Of a stretch of DNA of 64,000 bases, positions 1 to 64,000 are shown piece by piece. The notes beneath the pieces are model-generated. The model saw only the letters and a program-made list of their open reading frames with translations, had not been told where the DNA came from and did not search any database. Position numbers and translations under genes: made by a program. The stretch's first letter is position 1. The number at the start of each line of letters is the position of its first letter. Source of the DNA: Bacteroidales bacterium (GTDB lineage: Bacteria > Bacteroidota > Bacteroidia > Bacteroidales > UBA932); assembly GCA_017618115.1 (NCBI GenBank), contig JAFZUX010000009.1, forward strand, positions 1 to 64,000, written 5' to 3'.

Positions 1-35
1 GAGCAATACTAATAGCCCGAAGACTTCATACGATA
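1..35 (+). rRNA. 23S rRNA, extreme 3' end (partial)
   Basis: The first bases (GAGCAATACTAATAGCCCGA) match the conserved 3' end of bacterial 23S rRNA, and a 5S gene follows about 80 bases later in the usual operon order. The rest of the gene lies outside the window. The exact 3' end is approximate. Confidence 0.8.
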
Positions 36-112
36 CAATTTTCTTTTAGTTCTCTGACTGTTTTTCTCTCTACGATTTACCGGTTAATTAACGCCGAGTT
101 AGAAAGTTAATT

Positions 113-225
<113 letters not shown>

Positions 226-226
226 C

Positions 227-263
227 AAAAAGCTCTTCAGTGAAAACTGAAGAGCTTTTTTTG
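227..263 (+). terminator. Intrinsic terminator of the rRNA operon
   Basis: A perfect 10-bp stem (AGCTCTTCAG at 231-240 with CTGAAGAGCT at 247-256) closes a 6-base loop and is followed by a run of T, with a matching A run in front. It lies directly after 5S. The A run could also serve as a T tail for the convergent trmD on the minus strand. Confidence 0.9.
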
Positions 264-297
264 TTGGCGGCCTGCCGCCTATTCCTTTTTTTGTTAC

Positions 298-1008
298 CTA
301 TTTCAGTAATTCCGGGCGGAGGGCTTTGGTACGGGCAAGTGCTTGCTCGTCTTGCCACTTAGATATCTTGTTGTGGTCTCCGCTTAGGAGTACATCGGGA
401 ACCTTCCAGCCTTTGAAGTTGGCGGGACGGGTATAGACCGGCGGTGAAAGAAGGGAGTTCTGATAACTGTCCGTAAGGGCGGAGGTTTCATCTGTGAGAG
501 CTCCCGGTATCAATCTTACAAGAGTGTCCGTTATTGCGGCGGCGGCAATCTCGCCTCCGCTTAGTACATAGTTGCCTATTGATATCTCTTTGGTTATCAG
601 GTGTTCACGGATTCGGTGATCTATCCCTTTATAGTGGCCGCAAAGGAGAATAAGGTTCTTTTTCAGAGAGAGTGTGTTGGCCATAGGCTGGTCAAACTGC
701 TCACCATCGGGAGAAAGGAAAATGACTTCATCATATTTGCGCTGCTTGGTGAGAGCTGTAATTGCCTTATAGATAGGCTCTACCATCAATACCATACCTG
801 CACTTCCGCCATAACTGTAATCGTCAATCTTGCGGTATTTACCTGTGGCATAGTCTCTTATATCGTGAACTTCAATGTAAACCAAGCCCTTGTCTCTGGC
901 TCTTTTTACAATGGAATGATTGAGCGGACTTTCCAGCAGTTGGGGTACTCCGCTAATGATGTCTATTCTGAGAGAGCCTCTCTTTCTGATGTATTTGCCT
1001 TTTGCCAT
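298..1008 (-). CDS. trmD: tRNA (guanine-37-N1)-methyltransferase TrmD
   Basis: TrmD methylates G37 of tRNAs from S-adenosylmethionine, next to the anticodon, and so prevents +1 frameshifting. The 236-residue protein shows the SPOUT-class family sequence: RIDIISG near the N-terminus, [11 protein letters not shown] at about 62-72, [11 protein letters not shown] at 100-110, LCGHYKGID at 122-130 (the trefoil-knot SAM site) and the C-terminal [13 protein letters not shown]. The candidate catalytic Asp in SALTDS (about 180) is present. One oddity is Asn146 in [11 protein letters not shown], where the family nearly always has Asp. The N-terminus runs about 11 basic residues longer than usual, but no other Met is available before the conserved RIDII. 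Transcribed alone, divergent from the DUF349 gene. Confidence 0.95.
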
Positions 1009-1013
1009 ATAGG

Positions 1014-1021
1014 CAAAGATA
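1014..1021 (-). promoter_or_regulatory. Bacteroidetes -7 element for trmD
   Basis: On the minus strand this reads TATCTTTG, matching the consensus TAnnTTTG. It ends only 5 bases before the trmD ATG, so the message would be nearly leaderless. The -33 element is not obvious. Confidence 0.6.
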
Positions 1022-1055
1022 ACGCTTTTGTAACACTATATATCGCTTTTTTAGT

Positions 1056-1063
1056 TATATTTG
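1056..1063 (+). promoter_or_regulatory. Bacteroidetes -7 element for the DUF349-yidC-yggS operon
   Basis: TATATTTG matches TAnnTTTG and lies 39 bases before the ATG at 1103, in the divergent gap with trmD. A TTTG at 1027-1030 could be the -33 element, although the 25-base spacing is long. Confidence 0.55.
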
Positions 1064-1102
1064 TCTCCACGCAATTTTTAAGTACATATTAATACAATTC
1101 TA

Positions 1103-2905
1103 ATGGAAGAAAAGACTACCGCTTTAAATGCGATTGCTGAGCAGGGTGAAGCAGCTCAGAATGAGGAGCAAGCGCAGGAGATTCTAGATGAAAAGACAGA
1201 TTTGTCTGAAAAATCTCTGAATGAGATACTCTCGTTATTTGAAAAGATGATTGAAAAGGGAGATCAGCAGGCTCTTTACAAGTTTGCGGAACCAATCAAG
1301 GCCGCTTTCTATAAAGTGCTTCGCAGAGAAAAGATTGCATCAGGTGCTTTTGTAGAGCCGGGACAGCCTGAGAATCAGAGCAATCCTTTTGAGGAGGTTG
1401 AGAAGGCCTTTAAGGATCTTTACTCACGATACAAACTCTCTCGTTCAAGTTTCAATCAGGAGATGCAGACAAAGAAGGAGGAGAATCTCGTCCAAAAGAT
1501 GGCCATCATTGAGGCTATAAACAATCTTTTGGAAAAGGCGGAAGATATGAACCATACTCTCCCTACATTCAGAGAGTTACAGGCTAAATGGAAATCTATC
1601 GGGAGTGTGCCTCAAGAGAAAGCGCGCCAGGTGTGGGAGCAGTATAACCACACAATGGAGAAGTTCTATGACTTCCTCAAGATAAACAAAGACTTTAGAG
1701 ATCTGGACTTTAAGAAGAACCTCGAGGCTAAGACCGAGCTATGTGTAAAGGCGGAAAAACTTGTAGATGACAAGGATGCGATTAAGGCCTTTAACGAGCT
1801 TCAGAAACTTCATGAGGAGTGGAAGGAGCTGGGTCCGGTTTCAAAGGAGAAGAGAGAGGAGATTTGGCTGAGATTCAGGGAGGCAACGTCAAAAATCAAT
1901 AAGAAACAGCAGGAGTACTTCTCAAATCTGAAGGAGGAGCAGAAGAGCAATCTTAAGGCTAAAAATGATCTTTGCGCTCTGGCGGAAGAGATTGTTTCTT
2001 CAATGGAAAAGATAGAGCCGGGTCAATGGAATCCTCTGACTAAGAAGATGGAAGAGCTTCAGCAGAAGTGGAAGAGTATTGGTTTTGCATCCAAGAAGGA
2101 CAATCAGAAAATCTATGACAGATTCCGCTCTGCATGCGATAAGTTCTACCAGGCGAAGCGTCAGTTCTACTCTAATTTTAAGGATATTATGCAGGAGAAT
2201 CTCCGCCGTAAGGAGGAGCTTTGCGAGCAGGCGGAGAAGATTAAAGACAGCCAGGATTGGAAGAAGGCAACAGACCAACTCATTAATCTTCAGAATGTTT
2301 GGAAGACGATAGGCCCTGTTGCAAGAAAACAGTCTGATGCGGTATGGAAGAGATTCCGTGCAGCGTGTGACGAGTTCTTCGCAAATAAGGCAAATCATTT
2401 TGGCAGCGAAGGCGAGAAGTTTGAGGAGAACCTCAAGGCTAAAAAGGCTCTTATTGAGGAGATTGAGAACTACCAGAGCCAGGGAGGAGATTCTGATAAG
2501 GCTGCTTTGGATGAGTTCCTCAACAAGTGGAATTCTATTGGATTTGTTCCGTTCAAGGAGAAAGAGGCTTTGCAGAAGGCTTACGATGCAGCTCTGAATA
2601 AGCACTTTGAGGCAATCAGGGATATTGACGCGGAGAAGAAATTGGGACGTATCCGTCGTCTTATCACTGACGCTAAGACCTCAGGAAAGGGAGACCGCGG
2701 AATAAGAGTTGAAAGAGAGAAGCTCCTTAACAAGTTCCATAAACTTGAGACGGATATTGCTACCCTTGAGAACAATATGGGCTTCTTTGCAAAGAGTAAG
2801 AATGCAGATAAGCTAATTGAGGAGATTAAGCAGAAGATAGAGGCTGGACGTCAGGAACTTAAGTCTCTGGAGCAGAAGATTAAAATGATAGACAAAGAGT
2901 TTTAG
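1103..2905 (+). CDS. DUF349 repeat protein
   Basis: A 600-residue, highly charged, largely helical cytoplasmic protein. It carries five copies of the DUF349 unit, recognisable by the recurring LQxxWKxIG motif (for example LQAKWKSIGSVP, LHEEWKELGPVS, LQQKWKSIGFAS, LQNVWKTIGPVA and FLNKWNSIGFVP), each followed by a helix of the R/K-F-R-x-A-x-D type. No signal peptide or membrane segment is visible. Proteins of this type are widespread in Bacteroidetes and their biochemical role is not established. The C-terminal ~60 residues are predicted coiled coil (repeating K/E-rich heptads). It is 2 bases upstream of yidC, so the two are likely co-transcribed. Confidence 0.85.
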   Translation: MEEKTTALNAIAEQGEAAQNEEQAQEILDEKTDLSEKSLNEILSLFEKMIEKGDQQALYKFAEPIKAAFYKVLRREKIASGAFVEPGQPENQSNPFEEVEKAFKDLYSRYKLSRSSFNQEMQTKKEENLVQKMAIIEAINNLLEKAEDMNHTLPTFRELQAKWKSIGSVPQEKARQVWEQYNHTMEKFYDFLKINKDFRDLDFKKNLEAKTELCVKAEKLVDDKDAIKAFNELQKLHEEWKELGPVSKEKREEIWLRFREATSKINKKQQEYFSNLKEEQKSNLKAKNDLCALAEEIVSSMEKIEPGQWNPLTKKMEELQQKWKSIGFASKKDNQKIYDRFRSACDKFYQAKRQFYSNFKDIMQENLRRKEELCEQAEKIKDSQDWKKATDQLINLQNVWKTIGPVARKQSDAVWKRFRAACDEFFANKANHFGSEGEKFEENLKAKKALIEEIENYQSQGGDSDKAALDEFLNKWNSIGFVPFKEKEALQKAYDAALNKHFEAIRDIDAEKKLGRIRRLITDAKTSGKGDRGIRVEREKLLNKFHKLETDIATLENNMGFFAKSKNADKLIEEIKQKIEAGRQELKSLEQKIKMIDKEF

Positions 2906-2907
2906 AG

Positions 2908-4824
2908 ATGCAGAAAAATACGGTCTTGGGATTCGTCCTTATTGGATTGATTCTCATAGGTTTCAGTTGGTATAACTCATACAATTTCAAGAAACAGGCA
3001 AGAGAGGCCTTTCTGAAAGATTCTCTTGCAAGAATTGAAGCCCTTACAAACCCCAGAGTAGCAGACTCTTTAAGAGTTGCGGACTCTATCAGAAACGTTC
3101 GCCTGGGTATTGTTGAAGATAAACAGATACCGGCAGATACGGCAATGGTAACCCCTGCTGCAGAGGAGGTTATAGCAGGCCCAACCTACACTGATTCTCT
3201 TCTGGAAATGTCTAAAGATATTCCTGAGGAGTTCTATGTTCTTGAAAACAATAAACTTAAGATTGAGTTTACAACAAAGGGAGCTCAGATTAGAAGTGCA
3301 CTTGTTAAGGATTACTTCACTTATGACAGTGCTGCGCTCTATCTGGTTAAGGAGAACTACTCCAATATGGCTCTCTCCTTCTTTACAAATCAGAAGATTA
3401 GCACAAATGCCTTTGCATTTAACGTGGAGTCCCGGACGGACAGTTCAATCACTTTCCGTCTGCCGTTTGTAGACGGTTCCTCTGTGGACTTTGTCTACAA
3501 ACTTCCCGCAGATTCCTATATGCTTGATTTCAATATTGTTACAAATGGTCTGGCTGCAAAACTTGCAAACAACGCCACCCGTTTTGACCTGGATTGGGCA
3601 TTGAGGATTTCCAGATTTGAGAAGGGTTTTGACAACGAGAAGAATTACTCTACGGTAAACTTCAAATATCCTGAAGATAAGTCTGTTGAGGACTTGGGAA
3701 TGCGTAAGAACGAGAGCGAGAAAAAGATAACTACCCGTCTCTCATGGTTTGCATTCCACCAGCAGTTCTTCTCCGCAATACTGAAGTCTGACGATAACTT
3801 CACAAGCGGTTCACTTGCATACAAGTTCCTTGCTCCTGACAATGAGGAGAAAGCGCTCTTTGACTGCGCTGCAAATATGCAGATGGATTACGGTAGGGGT
3901 GAGGATGTAAACATACCTCTCCACTTCTACTTCGGTCCGAACCTCTACAAGGAACTCAAGAGTTATGACAGTGGTTTTGAGAAGATTATCCCGATGGGTA
4001 AACACATCATAGGTTGGATTAACCGTGTGATAATCATTAACACCTTTGACTTCCTTCGCCGCTTCATCTCCAGTTACGGTATTATCATTTTGATAATGAC
4101 CATACTGCTTAAGCTGGTGCTTACTCCTCTTACTTTCAAGTCTTATCTCTCTTCTGCAAAGATGAGAGTCTTAAAGCCTGAGATTGAGAAGATTAATAAG
4201 AAGTATCCTCGTAAGGAGGATGCTATGAAGAAGCAGCAGGAGACAATGGCGCTCTACCACAAGACGGGAGTGAACATGATGGGAGGCTGTCTGCCTATGT
4301 TGCTGCAGATTCCTATCCTCTTTGCAATGTTCCGCTTCTTCCCTGTATCCTTTGAGTTACGTCAGCATCCGTTCCTCTGGGCTCAGGATTTGAGCGGATA
4401 CGATTCCATTTTGGATTTGAGTTTCAATATCCCTATGTACGGTAACCACGTCAGTCTCTTTGCAATACTGATGGCCGTATCTATGTACCTCTACTCCAAG
4501 ATGAATATGAACCAGATGCCGGATACCGGTCAGATGGCGGGTATGAGGGGAATGCAACTCTACTTTATGCCAATCTTCATGCTGGTTCTCTGTAACAACT
4601 TCTCTGCAGGTTTGAGTTACTACTATATGCTCTCCAACTTTATCTCTATAGGTCAGAACTGGGTGATTCGCAAATACTTTGTTGATGAGGAGAAACTCTA
4701 TCAGCAACTCAAGTCAAAAGCTGAATCTGCAAAACCTAAGAAGAAATCCAAGTGGAGAGAGAGAATGGATCAGATGATTAAGGAGCAGGAGAGACTACAA
4801 CGTGAAAGACAAAGTAAAAGATAA
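2908..4824 (+). CDS. yidC: Membrane protein insertase YidC
   Basis: YidC inserts and folds inner-membrane proteins alone or with SecYEG. The 638-residue length fits Gram-negative YidC with a large periplasmic domain. Visible features are an N-terminal signal-anchor (about 7-24), a beta-rich periplasmic region (about 100-350), and the conserved five-helix insertase core from about 370 to 600. The core includes GIIILIMTILLKLVLTPLTFK and the MMGGCLPMLLQIPILFAMFR hairpin. A basic C-terminal tail (KPKKKSKWRERM) follows, as in forms that contact ribosomes. Its stop codon overlaps the yggS start by one base (TAATG). Confidence 0.97.
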   Translation: MQKNTVLGFVLIGLILIGFSWYNSYNFKKQAREAFLKDSLARIEALTNPRVADSLRVADSIRNVRLGIVEDKQIPADTAMVTPAAEEVIAGPTYTDSLLEMSKDIPEEFYVLENNKLKIEFTTKGAQIRSALVKDYFTYDSAALYLVKENYSNMALSFFTNQKISTNAFAFNVESRTDSSITFRLPFVDGSSVDFVYKLPADSYMLDFNIVTNGLAAKLANNATRFDLDWALRISRFEKGFDNEKNYSTVNFKYPEDKSVEDLGMRKNESEKKITTRLSWFAFHQQFFSAILKSDDNFTSGSLAYKFLAPDNEEKALFDCAANMQMDYGRGEDVNIPLHFYFGPNLYKELKSYDSGFEKIIPMGKHIIGWINRVIIINTFDFLRRFISSYGIIILIMTILLKLVLTPLTFKSYLSSAKMRVLKPEIEKINKKYPRKEDAMKKQQETMALYHKTGVNMMGGCLPMLLQIPILFAMFRFFPVSFELRQHPFLWAQDLSGYDSILDLSFNIPMYGNHVSLFAILMAVSMYLYSKMNMNQMPDTGQMAGMRGMQLYFMPIFMLVLCNNFSAGLSYYYMLSNFISIGQNWVIRKYFVDEEKLYQQLKSKAESAKPKKKSKWRERMDQMIKEQERLQRERQSKR

Positions 4825-5489
4825 TGGACATTAAAGAGAATATACATCAGATAAGGAAGGAACTCCCTTCAGGCGTGAGACTTGCAGCTGTCTCAAAGTT
4901 CCAGAGCAACGAGAAGATAATGGAGGCTTACGAGGCCGGTCAGAGAATTTTTGCAGAGAACCGTCCTCAGGAGTTTGAGCAGAAAGTCAAATCTCTACCG
5001 GAGGATATTCAGTGGCATTTCGTGGGCCATCTTCAGAGCAACAAGATAAAGATGGTTGCTCCGTATGCCGCTCTTATTCACTCAGTTGATACGGAGAAAC
5101 TTCTCTATGAACTGGAGGATTACGCAGGTAAAAACGGACTTCATCTGAAGGTTCTTTTGGAGATGTTCATTGCAAAGGAGGAGACAAAGCAGGGTTTCTC
5201 ATTCAAAGAGGTTGAAGATTTGCTTGAAAGACTCAGAGAGAATCCTCTTAAGAACGTAACCATCTGCGGATTAATGGGTATGGCAACTCTTACGGATGAC
5301 ACCGTGGAGATTACCAAAGAGTTCGCACTCCTATACAGTTTCTTTGCAAGGATGAAGCAGCGTCATCTTCAGATGACTGAGTTTAAGGAGTTATCAATGG
5401 GTATGAGCCTGGACTACAAGATTGCAATGCTCCAGGGCAGTACCATTATTCGTCTGGGAAGCAAGATCTTCGGACCTAGAGAAGTTTAA
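4824..5489 (+). CDS. yggS: YggS/PROSC-family PLP homeostasis protein
   Basis: A 221-residue fold-type III PLP-binding protein of the YggS/PLPBP family, which buffers free pyridoxal phosphate rather than catalysing a known reaction. The PLP lysine is in LAAVSKFQ (about residue 26). The family motifs ENRPQEFEQK, WHFVGHLQSNK, IHSVD, CGLMGMATL, LSMGMSLDYKIAM and LGSKIFGPRE follow in order. The start overlaps the yidC stop. At the 3' end its TAA lies in the 4-base TTAA shared with the dapF stop on the opposite strand. Confidence 0.93.
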   Translation: MDIKENIHQIRKELPSGVRLAAVSKFQSNEKIMEAYEAGQRIFAENRPQEFEQKVKSLPEDIQWHFVGHLQSNKIKMVAPYAALIHSVDTEKLLYELEDYAGKNGLHLKVLLEMFIAKEETKQGFSFKEVEDLLERLRENPLKNVTICGLMGMATLTDDTVEITKEFALLYSFFARMKQRHLQMTEFKELSMGMSLDYKIAMLQGSTIIRLGSKIFGPREV

Positions 5490-6283
5490 ATCTCCACGTC
5501 ACACTCAAAAACGAGAGTTGCCGGACCGGTAAGGTAAACATCCGTAAACTCTTTCTTATCAGAAACAACGGCCTCAACGCTCAGGTTACCGCCTCTGGCT
5601 TTGAGGTCGTATTTTATTCTGTTTCCTTTAATGGAAGCAGGCTTAACTCCCGCAATGCAAGCCACAATGGCAGAGGCGGTTGCACCGGTTCCGCAGGCAA
5701 AGGTTTCCGCCTCCACGCCTCTCTCATAGGTGCGGATTTTAAGGTGTTTATCCTCAACCTCTATAAAGTTTACGTTGGTTCCACCCTCAAAGTAGTATCT
5801 CCAATATTTACCCTTGACATCTACAGGGTAGTTGTCCAGATCCTTTACAAACTCCACGTAGTGAGGAGAGCCGGTATCCAAAAAGTAAGACTTACGTCCA
5901 ATCTTCTTGCACTCGGAAACATCTCTCATCTTGAGTTTTACAATGCGGCAATTACCTTTTCTCTTTAATACTTCTGCACGATGGTAGCCGTCAATTGCCT
6001 CAAATTCAAACTTTTTAATTCCCATCATATCTGCAAAGGCAACAATGCAGCGTCCTCCGTTTCCGCACATTGAACCCTCCTTTCCGTCTGCATTGAAATA
6101 ACGCATGGAAAAGTCATATTTCTTGCTCTTTCCCAGAAGCATAAGTCCGTCTGAACCAATGCCGAAACGGCGGTCACACAGACGGTTTATCTGTTTGGTT
6201 GTAAGTTTCAGTTGTCCTTTGCGGTTATCCAGTACTACGAAGTCATTGCCCGCTCCCTGGAATTTGTAAATATGGAGTTTCAT
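5486..6283 (-). CDS. dapF: Diaminopimelate epimerase
   Basis: DapF interconverts LL- and meso-diaminopimelate for peptidoglycan and lysine synthesis. The 265-residue protein has the N-terminal KFQGAGNDFVVLDN motif. Both active-site cysteines are visible, one in MCGNGGRC (about 73) and one in FACGTGATASA (about 198). It is the last gene of the minus-strand run surE-lpxB-dapF, with a 4-base gap after lpxB. Lysine made through this route and lysine degraded by the kam cluster at the right end coexist in this organism. Confidence 0.95.
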   Translation of the reverse strand: MKLHIYKFQGAGNDFVVLDNRKGQLKLTTKQINRLCDRRFGIGSDGLMLLGKSKKYDFSMRYFNADGKEGSMCGNGGRCIVAFADMMGIKKFEFEAIDGYHRAEVLKRKGNCRIVKLKMRDVSECKKIGRKSYFLDTGSPHYVEFVKDLDNYPVDVKGKYWRYYFEGGTNVNFIEVEDKHLKIRTYERGVEAETFACGTGATASAIVACIAGVKPASIKGNRIKYDLKARGGNLSVEAVVSDKKEFTDVYLTGPATLVFECDVEI

Positions 6284-6287
6284 ATCT

Positions 6288-7448
6288 CTATTTTGAAAGT
6301 TCGTCTATCATTGCCTGTGCCACCGCTTCAGATGCTCCTCCGCCTCCGAGAAGGTTTCTTACCTCAGCGTACTCCTTAAGCATCTTCTCCCGGTAAGGGG
6401 TATCGTTCAGAAGTCTTTTAACCTCATCTGATATCATCTCAGGGTTGCATTCATGCTGGAGCAACTCTTTGAATATCAGTTTGTCTGCAATAAGGTTGGC
6501 AAGGCTTATATACTTGAGTTTTACCAATGCTTTGGCAATAATGTAGGAGAGTTCGCTGGCGTTGTAGCATACAACCTGAGGTACGCCTACAAGCGCCGCT
6601 TCCAAAGATGCGGTACCGGAACTTATCATTGCCGCATCTGAGTGTTTCATAATGGAATAGGTCTCCCCGTAGATTATGCTCATACAATCTTCACTGAAGC
6701 CGTTTTTGCGTATAATCTCCTGATAGAAAGAGAGTGGGGTGGAGGGAGCTGCTGCAAAAAGGAACTTGTAACCGGGGAAATACTTCATTGTCTTAAGAAG
6801 TACGGGAAGCAGATATGAGATCTCACTCTTTCTGCTGCCGGCAAGTAGTGCAAGGTATTTCTCGTTTGGATTCAGTGATGTTCCGTATTTTGAGTTCATT
6901 CTGTTACAGAAACTCTCCTTGTCCTCATTTATGTAGGGGTATTGGTCTATGCTGTCCAGTAGGGGATTACCCTTGTAAACGGCATCTATCTGCCATCTGT
7001 TTTTGAAGTAATCTACCTCAAACGGGAAGATGATAAAGAGTTTGTCTACATATTTTTTGAGTCTCTTTCCGCGGTTCTCCTTCCAGGCCCATATTTTTGG
7101 TGCTATGTAGTAGAAGACTTTAAATCCCTTGTTGTGAGCAAATTCCGCAATTCTAAAATTGAATCCCGGGTAATCTATTAAGACAACCACATCCGGGTTG
7201 TACTCCAAAATATCTCTTTTACAGTCTTTTAGATTGCTGAAGATCTTCCCGAGTTTGGTTACCACCTCCACAAAACCGTTGACCGCGGTATCTTTATAGT
7301 GGTGGTAGAGCTCTCCGCCCGCCTCCTTCATCAAATCTCCGCCCCAGCATCTGATCTGACAATCAGGGTCTTTGGCTTTGAGTCCCTTAATGAGATTTGA
7401 GCCGTGCAAATCTCCGGAGGCCTCTCCCGCAATCATGTAGTACTTCAT
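6288..7448 (-). CDS. lpxB: Lipid-A-disaccharide synthase
   Basis: LpxB (glycosyltransferase family 19) joins UDP-2,3-diacylglucosamine and lipid X to form the lipid A disaccharide at the inner face of the inner membrane. The 386-residue protein begins with YMIAGEASGDLHGSNLI. It carries the typical DVVVLIDYPGFNFRIAEFA, YYIAPKIWAWKENR, LAGSRKSEI and SSGTASLEAAL motifs. Its presence shows a Gram-negative outer membrane with lipid A. It overlaps the surE stop by 4 bases, which implies translational coupling. Confidence 0.96.
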   Translation of the reverse strand: MKYYMIAGEASGDLHGSNLIKGLKAKDPDCQIRCWGGDLMKEAGGELYHHYKDTAVNGFVEVVTKLGKIFSNLKDCKRDILEYNPDVVVLIDYPGFNFRIAEFAHNKGFKVFYYIAPKIWAWKENRGKRLKKYVDKLFIIFPFEVDYFKNRWQIDAVYKGNPLLDSIDQYPYINEDKESFCNRMNSKYGTSLNPNEKYLALLAGSRKSEISYLLPVLLKTMKYFPGYKFLFAAAPSTPLSFYQEIIRKNGFSEDCMSIIYGETYSIMKHSDAAMISSGTASLEAALVGVPQVVCYNASELSYIIAKALVKLKYISLANLIADKLIFKELLQHECNPEMISDEVKRLLNDTPYREKMLKEYAEVRNLLGGGGASEAVAQAMIDELSK

Positions 7449-8242
7449 ATCTTAATATTCCAAGTGCTTGACAATCTTTTAATTTCCTCATCGTCCGTGG
7501 TGTCCAGTCTGTGAGGTACAATGGTTACGTAACCCTCTTTAAGCAGGGTGTGATCTCCCACCTTATCGCTGTCCTGGTCCAGGAATCTGCCTGATATCCA
7601 ATAATATGGAGTACCTCTGGGCGAGGTGTATCTTTCAAATTCATCTACCCACATTCCCTTTCCCTGGCGGGCAAACTTTACTCCCTTAATATCATTGAGC
7701 GGAATGTTAGGAAAGTTGATATTCAGATAGATACCCTCTTTAGGCGGGTTCTTTAGAACATTTTCTATAATTGAAGGGAAATACTTTTCTACAGCGGTAA
7801 AATCTGCCTCGGGGTTGTGAGAATCCAATGAGAGCGCTACGGAGGTTACGCCGTAAATGGTACCCTCTGCGGTTGCTCCCAGCGTGCCTGAATAGACGGA
7901 TGCGGTTGAGGCATTGGAACCGTGATTTATGCCGGAGATAAGAAGATCCGGCTTGCAGTTTCTGGAGAATACCGTGTTCATTGCCATTTTTACACAGTCT
8001 GCAGGGGTTCCGGTAAAGCTGTAGATTACAATTTTGTTTCCGTTTGCCGCAGTTTTTGTCTCTTCTTCTCTCAGGTAAAGAGGGGTCTCCATTGAGAGCG
8101 CCGCGCTCTTTCCGCTCTGCGGAGTGCGTGGTGCAAAGCCAGTTACGTTACCTACTGCAGAGCATAAATTGATGAGCGTTCTAAACCCCTTTGCGGTATA
8201 GGAGTCATCGTTGGTTAGGAGTATTTCCAATTTTTTCTTCAT
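7445..8242 (-). CDS. surE: 5'/3'-nucleotidase SurE
   Basis: SurE removes phosphate from nucleoside monophosphates and is linked to stress survival. The 265-residue protein starts with the metal-binding LLTNDDSYTAKGF (adjacent Asp pair), followed by SGKSAALS, SGINHGSNASTASVYSGTLGAT (Asn/His ligands) and SVALS. It heads the minus-strand operon surE-lpxB-dapF, a common arrangement in Bacteroidales. Its ATG is 7 bases from a -7 box, so the leader is almost absent. Confidence 0.94.
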   Translation of the reverse strand: MKKKLEILLTNDDSYTAKGFRTLINLCSAVGNVTGFAPRTPQSGKSAALSMETPLYLREEETKTAANGNKIVIYSFTGTPADCVKMAMNTVFSRNCKPDLLISGINHGSNASTASVYSGTLGATAEGTIYGVTSVALSLDSHNPEADFTAVEKYFPSIIENVLKNPPKEGIYLNINFPNIPLNDIKGVKFARQGKGMWVDEFERYTSPRGTPYYWISGRFLDQDSDKVGDHTLLKEGYVTIVPHRLDTTDDEEIKRLSSTWNIKI

Positions 8243-8249
8243 AGCTGCA

Positions 8250-8257
8250 CAAATTTA
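8250..8257 (-). promoter_or_regulatory. Bacteroidetes -7 element for surE-lpxB-dapF
   Basis: On the minus strand this reads TAAATTTG, an exact TAnnTTTG match, 7 bases before the surE ATG. It is back-to-back with the gap promoter at 8279-8286. Confidence 0.65.
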
Positions 8258-8278
8258 GTTAAAATGGACAAAAAATTG

Positions 8279-8286
8279 TAAATTTG
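8279..8286 (+). promoter_or_regulatory. Bacteroidetes -7 element for gap
   Basis: TAAATTTG matches TAnnTTTG exactly, 33 bases before the gap ATG. The leader ends in the A-rich tract AACACATAATAATAAA, typical of highly translated Bacteroidetes genes that lack a Shine-Dalgarno site. Confidence 0.7.
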
Positions 8287-8304
8287 CGCCGCCGAAAATT
8301 CTAA

Positions 8305-9321
<1,017 letters not shown>

Positions 9322-9341
9322 TCAGTAACTCGGCTAGAGTG

Positions 9342-9372
9342 AAAGGAGGGCGTAACAGTCCTCCTTTTTTTC
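9342..9372 (+). terminator. Intrinsic terminator after gap
   Basis: The stem AAAGGAGG (9342-9349) pairs with CCTCCTTT (9360-9367) around a 10-base loop and runs into a T tract ending at about 9372. The next promoter's -7 box starts at 9373. Confidence 0.85.
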
Positions 9373-9380
9373 TATCTTTG
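9373..9380 (+). promoter_or_regulatory. Bacteroidetes -7 element for the HAMP protein-trkH-helicase-dpp4 run
   Basis: TATCTTTG matches TAnnTTTG, 22 bases before the ATG at 9403. It abuts the T tract of the gap terminator, so any -33 element must lie inside the terminator hairpin. Confidence 0.6.
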
Positions 9381-9402
9381 CACCGATTATACAGTTTTGT
9401 GT

Positions 9403-10185
9403 ATGCTGCTTAAAAGAAAAATATCTTTGGGCTTTGTCATTGTGGGATTCATCCTGCTGCTTTCAAGTTTGATTGCAGTGTTTGAGTTTGTCACAATGAA
9501 ACGCTCTATTGAGAAGCTCGTAAAGGATGACATAGCCGCCATTAACACCTCCAGATTGCTGATGGAGGTGACTGATGAGTTCAACTACGCTTTGCTGGAG
9601 ACTATGGGAGATTCCTCCTATACGGATATGAGTCAATTCCCTAATATTAGGGAAGATGACCGCTTTATCAACTATGTGGACAACATCAGAGACAACTTCA
9701 CAACGGAGCGTGAGAGGCTGATGGCGGATTCCGTAAGGTACGCTTACGTAGCCTATGCAAATATTTTGGAGGAGTCCAGAGATCTCTGGAACTTAGAGTA
9801 TTATGAGAAGAGACAGTGGTACTTCCAGCGTCTCTATCCGGTTTATACTCAGCTCCGCGGATATATTAAAGAGCTCAACTCCGCATCTCAGGAAGCACTT
9901 AAGGAGAATACCGAGGCTCTCTCCGAGGGGTTCTACAGAAGCCTGATGCCTTGCGTTGTAGCGGTAGGTATAGGTATAATATTGCTCTTCCTTTTCAACT
10001 ACTTCCTCAACTACTACTTCTTCAATCCTATCGTGAAGATTAACAGAGGAATGAAGAACTACAAGACAAGCAGGAAAGTGTACGATTACTCCTTTGCGAC
10101 GGGAGATGAGATGGAGGATCTCAACGAAAATGTTAAGGATCTATTAAGGGAGCACAAGCATCTTACAAAAGATAAGATTCAGTAG
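9403..10185 (+). CDS. Membrane protein with periplasmic helical sensor region and C-terminal HAMP domain
   Basis: About 260 residues. A first membrane segment (ISLGFVIVGFILLLSSLIAV) is followed by about 150 mostly helical extracytoplasmic residues resembling a four-helix-bundle chemoreceptor sensor. A second membrane segment (CVVAVGIGIILLFLFNYFL) leads into a HAMP-like stretch (NPIVKINRGMKNY ... GDEMEDLNENVKDLL). The protein ends there, with no kinase, methyl-accepting or cyclase domain. I chose the ATG at 9403; a TTG at 9397 would add two residues. It is 3 bases from trkH, so a role linked to K+ uptake or membrane signalling is possible, but this is inference. Confidence 0.75.
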   Translation: MLLKRKISLGFVIVGFILLLSSLIAVFEFVTMKRSIEKLVKDDIAAINTSRLLMEVTDEFNYALLETMGDSSYTDMSQFPNIREDDRFINYVDNIRDNFTTERERLMADSVRYAYVAYANILEESRDLWNLEYYEKRQWYFQRLYPVYTQLRGYIKELNSASQEALKENTEALSEGFYRSLMPCVVAVGIGIILLFLFNYFLNYYFFNPIVKINRGMKNYKTSRKVYDYSFATGDEMEDLNENVKDLLREHKHLTKDKIQ

Positions 10186-10188
10186 CCT

Positions 10189-11643
10189 ATGACAATGAAT
10201 ATCAACTACATATCCAGAAACGTGGGTCTGGCGTTGGTATTCAATGCCGCATTCATGTTTTTGAGTGTGCTCGTTTCCCTTATTTACGGAATGGACAGCT
10301 CTTTCTCTCCGCTCTTCTTAAGTGGTGTAATTACCTTGGCGGTAGGCTGTTTCCCGCTTCTGTTCGTTAGGAAAGGAGGACAGGTTACCGCAAAGGAGGG
10401 GTTCTTCACCATTGTATGTACCTGGTTTTTGGTATGTGTATTCGGAGCCTTTCCGTATGTTCTTTGGGGAGGAGACTTCAGCGTTATAAATGCTTGGTTT
10501 GAAAGCGTAAGCGGCTATACTACAACAGGTTCTACTATTCTGGACGATATAGAGGCGCTGCCGAAGGGATTGTTGTTCTGGAGAACTTCCACCCACTATA
10601 TCGGAGGTTTGGGAGTAGTGGTCTTTATGATTCTGATTCTGCCAAACAGCAGAGGAACGTTCGGACTGCGTCTCTCTACTTTGGAAATGGGTACTCTTTC
10701 CAAGGAGAATTACAGGTTCAAAGTTGCTGAGACTGCAAAGATCATCCTCGGTATCTATGTGGGAATAACCATTTTACAGACGGTATGTCTGACTCTGGCG
10801 GGAGTGAATTTCTTTGACGCTCTGAACCACTCAATGTCTATTGCGGCAACCGGAGGATTCAGCACAAAGAATGCAAGTGCCGCAGCCTTCAACTCTCCTG
10901 CGGTTGAGATAATTATGATGGTCTTCATGTACATTGCCGGCTTGCACTTCGGTCTTATACATCTGGCTCTGTTCAGCAAGACTTTTAAACTTTTCAGAGA
11001 TCCGGTAATTAAGTATTACTCCATAATTCTTCTGAGTGCCATTATCTTCTCCACTATCAATCTGGTTTCACAAGGAACTGAGCATAACGTTTTTACAGCA
11101 CTGAGGCACGCATCGTTCATGAACCTTTCCGCAGCGAGTACAACGGGATTTGCAAATGCGGAGAGCCAGCACTGGCCTGTATTCTCTCTGCTATTGCTCT
11201 TCTTCCTGGCTTTCCAGGGAGCCTGCAGCGGATCCACAACGGGAGGTGCCAAGAGTGACCGTATGTGTATGATATTCAGCACACTCAGATCACGTATCAA
11301 GAGACAGCTCAATATGAACGCCATAGTGAGACCGAGAATGGGTAACAGAATTATATCTCAGGAGGAGACGGGAGAGGCAACTCTCTTTATTGTCTTCTTC
11401 ATCCTTCTGATATTCCTCGGCTCGGTATGTCTGGCACTTACGGGATTGGATTTGCATACCTCTCTCACTACCTCTCTGGCCTCTGTCGCCAATACCGGTC
11501 TGACCTTTGGAAGTATCAGTTCCTTTGGAAGTTACAATGCCTTCCCGATAGTCAGCAAACTTATCTTTACAATTGAGATGTTCTTAGGCCGTCTGGAAAT
11601 TTATCCGGTCATTGCATTTCTTGTAATCAGAAAGTGGAAGTGA
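10189..11643 (+). CDS. trkH: TrkH-family potassium uptake protein
   Basis: This is the transmembrane subunit of a Trk/Ktr K+ uptake system. The 484-residue protein is strongly hydrophobic and has the repeated pore-loop signatures of the family: SVSGYTTTGSTIL after the first pore helix, SIAATGGFSTKN, LSAASTTGFANAE and SVANTGLTFGS. It also has HYIGGLGVVVFMI and the CSGSTTGGAKSDR turn. The regulatory TrkA/KtrA partner is not in this window. The stop TGA overlaps the helicase ATG (TGATG). Confidence 0.93.
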   Translation: MTMNINYISRNVGLALVFNAAFMFLSVLVSLIYGMDSSFSPLFLSGVITLAVGCFPLLFVRKGGQVTAKEGFFTIVCTWFLVCVFGAFPYVLWGGDFSVINAWFESVSGYTTTGSTILDDIEALPKGLLFWRTSTHYIGGLGVVVFMILILPNSRGTFGLRLSTLEMGTLSKENYRFKVAETAKIILGIYVGITILQTVCLTLAGVNFFDALNHSMSIAATGGFSTKNASAAAFNSPAVEIIMMVFMYIAGLHFGLIHLALFSKTFKLFRDPVIKYYSIILLSAIIFSTINLVSQGTEHNVFTALRHASFMNLSAASTTGFANAESQHWPVFSLLLLFFLAFQGACSGSTTGGAKSDRMCMIFSTLRSRIKRQLNMNAIVRPRMGNRIISQEETGEATLFIVFFILLIFLGSVCLALTGLDLHTSLTTSLASVANTGLTFGSISSFGSYNAFPIVSKLIFTIEMFLGRLEIYPVIAFLVIRKWK

Positions 11644-13061
11644 TGGAACTTTCCAAATACCTCTCCAATAAAATGACGGAACGTTTGGGTATGGAGCCTA
11701 CTCCTTGCCAAAGTTCTCTCTTTGAGAATATGGGAGAGTTCCTCTTTTCAGATCCCGATGAGGAGTGGCTTACGGTTATAAGCGGTTACGCAGGAACCGG
11801 CAAGACGTCTGCAATAGCCTCCTGCGTATCTGTCTTTAAAACAATGGGTTATAAGTTTGTGCTATTGGCTCCTACCGGCAGGGCCGCAAAGGTTCTCTCT
11901 CTTTTTACCGGAGAGAAGGCCAGCACAATACACCGCCATATCTACAGGATGAAATCCAAGAGTGATCCTTTCTCTTCATTTTCACTCAATTACAACAAGG
12001 CAAAGGATACGGTCTATTTTGTGGACGAGGTCTCTTTGATATCATCCGGAGGGGATGGAGAGAGTATGTTCGGCAGCGGAGATTTGCTCTCGGACTTGGT
12101 GGAATTTGTAAGGCAGCACAACTCCAACCGTCTGGTTCTCATAGGGGATCCGGCTCAGCTGCCACCTGTAGGATTGGACTGCTCTCCCGCTTTGGATCTC
12201 GATTATCTCTCCACTTTCTGTCAAAAGATTCGCACCGTTTCTCTGACGGATGTGGTAAGACAGGCATCGGGGAGCGGAATACTGACAAACGCAACCCGTC
12301 TGAGAGAAGAAATTTCTGCCGGAGAGATAGACCCACCGGTTTTCCAAGTTACGGGATTTGAGGATATTAAAGCAATAACGGGAGAGACTCTTATTGAGGA
12401 GTTGCAGGATGCCGTATCTAAGTACGGCTCGGATGAGGTTGTGGTTTTGTGCCGTTCAAATCAGAGGGCTAACCGTTACAATATGGGAATCCGTTCTCAG
12501 GTGCTCTTTCTTGAGGAGCAGCTATGCCGAGACGATAAACTTATGATAGTAAAGAACTGCTATCAGTTTAAGGGGCAAAATCCTGATTTTGACTTTATTG
12601 CAAACGGAGACGTTGCAAAGCTCATAAAGATTTCAAACCATACCGAGAGGTACGGACTTCACTTTGCAGATGCTACTCTGGCATTTCCGGATTACAATGA
12701 TACAGAGGTGGATGCAAAGGTTATTTTGGATACTTTGGATTCTACCTCCGCCGCTTTGGATAGGGAAAGCCAAAGAGCTCTGTTTGAGGGCGTTCTGGCA
12801 GATTATGCAGACGTTACTCCAAAGAAAAAACGGTATGAGAGCGTAAGGGAAGACCCTTATTACAACGCTCTTCAGATTAAATACTCAACCGCCATCACCG
12901 GTCATAAATCTCAGGGAGGACAGTGGAAGTGCGTCTTCATAGACAACATACTCTGGAGGGAGGATATCACGATAGATGATAAAAAGTGGCTCTATACCGC
13001 GTTGACCAGGGGTGTGGAGAGGGTATTTTTAGTTAACTTTGACAAGAAATATATCAGATAG
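11643..13061 (+). CDS. RecD/UvrD-C2-type ATP-dependent DNA helicase
   Basis: A 472-residue superfamily 1 helicase of the RecD-like type found widely in Bacteroidetes. Walker A is ISGYAGTGKTS (about 47-57) and motif Ia-like LLAPTGRAAKVL follows. Walker B is VYFVDEVSLIS, then the GDPAQLPPVG motif III. The C-terminal motifs YSTAITGHKSQGGQW and YTALTRGVERVFLV are the UvrD_C_2 part. I place the start at the ATG overlapping the trkH stop; a GTG at 11634 would add three residues. No RecB/RecC-like partner is nearby, so it probably acts alone in repair or recombination. Confidence 0.9.
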   Translation: MELSKYLSNKMTERLGMEPTPCQSSLFENMGEFLFSDPDEEWLTVISGYAGTGKTSAIASCVSVFKTMGYKFVLLAPTGRAAKVLSLFTGEKASTIHRHIYRMKSKSDPFSSFSLNYNKAKDTVYFVDEVSLISSGGDGESMFGSGDLLSDLVEFVRQHNSNRLVLIGDPAQLPPVGLDCSPALDLDYLSTFCQKIRTVSLTDVVRQASGSGILTNATRLREEISAGEIDPPVFQVTGFEDIKAITGETLIEELQDAVSKYGSDEVVVLCRSNQRANRYNMGIRSQVLFLEEQLCRDDKLMIVKNCYQFKGQNPDFDFIANGDVAKLIKISNHTERYGLHFADATLAFPDYNDTEVDAKVILDTLDSTSAALDRESQRALFEGVLADYADVTPKKKRYESVREDPYYNALQIKYSTAITGHKSQGGQWKCVFIDNILWREDITIDDKKWLYTALTRGVERVFLVNFDKKYIR

Positions 13062-13064
13062 ATT

Positions 13065-15224
13065 ATGAACTCACTTAAGAAATTTTCACTCTCTCTTTTG
13101 GCACTCTTGTTTGCCTTTACATCTTTTGCTCAGAAGAAGAACTTTACTTTGGAGCAGATTGCTCAGAACAAGTTTGACAATGTGGAGAGTTATATTTTTG
13201 GACCTTCCTGGAAATCTTCAACCCAGGTGATTGTGGCTAAGATGGAAACCACGGGAAAGAGAGAAATAAATCTCTATGATCTGAAGACCAAGAAGTTTGA
13301 GCCATACGACCCTGCCAAAGATAAGACAGAAAATGAGGGGATGATGGCTGGCGTAGACAAGGAAAAAAAGGATAGGGCAGCAGCCTTTTCGGCTACAAAG
13401 GTAAAGACCTTACAGAACGTTACTTACAGTCCGGATAAGAAAAAGATGGCCTTTACCGGAGAGGGAAATCTTTATGTATATGACACAGAATCCAAAACTG
13501 CCAAGAAACTGACCACAGACGGAAGTGACGTAATTTTAAACGGTTACGCCTCCTGGGTTTACTATGAGGAGATATTGGGACGCGCCTCACAGTACAAGGC
13601 ATTCTGGTGGAGTCCGGACAGCAAGATGATTGCCTTCTACCGTTTTGATGACAGCGAGGTTCCTATGTTCCCAATCTATGACCCGTCAAAGGCTAAGGAT
13701 CAGATACTTGCAACACACTATCCTATGAGCGGTGAGAAGAATCCGGAGGTAAGGATAGGCTTTGCGGATGTGGAAAGCGGAAACATTGTTTGGGCGGATT
13801 TTGACCAGAAGGAGGATCAGTACTTTGGTATTCCGTTCTGGAACAGCGAGTCATCCAGATTCATAGTTCCCTGGATGCCGAGGGTTCAGCAGGATCTGAT
13901 TTTCTACTCCGTTAATCCTTTGGACGGAAAGAAGGATTACATCTACAAGGAGCATCAGGATACCTGGATTGACTGGCCTGAGCAGATGATATTCGTAAAG
14001 GAGGGATTCTTCATGGTAAGAGACTTCTCAATGTGGGAGGAGATTTACTATCAGTCATTTGACGGTAAGACTCAGAAGTGCCTCACCGAGGGAAAACACT
14101 GGGATATAAAACTTCTGAAGTTGGACGAGAAGAGGGGAGAACTCTACTTCACTTCCAAGAAGGAGATAAGTACCAGAGTTGATATCTACAAAGTTTCAAT
14201 AAAGAACGGCAAGACTACAAGAATTTCCACGGGAGACTATTCCTACAGTCAGCTCTCCTTATCTGAAGATTTCAAGTACATTACGGCACTTTGCAGCAAC
14301 TGTGAAACTCCTACGATGGCGGTTATGCTTCCTACGGACGGTTCACAGAAGATGACCGTTCTGGCCTCTTCCAAGGGAGAGAGTTTTGACTCCTATAATC
14401 TTGCCATTCCTAAGATGCTCTATATTAAGACGGAAGACGGTTACACAATTCCCGGAAAGATTACTCTTCCGCTCAATTTTGACCCGTCAAAGAAGTACCC
14501 GGTTATAGTCTATATGTACGGAGGCCCTAACACTCCGGTAGTTGCAGACTCCTGGAGCAGAATCTCTTCAAACAACCAATGGTGGGCAAATGAGGGAGTT
14601 ATACAGATTTCAATAGACCACCGCGGAAGCGGACACTGCGGAAAAGAGGGGTGCAATTTTATGTACCGCAACTTCTTCAGCATTGAACTTAAGGACTTTA
14701 TAGAGTGGGCCAAGTATCTGCGTTCACTTCCTTACGTTAATGCGGATAAGATTGGAATTCACGGATTCTCATACGGCGGAAGTATGGCAACTCTCTGCGT
14801 AACAGAGGGATGTGACTACTTCAAATATGGTATTGCAGGCGGAGGAGTATATGACTATATGCTTTATGACACTCACTACACCGAGCGCTTTATGGATACT
14901 CCTGCAAGAAATCCGGAGGGGTACAAGAGAACCATTATGGCTGAGCGAATACGTAAATCAGGCTACAAGGGAGACTCTTCCAACTACCTGATGCTCACCC
15001 ACGGAGCGGCAGACGATAACGTTCATGTTCAGAATACCATGAGCCTTGTTCTGGCACTTCAGAATATGGGACGTCAGTTTGACCTTATGATTTATCCCCG
15101 TCAGCTTCACGGCTACAGAGGACATCAGGGAAGATTCTCATCCTTCTCAGATTATCGTTTCTGGTACCGCCATCTGCTTGAGAAAGAGGTGCCTGAAGAG
15201 CTTAAAAAGGTTTTCTCCAGGTAA
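13065..15224 (+). CDS. dpp4: Dipeptidyl peptidase IV (S9B family)
   Basis: A secreted or periplasmic serine exopeptidase that releases X-Pro or X-Ala dipeptides from peptide N-termini. The 719-residue protein has a signal peptide (about 1-22, ending TSFA), a beta-propeller region and a C-terminal alpha/beta hydrolase domain. The catalytic triad is visible: Ser569 in GFSYGGS, Asp650/651 in HGAADDNVH and His682 in LHGYRGHQGR. The paired Glu of YYEEILGRAS, which binds the substrate N-terminus, is also present. Its TAA abuts the comEC stop on the other strand. Together with DPP11 at 52361 it points to peptide feeding. Confidence 0.94.
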   Translation: MNSLKKFSLSLLALLFAFTSFAQKKNFTLEQIAQNKFDNVESYIFGPSWKSSTQVIVAKMETTGKREINLYDLKTKKFEPYDPAKDKTENEGMMAGVDKEKKDRAAAFSATKVKTLQNVTYSPDKKKMAFTGEGNLYVYDTESKTAKKLTTDGSDVILNGYASWVYYEEILGRASQYKAFWWSPDSKMIAFYRFDDSEVPMFPIYDPSKAKDQILATHYPMSGEKNPEVRIGFADVESGNIVWADFDQKEDQYFGIPFWNSESSRFIVPWMPRVQQDLIFYSVNPLDGKKDYIYKEHQDTWIDWPEQMIFVKEGFFMVRDFSMWEEIYYQSFDGKTQKCLTEGKHWDIKLLKLDEKRGELYFTSKKEISTRVDIYKVSIKNGKTTRISTGDYSYSQLSLSEDFKYITALCSNCETPTMAVMLPTDGSQKMTVLASSKGESFDSYNLAIPKMLYIKTEDGYTIPGKITLPLNFDPSKKYPVIVYMYGGPNTPVVADSWSRISSNNQWWANEGVIQISIDHRGSGHCGKEGCNFMYRNFFSIELKDFIEWAKYLRSLPYVNADKIGIHGFSYGGSMATLCVTEGCDYFKYGIAGGGVYDYMLYDTHYTERFMDTPARNPEGYKRTIMAERIRKSGYKGDSSNYLMLTHGAADDNVHVQNTMSLVLALQNMGRQFDLMIYPRQLHGYRGHQGRFSSFSDYRFWYRHLLEKEVPEELKKVFSR

Positions 15225-16310
15225 TCAGCTTCCAAGAAATCTTACAACCTGAGCCAGGAGACTTAAAAGATTCTCCGCCAGAGTTGAAAGCAAAGAACCA
15301 ATCAGCGGCAGCCCCTGCATTAGAGCGGAGGCTGCTGTCGTATATATGGAAACGGTTACCAGCGGCACGGTTACAATATTGGAGATAAGGAAGTTGGCGC
15401 TTATACTTCCAAACTTCCACAGAACTATCGGGAGTGTAGAAATTTGGCAGATCAGGGAGATTGCCATAGTGGAGAGAAAGAGGTGGGCAACCTTTCCGTC
15501 AATCCTTCTATGACGCCTCTTAAGAACAACTCTTATGCTCCTCTCTATTGTAGGAAAGAGGGCAACTATTCCAAATACGGAGCAGAATGAGAGCTGAAAA
15601 CCAATGTTGGTCAGTGTGTAAGGGTTGACGCTGCAGATAAGAACGGCTGCCAGTATTATTGAGGAAAAGCGGCTCTTTGGGGTAGAGATAAGATCTCCTA
15701 TCTTCCAGATGGAGAGCATTATACAGGCTCTGCTAACAGACGGAGAGAAACCTGTAAGAAGGGCGTAAAAGAGAATGATTAATGAGACAGCCACCGCCCT
15801 TACTATCTTGAGCCTTCTGCTTACCCCTAAAAATGAGAGCGTTATACTTATCAGAGACCAGATGATTCCCACGTGCATTCCGGAGAGGGCAAGGGTGTGG
15901 CTTACTCCGGCCGCTGTAAAACTGCCTCTCAGCGATTTGCTGAGGCTCCTTCTATCTCCTATAAGTAAGGACTTTGCAAGGGTGCGGCTCTCATCTGAAG
16001 AGAGCGAGCGCTCAATCTTTTCTCCCACCTTCTCTCTTATTCTCTCCCCCGCATCCGTAAGGAAAGTTTCCCATCGCGATGAATAAAATCTGTCAGAGAG
16101 GGCAACCCTCTGAATCCCGATTAAAATGAAGAGGGAGCAGAGCACCGCAATAAAGTGTGCATCTCTGCCTCTAAAAAGGAAAAGAAGGGGGATTAAGAGG
16201 GAAATAAGGGGAATAATAAGGGGTAGAGAGCTTTCGGACACGGAGAAACAGAGAGCCAGACAAATCCCTCCCAAATAACATCCCGCCAGTGTTGCTCCAA
16301 TCCGCTTCAT
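15225..16310 (-). CDS. ComEC/Rec2-family membrane channel, short form
   Basis: A 361-residue protein with several membrane segments that contains the ComEC competence domain, recognisable by GVSHTLALSGMHVGIIWSL and by LLTGFSPSVSRACIM. ComEC passes single-stranded DNA through the inner membrane during transformation. Full-length ComEC is about 650-750 residues, with an N-terminal OB-like domain and a C-terminal metallo-beta-lactamase domain. Here the protein stops after the membrane core, so the beta-lactamase part is absent and the N-terminal region is short. The C-terminus ends at its stop, which abuts the dpp4 stop, with no downstream remnant. Either a naturally short family member or a truncated one. 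Confidence 0.82.
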   Translation of the reverse strand: MKRIGATLAGCYLGGICLALCFSVSESSLPLIIPLISLLIPLLFLFRGRDAHFIAVLCSLFILIGIQRVALSDRFYSSRWETFLTDAGERIREKVGEKIERSLSSDESRTLAKSLLIGDRRSLSKSLRGSFTAAGVSHTLALSGMHVGIIWSLISITLSFLGVSRRLKIVRAVAVSLIILFYALLTGFSPSVSRACIMLSIWKIGDLISTPKSRFSSIILAAVLICSVNPYTLTNIGFQLSFCSVFGIVALFPTIERSIRVVLKRRHRRIDGKVAHLFLSTMAISLICQISTLPIVLWKFGSISANFLISNIVTVPLVTVSIYTTAASALMQGLPLIGSLLSTLAENLLSLLAQVVRFLGS

Positions 16311-16332
16311 ATCTAAGTCTCTTACAACAAAA

Positions 16333-16340
16333 CAAAGGTA
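16333..16340 (-). promoter_or_regulatory. Bacteroidetes -7 element for comEC
   Basis: On the minus strand this reads TACCTTTG, matching TAnnTTTG, 22 bases before the comEC ATG. It is divergent from the ackA promoter. Confidence 0.55.
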
Positions 16341-16349
16341 ATATTTTAT

Positions 16350-16357
16350 TACATTTG
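16350..16357 (+). promoter_or_regulatory. Bacteroidetes -7 element for ackA-ptb
   Basis: TACATTTG matches TAnnTTTG, 27 bases before the ackA ATG. The leader is A-rich (CTAAAAAGTAAAAGGAAAAATT). Confidence 0.65.
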
Positions 16358-16384
16358 CGAATCTAAAAAGTAAAAGGAAAAATT

Positions 16385-17593
16385 ATGATAATTCTAGTTT
16401 TAAACTGTGGCAGCTCCTCAATTAAGTATCAGGTGCTGGATATGAAGAATGAAAGTGACTACAACCTCCTGGCTAAGGGTCTTGTAGAGAGAATCGGAAT
16501 GGAAGAGGGAGATATTACCCACTCTGTGCCGGGTCATGATAAACATAAGATTCACAAGAAGGTAGCGGATCATACTGAGGGTATCAAGGATGTTTTGGGA
16601 CTCCTTACAGATGCCGAGCACGGAGTTCTGAAGAGCCTGGATCAGATTGAGGCTGTGGGACATAGAGTTGTTCACGGCGGCGAGTACTTTACTCAGAGCT
16701 GTATCATAGACAACAGAGTTAAAGAGGGAATTGACAAATGTTCAACTCTGGCTCCTCTTCACAACCCTGCAGGACTGCTGGGAATCAAGGCGGTAGAGGC
16801 TTCTCTTCCATCCGTTCCTCAGGTTGCTGTATTTGATACCTCATTCCTTCAGACAATTCCGGACTTTGCATATATGTACGGTCTTCCTTACGAGTTCTAT
16901 GAGAAGGACAGAATCAGAAGATACGGCTTCCACGGTACAAGCCACAGATTTGTCTCAAAGGCTGGTGCAGAGCTTGCAGGTTTGGATTACCATGATTGCA
17001 AGATTATTACCTGCCACCTGGGAAACGGCAGTTCAGTTACCGCTGTAAAGAACGGCAGGGCTGTAGATACCTCCCTGGGAATGACTACAATAGACGGTCT
17101 TATCATGGGAACAAGATGCGGTCAGTTGGATCCGGGTGTTGTAACATACATTATGAAGACTCACAACTACTCAGTTGAGCAGATGGATAAGATTCTTAGC
17201 AAGGAGAGCGGATTTGTGGGAGTTTCCGGAGTCTCTTCAGATGCCAGAGATTTGGAAGAGGCTGCTGCAAAGGGAGATAAGAGAGCAGCTCTTACTCTGA
17301 ACATGTTCCGTTACGGTCTTCTGAAGCATATCGGTGCTTTTGCTGCGGCAATGGGCGGTGTAGATCTGATCGTATTCACCGGCGGAATTGGCGAGAATGA
17401 CTTCAGAACCAGAGCCTTCATTGGAGAGAAGTGCGCTTACCTGGGCATTGACTTTGACTTTGAACTTAACAACGGTCTCAGGGGAAAGACCACTCTCCTC
17501 ACCAAGAAGGATTCCAAGGTTAAGGTTGCTGTAGTTGCTACAAATGAGGAACTTGTGATTGCAAGAGATACAATGAAACTTGTAAAAATGTAA
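16385..17593 (+). CDS. ackA: Acetate kinase
   Basis: AckA interconverts acetyl phosphate plus ADP and acetate plus ATP, the ATP-yielding step of acetate formation. The 402-residue protein has the ASKHA phosphate-1 motif LVLNCGSSSIKYQV at the N-terminus. GHRVVHGG, the active-site RYGFHGTSHRFV, HLGNGSS, GLIMGTRCGQLDPG and the nucleotide motif FTGGIGEND are also present. It is followed after 15 bases by a phosphate acyltransferase, so the pair forms an acyl-CoA to acid plus ATP module. Length and motifs fit acetate rather than butyrate kinase. Confidence 0.95.
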   Translation: MIILVLNCGSSSIKYQVLDMKNESDYNLLAKGLVERIGMEEGDITHSVPGHDKHKIHKKVADHTEGIKDVLGLLTDAEHGVLKSLDQIEAVGHRVVHGGEYFTQSCIIDNRVKEGIDKCSTLAPLHNPAGLLGIKAVEASLPSVPQVAVFDTSFLQTIPDFAYMYGLPYEFYEKDRIRRYGFHGTSHRFVSKAGAELAGLDYHDCKIITCHLGNGSSVTAVKNGRAVDTSLGMTTIDGLIMGTRCGQLDPGVVTYIMKTHNYSVEQMDKILSKESGFVGVSGVSSDARDLEEAAAKGDKRAALTLNMFRYGLLKHIGAFAAAMGGVDLIVFTGGIGENDFRTRAFIGEKCAYLGIDFDFELNNGLRGKTTLLTKKDSKVKVAVVATNEELVIARDTMKLVKM

Positions 17594-17608
17594 TTAAAAG
17601 ATATTGTT

Positions 17609-18511
17609 ATGCTTAAGAATTTTGATGAAGTATACCAGCTGCTTAAGTCTGCTCAGAAGAGAAGACTGGCTGTAGCGTGGGGTGTTGATGACCATTCAGT
17701 TTGCGCTGCAAGTATGGCAGTAGACGCAGGCTTCTGCGAGGCAACACTTTACGGAGACCGTAAAATGATTGAGGAGGTTTGCCAGAGAGAGAATATTGAT
17801 ATCAATAAGTTTGAGATTGAGGATGTTTCTATGGAGCAGAACGCTATTCGTGAGGCAGTTACTGCAGTTCACGAGAAGAGAGCCGATGTTCTTATGAAGG
17901 GTCTTTGCTCAACGGATAAATATATGAGGGGCATCCTCAACAAGGAGTGGGGACTTCTTCCTCCAAAGGCTGTGTTGAGCCACATATCTGTGCTCCAGCA
18001 TCCTAACTACCCTAAGTTCCTGGTATTCGGAGATATGGCGGTTATTCCGCTTCCGGATTTCAAGCAGAAGGTAGCTATTGCAAAGTATATCCACGGAGTA
18101 TGCAAGTCTCTGGGAGTTGAGCATCCGAAGATTGCCGCAATTGCAGCAACCGAGCAGATGCTTGAGGGAATGCCTGCCTGCGTAGAGGCTGCGATGCTTG
18201 CAAAGATGTCAGACAGAAATATGCTTCCTTGTCTGGTGGACGGTCCTCTGGCACTGGATGTAGCGCTCAGCAAAGAGGCTGCACAGATTAAGAAGCTCAA
18301 GAGTGAAGTTGCCGGAGATGCAGACGGATTGCTCTTCCCTAACATTGAGTCCGGTAATGTCTTCTATAAGTCTAACACACAATTGGTTCCTGGTGTAAGA
18401 ACCGCTGCGTTCGTAGCCGGAGCATCTGCTCCTTGCGTTCTCTCATCCAGAGCAGACAGCATTGATACCAAACTCAACTCCATAGCACTTGCCTGCCTGC
18501 AGGTTAAATAG
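17609..18511 (+). CDS. ptb: Phosphate acetyl/butyryltransferase (Ptb type)
   Basis: The 300-residue length and the sequence (LKNFDEVYQLLKSAQKRR at the start; MKGLCSTDKYMRGILN; SHISVLQHPNYPKFLVFGDMAV; VDGPLALDVALSKEAA; NIESGNVFYKSNTQLVPG) match the short phosphate-acyltransferase family that includes phosphotransbutyrylase. It exchanges CoA for phosphate on acyl-CoA. Next to acetate kinase it may supply acetyl phosphate, butyryl phosphate or both. The sequence does not decide the chain length. It lies 15 bases after ackA and 3 bases before the lipoprotein gene. Confidence 0.87.
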   Translation: MLKNFDEVYQLLKSAQKRRLAVAWGVDDHSVCAASMAVDAGFCEATLYGDRKMIEEVCQRENIDINKFEIEDVSMEQNAIREAVTAVHEKRADVLMKGLCSTDKYMRGILNKEWGLLPPKAVLSHISVLQHPNYPKFLVFGDMAVIPLPDFKQKVAIAKYIHGVCKSLGVEHPKIAAIAATEQMLEGMPACVEAAMLAKMSDRNMLPCLVDGPLALDVALSKEAAQIKKLKSEVAGDADGLLFPNIESGNVFYKSNTQLVPGVRTAAFVAGASAPCVLSSRADSIDTKLNSIALACLQVK

Positions 18512-18514
18512 TCT

Positions 18515-19651
18515 ATGCGCAGTTGCTTAATAATAAGCGTAATAGCAATACTTGCATCCTGCAGCGGGAGGCAAGGAAGTTATAATATGACGGCGGAGGC
18601 GGATACCTCTGCCGTCTCTTTTGCTCAGTACCTTTCCATAAAGGGAGATACCATAACCAGTACCTCCTCCTGGGACGGGGTCAATCTGGTAAAGGAGAGT
18701 TATCATCTGGTACCGAGAGATTGTACAGCAATCCTTAAATCAGATGTTTACGCTATACCGTATCCAGTTGAGAGCTGCATAGCAATGTCTACCACATATC
18801 TTCCTCATCTGAAACTTTTGGGTGCGGTGGAGACTGTGAAGGCGGCAAGCGGCACCCGTTTCATTTATGACTCTGAGTTTTCAAAGAGAGCACAGGAGGG
18901 AAAGATTGTAGATATAGGTGCGGAGACAGCTCCTGATTATGAGCAGATTATCTCATTGGGGTGTGATGTCATACTTTCTTACGGCATTGCAGGCTCAGAT
19001 AACTCTTACATAGAAAAACTCCGCCGCCTGGGTCAGAAGGTATTGATTATCAATGATTACCTGGAGTCTTCTCCTATGGCCCGTCTGGAGTATCTCAAGC
19101 TCTTTGGCGCTCTTACTGGAAAGAGGGCTGAGGCGGATTCCATATTTACTGCCAAAGAGAACGCATATAACTCCGTAGCCCTTGAGTGTAAGAAGTTTAT
19201 GGAGGGAAAGGAGAGAACTAAAGTGCTTATAAACATTCCGTTTAAGGATGTATGGTACCTGCCGGGAGAGGAGAGTTATATGGCCAGACTTATCAGCGAT
19301 GCCGGCGGCACTCTTTTGGGTGCTGCAAAAGGGGAGAGTTCCTCTACCAGAGAGAGCTTTGAGAAGATGTATTCCCTTGCACTTCAGGCAGATGTGTGGA
19401 TAAATCAGAACTCTCTTTCCAAGGCTTCAGAACTCTCTGCGGAGAACCCTATGTTTAAGAACGTCCCTTGTTTTAAAAGCGGAAAACTCTTTAACAACAT
19501 AAAGAGGGTTACCCCTAAGGGCGGCTCTGATTTTTGGGAGAGCGGTGCGGTCAATCCGGAAGTTATTCTCTCTGATTTGATTAAAATCTTTCATCCCGAT
19601 ATGCCTTTGGCTAGTGAGGAGGAACTCTATTATTATATTCATCTTGAGTAG
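18515..19651 (+). CDS. ABC-transporter solute-binding lipoprotein (BtuF/FecB type)
   Basis: A 378-residue predicted lipoprotein with a short signal peptide ending in the lipobox ILASC (Cys16). The body matches the periplasmic binding protein type II fold used for cobalamin, haem or siderophores: AMSTTYLPHLKLLGAVETVKA, then EQIISLGCDVILSYG, and the long helix linking two lobes. No permease or ATPase gene adjoins it; its neighbours are ptb and a flavoprotein. The ligand is unknown. Vitamin B12 is a sensible guess in an organism with B12-dependent lysine 5,6-aminomutase, but nothing in the sequence proves it. Confidence 0.8.
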   Translation: MRSCLIISVIAILASCSGRQGSYNMTAEADTSAVSFAQYLSIKGDTITSTSSWDGVNLVKESYHLVPRDCTAILKSDVYAIPYPVESCIAMSTTYLPHLKLLGAVETVKAASGTRFIYDSEFSKRAQEGKIVDIGAETAPDYEQIISLGCDVILSYGIAGSDNSYIEKLRRLGQKVLIINDYLESSPMARLEYLKLFGALTGKRAEADSIFTAKENAYNSVALECKKFMEGKERTKVLINIPFKDVWYLPGEESYMARLISDAGGTLLGAAKGESSSTRESFEKMYSLALQADVWINQNSLSKASELSAENPMFKNVPCFKSGKLFNNIKRVTPKGGSDFWESGAVNPEVILSDLIKIFHPDMPLASEEELYYYIHLE

Positions 19652-19654
19652 TTT

Positions 19655-20956
19655 ATGGAGACTTTAAGGAGAGATCTTGTAATAATTGGCGGAGGGGCTG
19701 CTGGTCTTATGGCGGCTGCTCAGATAAGTTCACTTTTCTTGGAAGAGGGGAACTCTTACAGGCCGTCTATTCTTCTGATTGAGAAGATGATGCGCCCGGG
19801 CAGAAAGATAGGGATTACTGGTAAGGGACGCTGCAACCTTACAAACGCCCGTATGTGGGATGAATTCTCCGTTCACGTCCATCCTAATCCTAACTTCTTT
19901 AAGAACGCCTTTTACAACTTCTCCTCTGCGGATACTATGGATTTCTTCCGTAGATTAGGTCTTGAACTGACCGTTGAGAGGGGACAGAGAGTATATCCCA
20001 AAAGCATGAAGGCTCAGGATGTTACGGACACTCTGGTGCGTTATGTAAAGAGATGTAAAACGGTTGAGATTTCAACAGAAGTATCCGTTGATTCAATCAG
20101 TTCCGGTGAGAATTTTAAACTGACTCTTTCAGACGGAAGCGTTGTTGAAAGCAGGATGGTTTTGATTGCAACCGGAGGTCTGTCATACCCTGCAACGGGT
20201 TCAACCGGAGACGGTTACGCTTTTGCTGAAGGCTTAGGTCACACGGTTACCCCAAGATATCCATCCTTAACGGCGTTGACTCCAAAGGGTTATAAGGAAC
20301 AGCCTGCTGTGCTTTCCGGGTGGGCAAAACAGTTGTGCGGTCTGCAACTGAAAAATGTTTCTCTATCACTTATGGTCAATGGCAATGTGGCTCAGGAAGA
20401 GTTTGGAGATCTGGACTTTACGGATGGAGGAATAGAGGGGGCGCTGGGCTTCAGAGTAAGCCGTAAGGCGGTACTTTCTCTCGCCCGGGGACAGAAGGTC
20501 TCCTTAATTTTGGATTTAAAACCTTCACTCTCCCTCTCTCAACTGAGTGAGAGAATCAAGAGGGAATCCTCAACCGGCAATAACAACGTTAAGTATCTGC
20601 TTTCCAAACTTCTGCCGCGTCAGATGATACAGCCGTTCCTTACAATTCACAAGAAGTCACTTCAGATGCAATCCAACTCAAAGGCGGTGGAGGAACTACC
20701 TAAACTTCTGAAGAACACGCAGTTTGATATTGACTCCTACGTTGGCTATGAAAGATGTGTAGTGACAAACGGAGGAGTCTCATTAAGTGAAATCTCCCAA
20801 AAGAGTATGGAGTCCAAACTTAAGAAGGGGCTCTTCTTTGCGGGAGAAGTGATTGATTTGGACGGAGATACGGGAGGGTATAACCTTCAGATAGCCTTCT
20901 CTACGGCGGCTCTTGCCGCAAGGTCTATAGTAGACGTATTTAAGAGAGAATCTTAA
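19655..20956 (+). CDS. HI0933/BaiN-family flavoprotein
   Basis: A 433-residue NAD(P)/FAD-dependent oxidoreductase of the HI0933-like family. It has the N-terminal dinucleotide motif VIIGGGAAGLMAA, the family signature RKIGITGKGRCNLTN, a second glycine-rich segment VLIATGGLSYPATGSTGDGY and the C-terminal GLFFAGEVIDLDGDTGGYNLQIAFSTA. Members are annotated as aminoacetone oxidases or BaiN, but the physiological substrate of most is unknown. It ends the ackA-ptb-lipoprotein run (3-base gap). Its stop lies 17 bases inside the convergent gene on the minus strand. Confidence 0.88.
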   Translation: METLRRDLVIIGGGAAGLMAAAQISSLFLEEGNSYRPSILLIEKMMRPGRKIGITGKGRCNLTNARMWDEFSVHVHPNPNFFKNAFYNFSSADTMDFFRRLGLELTVERGQRVYPKSMKAQDVTDTLVRYVKRCKTVEISTEVSVDSISSGENFKLTLSDGSVVESRMVLIATGGLSYPATGSTGDGYAFAEGLGHTVTPRYPSLTALTPKGYKEQPAVLSGWAKQLCGLQLKNVSLSLMVNGNVAQEEFGDLDFTDGGIEGALGFRVSRKAVLSLARGQKVSLILDLKPSLSLSQLSERIKRESSTGNNNVKYLLSKLLPRQMIQPFLTIHKKSLQMQSNSKAVEELPKLLKNTQFDIDSYVGYERCVVTNGGVSLSEISQKSMESKLKKGLFFAGEVIDLDGDTGGYNLQIAFSTAALAARSIVDVFKRES

Positions 20957-21416
20957 CAATCAGTTCTTTATAGTCAAGTCTCTCTTCACCGCCGGGATGA
21001 ACCTCGTATGCGGCGCAATCCTCCAGTTCCAGAGCTATGATATCTCCGCTTCTTAGTGACATATACTGGGACGCTCTCTCAATGGCGGAGTCAAAGGCCT
21101 CAAATCCCGGGTAGGGACCGCTCCCCTCTGTTGGGGTGGAACCTGAAATGAAAATGCTGGAATCCAGGGTATTGCCCTCGTTTACATCATACGATGTGAG
21201 GTGAATTCCGTAACCGCATTGGCTGTAGTGACGGAAGGCGTAATCCGCACCGGAACACTTGGCGGCCCTGTTGATTCTTACATAGACAAAAGGAATTGCT
21301 CTGAGGGTATCAATTCCATCCGGAACCCAGTACTCTCCCTTACCGCTCTGGTTTACAGCGGTATCCGGGCAAGTGTAGAAGTTTTCGCTCTGGTATGGAA
21401 AGATAAAGAGGTTCAT
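20940..21416 (-). CDS. Degenerate fumarylacetoacetate-hydrolase-like protein
   Basis: A 158-residue protein that can be aligned by eye with the FAH family. CPDTAV corresponds to KPDTAL, YWVPDG to FYIPDF, VRINRAAK to VRINRLGK, and GYGIHLTSYDVNE to GLGIDFTARDLQ. The N-terminal GRNYxxHAxE segment of active members is missing. The metal-binding E-x-E strand (EVELVV in active enzymes) reads AIPFVYV. Catalysis of the usual kind is therefore unlikely. The reading frame is intact and is kept in the dnaN operon, overlapping the exonuclease stop by one base, which argues for a maintained non-enzymatic role. The assignment rests on recalled family sequences. Confidence 0.6.
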   Translation of the reverse strand: MNLFIFPYQSENFYTCPDTAVNQSGKGEYWVPDGIDTLRAIPFVYVRINRAAKCSGADYAFRHYSQCGYGIHLTSYDVNEGNTLDSSIFISGSTPTEGSGPYPGFEAFDSAIERASQYMSLRSGDIIALELEDCAAYEVHPGGEERLDYKELIVKILS

Positions 21417-22207
21417 TATCTGTACTTTTCCGGATGAAGTTTAATCTCCGTAAGATTTCTTTTGGTATCCTCCGTAAAACTTCCCTGCATCATCCAACTA
21501 TAGTAACTAGGCTCATTTTTAAGGACTTCCGTAACCAACTTGTTCTTGTGCTTGCCAAAGCTGAAGACAGGTTTGCCATCCTCGTTCAGGACTATCTTTC
21601 CGGCAAGATCAAACCTATTGCTCTTGTGAGAGAATTCGGCAAGTTTTTTAACGTCATTCTCCAAAACTGAAGAGTATCTGTCCAGTTGAGCCTTAAGAAC
21701 CTCCATTGTTGCAACAGTGTCTGCCTCAGCGGTATGCGCATCTTCCAGATTCTTGTTGCAGTAGAACCTGTATGCTGCGGAGAGGGTTCTCTCCTCCATC
21801 TTGTGGAAGATGTTCTGAACATCTATGAACAGAGGTTTGCGGAAGTCAAAACTAACACCGCAGCGCTCAAACTCCTCCGCCAGAAGCGGAATGTCAAAGT
21901 TGATGGAGTTGTAACCCGCTATATCACATCCTTCCAGATAGTTGGCCAGGCTTTTGGCATACTGCTTAAAGGTTGGACAATCCTTAACGTCCTCATCTGT
22001 AATATGATGAACGGCAGAGGCGGCCTCCGGGATGTGCATCTCCGGATTAATGCGCCTTGTCTTAACGTCATAGGAACCGGCAGGGTGGTTGGCATCTACC
22101 GGGTATAGTTTAACAACAGAAATCTCTACTATTCTGTCAGTTGCAATATCAAGCCCTGTGCTCTCTATATCAAAGAACACAAGCGGTCTTTTAAGATTTA
22201 ATTCCAT
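21416..22207 (-). CDS. DnaQ-like 3'-5' exonuclease with C-terminal DUF3820-type region
   Basis: A 263-residue DEDDh exonuclease. Asp13 and Glu15 lie in FFDIESTGLD, the second acidic site is in YNSINFDIPLLAEEF, and His and Asp lie in AHTAEADTVATMEVL. After about residue 200 a short module (KPVFSFGKHKNKLVTEVL ... YYSWMMQG) resembles the DUF3820 domain often joined to such exonucleases. It is probably a proofreading or repair exonuclease. It sits 6 bases after dnaN, which places it in the sliding-clamp operon. Its last base overlaps the start of the FAH-like gene. Confidence 0.92.
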   Translation of the reverse strand: MELNLKRPLVFFDIESTGLDIATDRIVEISVVKLYPVDANHPAGSYDVKTRRINPEMHIPEAASAVHHITDEDVKDCPTFKQYAKSLANYLEGCDIAGYNSINFDIPLLAEEFERCGVSFDFRKPLFIDVQNIFHKMEERTLSAAYRFYCNKNLEDAHTAEADTVATMEVLKAQLDRYSSVLENDVKKLAEFSHKSNRFDLAGKIVLNEDGKPVFSFGKHKNKLVTEVLKNEPSYYSWMMQGSFTEDTKRNLTEIKLHPEKYR

Positions 22208-22213
22208 AGTGCG

Positions 22214-23332
22214 TTAGAGTCTCATTGGCATAAGCAGAGCGCAAATCTCCTCCTCCTTGCTGGTCTGCTCTGCAGGCTGCATAAGGGCTGCCTTTGAAGG
22301 CTCTGCCAACTTGATGCAGATTTGGTCGTAAGGGAGGTTTGCCAAAATCTCAATCAGGAACTGAGATTTGAAGGCAATTCTCATTGGATCACCCTGATAT
22401 GAGCAGGAGATGGTCTCTTTGGCGCTCATTGAGAAGTCCAGATCCTGTGCGGTAATCTCCAACTGGCTGCCGGATACTTTGAATACTATCTGGCCGGTAG
22501 ATTGGTTAGCACATACTGCAACTCGTCTTGTAGCGTTGAGAATGTCTGTTCTTGAGACTGTTATGATATTGTTGTTGTTCTTAGGGATAACCTTTGTGTA
22601 CTCAGGATATGTTCCCTCAATAAGACGGCAAACAACAAGCTGCTGGTCAAACTTGAAGAAGGCGTTCTTCTTGTCAAAACTGATTGAAACTATCTCGTCA
22701 GAAAGCCTTGCAAGATTGTTCTTTAGGATGTTGGCAGGTTTCTTCGGAAGAACGAAAGAACTCTTAACTCCCTTAACGTCAGTTCTCTTGAAAGAGACAA
22801 GTTTGTGGGCGTTGGAGGCTACGAATGTGGTGTAGTTCTCGTTGATATCAAAGAAGATACCGTTCATAACAGGTCTCAGAGGCTCCTCTGCGGTTGCATA
22901 GATTGTTCCGTTAAAGGCATCTGCCAAAACGCCCGCAGGCATCTCTATTCTCTTAGGATCTACCAGAGCCGGGAGTTCCGGGTACTCGTCCGGAAGGAGG
23001 CAAGGGATGCTTGCCGTACCGCTGGCCCAGGTTATTGTAAGAATGTTTTTATCCTCGTTTGTAGAGAACTGTACCGGTTGGGTAGGGAGTTCTTTGAAAG
23101 AGTTTGTCAGCAGAAGTGCAGGAACGGCAATTCTACCCTCCTCTCCTACGTCTTCTATCGCCATAATGGTCTTGAGTGTTGTCTCCTGGTCTGAACCTGT
23201 GATAGTCAGGCTTTTGCCCTCAAGCTCCAGAAGGAAGTTTTCCAAAATTGGTAAGCTCGCCTTAGGAGGGATTACTTTGGAAACAGACAATAAGGCCTGT
23301 AAAAAATCTGTACTGGTTGCTGTAAATTTCAT
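22214..23332 (-). CDS. dnaN: DNA polymerase III beta subunit (sliding clamp)
   Basis: DnaN forms the ring that tethers the replicative polymerase to DNA. The 372-residue length is standard. The sequence shows the N-terminal MKFTATSTDFLQALLSVSKVIP, KASLPILENFLLEL, the mid-section EPLRPVMNGIFFDI and the C-terminal ALLMPMRL ending in MxMRL, the conserved clamp terminus. It starts a minus-strand operon with the exonuclease and the FAH-like gene, divergent from rpoD. dnaA is not adjacent, so this is not an origin signature. Confidence 0.97.
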   Translation of the reverse strand: MKFTATSTDFLQALLSVSKVIPPKASLPILENFLLELEGKSLTITGSDQETTLKTIMAIEDVGEEGRIAVPALLLTNSFKELPTQPVQFSTNEDKNILTITWASGTASIPCLLPDEYPELPALVDPKRIEMPAGVLADAFNGTIYATAEEPLRPVMNGIFFDINENYTTFVASNAHKLVSFKRTDVKGVKSSFVLPKKPANILKNNLARLSDEIVSISFDKKNAFFKFDQQLVVCRLIEGTYPEYTKVIPKNNNNIITVSRTDILNATRRVAVCANQSTGQIVFKVSGSQLEITAQDLDFSMSAKETISCSYQGDPMRIAFKSQFLIEILANLPYDQICIKLAEPSKAALMQPAEQTSKEEEICALLMPMRL

Positions 23333-23358
23333 AATCGTTCTTCTTTTTATACTATTTG

Positions 23359-23366
23359 CAAATATA
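23359..23366 (-). promoter_or_regulatory. Bacteroidetes -7 element for dnaN
   Basis: On the minus strand this reads TATATTTG, matching TAnnTTTG, 26 bases before the dnaN ATG. No equally good element was found for rpoD in the same 123-base divergent gap. Confidence 0.6.
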
Positions 23367-23455
23367 ACGAAAAAAAAGAGTTTTTGTAACCGTTGCGGGA
23401 AGATATTCGTATAAACAAATGCAACAATAAAATTTAACCTAAAAAAGAGACGTAG

Positions 23456-24316
23456 ATGAGGCAGCTGAAGATTACCAAATCAATTACCAATCGTGAGAGT
23501 GCTTCTCTGGATAAGTACCTTCAGGAGATTGGTCGTGAAGAGAGAATTACAATTGAAGATGAAGTAGAACTTGCTCAGAGAATCAAAAAGGGTGACCAGG
23601 AGGCTTTGGAAAAGCTTACAAAGGCAAACTTGAGATTTGTGGTTTCTGTGGCAAAACAGTATCAGAATCAGGGACTTTCCCTGCCGGACCTTATTAACGA
23701 GGGAAACCTCGGTCTGATTAAGGCGGCTGAGAAGTTTGACGAGACAAGAGGATTCAAATTTATATCATACGCTGTGTGGTGGATCCGTCAGTCCATCCTC
23801 CAGGCATTGGCCGAGCAGAGCAGAATTGTTCGTCTGCCGCTTAACCAGGTGGGTGCGCTGAACAAGATTAACAAGCTGATAAACAAGTTTGAACAGGAGC
23901 ACGAGAGGCTCCCGTCTACAGATGAGTTGGCGGAGCTTTTGGACTCCTCAAAGGAGAAGGTTGCGGATACTCAGAGAGTAAGCGGCCGTCACATCTCAAT
24001 TGACGCACCGTTTGTTGAGGGCGAGGACAACTCTCTTTTGGACGTGCTTCCTAACAATGATTCCCCGGCTGCAGATAAAGGCCTTGTAAACGAGTCACTT
24101 AACAAGGAGATAGAACGTGCGCTCTCTACCCTTACCGAGAGAGAGAGAAATATCATTAAGTACTTCTTTGGAATAGGATGCCAGGAAAAGACTCTTGAGG
24201 AGATTGGCGAGACCTTCAACCTTACCAGAGAGAGAGTGCGTCAGATTAAGGAGAAAGCAATCCGCCGTCTGCGTAACTCAGGCCGCAGCAAGCACTTAAA
24301 GAACTATCTCGGATAA
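23456..24316 (+). CDS. rpoD: Primary sigma factor RpoD/SigA (short form)
   Basis: This is the housekeeping sigma factor. The 286-residue protein lacks region 1.1, as is usual in Bacteroidetes. It begins with [14 protein letters not shown] (region 1.2), then [38 protein letters not shown] (2.1-2.2) and [17 protein letters not shown] (2.3-2.4). Region 4 contains [16 protein letters not shown] and the helix-turn-helix [28 protein letters not shown]. This factor reads the TAnnTTTG promoters seen across the window. The next gene begins one base after the stop. Confidence 0.97.
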
Positions 24317-24317
24317 T

Positions 24318-25730
24318 ATGATACACCTTCTCTCCATGACATCCTTTACGGACGGCTTTGTGAAGTTTACGGATATGTTGTGTAACTATCCGGAATTTCT
24401 GCTGCTTATAGGCGGCGGACTCTTCTTTCTTATCTACTCCGGCTTTGTCCCTATCAGACACTTTGGACGTGCCATAAGTTCCTTGAGAAAGAAGGACGAT
24501 TCACCCGGCCAAATCAGTTCATTTGAGGCACTTATGAGTGCCATTGCTGCAACCGTGGGAATGGGAAACATTGCCGGAGTTGCAATTGCAATTATGCTCG
24601 GAGGACCGGGCGCAATATTCTGGATGTGGGTGAGTGCAATAGTGGGAATGGCTACCAAATTCTTTGAGGGAACACTGGCCATAATGTATAAGGGAAAGGA
24701 TGACAGGGGAGAGGTACAGGGCGGCCCTATGTATATGATTACAGAGGGTTTAGGCAAGAAATGGAAGCCTCTGGCAGTGTTCTTCTCCATATTCGGACTC
24801 ATCGGAACCCTCTGCATTATGCAGGCCAACCAGCTTACGGAGGCCGTAATCACAACCTTTACCGCTCCGGCCGGAATCCAGACCTCTATAGGCCTTAAAT
24901 TCATAATTGGAACGGTAATCTGCCTTATTGTCTCTGTGGTGATACTTGGTGGTATTCAGAGAATTGCAAGAATTGCCTCTAAGGTTGTGCCGCTTATGGT
25001 TGGACTCTATTTCCTTATAGTGGCCTATATCATAATTGCCAATATCTCTGTTGTTCCCGATGTGTTTGCCTCAATATTTAAGAGTGCCTTCACATTTAAG
25101 GCGGGTGCAGGCGGAGCAATCGGCTCCTTCTTTATGATTGCCACAATAGGAGCAAGAAGAGCCGCTTTGGTAAATGAGGCCGGCGTAGGTACCGCCAGTA
25201 TGATGCACGGTGCCTCCAAAAACAACGAGCCTGTAAGAGAGGGCCTTGTAGCTATGTTGGGACCGGCTCTGGACTCAGGCCTTGTATGTACCCTTACCGC
25301 CCTTGCCATTCTGACTCCCGTTGCTGCCGGCAATTATGTGATTCCCGATGGCTCTTCTGCTGTAAAGGGCTTGGAGATAGCAATTAACGCATTCGGAGCG
25401 GCAATACCTTACCCAATATTCAAGGGTACTTTGGGAGGCTATCTGCTTATGGTGATGGTTCTCTTCTTTGCCTTCTCCACAATGTTTTCATATTCATACT
25501 ACGGAACAAAGTGTACAAGTTTCCTCTTCGGAGCAAAATACGCTAACTATTACAACTACTTCTATCTCCCTATGCTGATAGTCTTTGCAATAGTTCCTTT
25601 AAGATTTGCCGTTGCCGTGATAGACTTGGCTTTCTTCCTAATGGCCTGTGCCACAATGTTTACGCTGCTGGCTCTCTCACCTAAGGTTAAGGCTGCGGCA
25701 AAAGAGTACTTCAAAAAGAAAAAGAAATGA
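24318..25730 (+). CDS. Sodium:alanine symporter family (AGCS) transporter
   Basis: A 470-residue inner-membrane transporter of the alanine-or-glycine:cation symporter family. The signature SAIAATVGMGNIAGVAIAI is near residue 75, and GGPGAIFWMWVSAIVGMATKF and GTASMMHGASK follow among about ten hydrophobic segments. It would bring in alanine, glycine or related amino acids with Na+. It is preceded by rpoD (1-base gap) and overlaps argS by 4 bases, so the three are probably on one transcript. This matches an amino-acid-using lifestyle. Confidence 0.92.
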   Translation: MIHLLSMTSFTDGFVKFTDMLCNYPEFLLLIGGGLFFLIYSGFVPIRHFGRAISSLRKKDDSPGQISSFEALMSAIAATVGMGNIAGVAIAIMLGGPGAIFWMWVSAIVGMATKFFEGTLAIMYKGKDDRGEVQGGPMYMITEGLGKKWKPLAVFFSIFGLIGTLCIMQANQLTEAVITTFTAPAGIQTSIGLKFIIGTVICLIVSVVILGGIQRIARIASKVVPLMVGLYFLIVAYIIIANISVVPDVFASIFKSAFTFKAGAGGAIGSFFMIATIGARRAALVNEAGVGTASMMHGASKNNEPVREGLVAMLGPALDSGLVCTLTALAILTPVAAGNYVIPDGSSAVKGLEIAINAFGAAIPYPIFKGTLGGYLLMVMVLFFAFSTMFSYSYYGTKCTSFLFGAKYANYYNYFYLPMLIVFAIVPLRFAVAVIDLAFFLMACATMFTLLALSPKVKAAAKEYFKKKKK

Positions 25731-27535
25731 CACCGGATTCATACATAATTCCGTTGGTTGCCCAGGCAATCAAAAGTTTGTATAACACAGAGATAGAGAC
25801 AAAACTGATTCAGCCTCAGCCAACTCGTAAGGAGTTTGAGGGAGATGTTACCGTTGTAACTTTTCCATTCCTTAAGATAAGCCATGCCTCTCCGGAGCAG
25901 ACTGCAAATCAGATAGGTGAGTACCTTAAGAGCAACTGCTCTATGGTGGAGTCCTTTAACGTGGTTAAGGGATTTCTGAACATAAAACTCTCTCAGGCCT
26001 TTTGGAATGAGACCTTTAAAAGTATTTATGAATCAGAGGATTACGGTCAGCTGCCTCAGAGCGGAAAGACCGTTATGGTGGAGTTCTCATCTCCAAATAC
26101 CAACAAACCTCTCCATCTGGGTCACATAAGAAATATCCTTTTGGGCTGGAGCATCTCCAAACTTATGGAGGCAAACGGTCATAAAGTGGTTAAAACCAAC
26201 ATAGTAAATGACCGTGGAATCCATATCTGCAAGTCTATGCTGGCCTGGCAGATGACTGCCGGCGGAGCCACTCCGGAATCTACCGGCAAGAAGGGAGACC
26301 ACTTTGTGGGAGATTACTACGTTAAGTTCAACGATCTTTTAAAGGCTCAGGCTAAGGAGATTGCAGCAAAGGGAACCCCTCTGGAAGATCCTGAGAAAGA
26401 GAAGGAGAGAGTGAAGGAGGCGGAAAAGAGCGCACCGGTTCAACTTGAAGCTCAGAGTATGCTCCGCCGCTGGGAAAACGGAGATCCGGATATTGTATCC
26501 CTCTGGAAGACAATGAACAGCTGGGTTTATGCAGGTTTTGACGAGACCTATGACAGACTGGGTGTAAACTTTGATATAATCTACTACGAGTCAGATACTT
26601 ATAAACTGGGAAAGAAGACCGTATTGGAGGGACTTGAGAAGGGTGTCTTTGAGAGACATCCGGACGGCTCCGTATGGTGTGACCTCTCTAAAGACGGTCT
26701 GGATCAGAAGCTTCTCTTAAGAAGCGACGGAACCTCCGTCTATATGACTCAGGATATAGGAACCGCTCAGGAGAGATTCAATAAATATCACTTTGACCAG
26801 ATGGTCTATGTGGTTGGAGATGAGCAGAATTACCACTTCCAGGTTCTGAAGCTTATACTCTCAAAATTGGGATTCGAGTGGGCAAATTCCATCTATCACA
26901 TGTCTTACGGAATGGTGGAACTCCCTGAGGGTAAGATGAAATCCAGAGAGGGAACTGTTGTGGATGCAGACGATCTGCTCCAGACTATGTACGAGACCGC
27001 CAAAGAGACCTCACTGGAACTGGGCAAACTCTCAGATATGGATGAAAAAGAGCAGAATGCACTCTTTGAGATGCTGGGCCTGGGTGCTCTCAAGTACTTC
27101 ATCATTAAGGTGGACCCTCGTAAGAAGATGCTCTTCAATCCTAAGGAATCTATTGATTTCAACGGAAATACAGGTCCATTCATCCAGTACACACACGCCA
27201 GAATCAAGTCTATCTTAAGAAAGGCTAAGGAGCAGAATTACGAGGTGAAAGTTACCGCCGCTCCGCTTCTGGGCAAAGAGATTGAGGTTATTAAGATTCT
27301 AAATACCTTCCCTTCAAAGGTTAAGGAGGCCGGTGACGCCAAATCTCCTGCGCTTATAGCAAATTACTGCTATGACCTTGCAAAGGAGTTCAACCAGTAT
27401 TATCACGATGTGACTATACTCAAGGAGGAGAATGAAGAGACTAGAAGTCAGCGCCTTGCAATAGCCTCAGCCGTTGCCAAGGTTTTGGTAAAGGGAATGG
27501 ATATCCTTGGAATCCAACTTCCTGAAAGAATGTAA
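25727..27535 (+). CDS. argS: Arginyl-tRNA synthetase
   Basis: A class I aminoacyl-tRNA synthetase of 602 residues. The HIGH signature appears as NKPLHLGHIRN at about 124-134, and the KMSKS-like element is GKMKSREGTVV at about 403-413. The N-terminal additional domain and the C-terminal DALR anticodon-binding domain (QYTHARIKSILRKA onward) are in place. The ATGA overlap with the transporter suggests coupling. Confidence 0.97.
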   Translation: MTPDSYIIPLVAQAIKSLYNTEIETKLIQPQPTRKEFEGDVTVVTFPFLKISHASPEQTANQIGEYLKSNCSMVESFNVVKGFLNIKLSQAFWNETFKSIYESEDYGQLPQSGKTVMVEFSSPNTNKPLHLGHIRNILLGWSISKLMEANGHKVVKTNIVNDRGIHICKSMLAWQMTAGGATPESTGKKGDHFVGDYYVKFNDLLKAQAKEIAAKGTPLEDPEKEKERVKEAEKSAPVQLEAQSMLRRWENGDPDIVSLWKTMNSWVYAGFDETYDRLGVNFDIIYYESDTYKLGKKTVLEGLEKGVFERHPDGSVWCDLSKDGLDQKLLLRSDGTSVYMTQDIGTAQERFNKYHFDQMVYVVGDEQNYHFQVLKLILSKLGFEWANSIYHMSYGMVELPEGKMKSREGTVVDADDLLQTMYETAKETSLELGKLSDMDEKEQNALFEMLGLGALKYFIIKVDPRKKMLFNPKESIDFNGNTGPFIQYTHARIKSILRKAKEQNYEVKVTAAPLLGKEIEVIKILNTFPSKVKEAGDAKSPALIANYCYDLAKEFNQYYHDVTILKEENEETRSQRLAIASAVAKVLVKGMDILGIQLPERM

Positions 27536-29248
27536 ATGTCTGTTCTTCCAACATCCAAAGATGAGATGCGCCGCCTGGGTTGGGACGAGGTGGATGTTGT
27601 TCTTTTCTCCGGAGACGCCTACGTAGATCACCCCTCATTCGGTACCGCAGTAATAGCCAGAGTCCTTGAAAAAGAGGGCTATAGGGTTGCCGTGGTTCCT
27701 CAGCCAAACTGGAGGGATGACCTAAGAGATTTCAAAAAGATGGGACGTCCGCGTCTTTTCTTCGGAGTCTCCGCAGGTGCAATGGATTCAATGGTAAACC
27801 ATTACACTTCCTTCAAAAGACTGCGTAGCGATGACGCCTATACTCCCGGAGGAGTCTCCTCATTCAGACCGGATTACGCCGTAAATACATATACGGGTAT
27901 TCTGAAGCGGCTCTTCCCTGACGTTCCCGTTGTGATAGGGGGAGTGGAGGCCTCTTTAAGACGTCTTACCCATTACGATTTCTGGCAGGATAAACTGCTC
28001 CCTTCCATCTTAAAGACCAGCGGGGCGGATTACCTGACCTATGGCATGGGAGAGAAGGGTACCATTCAGATAGCCAGATATTTGGACGGGAACAAAGACT
28101 CTCTTACAAAGAGAGATCTAAGGCAGACTGCATACTTTTCCACCGAGGCACCTGAGAAGGATGATAACACGGTTATTCTCAACTCTTTTGAGAAATGCTG
28201 CAGGGATAAAAAGGCCTTCATTGAGAATTTCAACCAGATTGAACTTCAGGCCAACCTGCTCAACGCCAAGAGGATTGTGGAGCCTGTGGCAGAGGGCTAT
28301 ATCTATGTGAACGAGCCTTTTGCACCACTTACTCAGGAGGAGTTGGACGCTGTTTACGACCTTCCTTATACTATGCTTCCTCACCCGAGGTACAAGGGTA
28401 AGACCATCCCCGCATACGAGATGATAAAGAACTCCATAACCATCCATCGCGGATGCTTTGGAGGATGCAGTTTCTGCACCATTGCGGCGCACCAGGGGAA
28501 GTTCATTCAGAGCCGCAGTAAGGCTTCCATATTGCGTGAGGTTGAGAGACTTAAGAGCACTCCGGGCTTCTCCGGAACCATCAGTGACGTGGGGGCTCCT
28601 TCTGCCAATATGTACGGTATGGGGGGCAAAAATAGAGAGCTCTGTTCAAAGTGCAGGAGAAAGAGCTGCCTCTTCCCAAACCTTTGCAACAACCTAAATC
28701 ACTCACACAGAGAGCTTACGGAACTCTATCGGGAGATAGATAAGGTGGAGGGGGTAAAACACTCCTTTGTAGGCAGCGGCGTAAGGTATGACCTTCTGGT
28801 AGATGAGAACGGTTTTCTGGACAACAGTTCCAAAGAATACTTTACAGAGCTTATTTCCAATCATATAAGCGGCCACTTCAAGGTTGCTCCGGAGCATACG
28901 GAGGAGCGGATTCTAAGCCTTATGAACAAGCCATCCTTCTCACTCTTCCACTCCATGAAGAGGGAGTTTGAGAAGATTACCCGTAAAAACAATAAGAATC
29001 AGCAGATTGTACCATATTTCATCTCTTCCCATCCGGGTTGCCGTCTCTCAGATATGAAGGCTCTTTCTCTCAATCCGGACCTTAAGAGAGTCTATACGGG
29101 GCAGGTTCAGAGCTTCACCCCAACTCCTATGACCAGAAGCAGCGTTATGTACTACACCCAACTAGACCCTAAAACGCTGAAACCGCTATTTGTAGAGAAG
29201 AATATCCAAAAACTCAGAGAGCAGAAATCTTATTTCTTCAAGAAATAA
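27536..29248 (+). CDS. ygiQ: YgiQ-family radical SAM protein
   Basis: A 570-residue member of the YgiQ family, whose chemistry is unknown. An N-terminal B12-binding-like region (VDVVLFSGDAYVDHPSFGTAVIARVLE) precedes the radical SAM core. The 4Fe-4S cysteines are C307, C311 and C314 in HRGCFGGCSFCTIA. A second cysteine-rich segment (CSKCRRKSCLFPNLC, about 368-382) is characteristic of the family. Its ATG directly follows the argS stop. It is somewhat shorter than many homologues, which carry a disordered C-terminal tail. Confidence 0.92.
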   Translation: MSVLPTSKDEMRRLGWDEVDVVLFSGDAYVDHPSFGTAVIARVLEKEGYRVAVVPQPNWRDDLRDFKKMGRPRLFFGVSAGAMDSMVNHYTSFKRLRSDDAYTPGGVSSFRPDYAVNTYTGILKRLFPDVPVVIGGVEASLRRLTHYDFWQDKLLPSILKTSGADYLTYGMGEKGTIQIARYLDGNKDSLTKRDLRQTAYFSTEAPEKDDNTVILNSFEKCCRDKKAFIENFNQIELQANLLNAKRIVEPVAEGYIYVNEPFAPLTQEELDAVYDLPYTMLPHPRYKGKTIPAYEMIKNSITIHRGCFGGCSFCTIAAHQGKFIQSRSKASILREVERLKSTPGFSGTISDVGAPSANMYGMGGKNRELCSKCRRKSCLFPNLCNNLNHSHRELTELYREIDKVEGVKHSFVGSGVRYDLLVDENGFLDNSSKEYFTELISNHISGHFKVAPEHTEERILSLMNKPSFSLFHSMKREFEKITRKNNKNQQIVPYFISSHPGCRLSDMKALSLNPDLKRVYTGQVQSFTPTPMTRSSVMYYTQLDPKTLKPLFVEKNIQKLREQKSYFFKK

Positions 29249-29259
29249 TTCAAATTGTT

Positions 29260-29288
29260 TTTGTTTTTGAAAAAATACACTATAATTG
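29260..29288 (+). promoter_or_regulatory. Candidate promoter of the H1-like gene
   Basis: TTTG (29260-29263) and TATAATTG (29281-29288) are separated by 17 bases, one mismatch from the TTTG/TAnnTTTG consensus. The GTG start is 31 bases downstream. The -7 match is imperfect. Confidence 0.4.
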
Positions 29289-29319
29289 CAAGGTAAAACC
29301 TTATTAAAGACAATTAAAA

Positions 29320-30342
29320 GTGGCTACTGTTAAGAAAAATACAAAGAAAGCGGTACCTGCTAAAAAGCAGGTTGTTAAATCATCTAAAAAAACAACCAAG
29401 AGTGTGAAGGCTAAAGCCACTGTGGCAAAGAAGGTTACACCGGCTAAGAAGGCCGCTGCAAAAAAGCCTGCAGTAAAGAAAGCTCCTGCTAAAAAAGTAA
29501 TTGCAAAGAAGCCTGTTGTTAAGAAGGCTCCGGCAAAGAAAGCGCCTGTAAAGAAAGCGCCTGTAAAGAAAGCGGTTGCAAAGAAGGCTCCGGTAAAAAA
29601 AGCGCCTGTAAAGAAAGTGGTTGCAAAGAAGGTTCCGGCAAAAAAGGTAGTTGCAAAGAAGGCTCCGGTAAAGAAAGCGCCTGTAAAGAAAGTGGTTGCG
29701 AAGAAGGCCCCTGCAAAAAAGGTAGTTGCAAAGAAACCTGTTGTAAAGAAAGCTCCGGCCAAGAAGGCCGCTCCAATAAAGAAGGTTGCTCCAATAAAGA
29801 AGGTTGCTCCGGTTAAGAAAGCCCCTAAAAAAGTTGCTCCTAAAAAGGAGGCTCCTGTAAAGAAGGAAGAGGTTAAACAGCCTCAGGTTCAGCCTTCTGC
29901 ACTGAATGTGAGAAAGATTAAGCCAAACTCCGTTGAGAAGCAGACTAAGTCTCCGGTTATGATGACCAGTGAAAAGCCTAAGAATGTGGGAGTTCCGTCA
30001 TCTATCAGCGGAAAGAAAAGACTGGTTGTAAGTTACGGCAGAATGGGAGAGAGAGAGGATCTGGAGGCGGCATTTAAAGAGAAATATCCGAGAGGTTACT
30101 CAGACTACATGGGAGATCTCTTCAAAGTAGACAAACCGGACGGCTCTTCATTCTACGCTCTTACGGTTGAGACAGAAGACAGCGTCTATCTGATTAAGAT
30201 GGAACTCAAGATAGATAACGCGGAAGATGCTCAGAAAGAGCTCTTCCCGGATTCAGACGCATCTGACGTTCCTACAGAGGGCGAGACCTTCCCGGATGAT
30301 AACACGGAGAACATGTCAGACTCTGATGATGACATCGAATAA
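29320..30342 (+). CDS. Histone-H1-like Lys/Ala/Pro-repeat protein with a conserved C-terminal domain
   Basis: A 340-residue protein in three parts. Residues 1-190 are a low-complexity basic tail built of repeats such as [12 protein letters not shown] and [12 protein letters not shown], typical of bacterial histone-H1-like DNA-binding proteins. Residues about 229-305 look like a compact folded domain ([52 protein letters not shown]). I recall this as a stand-alone hypothetical protein in other Bacteroidetes. The end (about 306-340) is acidic. The start is GTG at 29320, since no ATG precedes the repeats. It probably binds DNA non-specifically or compacts it; the job of the C-terminal domain is unknown. 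The next gene begins inside its 3' end. Confidence 0.8.
29440..29870 (+). repeat. Degenerate in-frame tandem repeats (AAGAAAGCGCCTGTA family)
   Basis: The coding sequence repeats 12-15-base units such as AAGAAAGCGCCTGTA and AAGAAGGCTCCGGTA many times. The repeats keep frame, so length changes would add or remove Lys-Ala-Pro-Val units without breaking the protein. Nearly identical blocks recur at about 29535-29600 and 29655-29700. Confidence 0.8.
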
Positions 30343-32122
30343 CGAGTCACAGAAAAAGAGTTTTTTGAGCCGCCTTATAAGTATTAAGAAGTGGCTCAGC
30401 AAAATGCCCGAGCAGAGAGCTATTCTCTTGCTCGCTTTTGTTGTAGGCCTCTGTTGCGGATTGGCGGCAACGCTTTTGAATCTCTCCATTCATTTTTTCC
30501 AGTGGGTATTGGTGGGATGGTTTAAAACCCCGGCTTCCAGCTTTTTATACCTGATTTATCCGGGAGTGGGTATGCTTATAGCATATCTGATTGTTAAGTA
30601 TGTTGTAAGAGACAATATCTCTCACGGAGTTACCAAAGTTCTGGTAGCCATTTCAAAAGACGAGTCTAAGATTAAGGGGCACAATATGTGGTCTTCCATT
30701 CTTACGAGTGCTATCACTATAGGATTCGGAGGATCTGTCGGTGCCGAGGCTCCGATAGTCTATACCGGTGCTGCAATTGGCTCAAACATAGGCCGTAAGC
30801 TGGGTATGTCATACAAGAATATGACATTGCTTTTGGGTTGCGGAGCGGCCGGTGCAATTGCGGGAATCTTTAAGGCTCCTATGGCCGGAGTGCTTTTCAC
30901 TCTGGAGATACTTCTCTTCAATATGTCCATGACCTCAATACTTCCTCTTGTATTGAGTTCAGTAACAGCTACTACCGTTACCTATCTGCTTATGGGTGAC
31001 GCTGTTGCGTTTGACAATACTCTTACTCCGTTTAACCTTGGAAACATTCCGTACTACATCATATTCGGAATAGTTTGCGGCTTTGCCTCTCTCTATTTTA
31101 CCCGCACCACAATGATGGCGGAAGATAAATTGAAGAAGATTCTGAACCCTTTCAAGAGATGGTTCTTATGTGCTATCTCTCTGGGAGTTATGATCTTCCT
31201 CTTTCCTCCTCTTTACGGTGAGGGTTACGGCAGCCTTACGGATTTGCTCAATGACAACGACCTGCACTCGGTAGGCAACAGCATATTTACCAATCTATTT
31301 AATTATCCGTGGACTCTGCCTCTCTTCTTCCTGCTGGTATTTTTGGTAAAGGTCTTCTCGATGACCTGTACCAACTCCGGAGGCGGTGTGGGAGGAACGT
31401 TCGGACCGACACTCTTTATGGGTGGTATTCTGGGATTTGTAGTTGCCCGCAGCACAAATCTTTTGGGACTCTCTCTTCCGGAGACCAACTTTGTGCTTGT
31501 AGGAATGGCAGGTCTTATGGCGGGAGTTATGCAGGCACCTCTCACCGCAATCTTCCTAATTGCGGAGATTACAGGAGGTTATACGCTACTTATGCCTCTT
31601 ATCATCACTTCCGCCATCTCATACGCTACTATAAGAATTTTTGAGCCTTATTCAATCTATACCAAGCGTATTGCCAAGCAGGGCAATCTTCTTACTCACG
31701 ATTCGGACCAGGCAGTTCTCACCCTCCTCAAGATTGAAGAGTTGGTGGAGAAGAACTTCACTCCAATTAAGAGCAATGAGACTTTGGGCTCATTTGTGAA
31801 TGTTATAGCTCGCTCAACCAGAGATATATACCCTGTTTTGGACAATAACGGTTTCCTAACCGGAATCGTTGTTTTGAAAGATGTTAAACAGGATATGTTT
31901 AACAGAGAAAAGTATGACCGTCCTATTGAAAACTATATGATCATTTCTTACAACAAGGTTCTTATAACGGACAGGATGGAGCTGGTTATGAAGAAGTTTG
32001 AGAAGACCGGATTATGGAACCTTCCTGTTGTGGATGAAGAGGGACGTTATGTTGGCTTTGTCTCAAAATCCAACATCTTCTCCGCTTACAGAGAGCGTCT
32101 GCAGCAGGTGAGCCACGACTGA
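30326..32122 (+). CDS. ClC-family chloride channel/antiporter with C-terminal CBS pair
   Basis: A 598-residue ClC protein. Its membrane region (about residues 25-445) includes the gating-glutamate segment [20 protein letters not shown] (Glu141), the helix [16 protein letters not shown] and the C-terminal [17 protein letters not shown]. Two CBS domains follow (about 475-595; [23 protein letters not shown] and [22 protein letters not shown]). The usual GREGP filter sequence reads GAEAP, keeping the Glu. An upstream in-frame ATG at 30227 would add 33 residues overlapping the H1-like gene in another frame. I chose 30326, where family-like sequence begins soon after. The tex gene starts one base after the stop. 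Confidence 0.88.
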
Positions 32123-32123
32123 T

Positions 32124-34259
32124 ATGAACACGCTATACATAAATTTTATTGCAGACAAACTCGGTCTAAAGAGTTGGAGGATAGAGAATTGCATCCAACT
32201 CCTGGAGGAGGGTGCTACCGTTCCTTTTATCTCCAGATACCGTAAAGAGGCTACCGGTTCCATGACGGATGTTGAGGTGGCTGAGACCAATTTTCTTTGC
32301 CAGAAATTTCAGGAACTTGATAAGAGAAAAGAGGCTGTAGTTAAGAGCATTACGGAGCAGGAGAAGATGACGGACGAGCTTAAAAAAGCCATTGACGAAT
32401 GTGTGGAGATGCAGAAGTTGGAAGACCTTTATCTTCCCTTCCGTCCAAAGAGAAGAACTAGAGCATCCGTTGCAAAAGAGAATGGTCTGGAGCCGCTGGC
32501 GGAGAAGATGCTCTCTCTCCATTTCCCTGATATGATGAAGGTTGCAGAGAGTTTTGTTAATGAGAAAGTGCCGGATGTTGAGGCTGCACTTTCAGGTGCA
32601 AGAGATATTATCGCGGAGCAGATTTCAGAAAAGGCGGAGATAAGAGAGGAGCTGCGTTCATATTACGGCCGCTCCGGAATCCTTGAGACAAAAGTAGTTA
32701 AAGGCAAAGAGGAGGAGGGAGAGAACTACAGCAACTACTTCAATTTCTCATCTCCAATCTCTAAAATGCCTTCTCACAGAGTGTTGGCAATACTACGTGC
32801 CGTAGATGAAAAGGTGTTGAGCGTCAAAGTATCTGTAGATGACGCTATTGCACTTAAGATAATAAGCCGAAATTTCTATAAGGGAAAGAAGTTTCCCCAG
32901 AGAGAACTCTTCTCTCAAATAGAACTTGCAGAGGAGGATGCATACAAGCGTCTGTTGGATCCGTCAATTGAAAATGAGACACTTAAGGTGGCTAAAGAGA
33001 GGGCGGATCTGGAGGCGGTGAAGGTCTTTGGAGACAACCTGCGTCAGCTTCTTCTGGCTCCTCCGGTAGGACAGAAGAGAACCCTTGCTATAGATCCTGG
33101 CTTCAGAACCGGCTGTAAGGTAGTCTGTTTGGACGCCCAGGGAACTCTTTTGCATCACGATGTGATTATGCCTCACCCTCCTATCAACCAGAAGATGGAG
33201 GCAATGCGTAAGATTACGGAGATGGTGGAAAACTATAATATTGAGGTAATTGCAATAGGTAACGGAACGGCTTCAAGAGAGACCGAGGCTTTCATCCGCC
33301 GCCTTACTTTCAACCATCCTGTTAAGATTTACTCCGTCAGCGAGGACGGTGCTTCAATTTACTCTGCCTCTGAGACTGCAAGGGAGGAGTTCCCGGAGTA
33401 TGATGTAACGGTAAGAGGTGCAGTCTCCATTGGAAGGCGTCTTATGGATCCTCTGGCGGAACTGGTTAAGATAGATCCTAAATCCTTGGGAGTCGGTCAG
33501 TATCAGCATGATGTAGACCAGACCCTTCTTAAGGAGAAACTGGATGACGTTGTTGAGATGTGCGTAAATACGGTAGGGGTAGACCTCAATACCGGAAGCC
33601 CTCATCTGCTCTCTTACGTTTCCGGAATAGGTCCGGCAACTGCCAAGAATATAGTCTCTTACAGAAAAGATAACGGTCCGTTCTCCAGCCGTAAGGAACT
33701 TTTGGATGTTCCCCGCCTGGGTAAGAAGGCCTACGAGCAGGCTGCCGGATTCCTCAGAATAAACGGCGGTGAGAATGAGTTGGACAGCACGGCCGTTCAC
33801 CCTGAGCGTTACGCACTTGTGGAGAAGATGGCAAAGGATATGGGGTGCACCGTAAAGGATCTGATAAGAAATGAAGAGAGGGTAAACTCCATCAAATTAG
33901 AGAATTACGTTGGTGAAGATGTAGGTCTTCCAACACTGAAGGATATTGCTGAGGAGTTAAAGAAACCGGGCAGAGACCCAAGAGAAGGGGTGAAGGAGTT
34001 TGCATTCTCAGACCAAATCTCTACAATAGAGGATCTTAAGGAGGGGATGGAACTCCCCGGTATTGTTACCAACCTCACTGCATTCGGCGCCTTTGTAGAT
34101 ATCGGGATAAAACAGAACGGCCTCATTCACATCTCCAATATGAGCAACCGTTATGTCCGTTCGGCCTCAGAGGTTCTGAAACTTCACCAGATTGTAACAG
34201 TTCAGGTCATTGGGGTGGATCTTAAGCGTCAAAGGATTCAGCTTAAACTTTTAAAGTAA
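32124..34259 (+). CDS. tex: Tex-family RNA-binding transcription accessory protein
   Basis: A 711-residue Tex/Spt6-like protein that binds nucleic acid and influences transcription. Recognisable parts in order are the N-terminal helical region (VPFISRYRKEATGSMTDVEV), the YqgF/RNaseH-like domain (TLAIDPGFRTGCKVVCLD), the helix-hairpin-helix region (YVSGIGPATAKNIVSYRKDNGPFSSR) and the C-terminal S1 domain (GIVTNLTAFGAFVDIGIKQNGLIHISNMS). The length is slightly below the 720-770 usual for the family, with the S1 domain at the very end. Confidence 0.95.
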   Translation: MNTLYINFIADKLGLKSWRIENCIQLLEEGATVPFISRYRKEATGSMTDVEVAETNFLCQKFQELDKRKEAVVKSITEQEKMTDELKKAIDECVEMQKLEDLYLPFRPKRRTRASVAKENGLEPLAEKMLSLHFPDMMKVAESFVNEKVPDVEAALSGARDIIAEQISEKAEIREELRSYYGRSGILETKVVKGKEEEGENYSNYFNFSSPISKMPSHRVLAILRAVDEKVLSVKVSVDDAIALKIISRNFYKGKKFPQRELFSQIELAEEDAYKRLLDPSIENETLKVAKERADLEAVKVFGDNLRQLLLAPPVGQKRTLAIDPGFRTGCKVVCLDAQGTLLHHDVIMPHPPINQKMEAMRKITEMVENYNIEVIAIGNGTASRETEAFIRRLTFNHPVKIYSVSEDGASIYSASETAREEFPEYDVTVRGAVSIGRRLMDPLAELVKIDPKSLGVGQYQHDVDQTLLKEKLDDVVEMCVNTVGVDLNTGSPHLLSYVSGIGPATAKNIVSYRKDNGPFSSRKELLDVPRLGKKAYEQAAGFLRINGGENELDSTAVHPERYALVEKMAKDMGCTVKDLIRNEERVNSIKLENYVGEDVGLPTLKDIAEELKKPGRDPREGVKEFAFSDQISTIEDLKEGMELPGIVTNLTAFGAFVDIGIKQNGLIHISNMSNRYVRSASEVLKLHQIVTVQVIGVDLKRQRIQLKLLK

Positions 34260-34279
34260 GAGTGATAACAATTTCTTTA

Positions 34280-34287
34280 TAAATTTG
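34280..34287 (+). promoter_or_regulatory. Bacteroidetes -7 element for the glycosyltransferase-pyrC-DMT run
   Basis: TAAATTTG matches TAnnTTTG, 17 bases before the ATG at 34305, in the 45-base gap after tex. Confidence 0.6.
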
Positions 34288-34304
34288 TCCCAAACAAGAA
34301 TCTT

Positions 34305-35033
34305 ATGAGAGAGAAGCTGGTAGTAATTCCTACCTATAACGAAAAAGAGAACATTGAGAAGATCATACGTGCGGTTATGGCTCTTGAGGGTGAGTTCAAC
34401 ATCCTCATAGTGGATGACGGCTCTCCGGACGGTACCGCTTCTATTGTCAAAGGGCTTCAGAATGAGTTCAATGAGAGGCTCTTTATCATTGAGAGAGAGG
34501 GAAAGTTGGGACTTGGAACCGCCTACATCACCGCCTTCAAATGGGCTTTGGAGAAGGACTTTAAGTATGTATTTGAGATGGATGCAGACTTCTCTCACAA
34601 TCCCGCAGATTTGATCCGTCTCTATAATGCCTGCGCTCAAGACGGTGCTGATATGTCCATCGGTTCCCGCTACTGCAAAGGGGTTAGCGTACTTAACTGG
34701 CCTATAGGACGTTTGGTTATGTCCTACTTTGCCTCCTACTATGTACGCAAGGTTTTGAGAATGAAGGTTTACGACTGCACTGCAGGCTTCGTTTGCTACT
34801 CTGATAAAGTTCTGAGTACCATAGATTTGGACAAGGTTAGAATGAAGGGGTACGGCTTCCAGATAGAGATGAAATACACCACCTACAAACTGGGCTTCAA
34901 GATTAAGGAGGTTCCAATCATCTTTGCAGACAGAACGGAGGGAACGTCCAAGATGAGTTCCGGCATATTCGGTGAGGCCTTCTGGGGCGTATTTGCCATG
35001 AAATTCAGAAAATTCAGACCAAAGAAAGGATGA
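34305..35033 (+). CDS. Polyprenol-monophosphate mannosyltransferase (GT2)
   Basis: A 242-residue GT-A fold glycosyltransferase resembling dolichol/polyprenol-phosphate mannose synthase. It starts with VVIPTYNEKENIEKII, has the nucleotide-sugar motif ILIVDDGSPDGTASIV and the metal-binding VFEMDADFSHNP, and ends with the family element GYGFQIEMKYTTYKLGFKIKEVPIIFADRTEGTSKM. It would load a sugar, probably mannose, onto a lipid carrier for later transfer outside the membrane. It lacks C-terminal membrane helices and so would be a soluble or peripheral form. It overlaps pyrC by 4 bases. Confidence 0.88.
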   Translation: MREKLVVIPTYNEKENIEKIIRAVMALEGEFNILIVDDGSPDGTASIVKGLQNEFNERLFIIEREGKLGLGTAYITAFKWALEKDFKYVFEMDADFSHNPADLIRLYNACAQDGADMSIGSRYCKGVSVLNWPIGRLVMSYFASYYVRKVLRMKVYDCTAGFVCYSDKVLSTIDLDKVRMKGYGFQIEMKYTTYKLGFKIKEVPIIFADRTEGTSKMSSGIFGEAFWGVFAMKFRKFRPKKG

Positions 35034-36358
35034 GATTGCTCTTAAAAAACGGAACCATTGTGAATGAGGGGAGCTGTCTGAAGGGCAGCCTTCTTATTGA
35101 AGATGAGTTCATAAAAGAGATCATTCCTGAGACCTCCTTCGGAGAGTTTTCACAAGACACTGAGGTTATTGATGTTACAGGTCTTCACATACTTCCCGGA
35201 GTTATAGACTGTCACGTCCATTTCCGTCAGCCCGGAGATGGAAAAAAGGGGACAATTGAGAGTGAGAGCCGTGCCGTTGTTTTGGGCGGAGTCACCTCCT
35301 TTATGGATATGCCCAACACTCTTCCTCCAACCACCACAAAGGAACTTCTGAAGGAGAAATTCAATATAGCAAAGGACTCATCCTACGCAAATTACTCCTT
35401 CTACCTGGGTGCTTCAAAAGATAATATTGAGGAGATTAAATCTCTGGATAAGAGAACGGTTTGCGGAGTAAAACTCTTTATGGGAGCCTCAACCGGCAAT
35501 ATGATGGTAGAAGATGAGAAGGCTTTGGAGGATATATTTAAATACTCACCTCTTCCCATAGCAGTACACTGTGAGGATAACTCAATAATTGCCAGGAATT
35601 TACAACTCTATAAAGAAAAGTACGGGAATGATATTCCAACCCGGTGCCATCCTCAGATAAGAAGCCGTGAGGCCTGTCTGCACTCCACAAAAAAGGCGGT
35701 TGCTTTGGCAGAGAAATTCAATGCTCAACTCCACGTTCTTCACGTAACGACCAAGGAGGAAGCAGAACTCTTCTCAAAGCTTGACAATCAGAAGATAACA
35801 GGCGAGTGCTGTGCAAATTACCTCTGGTTCTGCTCGGATGATTACGAAAGGTTGGGCAACCTTATTAAGGCCAATCCTGCAATCAAAGAGAGAGAGGATA
35901 TGATCTCTTTGAGAGAGGCTGTAAAGAGGGGAGTTTTGAAGACGGTAGGCAGTGACCATGCTCCGCATCTTCTTGAAGATAAAATGGTTGGATATCTCAA
36001 TGCTCCAAGCGGCATTCCAAACGGAGAGTACACTCTGCCTATGATGCTCACCCTTTCAAAGGAGGGAGTCTTCTCACTCAGTGATGTGGTTCAGAGGTTA
36101 AGCCACTCTCCTGCAGATATTTACAAGGTGGAAAAGAGAGGCTACATAAAAGAGGGATATTATGCAGATTTAGCTGTCGTGAATTTGAACAAACCGTTCA
36201 AAGATATAGCGGTTCCGGCTTCAAAAGCGGGATGGTCTCCTTTTAGCGAGCCGTTCCCGGTATCTGTAGAGTATACCTTTGTAAACGGCTGTATGACAGT
36301 TAAAAGAGGAAAACTGACGGGAGCAAGGAGAGCTCTTCCTCTTTCATTTGACAGATAA
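35030..36358 (+). CDS. pyrC: Dihydroorotase
   Basis: Dihydroorotase cyclises carbamoyl aspartate in pyrimidine synthesis. The 442-residue amidohydrolase shows the zinc motif DCHVHFRQPGDGKKGTIESESRA, the segment with the carbamylated lysine GVKLFMGASTGNM, then AVHCEDNS, LHVLHVTTKEEA and GSDHAPHLLEDK. The length fits the type I-like dihydroorotases common in Bacteroidetes. A second pyrimidine gene, pyrD, lies separately at 47646-48707. It is 2 bases upstream of the DMT permease. Confidence 0.94.
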   Translation: MRLLLKNGTIVNEGSCLKGSLLIEDEFIKEIIPETSFGEFSQDTEVIDVTGLHILPGVIDCHVHFRQPGDGKKGTIESESRAVVLGGVTSFMDMPNTLPPTTTKELLKEKFNIAKDSSYANYSFYLGASKDNIEEIKSLDKRTVCGVKLFMGASTGNMMVEDEKALEDIFKYSPLPIAVHCEDNSIIARNLQLYKEKYGNDIPTRCHPQIRSREACLHSTKKAVALAEKFNAQLHVLHVTTKEEAELFSKLDNQKITGECCANYLWFCSDDYERLGNLIKANPAIKEREDMISLREAVKRGVLKTVGSDHAPHLLEDKMVGYLNAPSGIPNGEYTLPMMLTLSKEGVFSLSDVVQRLSHSPADIYKVEKRGYIKEGYYADLAVVNLNKPFKDIAVPASKAGWSPFSEPFPVSVEYTFVNGCMTVKRGKLTGARRALPLSFDR

Positions 36359-36360
36359 TT

Positions 36361-37269
36361 ATGAAATCCAATTTAAAACTTTTACCATACATCTTTGCCC
36401 TTGTCTCCATTACATTTTGGGGGTTCTCGTTTATTTGGGAAGATTACCTGATAAAGAACAACATAGAGATTTTTGCCTTCATATTTGAGAGAATGCTTCT
36501 CTCTGCAGTTATCCTTTGGGCGGTAGGGCTTTTGATTGGTTCCATTCAGAAGATAGAAAAGGGTGATATGAAGTGGATGTTCCTTCTTGCTCTGGGTGAG
36601 CCGTTTATCTATTTCCTGGGAGAAAACTTTGGAATAAAGTACACGTCGGGAGTACTGGCTGCCGTTATAATTGCCACAATACCACTCTTTTGCACAGTAA
36701 TAGACAGAATACTCTACAACTTCAGACTCTCTTTTCAAAAGATATTCGGCTGTCTTCTTTCTTTAGCCGGAATAATCTTCTTCTTTATGAATAAGGGCGG
36801 GATGGGTACATCCCCTCTGAAAGGGATTCTTTTGCTCTTTCTTTTTGCAGTTGGAGGCGCGTTGATATATGGTTATACCACCAAGAAGATGTGCCAAAAA
36901 TACAGCCCGTTTACCATTGTAACCTATCAGTTTACATTTGGAGCCCTCTTGTTCCTGCCTCTGTTTTTGATCTTTGGACTCAAAGGCCTTACTCCTGAGT
37001 ACTTTACAATGGGAGTTCAATCCAAGATATTTGCTCTGGCTCTGCTTTGCTCCTGCATCTGCTTTGGACTATGGGCATACTGCACCGGAAAACTGGGCGT
37101 TACAAGGGTCAATATCTTTTCCGCTTTAATTCCTTTGGTCTCCGCCGCAGTCGCCTATTTCCTATTCCCCGGCCAGGAGAGCTTTACTACCCTAAAGTTC
37201 ATAGGAATAGCCCTTACCGTTACCGGCGTAGTGGTAGTACAGCTGGTCAAAGACGTCAAAGCCGCCTAA
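36361..37269 (+). CDS. EamA/DMT-superfamily permease
   Basis: A 302-residue inner-membrane protein with about ten hydrophobic segments in two related halves, as in the drug/metabolite transporter superfamily. Typical EamA elements are ITFWGFSFIWEDYLIKN at the start of the first half, SGVLAAVIIATIPLFCTVIDRIL, and the second-half SALIPLVSAAVAYFLFPGQE with GIALTVTGVVVVQL at the end. The substrate cannot be deduced. The stop codon shares the bases CTAA (37266-37269) with the stop of the HigA gene on the other strand. Confidence 0.88.
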   Translation: MKSNLKLLPYIFALVSITFWGFSFIWEDYLIKNNIEIFAFIFERMLLSAVILWAVGLLIGSIQKIEKGDMKWMFLLALGEPFIYFLGENFGIKYTSGVLAAVIIATIPLFCTVIDRILYNFRLSFQKIFGCLLSLAGIIFFFMNKGGMGTSPLKGILLLFLFAVGGALIYGYTTKKMCQKYSPFTIVTYQFTFGALLFLPLFLIFGLKGLTPEYFTMGVQSKIFALALLCSCICFGLWAYCTGKLGVTRVNIFSALIPLVSAAVAYFLFPGQESFTTLKFIGIALTVTGVVVVQLVKDVKAA

Positions 37270-37541
37270 TATGAGAAACTGAGTTGAGCCCCCACGGCTG
37301 CGCACATTAAAATGAATGTTGAGAGCTGCAAATCTGTTTTACCTCTCTCAATTAGAGAAACGTATGTTCTTTTCTTTCCAATTCTGTCTGCAACTTCCTG
37401 CTGAGTAAGGCCCGCCTTTTTTCTTGCATCCTTCAGGCATTCAGCATAATACCAGGCAAGAGCCTTTGATTCAAACTCATCCCTGGCCGGCGTCCCCTTA
37501 GGACCGTATTCTTTAAGCAGCTGGTCTTCAAATGTTTTCAT
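37266..37541 (-). CDS. higA: HigA-type antitoxin (XRE helix-turn-helix)
   Basis: The antitoxin half of a HigBA-like type II module. From the ATG at 37541 it has 91 residues: MKTFEDQLLKEYGPKGTPARDEFESKA, then the helix-turn-helix (ARKKAGLTQQEVADRIGKKRTYVSLIERGKTDLQ). Alternative in-frame starts exist at 37547 and far upstream at 37625. The last would add a Lys-rich stretch read in another frame of the toxin gene, which seems less natural. The start overlaps the toxin stop by 14 bases, so the pair is translationally coupled, with toxin first as in HigBA. Confidence 0.85.
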   Translation of the reverse strand: MKTFEDQLLKEYGPKGTPARDEFESKALAWYYAECLKDARKKAGLTQQEVADRIGKKRTYVSLIERGKTDLQLSTFILMCAAVGAQLSFSY

Positions 37542-37956
37542 TCCCATCAGTTTTTTCTTTGCTATTGTCATTCTTTTCCTGTTCTTGCTTTCCATCTTGT
37601 TCTTTTCCATTTTCTTCTGTATCATCTGATAACAGTTTTTCTAAAATCCTATCTGCAATTCTCAGTTGCTTCTTATAATCCTTAGTGGATTTCTTCATAA
37701 AGCCGTTCAGAAGATACACTTCCGTGGCTCTAATGAAGGCTATCTCATTAATCGTAAAAAGAATTACTCTGTACTCATTTCCTAAAGAAATTCTTAACTC
37801 ATAATAAGGCGTGTTAACCAGTTTCTTTACAAACTTAGAGTTCACAACCATCTCACTTGTTATGATTTGTAAGATGTACTTAACTTTCTCCTTCGCATCA
37901 TCATCCAGAGAGTTGTAGAACTCCTCATACTCACTGCTTTCATATATCTTTCTCAT
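37528..37956 (-). CDS. higB: HigB/RelE-superfamily toxin with a charged C-terminal tail
   Basis: A 142-residue toxin-like protein. Residues 1-110 fit the RelE/HigB ribosome-dependent mRNase fold: an N-terminal helix pair (EEFYNSLDDDAKEKVKYILQ), NTPYYELRISLGNEYRVILFTI strands, and FIRATEVYLLNGFMKKSTKDYKKQL. The family usually ends there. Here about 30 more residues follow (DDTEENGKEQDGKQEQEKND and onward), rich in Glu, Lys, Asn and Gln and probably disordered. The gene precedes its antitoxin, the usual HigBA order. A -7 box lies 3 bases before the ATG. Confidence 0.84.
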   Translation of the reverse strand: MRKIYESSEYEEFYNSLDDDAKEKVKYILQIITSEMVVNSKFVKKLVNTPYYELRISLGNEYRVILFTINEIAFIRATEVYLLNGFMKKSTKDYKKQLRIADRILEKLLSDDTEENGKEQDGKQEQEKNDNSKEKTDGNENI

Positions 37957-37958
37957 CG

Positions 37959-37990
37959 CAAATGTAATAAATTTATTTCATTTCTTACAA
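37959..37990 (-). promoter_or_regulatory. Promoter of higBA
   Basis: On the minus strand TACATTTG (37966-37959) matches TAnnTTTG and a TTG at 37990-37988 lies 21 bases upstream. The transcript would start at about the toxin ATG, making it leaderless. Confidence 0.55.
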
Positions 37991-38111
37991 TGAGCAAGAT
38001 AATGTCTTTATCCCAAGGGCGGTTACCATAAAGTACATTTTACCCTCCCAACCTAAAACTTTTTACTTTTATGCAAGAAGAATCGCTTGTAATGAGTTGG
38101 AATATAAAGAA

Positions 38112-38139
38112 ATAGCACCTGCAGCGGTGCAGGTGCTAT
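38112..38139 (-). terminator. Hairpin downstream of the M19 dipeptidase gene
   Basis: A perfect 12-bp stem (ATAGCACCTGCA at 38112-38123 and its complement at 38128-38139) with a GCGG/CCGC loop. On the minus strand it is followed by TTCTTTATATT. It is likely the terminator of the P5CDH-dipeptidase operon. A smaller 6-bp hairpin (CGTCAG/CTGACG, 38153-38170) lies between it and the stop codon. The rest of the 37991-38111 gap holds nothing I can assign. Confidence 0.7.
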
Positions 38140-38172
38140 GAGTGTTGAAAATCGTCAGCAGTGACTGACGGT

Positions 38173-39303
38173 TTAAATGGTCATTGCAAGGTCTTCAACC
38201 TGGCTGAAGGCGCGGAGGAAGTTTTCACCGAGGACTTTCTTAATCTCGTCATCTGAGTAACCGCGGTGGCGGAGCTCTTTGGTGATAATCTCAAACTTGC
38301 TTACGTCTTCCATCCCGATAGGTGGCATTTCAATTCCGTCATAGTCTGAACCCAGACCTACGTAATCTATTCCCACCAAGTTGATTACATGCTCTATGTG
38401 ATCTACCAGAAGCTTGTAGGAAGGAGAAGGGAAGTTCTTCTTAATGTATGCAGTCATTCTCTTGAACTCTGCTATCTCCTTCTTTCCCTTCTTGCCGCTT
38501 CTCCAGTAAGCCTTCATTGCTGCATCATACTGATCTGCAGCATCAAAGTACTCGTCTGTACCGTAAGCGTCACTGAGGAATGCCGGGTAGAAATTTATCT
38601 GAATTACACCGCCCGCCTTTGCAAGATCCTTTATCATCTTGTCCGTCATATTTCTTGGGTGCTTGCACATTGCACGGCAGCAGGAGTGTGTTGCAACTAT
38701 CGGAGCCTTAGAGTATTTGAGGCAGTCATAGAATGATTCGTCTGAGAGGTGTGATACGTCTACTATCATACCCAGGCGGTTCATCTGCTCAACAACCTTT
38801 TTCCCGAAAGGAGAGAGTCCGTGCCACTTTGCCTCCTTTGGAGCGCAGGAGTCACAGAGCTGGTTGTGTGCTGAATGGCAAAGCGTTACATATCTTACTC
38901 CCATTCTGTAAAACTCGTTCAGAAGAGCAATGTCATTCTGGATTGGAGCACCGTTCTCCATACCCAGCATAATGGCTCCTCTGCCGCTCTTTTTAATTTC
39001 ACGAGCGTGACGTACGGAGTATGCCAGTTCTACTTTGTCTCTGTTGGCTGCAATCATATCCTTTGTCTCTCCTATCAGTCTGACTGCCTGAACGGTAGCC
39101 TGATCCGGAGTGAGACGTGTACGGGTAAAGATTGCATAGAAGGAGAGGTCCAGACCTCCCTCTTTCATTCTTATGAAATCATTGTGTCCCTCGTCACTTC
39201 TTTTGCCGAGGTCTGCATGTTCTTCATCAATTCTTAAAGGTGTGTCACAGTGGGTGTCCACAACCATTGCTTCCATATGAAGCTGGTGTACAGATTTTGC
39301 CAT
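38173..39303 (-). CDS. Membrane dipeptidase-like protein (M19 family)
   Basis: A zinc dipeptidase of 376 residues. The metal-binding motifs are visible: VVDTHCDTPLRI (His-x-Asp), a Glu in AIMLGMENGAPI, and the His residues in VDVSHLSDESF and VATHSCCRAMCKHPRN, plus GSDYDGIEMPP near the C-terminus. No signal peptide is evident, so it is probably cytoplasmic, cleaving dipeptides after uptake. I chose the ATG at 39303, 8 bases after the stop of the upstream dehydrogenase; a start at 39336 would overlap that gene. Paired with P5C dehydrogenase it fits dipeptide and proline/glutamate catabolism. Confidence 0.88.
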   Translation of the reverse strand: MAKSVHQLHMEAMVVDTHCDTPLRIDEEHADLGKRSDEGHNDFIRMKEGGLDLSFYAIFTRTRLTPDQATVQAVRLIGETKDMIAANRDKVELAYSVRHAREIKKSGRGAIMLGMENGAPIQNDIALLNEFYRMGVRYVTLCHSAHNQLCDSCAPKEAKWHGLSPFGKKVVEQMNRLGMIVDVSHLSDESFYDCLKYSKAPIVATHSCCRAMCKHPRNMTDKMIKDLAKAGGVIQINFYPAFLSDAYGTDEYFDAADQYDAAMKAYWRSGKKGKKEIAEFKRMTAYIKKNFPSPSYKLLVDHIEHVINLVGIDYVGLGSDYDGIEMPPIGMEDVSKFEIITKELRHRGYSDDEIKKVLGENFLRAFSQVEDLAMTI

Positions 39304-39311
39304 AGTTTTAA

Positions 39312-40937
39312 TTATTTCATATAGCTGTATTTCCATGAGGTAGGAGAAACCAGAGTCTCCTTAATTGCGCGGGAAGTAACCCATCTCATAAGGTTGAATG
39401 AGCTGCCGGCCTTGTCATTAGTTCCGGATGCTCTTGAACCTCCGAACGGCTGCAAACCTACTACCGCTCCGGTTGGCTTGTCATTGATGTAGAAGTTTCC
39501 TGCGCTGTATCTGAGCTTGTTGCAGATATCGTCACAAGCAATTCTGTCCTGTCCGAATACTGAACCGGTAAGGCCGTATGGAGAGGTTGTGTTGCAGAGT
39601 TCAATTGCCTTCTCAAGGTTCTTGTCTTCATATACGTAAACAGTGAGTACCGGACCAAAGAGTTCCTCTGCCATTGTCTTGAAATCAGGCTTTTTAGCAA
39701 GGATTACGGTTGGCTGGATGAAGTAACCTACGCTCTTGTCACAGGTTCCGCCAATTACTATCTCTGCATCCTTAGATCTCTTTGCGTATGCAATTGCCTT
39801 TGCAATATTGTCAAATGAAGGCTCGTCAATAACGGCGTTTACAAAGTTCTCAGGATCCATTACGTCTCCCATCTTAACTGCTGCACATCTCTCTTTCATT
39901 CCCTTCAGAACCTTAGCCCACAGTGACTTAGGACAGTACATGCGGCTGGCTGCAGAACATTTCTGGCCTGCAAACTCAAAGGCTCCGCAGAATGCTGCGT
40001 TTGCAACTGCCTCAGGATCAGCACTTGGATGTACGAATATAAAGTCTTTTCCTCCGGTCTCTCCAACCAGACGAGGGAAGGTCTTGTACTTGTCTATGTT
40101 CATTCCTACGCTCTTCCAAAGTCCGTAGAATGTGGCACTTGAACCGGTAAAGTGAATACCTCCAAGATCCGGTGAATCCAGTGCAACCTTTCCGATTACT
40201 GCACCCGGACCCGGCAGGAAGTTTACAACTCCAGCAGGAAGACCCGCCTCCATAAATACCTTCATTACATAGTAGTTGGAGAGCAGAGCGGTAGTTGAAG
40301 GTTTCCAAACTGTTGTGTTACCCATCAATACCGGAGTCATGTTGAGGTTGGATGCAATTGAGGTGAAGTTAAAAGGAGTAACCGCCAGGATAAAGCCCTC
40401 CAAAGGTCTGTACTCCATTGAGTTAATCTGACCAGGAGCACACTTTGGCTGCATTGCGTAAATCTCTGAAGCGTATGCTGCGTTGTAACGGAGGAAGTCT
40501 ATAAGTTCGCAGGCTGAGTCAATCTCCGCCTGGAACATATTCTTACTCTGACCCAGCATACAGGCTGCATTAATCAAAGCTCTGTATTTTCCTGCAATTA
40601 AATCAGCAGCTTTTAAGAGGATGGCGGCTCTGGTTCTCCAAGGAGTCTCTCCCCAAGCCTTATGTGCCTTCATAGCGGCCTCTACGGCCATCTTAACCTC
40701 TTTTTCTCCGGCCTTGTGATAGGTTGCCAGAACGTGTTTATGATTGTGAGGCTCAACAACTTTGCCTATGTTGCCTGTACGAACCTCCTTACCCCCTATG
40801 ATAAGAGGAATCTCTACAACGGTTTTGCTCTGTCTTTTAAGTTCCGCATCTATTGCAATGCGTTCCGGACTGCCTGCAAGATAACCTTTTACGGGTTCGT
40901 TAGCCGGAAGAGGAAAGCTGAAAATTGAATTGTTCAT
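39312..40937 (-). CDS. pruA: L-glutamate gamma-semialdehyde (P5C) dehydrogenase
   Basis: An NAD-dependent aldehyde dehydrogenase of 541 residues, the length of the stand-alone P5C dehydrogenase family (human ALDH4A1-like) that oxidises glutamate semialdehyde to glutamate. It begins MNNSIFSFPLPANEPVK. It has PFNFTSIASNLNMTPVLMGNT, the catalytic Glu in RLVGETGGKDF and the catalytic Cys in FAGQKCSAASRMY. The longer start at 41030 would add 31 residues (CCNFFSKK and so on) and run through the promoter, so the ATG at 40937 is preferred. No proline dehydrogenase is nearby. Confidence 0.92.
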   Translation of the reverse strand: MNNSIFSFPLPANEPVKGYLAGSPERIAIDAELKRQSKTVVEIPLIIGGKEVRTGNIGKVVEPHNHKHVLATYHKAGEKEVKMAVEAAMKAHKAWGETPWRTRAAILLKAADLIAGKYRALINAACMLGQSKNMFQAEIDSACELIDFLRYNAAYASEIYAMQPKCAPGQINSMEYRPLEGFILAVTPFNFTSIASNLNMTPVLMGNTTVWKPSTTALLSNYYVMKVFMEAGLPAGVVNFLPGPGAVIGKVALDSPDLGGIHFTGSSATFYGLWKSVGMNIDKYKTFPRLVGETGGKDFIFVHPSADPEAVANAAFCGAFEFAGQKCSAASRMYCPKSLWAKVLKGMKERCAAVKMGDVMDPENFVNAVIDEPSFDNIAKAIAYAKRSKDAEIVIGGTCDKSVGYFIQPTVILAKKPDFKTMAEELFGPVLTVYVYEDKNLEKAIELCNTTSPYGLTGSVFGQDRIACDDICNKLRYSAGNFYINDKPTGAVVGLQPFGGSRASGTNDKAGSSFNLMRWVTSRAIKETLVSPTSWKYSYMK

Positions 40938-40976
40938 AATATCTGATTTTTGATTGTTCTTGTTGTCTATCTCATA

Positions 40977-41007
40977 CAAATTTACTTTTTTTGAAAAAAA
41001 GTTGCAA
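40977..41007 (-). promoter_or_regulatory. Promoter of pruA-dipeptidase
   Basis: On the minus strand TAAATTTG (40984-40977) is an exact -7 match and TTG at 41007-41005 lies 20 bases upstream. The -33 region overlaps a small palindrome GTTGCAAC (41001-41008), a possible operator between this gene and the divergent sigma factor. Confidence 0.6.
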
Positions 41008-41039
41008 CATTCTTTTAAGGAGTGCGTCATATTGGTGGA

Positions 41040-41564
41040 ATGAAGAGAAAATCCATAGACATAGAGGAGATTTACGACAGCTTTTCCAGAGGACTCTATT
41101 TTACGGCCCTCCGTCTGTTGGGTAACTCTGCGGAGGCGGAAGATGCCATGCAGGAGAGCATACTCAAGTATTATGACAAAGCGGACAGTGAGGAGATTGA
41201 GAATATAGGAGGTTGGCTCAGAAGGGTTTGCGTAAGAAAATGTCTGGATATTCTAAGAAGGAGGGAGAGGAAGGACGCCTACGGTCAGGAAATATCATTC
41301 CTGGCGGAAAAGTCTGAGCCTGAGGTATATGAGGTGGCGGAGAACGCAGAAGAGACTCCTATAATCCAAGCGGTCATAAGACTTATATCATCTCTTCCTA
41401 ACAGTTGCCGTACAACGGTCTCTCTCAAGCTGATAGAGGGATATGACTATGAAGAGATAGCCCAGATTACCGGAGACAAAGAGAGTTCAATAAGAAGTCA
41501 ATATATGAGAGGAAGGCAGCACCTTGCCCAACTCTTAAAAAAGGAGGGAATTTATTATGAATAG
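41040..41564 (+). CDS. ECF-type RNA polymerase sigma factor
   Basis: A 174-residue sigma-70 family protein with only regions 2 and 4. Region 2 is IYDSFSRGLYFTALRLLGNSAEAEDAMQESILKYY, with WLRRVCVRKCLDILRRRER as region 2.4-like. Region 4 is LISSLPNSCRTTVSLKLIEGYDYEEIAQITGDKESSIRSQYMRGRQHL. It presumably directs transcription of an alternative regulon, perhaps its own operon. ATG 41040 is preferred over the GTG at 41022. The next gene starts 8 bases before its stop, an arrangement typical of sigma/anti-sigma pairs. Confidence 0.88.
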   Translation: MKRKSIDIEEIYDSFSRGLYFTALRLLGNSAEAEDAMQESILKYYDKADSEEIENIGGWLRRVCVRKCLDILRRRERKDAYGQEISFLAEKSEPEVYEVAENAEETPIIQAVIRLISSLPNSCRTTVSLKLIEGYDYEEIAQITGDKESSIRSQYMRGRQHLAQLLKKEGIYYE

Positions 41565-42093
41565 AGATAACCTTGAGGAGATAATCCAAAGAAACAGAGA
41601 GCTCTTTGACCAGGGAAGCCTGCCTGAGGGGCACAAAGAGAGATTCCTTGCCCGCCTTCAGCAGAAGGAGGCTAAGAAGAGCCTGTGGCAGAGGATAATT
41701 GACTGGTCTTCAAATCTGTATACAGGTAGAGGCCTCTCCGTCTCCATTGCCGGAGGACTCTGTGCCATTGCAGTTGCATTCCTCCTTGTAAAAGATCCTT
41801 CCGTTACGGACTCCACAAAGAGGATGGAAAATAGATATATGCTTGAGATGGAGAAGTATGCGGATGAGTTGGCAGACAAGATTTCAGAGATGGGAGAGTT
41901 TGACAGAGAGGATGTAAAGTACTCCATCGAGAGTATAGTTGCCTCAGATACAATCCCTTTGAACCTTCAGCTTCCTAAGGAGATGAGCAAAAAGGAGAAG
42001 CAGAAAATCATCAAGGAGTACTATGAAAGGAAGATGGAGGGACTTAAAAAAGTAAAGACTTTTATCGCGATAAATACAGAACAAGAAAATTAA
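41557..42093 (+). CDS. Putative anti-sigma factor, single-pass membrane protein
   Basis: A 178-residue protein with a charged N-terminal cytoplasmic part (NLEEIIQRNRELFDQGSLPEGHKERFLARL), one membrane segment (LSVSIAGGLCAIAVAFLLV, about 58-76) and an outer, mostly helical part rich in Lys and Glu. I see no named domain. The role is inferred from topology and from the 8-base overlap with the sigma factor gene. The N-terminal GHKERFLARLQ motif resembles short segments at the start of Bacteroidetes membrane proteins encoded next to ECF sigma factors. Confidence 0.65.
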   Translation: MNRDNLEEIIQRNRELFDQGSLPEGHKERFLARLQQKEAKKSLWQRIIDWSSNLYTGRGLSVSIAGGLCAIAVAFLLVKDPSVTDSTKRMENRYMLEMEKYADELADKISEMGEFDREDVKYSIESIVASDTIPLNLQLPKEMSKKEKQKIIKEYYERKMEGLKKVKTFIAINTEQEN

Positions 42094-42105
42094 AAAAGGA
42101 ACAAT

Positions 42106-43026
42106 ATGAAACAGATTATCTCAACATTATGTAAGGCGGCACTGGCACTTCTTCTGATGGCGGCAATTGCAGTACCTTCCTTCTCACAGACTACGAAAGT
42201 AACTGTGATAAAGGCGGATAACTCATCAAAAGATAAGGTCGTTACAGACGGAACAACGTGCAAAGCCTCATTCTTATTCTCAGAAATTTCGGCAATTAAG
42301 GCATCCTCGGTATTTGAGGTTGAGGTTAGCAAGTCAAACGTGGGAAGGGTAACGGTTACCGCCCCTAAAAGGACTCTGGAGCACATAATTGTAAAGTATG
42401 ACGCCGGAACCCTCACTCTCAAGGTGGAGAACGGATACTCCTTCTCATCCAACAAACCTGCCAGAGGTAAGAATCTGAGAGGACCCGTCAAGGTTACAGT
42501 AGAGGCTATAAAACTCTCAAAGATAGATCTTTCCGGCGCTTCATCACTTACTCTGAAAGACTCCTTCAACGAGGATGAGTGCTATATTGACCTAAGCGGT
42601 GCCAGCAAGGCAAGGCTGAACAACCTCTCCGCAAGGAAGATTAAGTATGACGTAAGCGGCGCTTCCAACCTCATTCAGAGCGGTTCTTTCACGGAGGCGG
42701 ATATTGATGCCAGCGGAGCCTCAAAAGTCAAAATTACGGGCAATATTGTGAATTTGACGGCAGATATTAGCGGTGCTTCTTCAGTAGATGTTGACGGAAA
42801 GGGAGAGAGCGTTAACGTAGATGCCAGCGGAGCGTCACATTTCAACGGAGAGGATTTTACCGTAAACAGTGCAAAAGTAGACCTCAGCGGTGCCTCCAAG
42901 GGTAGAGTAAGAGTTCTCAAGAGCATAAAGGGAGAACTCTCAGGCGCCTCAAAATTAATATATTCCGGCAATCCGGACAAGGTTATGATAGAGAGAACGC
43001 GCGGTACGTCGCTGAGTCATCAGTAG
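42106..43026 (+). CDS. Secreted DUF2807 (head GIN domain) protein
   Basis: A 306-residue exported protein with a signal peptide (about 1-27, ending VPSFSQ). The mature part is a beta-helix-like DUF2807 domain. The motif (D/E)-x-S-G-A-S occurs eight times (IDLSGASSL, IDLSGASKA, YDVSGASNL, IDASGASKV, ADISGASSV, VDASGASHF, VDLSGASKG, GELSGASKL) at intervals of roughly 17-25 residues, each probably one turn of the solenoid. The family is described as putative adhesin or envelope protein without proven function. It is 12 bases after the putative anti-sigma gene and ends at a strong terminator, so it is the likely output gene of this sigma operon. Confidence 0.88.
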   Translation: MKQIISTLCKAALALLLMAAIAVPSFSQTTKVTVIKADNSSKDKVVTDGTTCKASFLFSEISAIKASSVFEVEVSKSNVGRVTVTAPKRTLEHIIVKYDAGTLTLKVENGYSFSSNKPARGKNLRGPVKVTVEAIKLSKIDLSGASSLTLKDSFNEDECYIDLSGASKARLNNLSARKIKYDVSGASNLIQSGSFTEADIDASGASKVKITGNIVNLTADISGASSVDVDGKGESVNVDASGASHFNGEDFTVNSAKVDLSGASKGRVRVLKSIKGELSGASKLIYSGNPDKVMIERTRGTSLSHQ

Positions 43027-43062
43027 TAGTGTAGTTGGTTGTTAGTGACATTTTGTCATAAG

Positions 43063-43108
43063 TCTCCCGATGGTATAAAGATTGAAACACCATCGGGAGA
43101 ATTTTTAT
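43063..43108 (+). terminator. Intrinsic terminator after the DUF2807 gene
   Basis: A perfect 12-bp stem (TCTCCCGATGGT at 43063-43074 with ACCATCGGGAGA at 43089-43100), a 14-base loop and a T-rich tail ATTTTTAT. A short inverted repeat TGACA-TTT-TGTCA (43046-43058) lies just before it. Confidence 0.88.
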
Positions 43109-43138
43109 TTAACAGAAAGAGTTTAAAAAGTAAATATT

Positions 43139-45145
43139 ATGACAAAAGGTAAAATTGGAGTAACCACGGATAATATATTCCCGGTTATAAAAAAGTTCCT
43201 CTATTCAGACCATGAGATATTCCTCAGAGAGCTGGTAGCCAACGCTGTAGATGCCTCTCAAAAACTGAAGGCCATTGCAGGCAAGGGGGAGTTCAAAGGA
43301 GAGTTGGGAGACCTTACAATTAAAGTTGAGGCAGATGAAAAGAAGCACAGACTCACCATAACAGACCGCGGTATAGGAATGACCGCAGAGGAGATAGACA
43401 AGTATATCAACCAAATTGCCTTCTCATCTGCAGGAGAGTTCTTGGAAAAGTATAAAGACCAGTTGGATAGCATTATAGGCCACTTCGGACTGGGATTTTA
43501 CTCTGCATTCATGGTTTCAGAGAAGGTGGAAATTGAGTCACTCTCATACAAGGAGGGAAGCAAGGGAGTTAAGTGGAGTTGTGACGGTTCCCCTGAGTTT
43601 ACAATGGAAGAGTCTGACTGGAATGAGAGAGGTACACGCATAACTCTCTATCTTGATGACGATTCCAAAGAGTTTGCAGAGAAGAGAAAGGTTGAGGAGT
43701 TGCTTAGAAAGTACTGCAAATTTATGCCGGTAAAGATTGCTTTTGGTTCTGATATAATCAATGACGTTGAGCCGCTTTGGGCAAAGACTCCAAGTGAGAT
43801 TAAAGATGAGGAGTACCTCAACTTTTACCGTAAACTTTACCCTATGAAGGAGGATCCGCTCTTCTGGATTCACCTTAACGTAGATTATCCGTTCAACCTT
43901 ACAGGTATCCTCTATTTCCCTAAGATCAAAGACAGGATGGAGGTTACAAAGGACAGAATACAACTCTATTGCAATCAGATGTTTGTGACAGATTCAGTGG
44001 AGAATATAGTTCCGGATTTCCTTACGCTTCTTTACGGAGTAATAGACTCTCCGGATATTCCTCTGAACGTCTCAAGAAGCTATCTGCAAGCAGATTCCAA
44101 CGTTAAGAAAATTTCTACATACATCACAAAGAAGGTTGCAGACCGCCTGGAGGAGATTTCCAAAGAGAAGAAGGAGGAGTTTGAGAGCAAGTGGGATAAC
44201 CTTAAGATTTTCATTGAGTACGGAATGCTTACAGATGAGAAGTTCTCTGAGAGAGCAATGAAGTTTGCCCTCTTTAAGACTACAGACGGCAAGTATCTGA
44301 AGTATGAAGATTTTGGAAAACTGATAGAGAAGGAGCAGAAAGATAAAGACAAGAACGTTATATATCTCTATGCCACAGACACTACAGAGCAGTACCAGCA
44401 GATTGAGGCTGCCAAGAATAAAGGTTACCAGGTGCTTCTCTTTGACTGCCAGTTGGATTCACACTTTGTAAGCCTTCTGGAGAGCAAGATAAAGAACAGC
44501 CGTTTTGCAAGAGTTGATTCAGATTCCATAGATTCTCTCATTAAGAAAGAGGAGAAGGAGAAGCCTCAGCTTAAGGAGGGAGAGGAGTTGGATCTAGAGA
44601 GCGCATTTGCTGCTGTCCTTCCAAACAATGCAAGCTATAACCTTGTGGCAGAGAACCTTGGAGAGAATGCAGCTCCTCTGTTGATTACTCAGAACGAGTT
44701 TATGAGAAGAAACAGAGAGATGAGCGCTATTGGAGGCGGGCTCAACTACTATAGTGAAATGCCGGAGTTCTACACCCTTAAACTCAACTGCCAGAACCCG
44801 TTGGTAGTAAGCATCATAAAGGATCTTGAAGAGAAGACCTCTGCGGAAGCCGATAAGTTCAATAAAGAGAAGCAGACTGTAGATCAAGCACTTAAAGAAC
44901 TTGACGAGGCTACCAAAGACAAGAAGTATGATGAGATTACAACCGAGCAGAGAGAGAGCCGTACATCACTCAACAAACAGTTGGATGAGATAAGAGAGAA
45001 GAGAAAGGGAGTGATGACCGAGTTCGGAAAGGGCAACACCCTTCTCAAGCAGGTTGCAGACCTGGCACTTCTTTCCAACGGAATGCTTAAAGGTAAGGCA
45101 CTCAGCGAGTTTATCTCCCGCAGCCTCTCTTTACTTGAAAAATAA
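43139..45145 (+). CDS. htpG: Molecular chaperone HtpG (Hsp90)
   Basis: Bacterial Hsp90, an ATP-dependent homodimeric chaperone. The 668-residue protein has the GHKL ATPase signatures HEIFLRELVANAVDASQK near residue 25, DRGIGMTAEEIDKYI and IGHFGLGFYSAFMVSE. The middle-domain stretch LNVSRSYLQADSNVKKI carries the conserved Arg. A long charged insert near the C-terminal domain (DKFNKEKQTVDQALKELDEATKDKK) is typical of Bacteroidetes forms. Transcribed alone after the terminator at 43063-43108. Its TAA abuts the stop of the serine hydrolase on the minus strand. Confidence 0.96.
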   Translation: MTKGKIGVTTDNIFPVIKKFLYSDHEIFLRELVANAVDASQKLKAIAGKGEFKGELGDLTIKVEADEKKHRLTITDRGIGMTAEEIDKYINQIAFSSAGEFLEKYKDQLDSIIGHFGLGFYSAFMVSEKVEIESLSYKEGSKGVKWSCDGSPEFTMEESDWNERGTRITLYLDDDSKEFAEKRKVEELLRKYCKFMPVKIAFGSDIINDVEPLWAKTPSEIKDEEYLNFYRKLYPMKEDPLFWIHLNVDYPFNLTGILYFPKIKDRMEVTKDRIQLYCNQMFVTDSVENIVPDFLTLLYGVIDSPDIPLNVSRSYLQADSNVKKISTYITKKVADRLEEISKEKKEEFESKWDNLKIFIEYGMLTDEKFSERAMKFALFKTTDGKYLKYEDFGKLIEKEQKDKDKNVIYLYATDTTEQYQQIEAAKNKGYQVLLFDCQLDSHFVSLLESKIKNSRFARVDSDSIDSLIKKEEKEKPQLKEGEELDLESAFAAVLPNNASYNLVAENLGENAAPLLITQNEFMRRNREMSAIGGGLNYYSEMPEFYTLKLNCQNPLVVSIIKDLEEKTSAEADKFNKEKQTVDQALKELDEATKDKKYDEITTEQRESRTSLNKQLDEIREKRKGVMTEFGKGNTLLKQVADLALLSNGMLKGKALSEFISRSLSLLEK

Positions 45146-46414
45146 CTATTCCAGCAATCCGGCCTTCTGGAGGATGGCGTCAATCTTTTGAACGGCATCC
45201 CAACGGTCTTTGTCATTGCGGTTTTCAAAGATGAGGACCGTTACGTCTTTCTCAGGGAAGTAACCCTCGTAGATTTGGAATCCGCCGTTATCTCCGGTGT
45301 GGTAGACTTTCTTAGGGAAGCCAGGCTGCTGCTCTATGAACCAGCCGTATCCGTAGAAGGTGTTATCTCTGTTCTGATAGCCGCTGAACTTGCTGCCTGT
45401 CACTGTGTTAACAAATGACCACGCCTTCTCCTTATCTCTCAAAGGAATCACTTTGTTGTCTCTCATTGCTTTAATCCACTCTGCAAATTCGTGGGTGGAG
45501 GTGTAGATTCCTCCGTCTGCTTTTGTAGCAAAGAATGTCTCCTCTCCGTAGTCACACTCAATGAACGGATTCTTAATATCCGTAGGATCTTTCATTTTTG
45601 CATTCTCCTGAGCAGTAGGGGCTCCAGCAGGTTTGTCGGAATCTGTAGAAGCGGTTTCTCCACCCTCCGCCAGAACGTAACCGTGTGCCATGTTAGGAAT
45701 TTTAGACTCGTTTTCCTCTGAGAAATAGAGAGTTAAACCCATACTTGCAGGAGTGAAGATGTTCTCTTTCATATACTCCTCAAATCCCTTTCCGCTCAAT
45801 TTCTCAATAAAGAGATAGAGAAGCTGGAAGGTTGGGTTGATATACTGATACTCTGTACCCGGCTCAAAATTAAGCTCTTTGAGTCCCTTCATATACTCAA
45901 TGGACTGCATATCCGTACAGTGAAGCATAAAGTCTCTGTCTGTGCGAGGTCTGGTATCCGGAATACCGGAAGCGTGAGACATAAGATGTGCAGGAGTAAT
46001 CTTGGTGAATGGCTCCTTTTTCTTTGGAAGATAAGGAGTTACAAGAGGGGATACATCATAGATGCTTTTCTCTATATCCAGTTTTCCCTCATTGGCAAGT
46101 TTTAAGATTGCAACTGCGGTAAACTGCTTTGAACAGGAGGCAATGTTAAAGAAGGTGTTGCCGTCAATCTTATAACGGCGGGCAATGTCAGAGTGGCCGT
46201 AGCCCTTGTCAAAGAGAATGCTGTCTCCCTTCATAATCAACACAGCACCACCCGGTTCCGCAAATACGGTATCAATCGGTGCATATCTCTCCGTAAAGAG
46301 ACTGTCTATCTTCTGCATTGCATCTGCAATTGGATCCGCTTCTTTTTTCTTACATGAAATCATAACTGATGAGATAATAACCAGGAGCGTGCTCCAGAGT
46401 AATACTTTTTTCAT
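45146..46414 (-). CDS. Beta-lactamase-related serine hydrolase lipoprotein
   Basis: A 422-residue protein of the class C beta-lactamase/PBP-like serine hydrolase family (PF00144). The lipoprotein signal ends MISC (Cys21). The nucleophile motif is S93-x-x-K96 (ASCSKQF), the Tyr motif is in EYQYINPTFQLL, and the third box is HTGDNGGF. Such proteins are usually peptidases or esterases acting on peptidoglycan or small peptides; resistance should not be assumed. It lies 6 bases after cinA, at the end of a pyrD-cinA-hydrolase run. Confidence 0.88.
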   Translation of the reverse strand: MKKVLLWSTLLVIISSVMISCKKKEADPIADAMQKIDSLFTERYAPIDTVFAEPGGAVLIMKGDSILFDKGYGHSDIARRYKIDGNTFFNIASCSKQFTAVAILKLANEGKLDIEKSIYDVSPLVTPYLPKKKEPFTKITPAHLMSHASGIPDTRPRTDRDFMLHCTDMQSIEYMKGLKELNFEPGTEYQYINPTFQLLYLFIEKLSGKGFEEYMKENIFTPASMGLTLYFSEENESKIPNMAHGYVLAEGGETASTDSDKPAGAPTAQENAKMKDPTDIKNPFIECDYGEETFFATKADGGIYTSTHEFAEWIKAMRDNKVIPLRDKEKAWSFVNTVTGSKFSGYQNRDNTFYGYGWFIEQQPGFPKKVYHTGDNGGFQIYEGYFPEKDVTVLIFENRNDKDRWDAVQKIDAILQKAGLLE

Positions 46415-46420
46415 ACGATA

Positions 46421-47638
46421 TTATTTGTTTTTGTTCTGTTTCTTCTTGTTTTCCTCTTCTTCTAAGATAGTCTCTCTCAGAAGGTTAATGGCAGAGGCGG
46501 AGAACCTCTCTCTATTAATCTGACGTGTGCTTTTTGAAGAGATGTTCTTAGAAACCGTACCAAACGGAGTGGCAACCGCCATCCAAAATGATTCTGCAAT
46601 TCCCGATGCAGCAATGGAATAGGTGGTCTTGAACTTCTTTCTTGCCTCCAGTGCCATCTGCTTAACACCCGGCAAATCCGTTTTAACTTTGTTGTCATAG
46701 CATACGGTACCGCCCTTGTAGAACTTGGATGCGCTCGGATTCTGAGTCAATAGGTGAGCAATGTAACCTCCTGTGCAAGACTCTGCTGTTGAGAGTGTTG
46801 CACCTCTCTTCTCCAGCATTTCTCCCAACACTTTCTGCGGGGTAGTCTCTCCCTCTCCGTATATGGCATTGCCCAATAATTTCTTCAGTGAACGAATCTG
46901 TTTTGCTATCTCTTTTTTGCCCTCTTTTTCATCTACTCCGTAAATAGAAAGGCGGAGTCTTACTCCCAGGATAGGATTAGGAAGGTAGGCAAGATGTATA
47001 TTTTCCGGCAGGGAATCCTCCCATTTTTCTATTCTCTTTGCAAGTTGAGATTCCGGAATTCCAAAGGTGCATACGGTATGATGCAGAATATTGTCAAGCT
47101 TATAATGTGCTTTAATGGAGGAGATTACATCAGGGAGCGCCTGCTCCGTTTCAAACGGAACGCCCGGCATTGAGAAGAGAAGATTCTTACGGTTGAACCT
47201 ACTCTTTGCAAAGGAGAACTGCATAATAGGGGCGGTGCCGCAACGGTTGGGAATAACCGTACATCTGTTTGGAACGTATGCCTGTTGGAGGTTGAGATCC
47301 ATCATCTCTATTCCTCTGGCGGACAGGATTCTACGGTTAATCTCCATCTGAGTTTTATTGCAGGTGTATCTGCTGCTCTTTGAAAGGGTGTAGAGAACTT
47401 TCTTTGTAATGTCATCCTTGGTAGGTCCAAGGCCACCCGTAGATATCACAATATCAGATGTTTTTAGGCATCTCTCCAAAGTTGTTAGTATGTCATTGTT
47501 CTCATCCGAACAGGTGACCATAGATACTACCTTAATGCCAATCTTGTTGAGTTGTTTGGAGATCATTGCGGAGTTGGTATCCGTAATTTGTCCAATCAAA
47601 ATCTCGTCTCCTATTGTACAGATAGATGCTGTAATCAT
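46421..47638 (-). CDS. cinA: CinA family protein, full length
   Basis: A 405-residue two-domain protein. The N-terminal MoCF-like domain (SICTIGDEILIGQITDTNSAMISKQL and VISTGGLGPTKDDITKKVL) is the COG1058 ADP-ribose pyrophosphatase type. The C-terminal domain (TLSTAESCTGGYIAHLLTQ, then the Ser/Lys region YDNKVKTDLPGV) is the nicotinamide-mononucleotide deamidase. The protein recycles pyridine nucleotides. It is 7 bases after pyrD and 6 before the serine hydrolase. A second, C-terminal-only homologue lies at 57112. Confidence 0.93.
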   Translation of the reverse strand: MITASICTIGDEILIGQITDTNSAMISKQLNKIGIKVVSMVTCSDENNDILTTLERCLKTSDIVISTGGLGPTKDDITKKVLYTLSKSSRYTCNKTQMEINRRILSARGIEMMDLNLQQAYVPNRCTVIPNRCGTAPIMQFSFAKSRFNRKNLLFSMPGVPFETEQALPDVISSIKAHYKLDNILHHTVCTFGIPESQLAKRIEKWEDSLPENIHLAYLPNPILGVRLRLSIYGVDEKEGKKEIAKQIRSLKKLLGNAIYGEGETTPQKVLGEMLEKRGATLSTAESCTGGYIAHLLTQNPSASKFYKGGTVCYDNKVKTDLPGVKQMALEARKKFKTTYSIAASGIAESFWMAVATPFGTVSKNISSKSTRQINRERFSASAINLLRETILEEEENKKKQNKNK

Positions 47639-47645
47639 TGAAAAA

Positions 47646-48707
47646 TCAGATTGAAGAGTTCTCTTTCTCTCTGGCTACAAAGGTTTTAGCCAGGAACTTA
47701 TTAATCTTCTTAATGTACTTTGGACCGTTATAAATGAATCCGGAATAGACCTCAATGAGTGAGGCTCCGTTATCCAACATCTCCAATGCCTGAGCAGGAG
47801 TCATAATACCGCCGCTGGCAATAATAGGGAGGTGCCCCTCAGTCTTTTGGTAGATGTACTTAACCATCTCTAAACTACGCTGATACAAAGGTGCGCCGCT
47901 CATTCCTCCTTTTCCTATATCTTTGATTGTCCTCTCATCACTCTTAAGGTTCAAACGGGAAGTGGTGGTATTTGTTGCAATAATTCCGTCAAGTCCTGAG
48001 ATGAGAACCATATCTATAATCTCATCCAGATGAGCCTTGTCAATATCCGGAGAAATCTTTATCAGAATAGGGCGGTAGTCATCATACATTAACCTGAGTT
48101 CCAGGAGTTTGTCTATAATAGGGGAGAGGTTCTCCATAGTCTGAAGTTTCCCGGCATCCTTTACGTTTGGGCAGGAGAGATTCAGCACAAAGTAATCTAT
48201 GTAATCATAGATATATTCAAAGGAGAACTCGTAATCTTTGTAGGCCTCGCCTATAGGGGTATCCTTACCGTTTATAATGCTGCATCCCAGCGGAACTCTG
48301 GGTTTATGTTTCTGAATGAATGAAACCGCATGACGGATACCTTTATTGTTGATACCCATTCTGTTTATAATGGCCTGATCCTTAGGGAGTCTGAAACATC
48401 TAGGCTTAGGATTTCCCTCCTGAGGTTTAGGGGTGAGAGTACCAATTTCAACAAACCCGAAACCAAAGTTTGATATGGCGTTGTACCCGTCTCCGTCCTT
48501 ATCGAATCCTGCTGCAAGACCAACCGGATTGAGGAACTTTATTCCAAAGACTTCTCTCTCCAAAGAGGGGTGATTGTAATTGTATAAAAGCCTGAGAATC
48601 CTGCCGGTTACAGGAATTCTCTCCATCCATTTCATAAAGGAGAGAACCAGATCGTGAATCCTTTCCGGTTGCCAGAGGAAGAATATAGGCCTAAACAATT
48701 TGTACAT
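47646..48707 (-). CDS. pyrD: Dihydroorotate dehydrogenase (quinone), class 2
   Basis: A 353-residue FMN enzyme oxidising dihydroorotate with quinone at the inner membrane. The N-terminal amphipathic segment (LFRPIFFLWQPERIHDLVLSFMKW) is the class 2 membrane and quinone contact. It is followed by NPVGLAAGFDKDGDGYNAI, GFVEIGTLTPKPQEGNPKPRCFRL, NRMGINNKG, FVLNLSCPNVKDAGKLQ and IIASGGIMTPAQALEML. It has its own -7 box upstream. The class 2 type implies a quinone pool in this anaerobe. Confidence 0.95.
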   Translation of the reverse strand: MYKLFRPIFFLWQPERIHDLVLSFMKWMERIPVTGRILRLLYNYNHPSLEREVFGIKFLNPVGLAAGFDKDGDGYNAISNFGFGFVEIGTLTPKPQEGNPKPRCFRLPKDQAIINRMGINNKGIRHAVSFIQKHKPRVPLGCSIINGKDTPIGEAYKDYEFSFEYIYDYIDYFVLNLSCPNVKDAGKLQTMENLSPIIDKLLELRLMYDDYRPILIKISPDIDKAHLDEIIDMVLISGLDGIIATNTTTSRLNLKSDERTIKDIGKGGMSGAPLYQRSLEMVKYIYQKTEGHLPIIASGGIMTPAQALEMLDNGASLIEVYSGFIYNGPKYIKKINKFLAKTFVAREKENSSI

Positions 48708-48726
48708 ACAGATTATATATTATGCA

Positions 48727-48734
48727 CAAATTTA
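48727..48734 (-). promoter_or_regulatory. Bacteroidetes -7 element for pyrD
   Basis: On the minus strand this reads TAAATTTG, an exact match, 19 bases before the pyrD ATG and just upstream of the regulator's stop codon region. Confidence 0.55.
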
Positions 48735-48741
48735 AGAAAAT

Positions 48742-49353
48742 CTACTTCTCAAAGGATTGGAAGCTTCCGTCAGAGTAGAGGAGAATAACCCTCTCCAGCT
48801 CTTTTTTTATCTCGATAGATGGCTTTTTTACCTCGTTTACGCCACTCTCAAGAGGTTCAGCAGGCCCATTTTCTTCAGTAATATCCTTATTTACAGTCTC
48901 TTCCAACTGTTTGAGCCGTTGTCCCAGTTCTCCCTCTTCCAGAGCCGGGAATGGGTGATACTGGAGTTTTTCATCTTCAAACGGGAAATCCTGCTCCTCT
49001 TCCTCCGGAAATCCGAACAAATTATCGCTATTTGTGTCAGAAACACGCAAAGTTTGAGTTTCTTCAGATTTTTGCTTATTTGCGTTAAACTCACGCAAAG
49101 TCATAGAGTCGCTCAGAGCCTCTCCTCGGAAATTTTTCTCACTGTTTCGGTAGGGTTGACCAACTCCGGTGAGCAACCATTCAATATTCAAATTCGGCAA
49201 TTTTGTCAGTACGGAAAGAATGAAGTCGTAACTCGGATTGTTACGTCCGCTCATAAGGTTGGAAAGGGTAGATCTCTGGATGCCCAAAAGAGTGGCCAAT
49301 TGGGCGGCGGTTAATCTTTCCAGGTTGAGGATGGTCTGTAAACGCTCTTTCAT
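48742..49353 (-). CDS. XRE-family transcriptional regulator with acidic C-terminal region
   Basis: A 203-residue protein whose first ~65 residues form a helix-turn-helix domain (ERLTAAQLATLLGIQRSTLSNLMSGRNNPSYDFILSVL), followed by NIEWLLTGVGQPYRN, a motif common to Bacteroidales regulators of this type. The rest is acidic, low in complexity and probably flexible (PEEEEQDFPFEDEKLQ), ending with a short conserved-looking segment (IKKELERVILLYSDGSFQSF). It is transcribed from its own promoter at 49375-49382. A small inverted repeat lies in its leader, which may mean autoregulation. Targets are unknown. Confidence 0.82.
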   Translation of the reverse strand: MKERLQTILNLERLTAAQLATLLGIQRSTLSNLMSGRNNPSYDFILSVLTKLPNLNIEWLLTGVGQPYRNSEKNFRGEALSDSMTLREFNANKQKSEETQTLRVSDTNSDNLFGFPEEEEQDFPFEDEKLQYHPFPALEEGELGQRLKQLEETVNKDITEENGPAEPLESGVNEVKKPSIEIKKELERVILLYSDGSFQSFEK

Positions 49354-49359
49354 AGTTGT

Positions 49360-49382
49360 TAACTTTACTAGTTACAAATATA
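49360..49382 (-). promoter_or_regulatory. Promoter and possible operator of the XRE regulator
   Basis: On the minus strand TATATTTG (49382-49375) is an exact -7 element, 22 bases before the ATG. An inverted repeat TAACT-N5-AGTTA (49360-49374) lies between it and the start codon, in position to block transcription start or early elongation. Confidence 0.5.
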
Positions 49383-49863
49383 GACATTTTCTCTCAATTA
49401 GTCAAAAATTCTTTTTGCGCTCATCCTTTTTTACAAATTTTGACAAATTGCGCAGTTAGAAGAAATGCTGCATATAGATGTCTACAATAGGGGTACGCAA
49501 AAAACAATCTACTTAAATGTGTAATTTAGATAGCCACTGTAAATATCTTGCAAATCAGTAATATAGCAAATTTTCAAATATTTATTTTTACGCTCAATGC
49601 GCATTTATAGCCCATTTTATGCGCAATATGCCTAAAGCTGTATTTTATGTAGTAGTATTAAATCACTTATAAATCAATAAGTTACAAAATTTCAAAAATT
49701 ACTATAAGTAAAACTTATACTCTGCAAACAAATCACATATCTGAAGTACGCAATTTGAAAATTTTCTGTTCAATTCTGTGAATTTTTATTATTTAAATTT
49801 GTGAAATTCAAAAAAGTGAAAAACCTCTATTTTAAGAGATTTCTTCTTTTGTGGGTAATTATG
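49383..49863. other. AT-rich non-coding region with repeated TGCGCA/TACGCA motifs
   Basis: This is by far the longest gene-free stretch in the window. It is visibly AT-rich and has no open reading frame with gene-like content. The hexamer TGCGCA occurs at 49449-49454, 49598-49603 and 49620-49625 (the last two 22 bases apart). TACGCA occurs at 49494-49499 and 49747-49752, and TGCGCTC and ACGCTC variants also appear. No tRNA, riboswitch or cluster of DnaA boxes was recognised; a single one-mismatch DnaA-like site (TGTGGGTAA) is at 49850-49858. It lies between the divergent XRE regulator and queA. Confidence 0.6.
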
Positions 49864-49871
49864 TATCTTTG
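49864..49871 (+). promoter_or_regulatory. Bacteroidetes -7 element for queA
   Basis: TATCTTTG matches TAnnTTTG, only 10 bases before the TTG start of queA, so the message would have a very short leader. Confidence 0.6.
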
Positions 49872-49881
49872 CAGAAAATAA

Positions 49882-51111
49882 TTGAATTTGGAGCCTGTTA
49901 TTAAAATATCAGATTTCACCTACCCTCTCCCGGATGAGAGGATAGCTAAATACCCCCTGGCGGAGAGAGACTCATCCAAGCTTCTGGTCTATAAAGATGG
50001 CAGAGTTTTGGATGATACCTTTTATAATATAGCCTCCCATATTCCCCAGGATTCCTTTATGGTTTTCAACAATACCAAGGTGGTTCCGGCAAGGCTGTTT
50101 TTCCGGAAAAAAACAGGTGCTTTGATAGAGATTTTGTGCCTGAATCCGGTCTCTCCGGCGGAATATATTGGCTCTTTTTCCTCAAAAAGGAGCTGCAGTT
50201 GGTCTGTTGTGGTGGGAAATGCCAAGAAATGGAAGGGCGGAGAGCTCTATTTTTACTCGGATACTATAGGAAAAGAGCTCAATTTTAGGGTGGAATTGGT
50301 TCAAAAGGGAGAAAAACACTCCGTAGTCCTCTTCAAATGGGATACGGATGAGACCTTTTCCGAGGTTTTGGACAAATGCGGAAAGGTCCCTATTCCTCCA
50401 TATCTGAACAGAGATACTGAGGAGATAGACAAGAAGAGATATCAGACTATTTATGCCCGTTTTGAGGGCTCGGTGGCTGCTCCTACAGCAGGTCTGCATT
50501 TTACGGATAGGGTACTTAACTCTCTGGATAATAAGAAAATAAAGAGAGAAAACGTCTGTCTTCACGTGGGTGCGGGAACATTCGCTCCGGTTAAGAGTGA
50601 ATTTATATCCGATCATCAGATGCACTCGGAGCCGTTTTCCGTCTCAAAGGAGTTTCTTTCAGACCTCATTAAAGCGGTTAAGAAGGGGTCCGTAGTGGCG
50701 GTAGGAACCACCTCTACAAGGACGCTGGAATCTTTATATTATATTGGTGTTCAGTGCATTGAAAATCCTGATAAGACAATAAGGCCCGTCATGCAGTGGG
50801 AGCCTTACAACAGGGAGTATAAGTATGATATTGCGGAGGCTCTGGAGGCCATTGTGGATTATTTGGACTCCCGTTCTCTCTCTCAACTGATAGCCGCAAC
50901 CTCTATAATTATAGTTCCGGGGTTCAAATATAGGGTAGTGGATATGCTGGTAACCAACTTTCACCAGCCGCAAAGTACTCTGTTACTGCTAATTTCCGCC
51001 TTTATAGGAGACGACTGGAGAGACCTTTACGCCCACGCTTTGGAGAGCGGATATCGTTTCCTTAGTTACGGAGACAGCTCTCTTCTTTTCAAAAACCGGA
51101 AAATTTTGTAA
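49882..51111 (+). CDS. queA: S-adenosylmethionine:tRNA ribosyltransferase-isomerase
   Basis: QueA transfers the ribosyl part of SAM to 7-aminomethyl-7-deazaguanine in tRNA, the penultimate step to queuosine. The 409-residue protein opens with IKISDFTYPLPDERIAKYPLAERDSSKLLVY and carries MVFNNTKVVPARLF, GSVAAPTAGLHFTDRVL, LHVGAGTFAPV, HQMHSEPFSVS, VAVGTTSTRTLE and the terminal YRFLSYGDSSLLF. It is longer than the ~350 of typical QueA. No ATG precedes the conserved start, so TTG at 49882 or 49888 must be used. Confidence 0.93.
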   Translation: MNLEPVIKISDFTYPLPDERIAKYPLAERDSSKLLVYKDGRVLDDTFYNIASHIPQDSFMVFNNTKVVPARLFFRKKTGALIEILCLNPVSPAEYIGSFSSKRSCSWSVVVGNAKKWKGGELYFYSDTIGKELNFRVELVQKGEKHSVVLFKWDTDETFSEVLDKCGKVPIPPYLNRDTEEIDKKRYQTIYARFEGSVAAPTAGLHFTDRVLNSLDNKKIKRENVCLHVGAGTFAPVKSEFISDHQMHSEPFSVSKEFLSDLIKAVKKGSVVAVGTTSTRTLESLYYIGVQCIENPDKTIRPVMQWEPYNREYKYDIAEALEAIVDYLDSRSLSQLIAATSIIIVPGFKYRVVDMLVTNFHQPQSTLLLLISAFIGDDWRDLYAHALESGYRFLSYGDSSLLFKNRKIL

Positions 51112-51136
51112 ATTCGCTCGGCTAACTGCGTTGACA

Positions 51137-52312
51137 ATGGCAGAAGTGGATAAAATATTTGACGGCATCAGGCCCTATTATGACAGCGAGATTCCTTCTT
51201 CAATAGAGAGGATGAAGAAACATCCTTATTTGGAGGAGATTGCTAACTTCCTTAAAATCAAGGGAGGAGTAGAGCACCTAGTTAATATGTTATCTGCCTG
51301 CAAGACGGTAGACGATTTCCAGGAGAAGATAATGGTTCTGGTGGTTACCACCATTTTGGAGCATACCTCCAACGGTGTAACCCATTCCGGTTTGCATTAC
51401 TTCTCAGGAGACCGTAAGCATCTGATTATCACCAATCACAGAGATATAGTACTGGATTCCGCCATCATTCAGTTAATCCTCCATACCCACAAGGTTACCA
51501 CCACTGAGATTGCCGTGGGAGACAACCTCATTACCTCTCAGTTCATTGAGGATGTGGCGCGTTCCAACAAGATGATAAAGGTTACCAGAAGCTCCTCACC
51601 AAGAGAGGTTTACAATTCATCAATGCTGCTTTCAAAGTATATCCGTCACAACGTGGCGTCTCAAACCAGTTCAATCTGGATTGCCCAGCGTAACGGACGT
51701 ACCAAGGACGGGTTTGACCAGACTGAGCAGGGATTGCTTAAGATGCTGGAGATGAGCGGAAAGGGAGACTTCATTACGGATATGGACGAGCTTAGCATTA
51801 TGCCGGTTGCCATATCTTACGAGTTTGAGCCTTGTGATGCGTTAAAGACCAGAGAATTATACATTTCCCGCAGGTGCAGGTACGTAAAGGAGGAGGGAGA
51901 GGATCTTCACAGCATCATAACCGGAATTGCTCTGTGGAAGGGGGGAATCCACATAGACTTTACGGAACCTATTAAAACTGAACAGATTGCTTCCTGTGCA
52001 GCCTTCTCAAAGAACGAGAGGTTTGTAGAATTGGGCAAGATTATAGATAAGAGAATTCACTCCTACTTTAAACTCTGGCCTAACAACTTCATAGCCTATG
52101 ATCTTCTTATGGCTGAGGAAAATATTGAGCCTGAGTTCTTTGCAGAGTATTCTTCTCAGCAGAAGAACGCCTTTGAGGCTCACATGGAAAAGCAACTCTC
52201 ATACATTGAGTCTCACGCCTGTCCGATTGACGGAGAGGAGTGGAACCGTTCAGAACTCAGGGAGATATTCCTGAACATCTATGCAAACCCTGTAAGGGCT
52301 TCTTTAAAGTAA
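51137..52312 (+). CDS. PlsC-like acyltransferase
   Basis: A 391-residue protein with a 1-acylglycerol-3-phosphate acyltransferase-type core. The catalytic HX4D box is ITNHRDIVLDSAII (about 97-110), and a WIAQRNGRTKDGFDQTEQG segment resembles the EGTR/substrate region. It continues with MPVAISYEFEPCD. N-terminal and C-terminal helical extensions of about 90 and 130 residues flank the core. It probably acylates a lipid at the inner membrane, but no membrane span is evident and the acceptor is unknown. A TTG at 51131 would add two residues; the ATG is preferred. Confidence 0.8.
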   Translation: MAEVDKIFDGIRPYYDSEIPSSIERMKKHPYLEEIANFLKIKGGVEHLVNMLSACKTVDDFQEKIMVLVVTTILEHTSNGVTHSGLHYFSGDRKHLIITNHRDIVLDSAIIQLILHTHKVTTTEIAVGDNLITSQFIEDVARSNKMIKVTRSSSPREVYNSSMLLSKYIRHNVASQTSSIWIAQRNGRTKDGFDQTEQGLLKMLEMSGKGDFITDMDELSIMPVAISYEFEPCDALKTRELYISRRCRYVKEEGEDLHSIITGIALWKGGIHIDFTEPIKTEQIASCAAFSKNERFVELGKIIDKRIHSYFKLWPNNFIAYDLLMAEENIEPEFFAEYSSQQKNAFEAHMEKQLSYIESHACPIDGEEWNRSELREIFLNIYANPVRASLK

Positions 52313-52360
52313 CCGTAGTGCGGGTTGCATCTTTGATAAATAATTGAAAAACAAAAAGAT

Positions 52361-54436
52361 ATGAAAAAGATTCTTGTTGCAGTACTGTTTCTGTTTACAA
52401 TAGTTCCTTTTGCAAAGGCGGATGAGGGAATGTGGCTTCCGCTCCTCATTGGACAGAGGATAGGTGATATGCAGGCAAAGGGTTGCCGCCTTACGGCAGA
52501 AGATATTTACAGTGTAAATCAGGCCTCTCTGAAGGATGCGGTTGTTCTCTTTGGCGGCGGATGTACCGGAGAGCTGGTATCCAATGAGGGACTGCTCTTT
52601 ACAAACCACCACTGCGGTTACAGTTACATTCAGAAGCACAGCAGCGTTGAACATGACTACCTTAAGGATGGTTTCTGGGCTATGAACCGTTCTCAGGAAC
52701 TTCCTAATAAAGGGCTTACTGTTAGTTTCTTAGACAGGATGGAGGATGTTACGGAACAGGTTCTTAAAGGCTACAATGCTTCAATGACGGAGAAACAGAG
52801 AGATTCTGTTATAAGAGTAAACTCAAAAGAGTTGATAAAGAAGGCTGTTGAGGGCGGTAAAGGGCTGAAAGCCAACGTAGAGGCCCTCTATTACGGTAAC
52901 CAGTTCTTCCTCTTTGTTTTCCGCGTATTTACAGATGTACGTCTGGTAGGTGCCCCGCCTTCCTCAATAGGTAAGTTTGGCGGAGATACGGATAACTGGA
53001 TGTGGCCGCGTCATACCGGAGACTTTTCAATCTTCAGAATCTATGCGGATAAGGATAACAATCCTGCCTCATACTCAGAGGATAACGTGCCTTACACTCC
53101 TAAGAAGTTCTTTAAGATTTCCAGAGCGGGAGTTAAGGAGGGAGACTTTACCTTCGTATACGGTTGCCCGGGCAGCACAAAGGAGTATGTGGTAAGTGAC
53201 GATGTTGAGTATGTGGCTCTGGTTTCAGACCCTGAAAAGATTGCTCTGCGTACCGCAAGACTGGATATAATGAAGAAGTATATGGCTCAGAGCCAGAAGG
53301 TTAGGATACAGTATTCGTCAAAGGCTGCAAATGTCTCCAACGCCTGGAAGAAGTGGCAGGGAGAGTCTAAGGGTATCCTTAAGATGAAAACTATCGAGAA
53401 GAAAAAGGAGTATGAAAAGCGCTTTAAGGAGTGGGCAAAAGGGACTGAATATGACAAGGTTGTAGAACAGTTGGAGGCTCTCTACAAGGCAAAGAAGCCG
53501 TATAATTATGCCTACGAATACTATTCGGAGACTATTAGAACCATTGAGTTACTGCAACTTGCATATAGAGTGAAGTCTCTCTTCCAGCTCAAGGATCCTA
53601 AGGGGGCAAAAGCTTTAGCTGAGACTTTCTTCAAGGATTACTACCAACCTATTGATATGGAGTGCTTTGTGGCGAGCGTAAAGGCTTTTGACAGCAAGAT
53701 GACGGATGAGTTCAAGCCGGAGTTCTTTAAGGAGAAAATGAAGGAGTTCGGCAGTGCTGAGGAGTATTGTAACTATCTGTACAACAACTCTTTGTTTACG
53801 GATTTGAATAAGATTCTCTCCCTTACGGAAGATGATATTCAGAAGATGGCGGAAGATCCTGCAAACCAGCTTTATGACGCCTTTAACAACTGGTATCAGA
53901 AGAGTTTGAGACCAGTGTTGCTGAGCATAAATTCTGAGATAAACCTCTGCTACAGAAAGTATATGAGGGGCCAGATGGAGTTTGAGAAGGAGAGGCAGTT
54001 CTACCCGGATGCAAACCTCACTCTCAGAGTGGCTTACGGCAATGTGAAGGGCTACTCTCCGGCGGATGCAATCTACTATGACCCTGTTTCTACCCTCAAG
54101 GGTATTATGGAGAAGGATAATCCGGATATATTTGATTACAATATCCCTCAGAAACTCAGGGATATATATGCAGAGGGCGGGCATGAAAAACAGCCTGTAT
54201 GCTTCATTGCAACCAACCATACAACCGGCGGAAATTCCGGCTCTCCGGTACTCAATGCAGAGGGAAATCTCATAGGAATTAACTTTGACCGCGTGTGGGA
54301 GGGAACAATGAGCGATATTGTTTACGACCCGGAGGTGTGCAGAAATATCTCCTTGGATATCAGATATTTACTCTTTAATATAGAGCAGATAGGGGGTGCG
54401 GGTTACCTCTTTAACGAGATGGTATTTGTAGACTAG
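52361..54436 (+). CDS. dpp11: S46-family dipeptidyl peptidase, DPP11 type
   Basis: A 691-residue exported serine dipeptidyl peptidase, with a signal peptide ending AKA (about residue 20). The chymotrypsin-like catalytic residues are visible: His84 in LFTNHHCGYSYIQ, an Asp in FSIFRIYADKDN, and Ser626 in TTGGNSGSPV. Arg644 in NFDRVWEGTMSD is 18 residues after the serine, the same spacing as Ser655 to Arg673 of Porphyromonas gingivalis DPP11. There the Arg selects Asp or Glu at P1; DPP7 has Gly. The product would be acidic dipeptides for uptake. The stop shares CTAG (54433-54436) with the outer-membrane gene on the other strand. Confidence 0.92.
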   Translation: MKKILVAVLFLFTIVPFAKADEGMWLPLLIGQRIGDMQAKGCRLTAEDIYSVNQASLKDAVVLFGGGCTGELVSNEGLLFTNHHCGYSYIQKHSSVEHDYLKDGFWAMNRSQELPNKGLTVSFLDRMEDVTEQVLKGYNASMTEKQRDSVIRVNSKELIKKAVEGGKGLKANVEALYYGNQFFLFVFRVFTDVRLVGAPPSSIGKFGGDTDNWMWPRHTGDFSIFRIYADKDNNPASYSEDNVPYTPKKFFKISRAGVKEGDFTFVYGCPGSTKEYVVSDDVEYVALVSDPEKIALRTARLDIMKKYMAQSQKVRIQYSSKAANVSNAWKKWQGESKGILKMKTIEKKKEYEKRFKEWAKGTEYDKVVEQLEALYKAKKPYNYAYEYYSETIRTIELLQLAYRVKSLFQLKDPKGAKALAETFFKDYYQPIDMECFVASVKAFDSKMTDEFKPEFFKEKMKEFGSAEEYCNYLYNNSLFTDLNKILSLTEDDIQKMAEDPANQLYDAFNNWYQKSLRPVLLSINSEINLCYRKYMRGQMEFEKERQFYPDANLTLRVAYGNVKGYSPADAIYYDPVSTLKGIMEKDNPDIFDYNIPQKLRDIYAEGGHEKQPVCFIATNHTTGGNSGSPVLNAEGNLIGINFDRVWEGTMSDIVYDPEVCRNISLDIRYLLFNIEQIGGAGYLFNEMVFVD

Positions 54437-56241
54437 AAGGAGTAGGTATATCCCAGGATAAAGTATCTTCTGTTCAGATTGCCCTTTTCAAGCCAGATGT
54501 GCTTGCCGTCTTCCGAATCAAAACGGGTGGCGGTCATCTTATCCAGTAATCCCTTGCCTTCCAGGAAGAAAGAGTGCTTCTTGTACTTTTTCTCCACCTT
54601 TACGTTAAGGCCGTGGTAGTTGTTGGTTTTGTAGTAGGCAATCTTTCTGTCAGATTTGAAGGTGTATTGAACAGAGGCTTTCCAGTCATTGTTGAACTTG
54701 TATGATGCATCAAAACTGAAATTCCAGTAGATATCCTCCTTCTTCTTCTCAGAACTGTAGTTTTTCTGGCGGTAACTGAAGAATAGAACTTCCCCGTTTA
54801 CAGCGAGTTTCCTGTTGTCATATCCCGTTTTAAGACCCACTCTGTGGGTAATGCTGTAACGGTTGTTAACCCAGGTAAATATGGTGATTTTGCGTCCCGT
54901 TGTGGTATCTACGTTGAAGGTCTCCTCAATCTCCCTCTCGTTAACCGTGTACTTGTAGTTGAAGCTGAGGAAGGAATATTTGTGACTGTGCGTATATGAG
55001 GCTGTTACTGTGTTGGTTACGGAGTGCTTAAGGCTAGGGTCTCCCTTAATTATCTGATTGTCATAATCTCCCTCTCTCGGATACCAGCAGATCTGTTTGT
55101 ATGAAGGTCTCTTAATGGAGTGGGTGGAGGAGAGAGAGAGCTTGTTGCGCTCGTTAAACTTAAATGTAAAATTCTGTTCATAAAGCAGTACCGGATGGTC
55201 ATCAAACTTAATTTTCTGCTTGTTGTCCTTGTCCGTAAGCCTGTCTGCAAAGTGCTCAAGGGTGTATTTTACGTTGAACTGGAACTTTTTGACAGTATAG
55301 TTCAAACCGGCGTAATTGCGGATGGTGAGGGTAAGATACCTGAAATCCTCAGCAAGTGAGGTGCTGTCTACCCAAACGTCATTCACGTATCTCTCTCCGC
55401 AGTATTTGTCCCTTATGTGATAGAGGTTTACGGAGGTTCCAAAATCCCACTTCATCCTCTTAACTCCCAGCGGCTCTGATAGTTTGAGAGAAAGGGACGG
55501 AGTAAAATTCTCCGTACGGCTTCCGGGGCGCAGGCGGTAGAGCGTGTAGGTATAAGGGTCCTTCTGGTCATAAAGGAACCACTTTGATATCCTGTAGTTT
55601 CTTATATGTGAGGCATCTGTTCTGAAAATGAGAGCGTTACCATTTCCAAACTTATGGGTCAACAGAAAGTAGGAGAGGGTTTTATTGTTGACCACTCTCT
55701 CATCGCTGATCTTTGCGTTTGCGCTGTAGTCAAAATCTTCAAGGTCCAGAATATCCAGAACGGAGACGTTAGTGAAAATATCTGAGTGTAAGAAATTATT
55801 GGAAATAAAGGCTTTGTATGAGGTCTGACTCTTTTCTTTCCAGTTCAGTTCAGAGGAGAAATCTGCCTTTGTATCTCTGTTTCTGGAGAATCTGAATCTT
55901 AACTTGGTGGCCATATTCTTCTCGTCATCCAAATCTACGATTGTTCTTCTGGAGTCTTTGGTCATCATCTCCTGGCCTCCGGAGGCCTTTATTACTGCAG
56001 AAAATTCACCCTTTCCGTACTTTAGCGTACCGCCACTAAATAGCTCATGATGAGGAAGATCTGAGTTGTCATTCTTCTCCGTATGCTTTCTGAAATTCCA
56101 CCCGCCTCTGATGAATACCTCTCCGTTCCACTTCCCCTTAAGGGTGGGATTGTCTGCCTTTAAAGTATCTTTTCCCTGGGACAGGGCGCAAACGGGGAGC
56201 ACTATAAGTGCAAGTGATAGAAGAAGTGCGCGACGTATCAT
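54433..56241 (-). CDS. Outer-membrane beta-barrel protein (TonB-receptor-like, no plug seen)
   Basis: A 602-residue exported protein with a signal peptide ending CALSQG (about 22). The rest alternates polar and hydrophobic residues in many predicted amphipathic strands (for example KLRFRFSRNRDTKADFSSELNW, TVTASYTHSHKYSFLSFNYKYTV). It ends in RRYFILGYTYSF, a C-terminal aromatic strand typical of outer-membrane barrels. It resembles the barrel part of Bacteroidetes TonB-dependent-receptor-like proteins (PF14905 type), but I see no plug domain or TonB box. Function and ligand are unknown. Confidence 0.78.
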   Translation of the reverse strand: MIRRALLLSLALIVLPVCALSQGKDTLKADNPTLKGKWNGEVFIRGGWNFRKHTEKNDNSDLPHHELFSGGTLKYGKGEFSAVIKASGGQEMMTKDSRRTIVDLDDEKNMATKLRFRFSRNRDTKADFSSELNWKEKSQTSYKAFISNNFLHSDIFTNVSVLDILDLEDFDYSANAKISDERVVNNKTLSYFLLTHKFGNGNALIFRTDASHIRNYRISKWFLYDQKDPYTYTLYRLRPGSRTENFTPSLSLKLSEPLGVKRMKWDFGTSVNLYHIRDKYCGERYVNDVWVDSTSLAEDFRYLTLTIRNYAGLNYTVKKFQFNVKYTLEHFADRLTDKDNKQKIKFDDHPVLLYEQNFTFKFNERNKLSLSSTHSIKRPSYKQICWYPREGDYDNQIIKGDPSLKHSVTNTVTASYTHSHKYSFLSFNYKYTVNEREIEETFNVDTTTGRKITIFTWVNNRYSITHRVGLKTGYDNRKLAVNGEVLFFSYRQKNYSSEKKKEDIYWNFSFDASYKFNNDWKASVQYTFKSDRKIAYYKTNNYHGLNVKVEKKYKKHSFFLEGKGLLDKMTATRFDSEDGKHIWLEKGNLNRRYFILGYTYSF

Positions 56242-56248
56242 ATTTTGG

Positions 56249-56256
56249 CAAAAATA
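56249..56256 (-). promoter_or_regulatory. Bacteroidetes -7 element for the outer-membrane barrel gene
   Basis: On the minus strand this reads TATTTTTG, matching TAnnTTTG, 7 bases before the ATG. It is nearly back-to-back with the GDPD promoter. Confidence 0.5.
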
Positions 56257-56260
56257 ACAT

Positions 56261-56268
56261 TAAATTTG
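56261..56268 (+). promoter_or_regulatory. Bacteroidetes -7 element for the GDPD gene
   Basis: TAAATTTG matches TAnnTTTG, 16 bases before the ATG at 56285. The two divergent -7 boxes are only 4 bases apart, so the promoters probably compete. Confidence 0.6.
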
Positions 56269-56284
56269 CTTATAATTATATGAT

Positions 56285-57115
56285 ATGGCAACAAAAAAGT
56301 TTCTTTTTAAGTCAGCTTTGATGCTGGTTGTAACGCTCTCTCTCATATTTGTAAGTTCAAATGAGAACTATGCGCAAAAGCGTGATATTCAGATTATAGC
56401 CCACAGAGGATTCTGGAATGTGAACGGTAACTGGAACGGCAATACAGCCACTCCTCAGAACTCACTGGCCTCTCTGAAGGCGGCAGACAGCATAGGGGTA
56501 TACGGAAGTGAGTTTGACGTTAATATGACCTCGGACGGCGGACTTGTAATCTGCCACGGCCCTAAGATTGTATCTCTTGCAGATGTTCAGAAAGAGACCT
56601 TTGAGACTGTAAGAAACGAGAAACTTCCTAACGGTGAGAGCGTTCCATCTTTGGATGAATACCTTTCAACCCTTAAAAAACTCAACGTAAAGCCTGTTTT
56701 GGAGGTTAAGAGACACTATCTGGATAAGGATGGCAATCTCCCTGATTTTGACAAAATTGCAAAGGCAATAAAGAAGCACGGGATTAATCGTAAAACCCTC
56801 ACCATAATATCTTTCAGTCTGGAGGTTTGCAAGGCTGCGGTAAAGAAGTTCCCAAAGACTATGGTTCAGTATCTTGGAGGAGAAAAGAGCCCTGAGGAAC
56901 TCTATGAACTTGGTATTATGGGCCTGGATTATCACTACTCCGTAATTGACAAAAATCCGGACTGGGTGGAGAGGGCTCACAACCTGGGTATGGTTGTAAA
57001 TGTCTGGACTGTAGACAAAACGGAAGATATTGAGCGTATGGTTAAGATGGGTGTGGATCAGATAACCACCAACTATCCGGTTAGGGCGACACAGATTGTT
57101 GAGGAGAACAAATGA
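56285..57115 (+). CDS. Glycerophosphodiester phosphodiesterase
   Basis: A 276-residue exported enzyme (signal peptide about 1-30, ending NYAQ) that hydrolyses glycerophosphodiesters to glycerol 3-phosphate and an alcohol. The GDPD motifs are IIAHRGFWN, ATPQNSLASLKAA (in place of the common PENT), GSEFDVNMTSDGGLVICHGP and the C-terminal NVWTVDKTEDIERMVKMGVDQITTNYP. The protein probably acts in the periplasm on phospholipid head groups. It overlaps the CinA C-terminal gene by 4 bases. Confidence 0.92.
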   Translation: MATKKFLFKSALMLVVTLSLIFVSSNENYAQKRDIQIIAHRGFWNVNGNWNGNTATPQNSLASLKAADSIGVYGSEFDVNMTSDGGLVICHGPKIVSLADVQKETFETVRNEKLPNGESVPSLDEYLSTLKKLNVKPVLEVKRHYLDKDGNLPDFDKIAKAIKKHGINRKTLTIISFSLEVCKAAVKKFPKTMVQYLGGEKSPEELYELGIMGLDYHYSVIDKNPDWVERAHNLGMVVNVWTVDKTEDIERMVKMGVDQITTNYPVRATQIVEENK

Positions 57116-57612
57116 TGACTACAGAGGAACTCAATTTAAAACTATCCAAAATACTTGTAAGAAAGAGACTTACAATAGGTACCTGCGAGTCCTGCACCGC
57201 CGGAAGAATTGCCTCAGCCCTTACAAGCCTTGACGGAGCCTCCAGATACTTCCGAGGCTCTCTTCTAACATACGCTACAGAGCTTAAAACAAAGCTGTTG
57301 GGAATACCAGCAGGGCAGATAGAAAAGCATGATGTGGTAAGTTCTTACGTGGCAAAAAAGATGGCCCTTGCCGCCCTTTCAATTCTTGATAGTGATATCG
57401 CGATAGGTATAACGGGCTATGCAGGAGCCACCGGCGGAAGTGAAATTTCACCTGCCGGAACTGTCTGGATTGCAGCGGCATTCAAAGGGAAAGACCCTTG
57501 TGCAAAACCAAAGGTTTACACAAAGGTCCTTCATCTTTCCGGCAACCGCCTGGATAATCTGTCTGTAGCGGTTAATGCCTCACTGCAGTTGGTTCTCCGT
57601 TACTTAGAGTAA
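57112..57612 (+). CDS. Stand-alone CinA C-terminal domain (NMN deamidase type)
   Basis: A 166-residue protein equal to the C-terminal domain of CinA (PncC family), which deamidates nicotinamide mononucleotide. It has [20 protein letters not shown], the following [20 protein letters not shown] and the glycine-rich [12 protein letters not shown]. It is a second copy of the domain present in the full-length cinA at 46421. Two ATGs in tandem (57112, 57115) are equally usable. Its 3' end overlaps the hbd 3' end by 13 bases. Confidence 0.9.
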
Positions 57613-58445
57613 TCGTAGAAGCCCTTGCCGGTCTTGCGGCCGAGAAGGCCTGCACGTACCATCTTTCTAAGAAGCGGATGCGGACGGTACTTGCTGTCTC
57701 CGAACTCGTTGTAGAGAACCTCCATAATTGCAAGGCAAACATCCAAACCAATAAGGTCTCCCAAAGCCAGAGGGCCCATAGGGTGGTTTGCACCCATCTG
57801 CATTGCTGCATCAATCTCCTCCTTGGTTGCAATGCCGTCTGCAAGAATTCCAACTCCCTCGTTTACAAGAGGAATGAGGATTCTGTTAACAACAAAACCA
57901 GGAGCCTCGTTTACAGATACAGGGCACTTGCCAATAGCCTTTGCTATCTCAACAACCTTATCGTGAACCTCAGGTGAAGTAAGCTGACCCTTGATTACCT
58001 CTACAAGTTTCATAAGAGGTACTGGGTTGAAGAAGTGCATACCAATCACATTCTGAGGTCTTTGTGTAAAGGCTGCAATAGCGGTGATTGAGAGTGAAGA
58101 GGTGTTGGATGCCAGAATTGCTTCAGGCTTGCAGACTTTATCCAGAGTCTCCCAAATCTCTTTCTTTACAGCCATATCCTCGGCTACTACTTCAATTACA
58201 AGATCTGCATCTTTGAGGTCGTTGTAATCCATTGTGTCCTTGATTCTTGCAAGAATCTGGTCTTTTACTGCGGCCTCCATCTTGCCTTTCTCAACGCTCT
58301 TTGTGAGGAATTTTTCAATAGCCTTGTGAGCTCTTCCAAGAGAAGCCTCGCTGCGGCCCTTAAGAAGTACATCGTGGCCGGCGGTTGCAAAAGCCTGTGC
58401 AATGCCGTGACCCATTGTTCCGTTACCTACAACTGCAACTTTCAT
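57600..58445 (-). CDS. hbd: 3-hydroxybutyryl-CoA dehydrogenase
   Basis: Hbd reduces acetoacetyl-CoA to 3-hydroxybutyryl-CoA with NAD(P)H. The 281-residue protein starts with the Rossmann motif [18 protein letters not shown]. It has the catalytic-site region [19 protein letters not shown] and [14 protein letters not shown], and ends [18 protein letters not shown]. The 281-residue single-domain length fits the clostridial butyrate-type enzyme. It follows the crotonase gene by 36 bases on the minus strand. Together they convert acetoacetyl-CoA to crotonyl-CoA, which joins the lysine route. Confidence 0.95.
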
Positions 58446-58481
58446 AATGATAGATTTTTATAAGTGTTTTTCGTTTAGTCT

Positions 58482-59261
58482 CTATTTGTTTTTCCACTCC
58501 GCCTCTCTCTTCTCAAAGAAGGCCTTCATTCCCTCTTTCTGATCTTCAGTTGAGAAACACTCTGCAAAGAGGTTGTTCTCAATTGCAATGGCGGTGTCTA
58601 TATCTGTCTGCATACCTCTGTTGATAGCCTCTTTGCTCAGTTTGAGGGCAATAGGGGCGTTCTTTGCTATGGTCCTGGCAAGAGACTTTGCCTCATCCAT
58701 AAGTTTTTCCGGCTCTACCACTCTGTTAACCAGACCAATGCGCAGAGCCTCATCTGCAACTATAGCCTTTGCCGTAAAGATTATCTCTTTGGCAACGCCC
58801 TCTCCCACAATTCTTGGGAGGCGCTGAGTGCCTGAGAAACCGGGAGTTATACCCAATCCAACCTCCGGCTGACCAATCTTAGCCTTGGCTGAGGCAACGC
58901 GGATATCGCAGCTGAGTGCAAGTTCGCATCCTCCTCCCAAAGCAAAGCCGTTAATGGCCGCAATTGTTGGTTTTGAGAGGTTTTCAATCTTGCGGAAGAC
59001 CCTGGAGCCCTGCACTCCGAACTCTTTGCCCTCAAGGGCGTTCATAGTGCTCATTTGAGAGATGTCTGCACCGGCAACAAAGGCGCGTCCCTCTCCGGTT
59101 AGAATAACCACTCTAACGGTCTCATCTTTTTCTATTTGGGTGAATGCATCATCCAACTCTGAGAGAGTCTCGGAGTTGAGGGCGTTCATAGACTGCGGGT
59201 TGTTGATCTTAACCGTGCAGATATTGCCCTCTTTCTCAATAATCAGTGTTTTGTATTCCAT
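58482..59261 (-). CDS. Enoyl-CoA hydratase (crotonase)
   Basis: A 259-residue crotonase hydrating crotonyl-CoA or dehydrating 3-hydroxybutyryl-CoA. The oxyanion-hole segment FVAGADISQM, the catalytic region FALGGGCELALSCDIRVAS with its Glu, and QPEVGLGITPGFSGTQRLPRIVG with the second Glu are all present. It heads the minus-strand pair with hbd, and is transcribed away from the lysine genes from a promoter flanking the same palindrome. Confidence 0.94.
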   Translation of the reverse strand: MEYKTLIIEKEGNICTVKINNPQSMNALNSETLSELDDAFTQIEKDETVRVVILTGEGRAFVAGADISQMSTMNALEGKEFGVQGSRVFRKIENLSKPTIAAINGFALGGGCELALSCDIRVASAKAKIGQPEVGLGITPGFSGTQRLPRIVGEGVAKEIIFTAKAIVADEALRIGLVNRVVEPEKLMDEAKSLARTIAKNAPIALKLSKEAINRGMQTDIDTAIAIENNLFAECFSTEDQKEGMKAFFEKREAEWKNK

Positions 59262-59289
59262 AATAGGATATCTCTGTTCTGCTATTTTA

Positions 59290-59297
59290 CAAATCTA
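59290..59297 (-). promoter_or_regulatory. Bacteroidetes -7 element for crotonase-hbd
   Basis: On the minus strand this reads TAGATTTG, matching TAnnTTTG, 28 bases before the ATG. The 26-bp palindrome begins 19 bases upstream of it, in the -33 region. Confidence 0.6.
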
Positions 59298-59316
59298 CGA
59301 AAAAATATCCTGAAAT

Positions 59317-59342
59317 AAAATATAACAACGTTGTTATATTTT
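59317..59342. promoter_or_regulatory. Perfect 26-bp palindrome, candidate operator of the lysine/butyrate island
   Basis: Each 13-base half is the exact reverse complement of the other; the core is ATAACAACGTTGTTAT. It lies between divergent -7 boxes (59290-59297 minus, 59355-59362 plus). A TTG inside it (59331-59333) could be the -33 element of the plus promoter. The symmetry without a loop or flanking T run suits binding by a dimeric repressor such as a TetR-family protein rather than a terminator. No regulator gene is adjacent in the window. Confidence 0.75.
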
Positions 59343-59354
59343 TCTTTTTTTTAT

Positions 59355-59362
59355 TATATTTG
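59355..59362 (+). promoter_or_regulatory. Bacteroidetes -7 element for the lysine fermentation operon
   Basis: TATATTTG matches TAnnTTTG. A TTG at 59331-59333, inside the palindrome, lies 21 bases upstream. The ATG of the CoA-transferase subunit is 46 bases downstream at 59409. Confidence 0.65.
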
Positions 59363-59408
59363 TATGGTTTACGAAAATGATAGCAATAGATATTTAAAAC
59401 AGTTTATT

Positions 59409-60083
59409 ATGGACAAAAGAATTTCTTTACAGGAAGCCGTTTCCAAAATTAAGGACGGAATGACAATCATGGTAGGCGGATTTCTATCTGCCGGTTCTCC
59501 TCTTGACATCCTGGACGCTCTTGCAAAAAGCGATGTAAAAGATCTGACTCTTATCTCCAATGATACTGCATACCAGGGAGTTGGAGTAGGTAATCTAATC
59601 GGAGCCCATAAGATTAAGAAACTCTATGTTTCTCACATCGGAACAAATCCGGACACTGCAGCTCAGATGAATGCAGGTGAATTGGAGATTGAATTCTGCC
59701 CTCAGGGAACTTTGGCAGAGAGAATCCGTTGCGGCGGAGCAGGCCTTGGCGGAGTGCTCACAACTACCGGTATGGGTACGGTAATAGCTGACGGTAAGCC
59801 AACTGTAGAGGTAGACGGTAAGACTTATCTCTTGGAGAAACCTCTTCACGCAGACATTGCACTTATTGGCGCAACCGTAGCAGACGAGAGAGGTAACTGC
59901 GTATATGTAGGTACATCTCAGAACTTTAACCCGCTTATGGCAACCGCTGCAGATGTAGTTATTGTTGAGGCGGAGAAGATTGTTCCTGCAGGTGAGATTG
60001 CACCTGAGGCTGTTATCACCCCTCACGTGTTTGTAACTCACATCTACCAGTCTACTAACAATTTACAGAAAGTAAGAGAGTAA
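59409..60083 (+). CDS. atoD: Butyrate-acetoacetate-type CoA-transferase subunit A
   Basis: A 224-residue type I CoA-transferase alpha subunit. It has the CoA-binding [22 protein letters not shown], then [44 protein letters not shown] and the [19 protein letters not shown] region. In lysine fermentation it moves CoA from butyryl-CoA to acetoacetate. The active-site Glu is on subunit B, which is not next to this gene or elsewhere in the window. The start is set at ATG 59409 because the frame upstream (from 59331) is promoter DNA. Confidence 0.93.
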
Positions 60084-60084
60084 T

Positions 60085-60474
60085 ATGGGAGCAAAATCAC
60101 TTATCAGAGTAAGAATGGGCGGAGAGGACGCTCATTACGGCGGAGGTCTTGTAGACGGAGCACACATGCTCAAACTCTTTGGAGATGTTGCTACCGAACT
60201 TCTGATTATCAATGACGGAGACGAGGGTCTCTTTAAGGCATACGACAACGTAGAGTTCATAGCTCCCGTATATGCAGGAGATTACATTGAGGCTACAGGT
60301 GAGATAACCAACGTTGGAAATACATCACGCAAGATGACATTTGAGGCAAGAAAGGTGATTGCACCTCGCCCGGATGTATCTGATTCTGCGGCAGATGTAC
60401 TCTCTGAGCCTATAGTAGTGTGCCGCGCAAGCGGAACCTGCGTTGTTCCTAAAAAATGTCAGAGAAAGGGTTAA
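60085..60474 (+). CDS. kal: 3-aminobutyryl-CoA ammonia-lyase
   Basis: Kal removes ammonia from L-3-aminobutyryl-CoA to give crotonyl-CoA in lysine fermentation. The 129-residue hotdog-fold protein matches the family in length and sequence ([30 protein letters not shown], then [19 protein letters not shown] and [12 protein letters not shown]). It sits one base after the CoA-transferase gene and 6 bases before kce, inside an operon with the other pathway genes, which supports the call. Confidence 0.93.
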
Positions 60475-60480
60475 CGGGTT

Positions 60481-61314
60481 ATGGATAAGCTGATTATTAC
60501 CGCCGCAATATGCGGTGCAGAGGTAACAAAGGAGCAGAATCCTGCCGTTCCATACACTGTAGATGAGATAGTTAGAGAGGCAAAGAGCGCAGTTGACGCC
60601 GGTGCCGCTATTGTCCATCTCCACGTAAGAAGAGATGACGGAACTCCTACTCAGGACCGTGCCCGTTTCCAGGAGTGCGAAGAGGCTATTCTCAAAGTCT
60701 GCCCGGATGTAATTCTTATTCCGTCTACGGGAGGTGCAGTAGGCATGACTCCTGATGAGAGACTGCAATCTACTGATACTGACCCAAGACCTGAGATGGC
60801 AACACTGGATTGCGGAACCTGCAACTTTGGTGACGAGATCTTTGACAACACTCTTCCAACCATGCGCGCATTTGGAAAGCGTATGATGGAGCGTAACATA
60901 AAGCCTGAGTATGAGTGCTTTGAGATGGGGCATCTGGATTCCATTCTCAACCTTGTACGCAAAGGTCAGGCTCCGGGAGCACCTATGCAGTTCAACTTTG
61001 TGCTTGGAGTACCGGGCTGTACACCTGCAACGGTGGGCAACCTCTGGTGGCTCGTAAATGCCATTCCTGCAGGCAGTACCTGGACCGTAACCGGTGTGGG
61101 ACGCCACGCATTCCCGATGGCTGCAGCCGCAATAGCAATGGGCGGAAACGTAAGAGTAGGCTTTGAAGACAACCTCTATCTCTCAAAGGGTGTGTTGGCT
61201 CCGTCCAACGGCGCTCTGGTTGAGAAGGTTGTACGTCTTGCAAACGAATTGGGACGTCCTGTTGCAAACAGCCACGAGGCTCGTGAAATCTTAGGACTGG
61301 CTCCTAAGAAATAG
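60481..61314 (+). CDS. kce: 3-keto-5-aminohexanoate cleavage enzyme
   Basis: Kce condenses 3-keto-5-aminohexanoate with acetyl-CoA to yield acetoacetate and 3-aminobutyryl-CoA. The 277-residue BKACE-family protein shows the zinc-site motif AIVHLHVRRDDG (about 42-53), the N-terminal IITAAICGAEVTKEQNP, and the C-terminal VRVGFEDNLYLSKGVLAPSN with the conserved Glu. Position and sequence together leave little doubt about the substrate, which in BKACE proteins otherwise varies widely. Confidence 0.94.
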   Translation: MDKLIITAAICGAEVTKEQNPAVPYTVDEIVREAKSAVDAGAAIVHLHVRRDDGTPTQDRARFQECEEAILKVCPDVILIPSTGGAVGMTPDERLQSTDTDPRPEMATLDCGTCNFGDEIFDNTLPTMRAFGKRMMERNIKPEYECFEMGHLDSILNLVRKGQAPGAPMQFNFVLGVPGCTPATVGNLWWLVNAIPAGSTWTVTGVGRHAFPMAAAAIAMGGNVRVGFEDNLYLSKGVLAPSNGALVEKVVRLANELGRPVANSHEAREILGLAPKK

Positions 61315-61357
61315 TTTAAATCACTGAATATTAATTTAAAACAAATAGAATAACGAT

Positions 61358-62431
61358 ATGCAAAAACATGGAAATCGCTACGGTACCCACCGTGTAATTG
61401 AGCCTGTAGGCGTTCTGCCACAGCCTGCAAACAAGTTGGACAACAATATGGATGAGATCTATGATAACGAGATCCTTATTGACGTTCAGACACTTAACAT
61501 AGATTCAGCTTCTTTTACAGATATTCACAATTATGCCAAATCACAGGCTAAGAACCCTAACGATGAGGCTGAGGTAAAGGAGGAGATTAAAAAAGAGATG
61601 CTCTTAAACGTTGAGCTTCAGGGCAAACACCGTAACCGTAGAACCGGTTCCGGAGGTATGTTGCTGGGAACAGTTGAGAAGATAGGTGACGCTCTTAAGG
61701 GAAAGATAGATCTTAAAGAGGGTGACCGCATTGCAACACTGGTATCCCTCTCTCTGACTCCGCTCCGCATTGATGAGATTCTGAACATCAAAGCAGATGT
61801 AGATCAGGTAGATATAAAGGGTAAGGCAATTCTCTTTGAGAGCGGTATTTACGCAAAGATTCCTAACGATATGCCTGAGAAACTTGCTCTCTCAGCTTTG
61901 GACGTTGCAGGTGCTCCTGCACAGACTGCAAAGCTTTGCCAGTGCGGCCAGAACGTAGTTATTCTGGGTGCAGGCGGAAAGAGCGGAATGCTCTGCTGCT
62001 ATGAGGCTAAGAAGAGAGTAGGCGTTACGGGTAAGGTTATCGGTCTGGCTAACAGCCCAAGATCTACCAACCGTATTAAAGAGCTGGGCTTCTGCGATGT
62101 AGTAGAGAGCGTAGCAGGTATGACTCCTATCCAGGTTAACGAACTGGTTGCACGCCTTACAGACGGTAAGATGGCAGACGTTACTATCAACTGTGTAAAT
62201 GTGCCTGACTGTGAGATGACTGCAGTGCTCTGCACAAGAGACGGCGGTACCGTTTACTTCTTCTCAATGGCTACAAGCTTTACAAAGGCCGCTCTTGGAG
62301 CTGAGGGTATAGGTGCAGACGTGAACATGATAATCGGTAACGGTTACACTAAGGGTCACGCTGAGATTACTCTCCAGGAACTCCGTGAGTGTGAGAAACT
62401 TAGAAAAATATTTGAAGAACTTTACGCATAA
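61358..62431 (+). CDS. kdd: L-erythro-3,5-diaminohexanoate dehydrogenase
   Basis: Kdd oxidatively deaminates 3,5-diaminohexanoate to 5-amino-3-oxohexanoate with NAD(P). The 357-residue protein begins GNRYGTHRVIEPVGVLPQPA, characteristic of the family, and has a nucleotide-binding segment CGQNVVILGAGGKSGMLCCYEAKK. It lies 43 bases after kce and 4 before kamA. The order kal-kce-kdd-kamA matches the lysine fermentation clusters known from Bacteroidetes and Fusobacteria. Confidence 0.94.
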   Translation: MQKHGNRYGTHRVIEPVGVLPQPANKLDNNMDEIYDNEILIDVQTLNIDSASFTDIHNYAKSQAKNPNDEAEVKEEIKKEMLLNVELQGKHRNRRTGSGGMLLGTVEKIGDALKGKIDLKEGDRIATLVSLSLTPLRIDEILNIKADVDQVDIKGKAILFESGIYAKIPNDMPEKLALSALDVAGAPAQTAKLCQCGQNVVILGAGGKSGMLCCYEAKKRVGVTGKVIGLANSPRSTNRIKELGFCDVVESVAGMTPIQVNELVARLTDGKMADVTINCVNVPDCEMTAVLCTRDGGTVYFFSMATSFTKAALGAEGIGADVNMIIGNGYTKGHAEITLQELRECEKLRKIFEELYA

Positions 62432-62435
62432 TATT

Positions 62436-63734
62436 ATGGCAGTTTCCAGAAGAAAACAGCTGTTTCCGGAAGTTACAGACCAACAGTGGAATGACTGGAA
62501 GTGGCAGGTACGCAACAGGATAGAGACTCTTGAGAAGCTTAAGAAATACATCAAGCTTTCCAAAGAGGAGGAGGAAGGTATCCGTAAGTCTCTGAAGACC
62601 ATAAGGATGGCTATCACTCCATACTATCTGAGCCTTATAGATCCTAATAATCCGGAAGATCCGGTACGCAAGCAGTGTATCCCTACAATTCAGGAGACTC
62701 ACCGTGCCGAGGCAGATTTGCTGGATCCTCTTCACGAGGATACGGACTCTCCGGTTCCGGGGCTTACTCACCGTTATCCGGACAGAGTGCTCCTTCTTAT
62801 AACTGACATGTGCTCAATGTATTGCCGTCATTGCACCAGAAGAAGATTTGCAGGTCAGAAGGATGCTGCAACCTCTATGGACAATGTGGAGAAGGCAATT
62901 GAGTACATAAAGAACACTCCTCAGGTAAGAGACGTTCTCCTCTCAGGAGGTGACGCTCTTATGGTTCCTGATGAGAGACTGGAGTACATCATTCAGAAAC
63001 TCCGCAAGATTAAGCATGTGGAGATTATCAGAATCGGTTCCAGAACTCCGGTTGTATGTCCTCAGAGAATTACTCCTGAGCTTTGCAACATGCTCAAGAA
63101 GTATCACCCAATCTGGCTGAATACTCACTTCAATCATCCTCAGGAGGTTACACCTGAGTCTGCTGCAGCTTGCGCTCGATTGGCAGATGCAGGCGTTCCG
63201 CTCGGAAACCAGTCCGTGCTTTTAAGAGGCATCAACGATTGCGTGAACATTCAGAAGAAGTTGGTTCACGAGCTTGTAAAGATGAGAGTCAGACCATATT
63301 ACATCTATCAGTGTGACTTATCTATGGGTCTGGAGCACTTCCGTACTCCTGTATCCAAGGGTATTGAAATCATTGAGGGTCTGAGAGGTCACACCAGCGG
63401 ATATGCAGTTCCTACCTTCGTAGTGGATGCACCGGGCGGTGGCGGAAAGACTCCTGTTATGCCTAACTACGTTATCTCACAGGCTCCCGGTAAGGTGGTT
63501 CTCAGAAACTATGAGGGAGTTATCACAACTTACACAGAGCCTGAGGATTACAAGTTTGACAAGTGCAACTGCAAGTTCTGCAAGGAGAACAAGGAGTGCG
63601 AGGGTGTGGTATCACTTCTGGCAGGTAAGGCTATGACAATTCAGCCTGCTCACCTGGCAAGAGAGGACCGCGCAAAGAAGTACAAAGCTTCACTTGCTAA
63701 GAAGGCAGCAGCAAAGAAACCGGACAAGAAGTAA
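62436..63734 (+). CDS. kamA: Lysine 2,3-aminomutase
   Basis: KamA is a radical SAM, PLP-dependent enzyme converting L-lysine to L-beta-lysine, the first step of the pathway. The 432-residue protein has the cluster cysteines C126, C130 and C133 in MCSMYCRHCTRRR, the PLP lysine K338 in DAPGGGGKTPV, and LLSGGDALMVPDERL. The C-terminal cysteine group (CNCKFCKENKEC) is a zinc site in characterised members. A Lys/Ala-rich tail ends the protein. The start at 62436 is preferred; an upstream ATG at 62385 lies within kdd. Confidence 0.96.
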   Translation: MAVSRRKQLFPEVTDQQWNDWKWQVRNRIETLEKLKKYIKLSKEEEEGIRKSLKTIRMAITPYYLSLIDPNNPEDPVRKQCIPTIQETHRAEADLLDPLHEDTDSPVPGLTHRYPDRVLLLITDMCSMYCRHCTRRRFAGQKDAATSMDNVEKAIEYIKNTPQVRDVLLSGGDALMVPDERLEYIIQKLRKIKHVEIIRIGSRTPVVCPQRITPELCNMLKKYHPIWLNTHFNHPQEVTPESAAACARLADAGVPLGNQSVLLRGINDCVNIQKKLVHELVKMRVRPYYIYQCDLSMGLEHFRTPVSKGIEIIEGLRGHTSGYAVPTFVVDAPGGGGKTPVMPNYVISQAPGKVVLRNYEGVITTYTEPEDYKFDKCNCKFCKENKECEGVVSLLAGKAMTIQPAHLAREDRAKKYKASLAKKAAAKKPDKK

Positions 63735-63748
63735 GTATTTGATTGGCA

Positions 63749-64000
63749 ATGTCTTTCATAAGTGAGATACAAAAGTTCAAGTCTCTCTCAATAGTAGGAC
63801 TTGAGAAGAACACGGGAAAGACAGTGTGCCTCAATTATATCCTGGAAAGGTTACCGTCAACGGGTTACAGCGTGGCGGTAACCTCTATCGGGATAGACGG
63901 AGAGAGTAAAGATCAGGTTACGGGGACGCAAAAGCCTGAGATTGTGCTGAAAGAGGGTACAATCTTCTCCACATCGGAGGTCTTCTACGCAAGAAGAAGA
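63749..64000 (+). CDS. kamB: Lysine 5,6-aminomutase reactivase subunit KamB (5' part only)
   Basis: An ATG 14 bases after kamA opens a frame that runs off the window after 84 codons. It starts MSFISEIQKFKSLSIVGLEKNTGKT, which splits into a short helix and a P-loop (GLEKNTGKT), followed by SIGIDGESKDQVTGTQKPEI. The position directly after kamA and the nucleotide-binding start fit KamB, which with the MutS-like KamC is proposed to reactivate the B12-dependent KamDE mutase. kamC, kamD and kamE would be expected just beyond the window. Confidence 0.7.
   Translation, partial: MSFISEIQKFKSLSIVGLEKNTGKTVCLNYILERLPSTGYSVAVTSIGIDGESKDQVTGTQKPEIVLKEGTIFSTSEVFYARRR

Follow-up and report, generated by a model that had tools for sequence, protein, structure and literature searches.

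The exact 26-bp palindrome located upstream of ctfA, the first gene of a lysine-fermentation operon, in the stretch of 64,000 nucleotides analysed here (the window) is a strongly conserved operator-like site of the lysine-fermentation genes in one genus, at which binding of a regulator is putative. It represents a new binding motif of an ordinary kind that is tied to the lysine operon of this genus. From its conservation and its position relative to the promoters, it is probably the operator of a dimeric regulator of the ctfA operon, most likely a repressor, with binding, repression and signal all inferred. Shared control of crt-hbd by the same site is plausible, mainly in the clade to which the genome of this window belongs. 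The features concerned are collected in Table 1.

Table 1. Coordinates in the window of the palindrome, the neighbouring promoter elements and genes, and one weak regulator candidate.
Feature	Positions	Strand	Remarks
XRE / phage-CI-type HTH protein, weak candidate	48742..49353	-	PF07022, PF01381
hbd, 3-hydroxybutyryl-CoA dehydrogenase	57600..58445	-	NCBIfam NF004474, 434.7 bits, cut-off 408
crt, short-chain enoyl-CoA hydratase	58482..59261	-	NCBIfam NF004475, 418 bits, cut-off 394
-7 box TAGATTTG, leftward crt-hbd promoter	59290..59297	-	box end 40 bp from operator centre
Exact 26-bp palindrome AAAATATAACAACGTTGTTATATTTT	59317..59342	.	centre between 59329 and 59330
Conserved operator core ATAACA-N4-TGTTAT	59322..59337	.	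basis: same-genus loci upstream of ctfA
TTG, possible weak -33 element inside operator	59331..59333	+	21-nt gap to -7 box
-7 box TATATTTG, rightward ctfA/lysine operon promoter	59355..59362	+	box end 33 bp from operator centre
ctfA, CoA-transferase subunit A, lysine operon gene 1	59409..60083	+	TIGR02429 above subfamily cut-off, PF01144
kal, 3-aminobutyryl-CoA ammonia lyase	60085..60474	+	NF052388 above cut-off
kce, 3-keto-5-aminohexanoate cleavage enzyme	60481..61314	+	NF052387 above cut-off
kdd, L-erythro-3,5-diaminohexanoate dehydrogenase	61358..62431	+	NF052381 above cut-off
kamA, lysine 2,3-aminomutase	62436..63734	+	TIGR03820 above cut-off

An exact palindrome of 26 bases had been reported at 59317-59342 in the initial annotation, and direct reading of the sequence bore this out. 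It is the longest exact palindrome of the 64-kb window, the runner-up measuring 18 bp, and the maximum reached across 300 first-order Markov simulations of 64 kb was 22 bp. The intergene in which it lies is 149 bp long with 79% A+T, and a palindrome of at least 26 bp arose in only 1 of 20,000 simulations of an AT-rich intergene of that length. In its own genome (G000, a 1.85-Mb assembly of 26 contigs, 89% complete), the 20-bp core of the palindrome occurs a single time with up to three mismatches allowed. Among the relatives read, the exact 26-bp dyad was present only in G000, G030 and G019, which have the centre ACGT, and in G013, with the centre ATAT. The exact 26-bp length is, on the sequences compared, partly accidental, because the full 26 bp results from a centre that happens to be self-complementary, and the conserved element is ATAACA-N4-TGTTAT. 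Elsewhere in the window, an 18-bp exact palindrome, TTCCCTAATATTAGGGAA, is found at 9637-9654 within ORF 9403-10185.

The initial annotation had staked its reading on recurrence of the palindrome in orthologous intergenic regions, where it was indeed encountered. Of 37 same-genus genomes, 35 gave a Kal match and 34 a readable ctfA upstream region, leaving out G001, whose contig ends at ctfA, and G002 and G026, in which no Kal was found. With at most two mismatches the core ATAACA-N4-TGTTAT was present upstream of ctfA in 30 of these 34 genomes, being exact in 28 and carrying one mismatch in G005 and two in G036; it was not found at ctfA in G006, G007, G009 and G010. Because G000 and G030 hardly differ from each other, the 34 loci include non-independent ones and the count overstates independence. 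In an alignment of 28 sites (27 exact ones and that of G005; G014 was dropped for its short upstream stretch), 11 of the 12 arm positions reached 2.0 bits and the twelfth 1.78 bits, compared to 0.45-1.32 bits for the four central bases and 0.07-0.86 bits for the flanks past the A/T-rich shoulders. On the ctfA DNA tree, the genus falls into two clades, both well supported, with 19 and 16 rows; clade 1 is that of this window's genome, and the site occurs in both. The operator-less genomes do not group together on this tree, their placement having weak support, so that loss may have occurred more than once. All four belong to clade 2 (loci L038, L036, L039 and L028 for G006, G007, G009 and G010, respectively) and keep the promoter core and the lysine genes.

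In a second collection, consisting of the best 80 of 586 relatives by Kce, all 13 loci with a CtfA 93-100% identical have the site. The source of these 13 records was the ruminant stomach in six and no host was named in the others, and the source organism is probably a rumen bacterium. At the 67 other-genus loci among the same best 80 of 586, assigned by CtfA or Kal identity, the site was not found within 350 bp of ctfA; 63 of the 67 had a ctfA match (L131, L144, L158 and L160 did not), and absence therefore refers to 63 ctfA starts, a few of them with little upstream DNA. The other-genus ctfA upstream regions, among those listed, display TAnnTTTG-like promoters and, by eye, no shared dyad.

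Regarding the genes around the site, the products of kal, kce, kdd and kamA exceed the NCBIfam equivalog cut-offs for lysine fermentation, and that of ctfA exceeds a CoA-transferase subfamily cut-off. Past the window the operon appears to continue with kamD, kamE, ctfB, an acyl-CoA dehydrogenase gene and etf genes, all named by eye. Directly after the lysine-butyrate operon, genes resembling those for iron-hydrogenase and NADH dehydrogenase lie on the opposite strand (L002 17307-19968 and the start of L003; contig 72307-76483; by eye). On the other side, crt directly adjoins in part of the genomes, and in others, from either clade, an mscS gene separates it from the site (read in G035, G016, G018 and G024).

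The promoters of the Bacteroidota sigma factor sigma-ABfr are described in the available text of PMC7366714 as having TTTG near -33 and TAnnTTTG near -7. Both -7 boxes of the window fit this description, as do the clade-2 ctfA promoters, which read TTTG-N19-TAnnTTTG, whereas the dyad does not belong to the promoter consensus given in that source but is added to it, over the -33 region or upstream of it. The boxes that had been annotated on opposite strands on either side of the palindrome are both present, TATATTTG on the plus strand and TAGATTTG on the minus strand. The overlap ascribed to the palindrome and the -33 region of the plus promoter also holds, since its right half covers the expected -33, including the TTG at 59331-59333. 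The rightward promoter of the window has no TTTG at normal spacing from its -7 box, and a TTTG 17-21 nt before the -7 box was observed in none of 18 clade-1 ctfA promoters. In clade 2, on the other hand, TTTG-N19-TAnnTTTG is intact at ctfA in 12 of 12 loci with the site and in 4 of 4 loci without it, the -7 box of the latter four having been sought by its expected form. A sigma-70 scan yielded one site versus 2.0 expected.

The final G of the rightward TAnnTTTG lies 33-38 bp from the operator centre in all 30 site-bearing loci: the distance is 38 bp in each of the 12 clade-2 loci and ranges from 33 to 37 bp in the 18 clade-1 loci. To the left, a box at 40 bp was found in 14 of 19 clade-1 loci when TTCG was allowed besides TTTG. 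Its form was TAnnTTCG in 10 of these 14, a departure that counts against the favoured mechanism given below, and TAnnTTTG in the other four. Among the other five clade-1 loci, G034 has no box at 40 bp, the box is at 84 bp in G035 and at 83 bp in G013, the stretch is too short in G014 and the contig ends in G001. For the site-bearing clade-2 loci, the nearest leftward box is 59-93 bp off. The rightward distance is thus steady in both clades while the leftward box is close in clade 1 only, which designates the lysine operon as the constant partner. Consequently, the annotated placement of the palindrome between divergent lysine and crt-hbd promoters stands, but the joint switching of both branches proposed along with it fits the geometry of clade 1 only and not that of clade 2.

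The favoured mechanism is one in which a dimeric DNA-binding regulator would bind the palindrome with each subunit contacting one 6-bp half-site (ATAACA or TGTTAT), the centres of the two half-sites being 10 bp apart. The operator would be dedicated to the lysine-to-butyrate operon starting at ctfA, and the bound regulator would cover or abut the -33 region of the ctfA promoter and turn it off; in clade 1, the crt-hbd promoter would likewise be covered or abutted at its upstream end and turned off. The repressor, whose gene would be encoded away from the operon, would be released by lysine or by an intermediate of the pathway. Repression is favoured because the clade-2 promoter core stays intact in the absence of the site. 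Given an inferred offset of the start site, the rightward 38 bp of clade 2 and the leftward 40 bp of clade 1 nevertheless place the site near -42 to -44, and activators bind there too. A regulator touching RNA polymerase from about -42 in a class-II-like manner, and thereby activating ctfA in both clades and the divergent crt-hbd promoter in clade 1 only, would be consistent with these two constant spacings (14 of 19 clade-1 loci on the left, 12 of 12 site-bearing clade-2 loci on the right) and with the lack of a -33 TTTG at 17-21 nt in the 18 clade-1 ctfA promoters. However, the rightward spacing of clade 1 ranges from 33 to 37 bp, a variation of about half a helical turn, and the clade-2 promoters possess a full -33/-7 core that is kept without the site. 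In addition, the usual class-II regulators, Crp/Fnr proteins, were not found in the own genome and exceeded the cut-off in only 2 of 39 genomes (HTH_Crp_2) or 6 of 39 (cNMP_binding), and activation is regarded as rather unlikely. As for a chance palindrome or an AT-rich promoter sequence with no regulator at all, the A+T content of the intergene and the need for a self-complementary centre to reach the full 26 bp would speak for it, but an exact core at the same place in 28 of 34 loci, promoter distances that hardly vary and chance-level counts elsewhere make it extremely improbable. It was rejected on the grounds of conservation, near-singular occurrence and the Markov simulations.

Returning to the site as an operator, its occurrence elsewhere in the genomes was assessed by comparison with matches of a reversed control. 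The 28 genus genomes contain 32 exact cores in total, 20 of them at ctfA; the 12 away from ctfA compare with 9 reversed-control matches and are thus near chance. Outside the genus, 18 genomes from the same order gave 13 sites versus 24 of the reversed control. With at most one mismatch, the own genome holds 13 sites versus 2 of the reversed control, an excess that weighs against the favoured mechanism, and 10 of its 12 one-mismatch sites are inside ORFs; seven genomes pooled gave 104 sites versus 88. Among the extra exact sites of relatives that were read, none is at a place common across the genus. Some are common to pairs, such as those beside cinA in G018 and G012 and beside surface-type ORFs in G015 and G020 and in G035 and G001, and the intergene upstream of a DegT-like gene has an exact site in G011 and a one-mismatch site in G021. 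Exact sites elsewhere being near chance and not genus-shared, the regulon of the exact motif comes down to about one place per genome. A random scatter over the genome, the outcome that the initial annotation had set against its own proposal, was accordingly not seen, with the 20-bp core occurring once in the own genome and other exact cores near chance.

The initial annotation knew of no named operator with this core, and none was found in the literature searched either, a pattern with N not being searchable as text. Likewise, no lysine-fermentation regulator was found described for Bacteroidota in the literature searched. Several known systems nonetheless bear some likeness to the site. TAACA-N4-TGTTA has an FNR-like spacing and PrfA-like half-sites, and similar half-sites and spacing are thus shared with the boxes of PrfA/FNR-type (Crp/Fnr) regulators, but no Crp/Fnr protein was found in the own genome. 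The Rex operators of clostridial butyrate genes, TTGTTAA-N4-TTAACAA, have similar letters and likewise belong to butyrate genes, but their half-sites are opposite in direction to those described here. Rex and LacI were set aside on the shape of their motifs. In Fusobacterium nucleatum, lysine-metabolism genes are under the two-component system CarRS according to the available text of PMC10790702. The likeness lies in the pathway genes that are regulated; no gene for a two-component system was recognised by eye in the 95 kb examined here. The XRE-cupins of Pseudomonas, as presented in the available text of PMC7901475, are mostly local repressors that act on palindromic sites of small metabolic operons, and PauR, PsdR and ErfA share with the present case the palindromic nature of their sites. 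Six of the seven regulate a neighbouring gene, however, while here there is no adjacent regulator gene and no second shared target was seen. In the main text of a large XRE motif study (PMC12565409), no AACA or TGTT string appears.

The regulator gene was searched for near the operon and by family. No regulator gene adjoins the operator in the window and the next 31 kb, where ORF starts were read by eye, and the TetR-, FadR- or LysR-type gene that the initial annotation had expected past the right edge was not recognised by eye over the same span. Besides sigma factors, the 95 kb from the window start hold, by eye, two XRE-type ORFs, one antitoxin-like (37266-37625) and one of CI type (48742-49353). 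Later genus-wide searches included G061 and G062, which are outside the site counts. The Crp/Fnr domain PF13545 (HTH_Crp_2) was absent from G000, above cut-off in 2 of 39 genus genomes and detected in 12 of 39 at E 0.001, and cNMP_binding (PF00027) was also absent from G000 and above cut-off in 6 of 39. Crp/Fnr was rejected despite the FNR-like half-site spacing because its genes are missing from the own genome. TetR (PF00440) matches came from 34 of 39 genus genomes. The three genomes carrying this exact 26-bp palindrome, G000, G030 and G019 (86-89% complete), had none, and the family was rejected for this reason; a TetR protein is present in G013, whose palindrome has another centre. For Rrf2 (PF02082), one of 14 genus genomes was above cut-off and 7 of 14 were positive at E 0.001 with none found in G000, and this family was rejected as not found in the own genome. 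MarR_2 (PF12802) occurs in 12 of 14 genus genomes and in neither G000 nor G030; a MarR regulator is argued against more weakly than the preceding three families, and is probably not involved judging from these matches. Genome incompleteness weakens each single family absence, but sister genomes agree.

Taken together, it is tentatively proposed from these comparisons that a regulator outside Crp/Fnr, TetR and Rrf2, and probably not a MarR protein, may be encoded elsewhere in the genome and, from one operator per genome, may switch lysine fermentation to butyrate in a ruminant Bacteroidales genus, with one symmetric dimer acting on two divergent promoters in one clade and on one in the other. 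If true, this would be the first regulator described for the lysine-to-butyrate pathway in Bacteroidota, within the literature searched. Four variants of the butyrate pathway have been reconstructed in gut bacteria, lysine fermentation being among them (PMC9403272, available text). A well-delimited operator that occurs about once in each genome represents a ready probe to pull out the regulator, and would help predict when these bacteria convert lysine to butyrate.

Two protein types were considered as candidates. Lrp/AsnC proteins, as amino-acid sensors, would suit a lysine operon, and a regulator of this family sensing an amino acid such as lysine is a weak and doubtful candidate. All 14 genus genomes searched contain the family (a single match in 12, two in G006 and G007), with an identical recognition helix, GVSGAAIHQR, in the 14 sequences read. 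It is, however, also present in the four site-less genomes and in G002, which gave no Kal match. In the 14 loci, the 300 bp upstream of the Lrp/AsnC gene contain no copy of the core with fewer than three mismatches, and two 3-mismatch copies there are common to G000, G030 and G019 but not to all 14 loci. Moreover, the E. coli Lrp consensus is odd-centred and the operator here is even-centred. An XRE-type regulator, either the XRE-cupin at G000:C12:13013 or the XRE protein at 48742-49353, is still more doubtful. XRE repressors such as that of phage 434 bind outward ACAA/TTGT-like dyads. Of the 14 genus genomes searched, 12 have the gene at 48742-49353 on the lysine contig (the exceptions are G006 and G002; G035 is a single contig). 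The XRE-cupins of Pseudomonas are metabolic repressors with palindromic sites (PMC7901475, available text). Nevertheless, the recognition helix of the XRE-cupin differs among G000, G021, G010, G015 and G002 (8 proteins read), the exact site being present in G000, G021 and G015, and the one upstream region read (G019) showed no core copy by eye; given the constancy of the operator, the XRE-cupin was rejected on account of this helix variation. For the protein at 48742-49353, weighed for its synteny, no core copy with fewer than three mismatches lies within 300 bp upstream and the helix differs at several residues between clades (QRSTLSNLMSG versus QRSGLSHILSG), not necessarily ones that touch DNA, and the operator does not. 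It was judged unlikely.

Other observations were made on XRE genes in the course of this search. The 20 further XRE stretches read in G000, G030 and G019 are, by eye, mostly small antitoxin-type proteins, and at 37266-37956 the window carries a toxin-antitoxin-like pair with an XRE-type antitoxin (by eye; HTH_3 match 37290-37436). In several genus genomes, a carboxylate-CoA ligase gene adjoins the XRE-cupin gene G000:C12:13013 (L197) or its relatives (L196-L209), and the recognition helix of L197 and its relatives is fast-changing. A gene of the 48742-49353 type is also near the cluster in one other-genus locus, L146. In the window, the region of this gene (48742-49400) is divergent from queA, and its own promoter carries GTAACTAGTAAAGTTAAC in this genome and TTACATTTGTA in the clade-2 loci, perhaps a different, autoregulatory operator.
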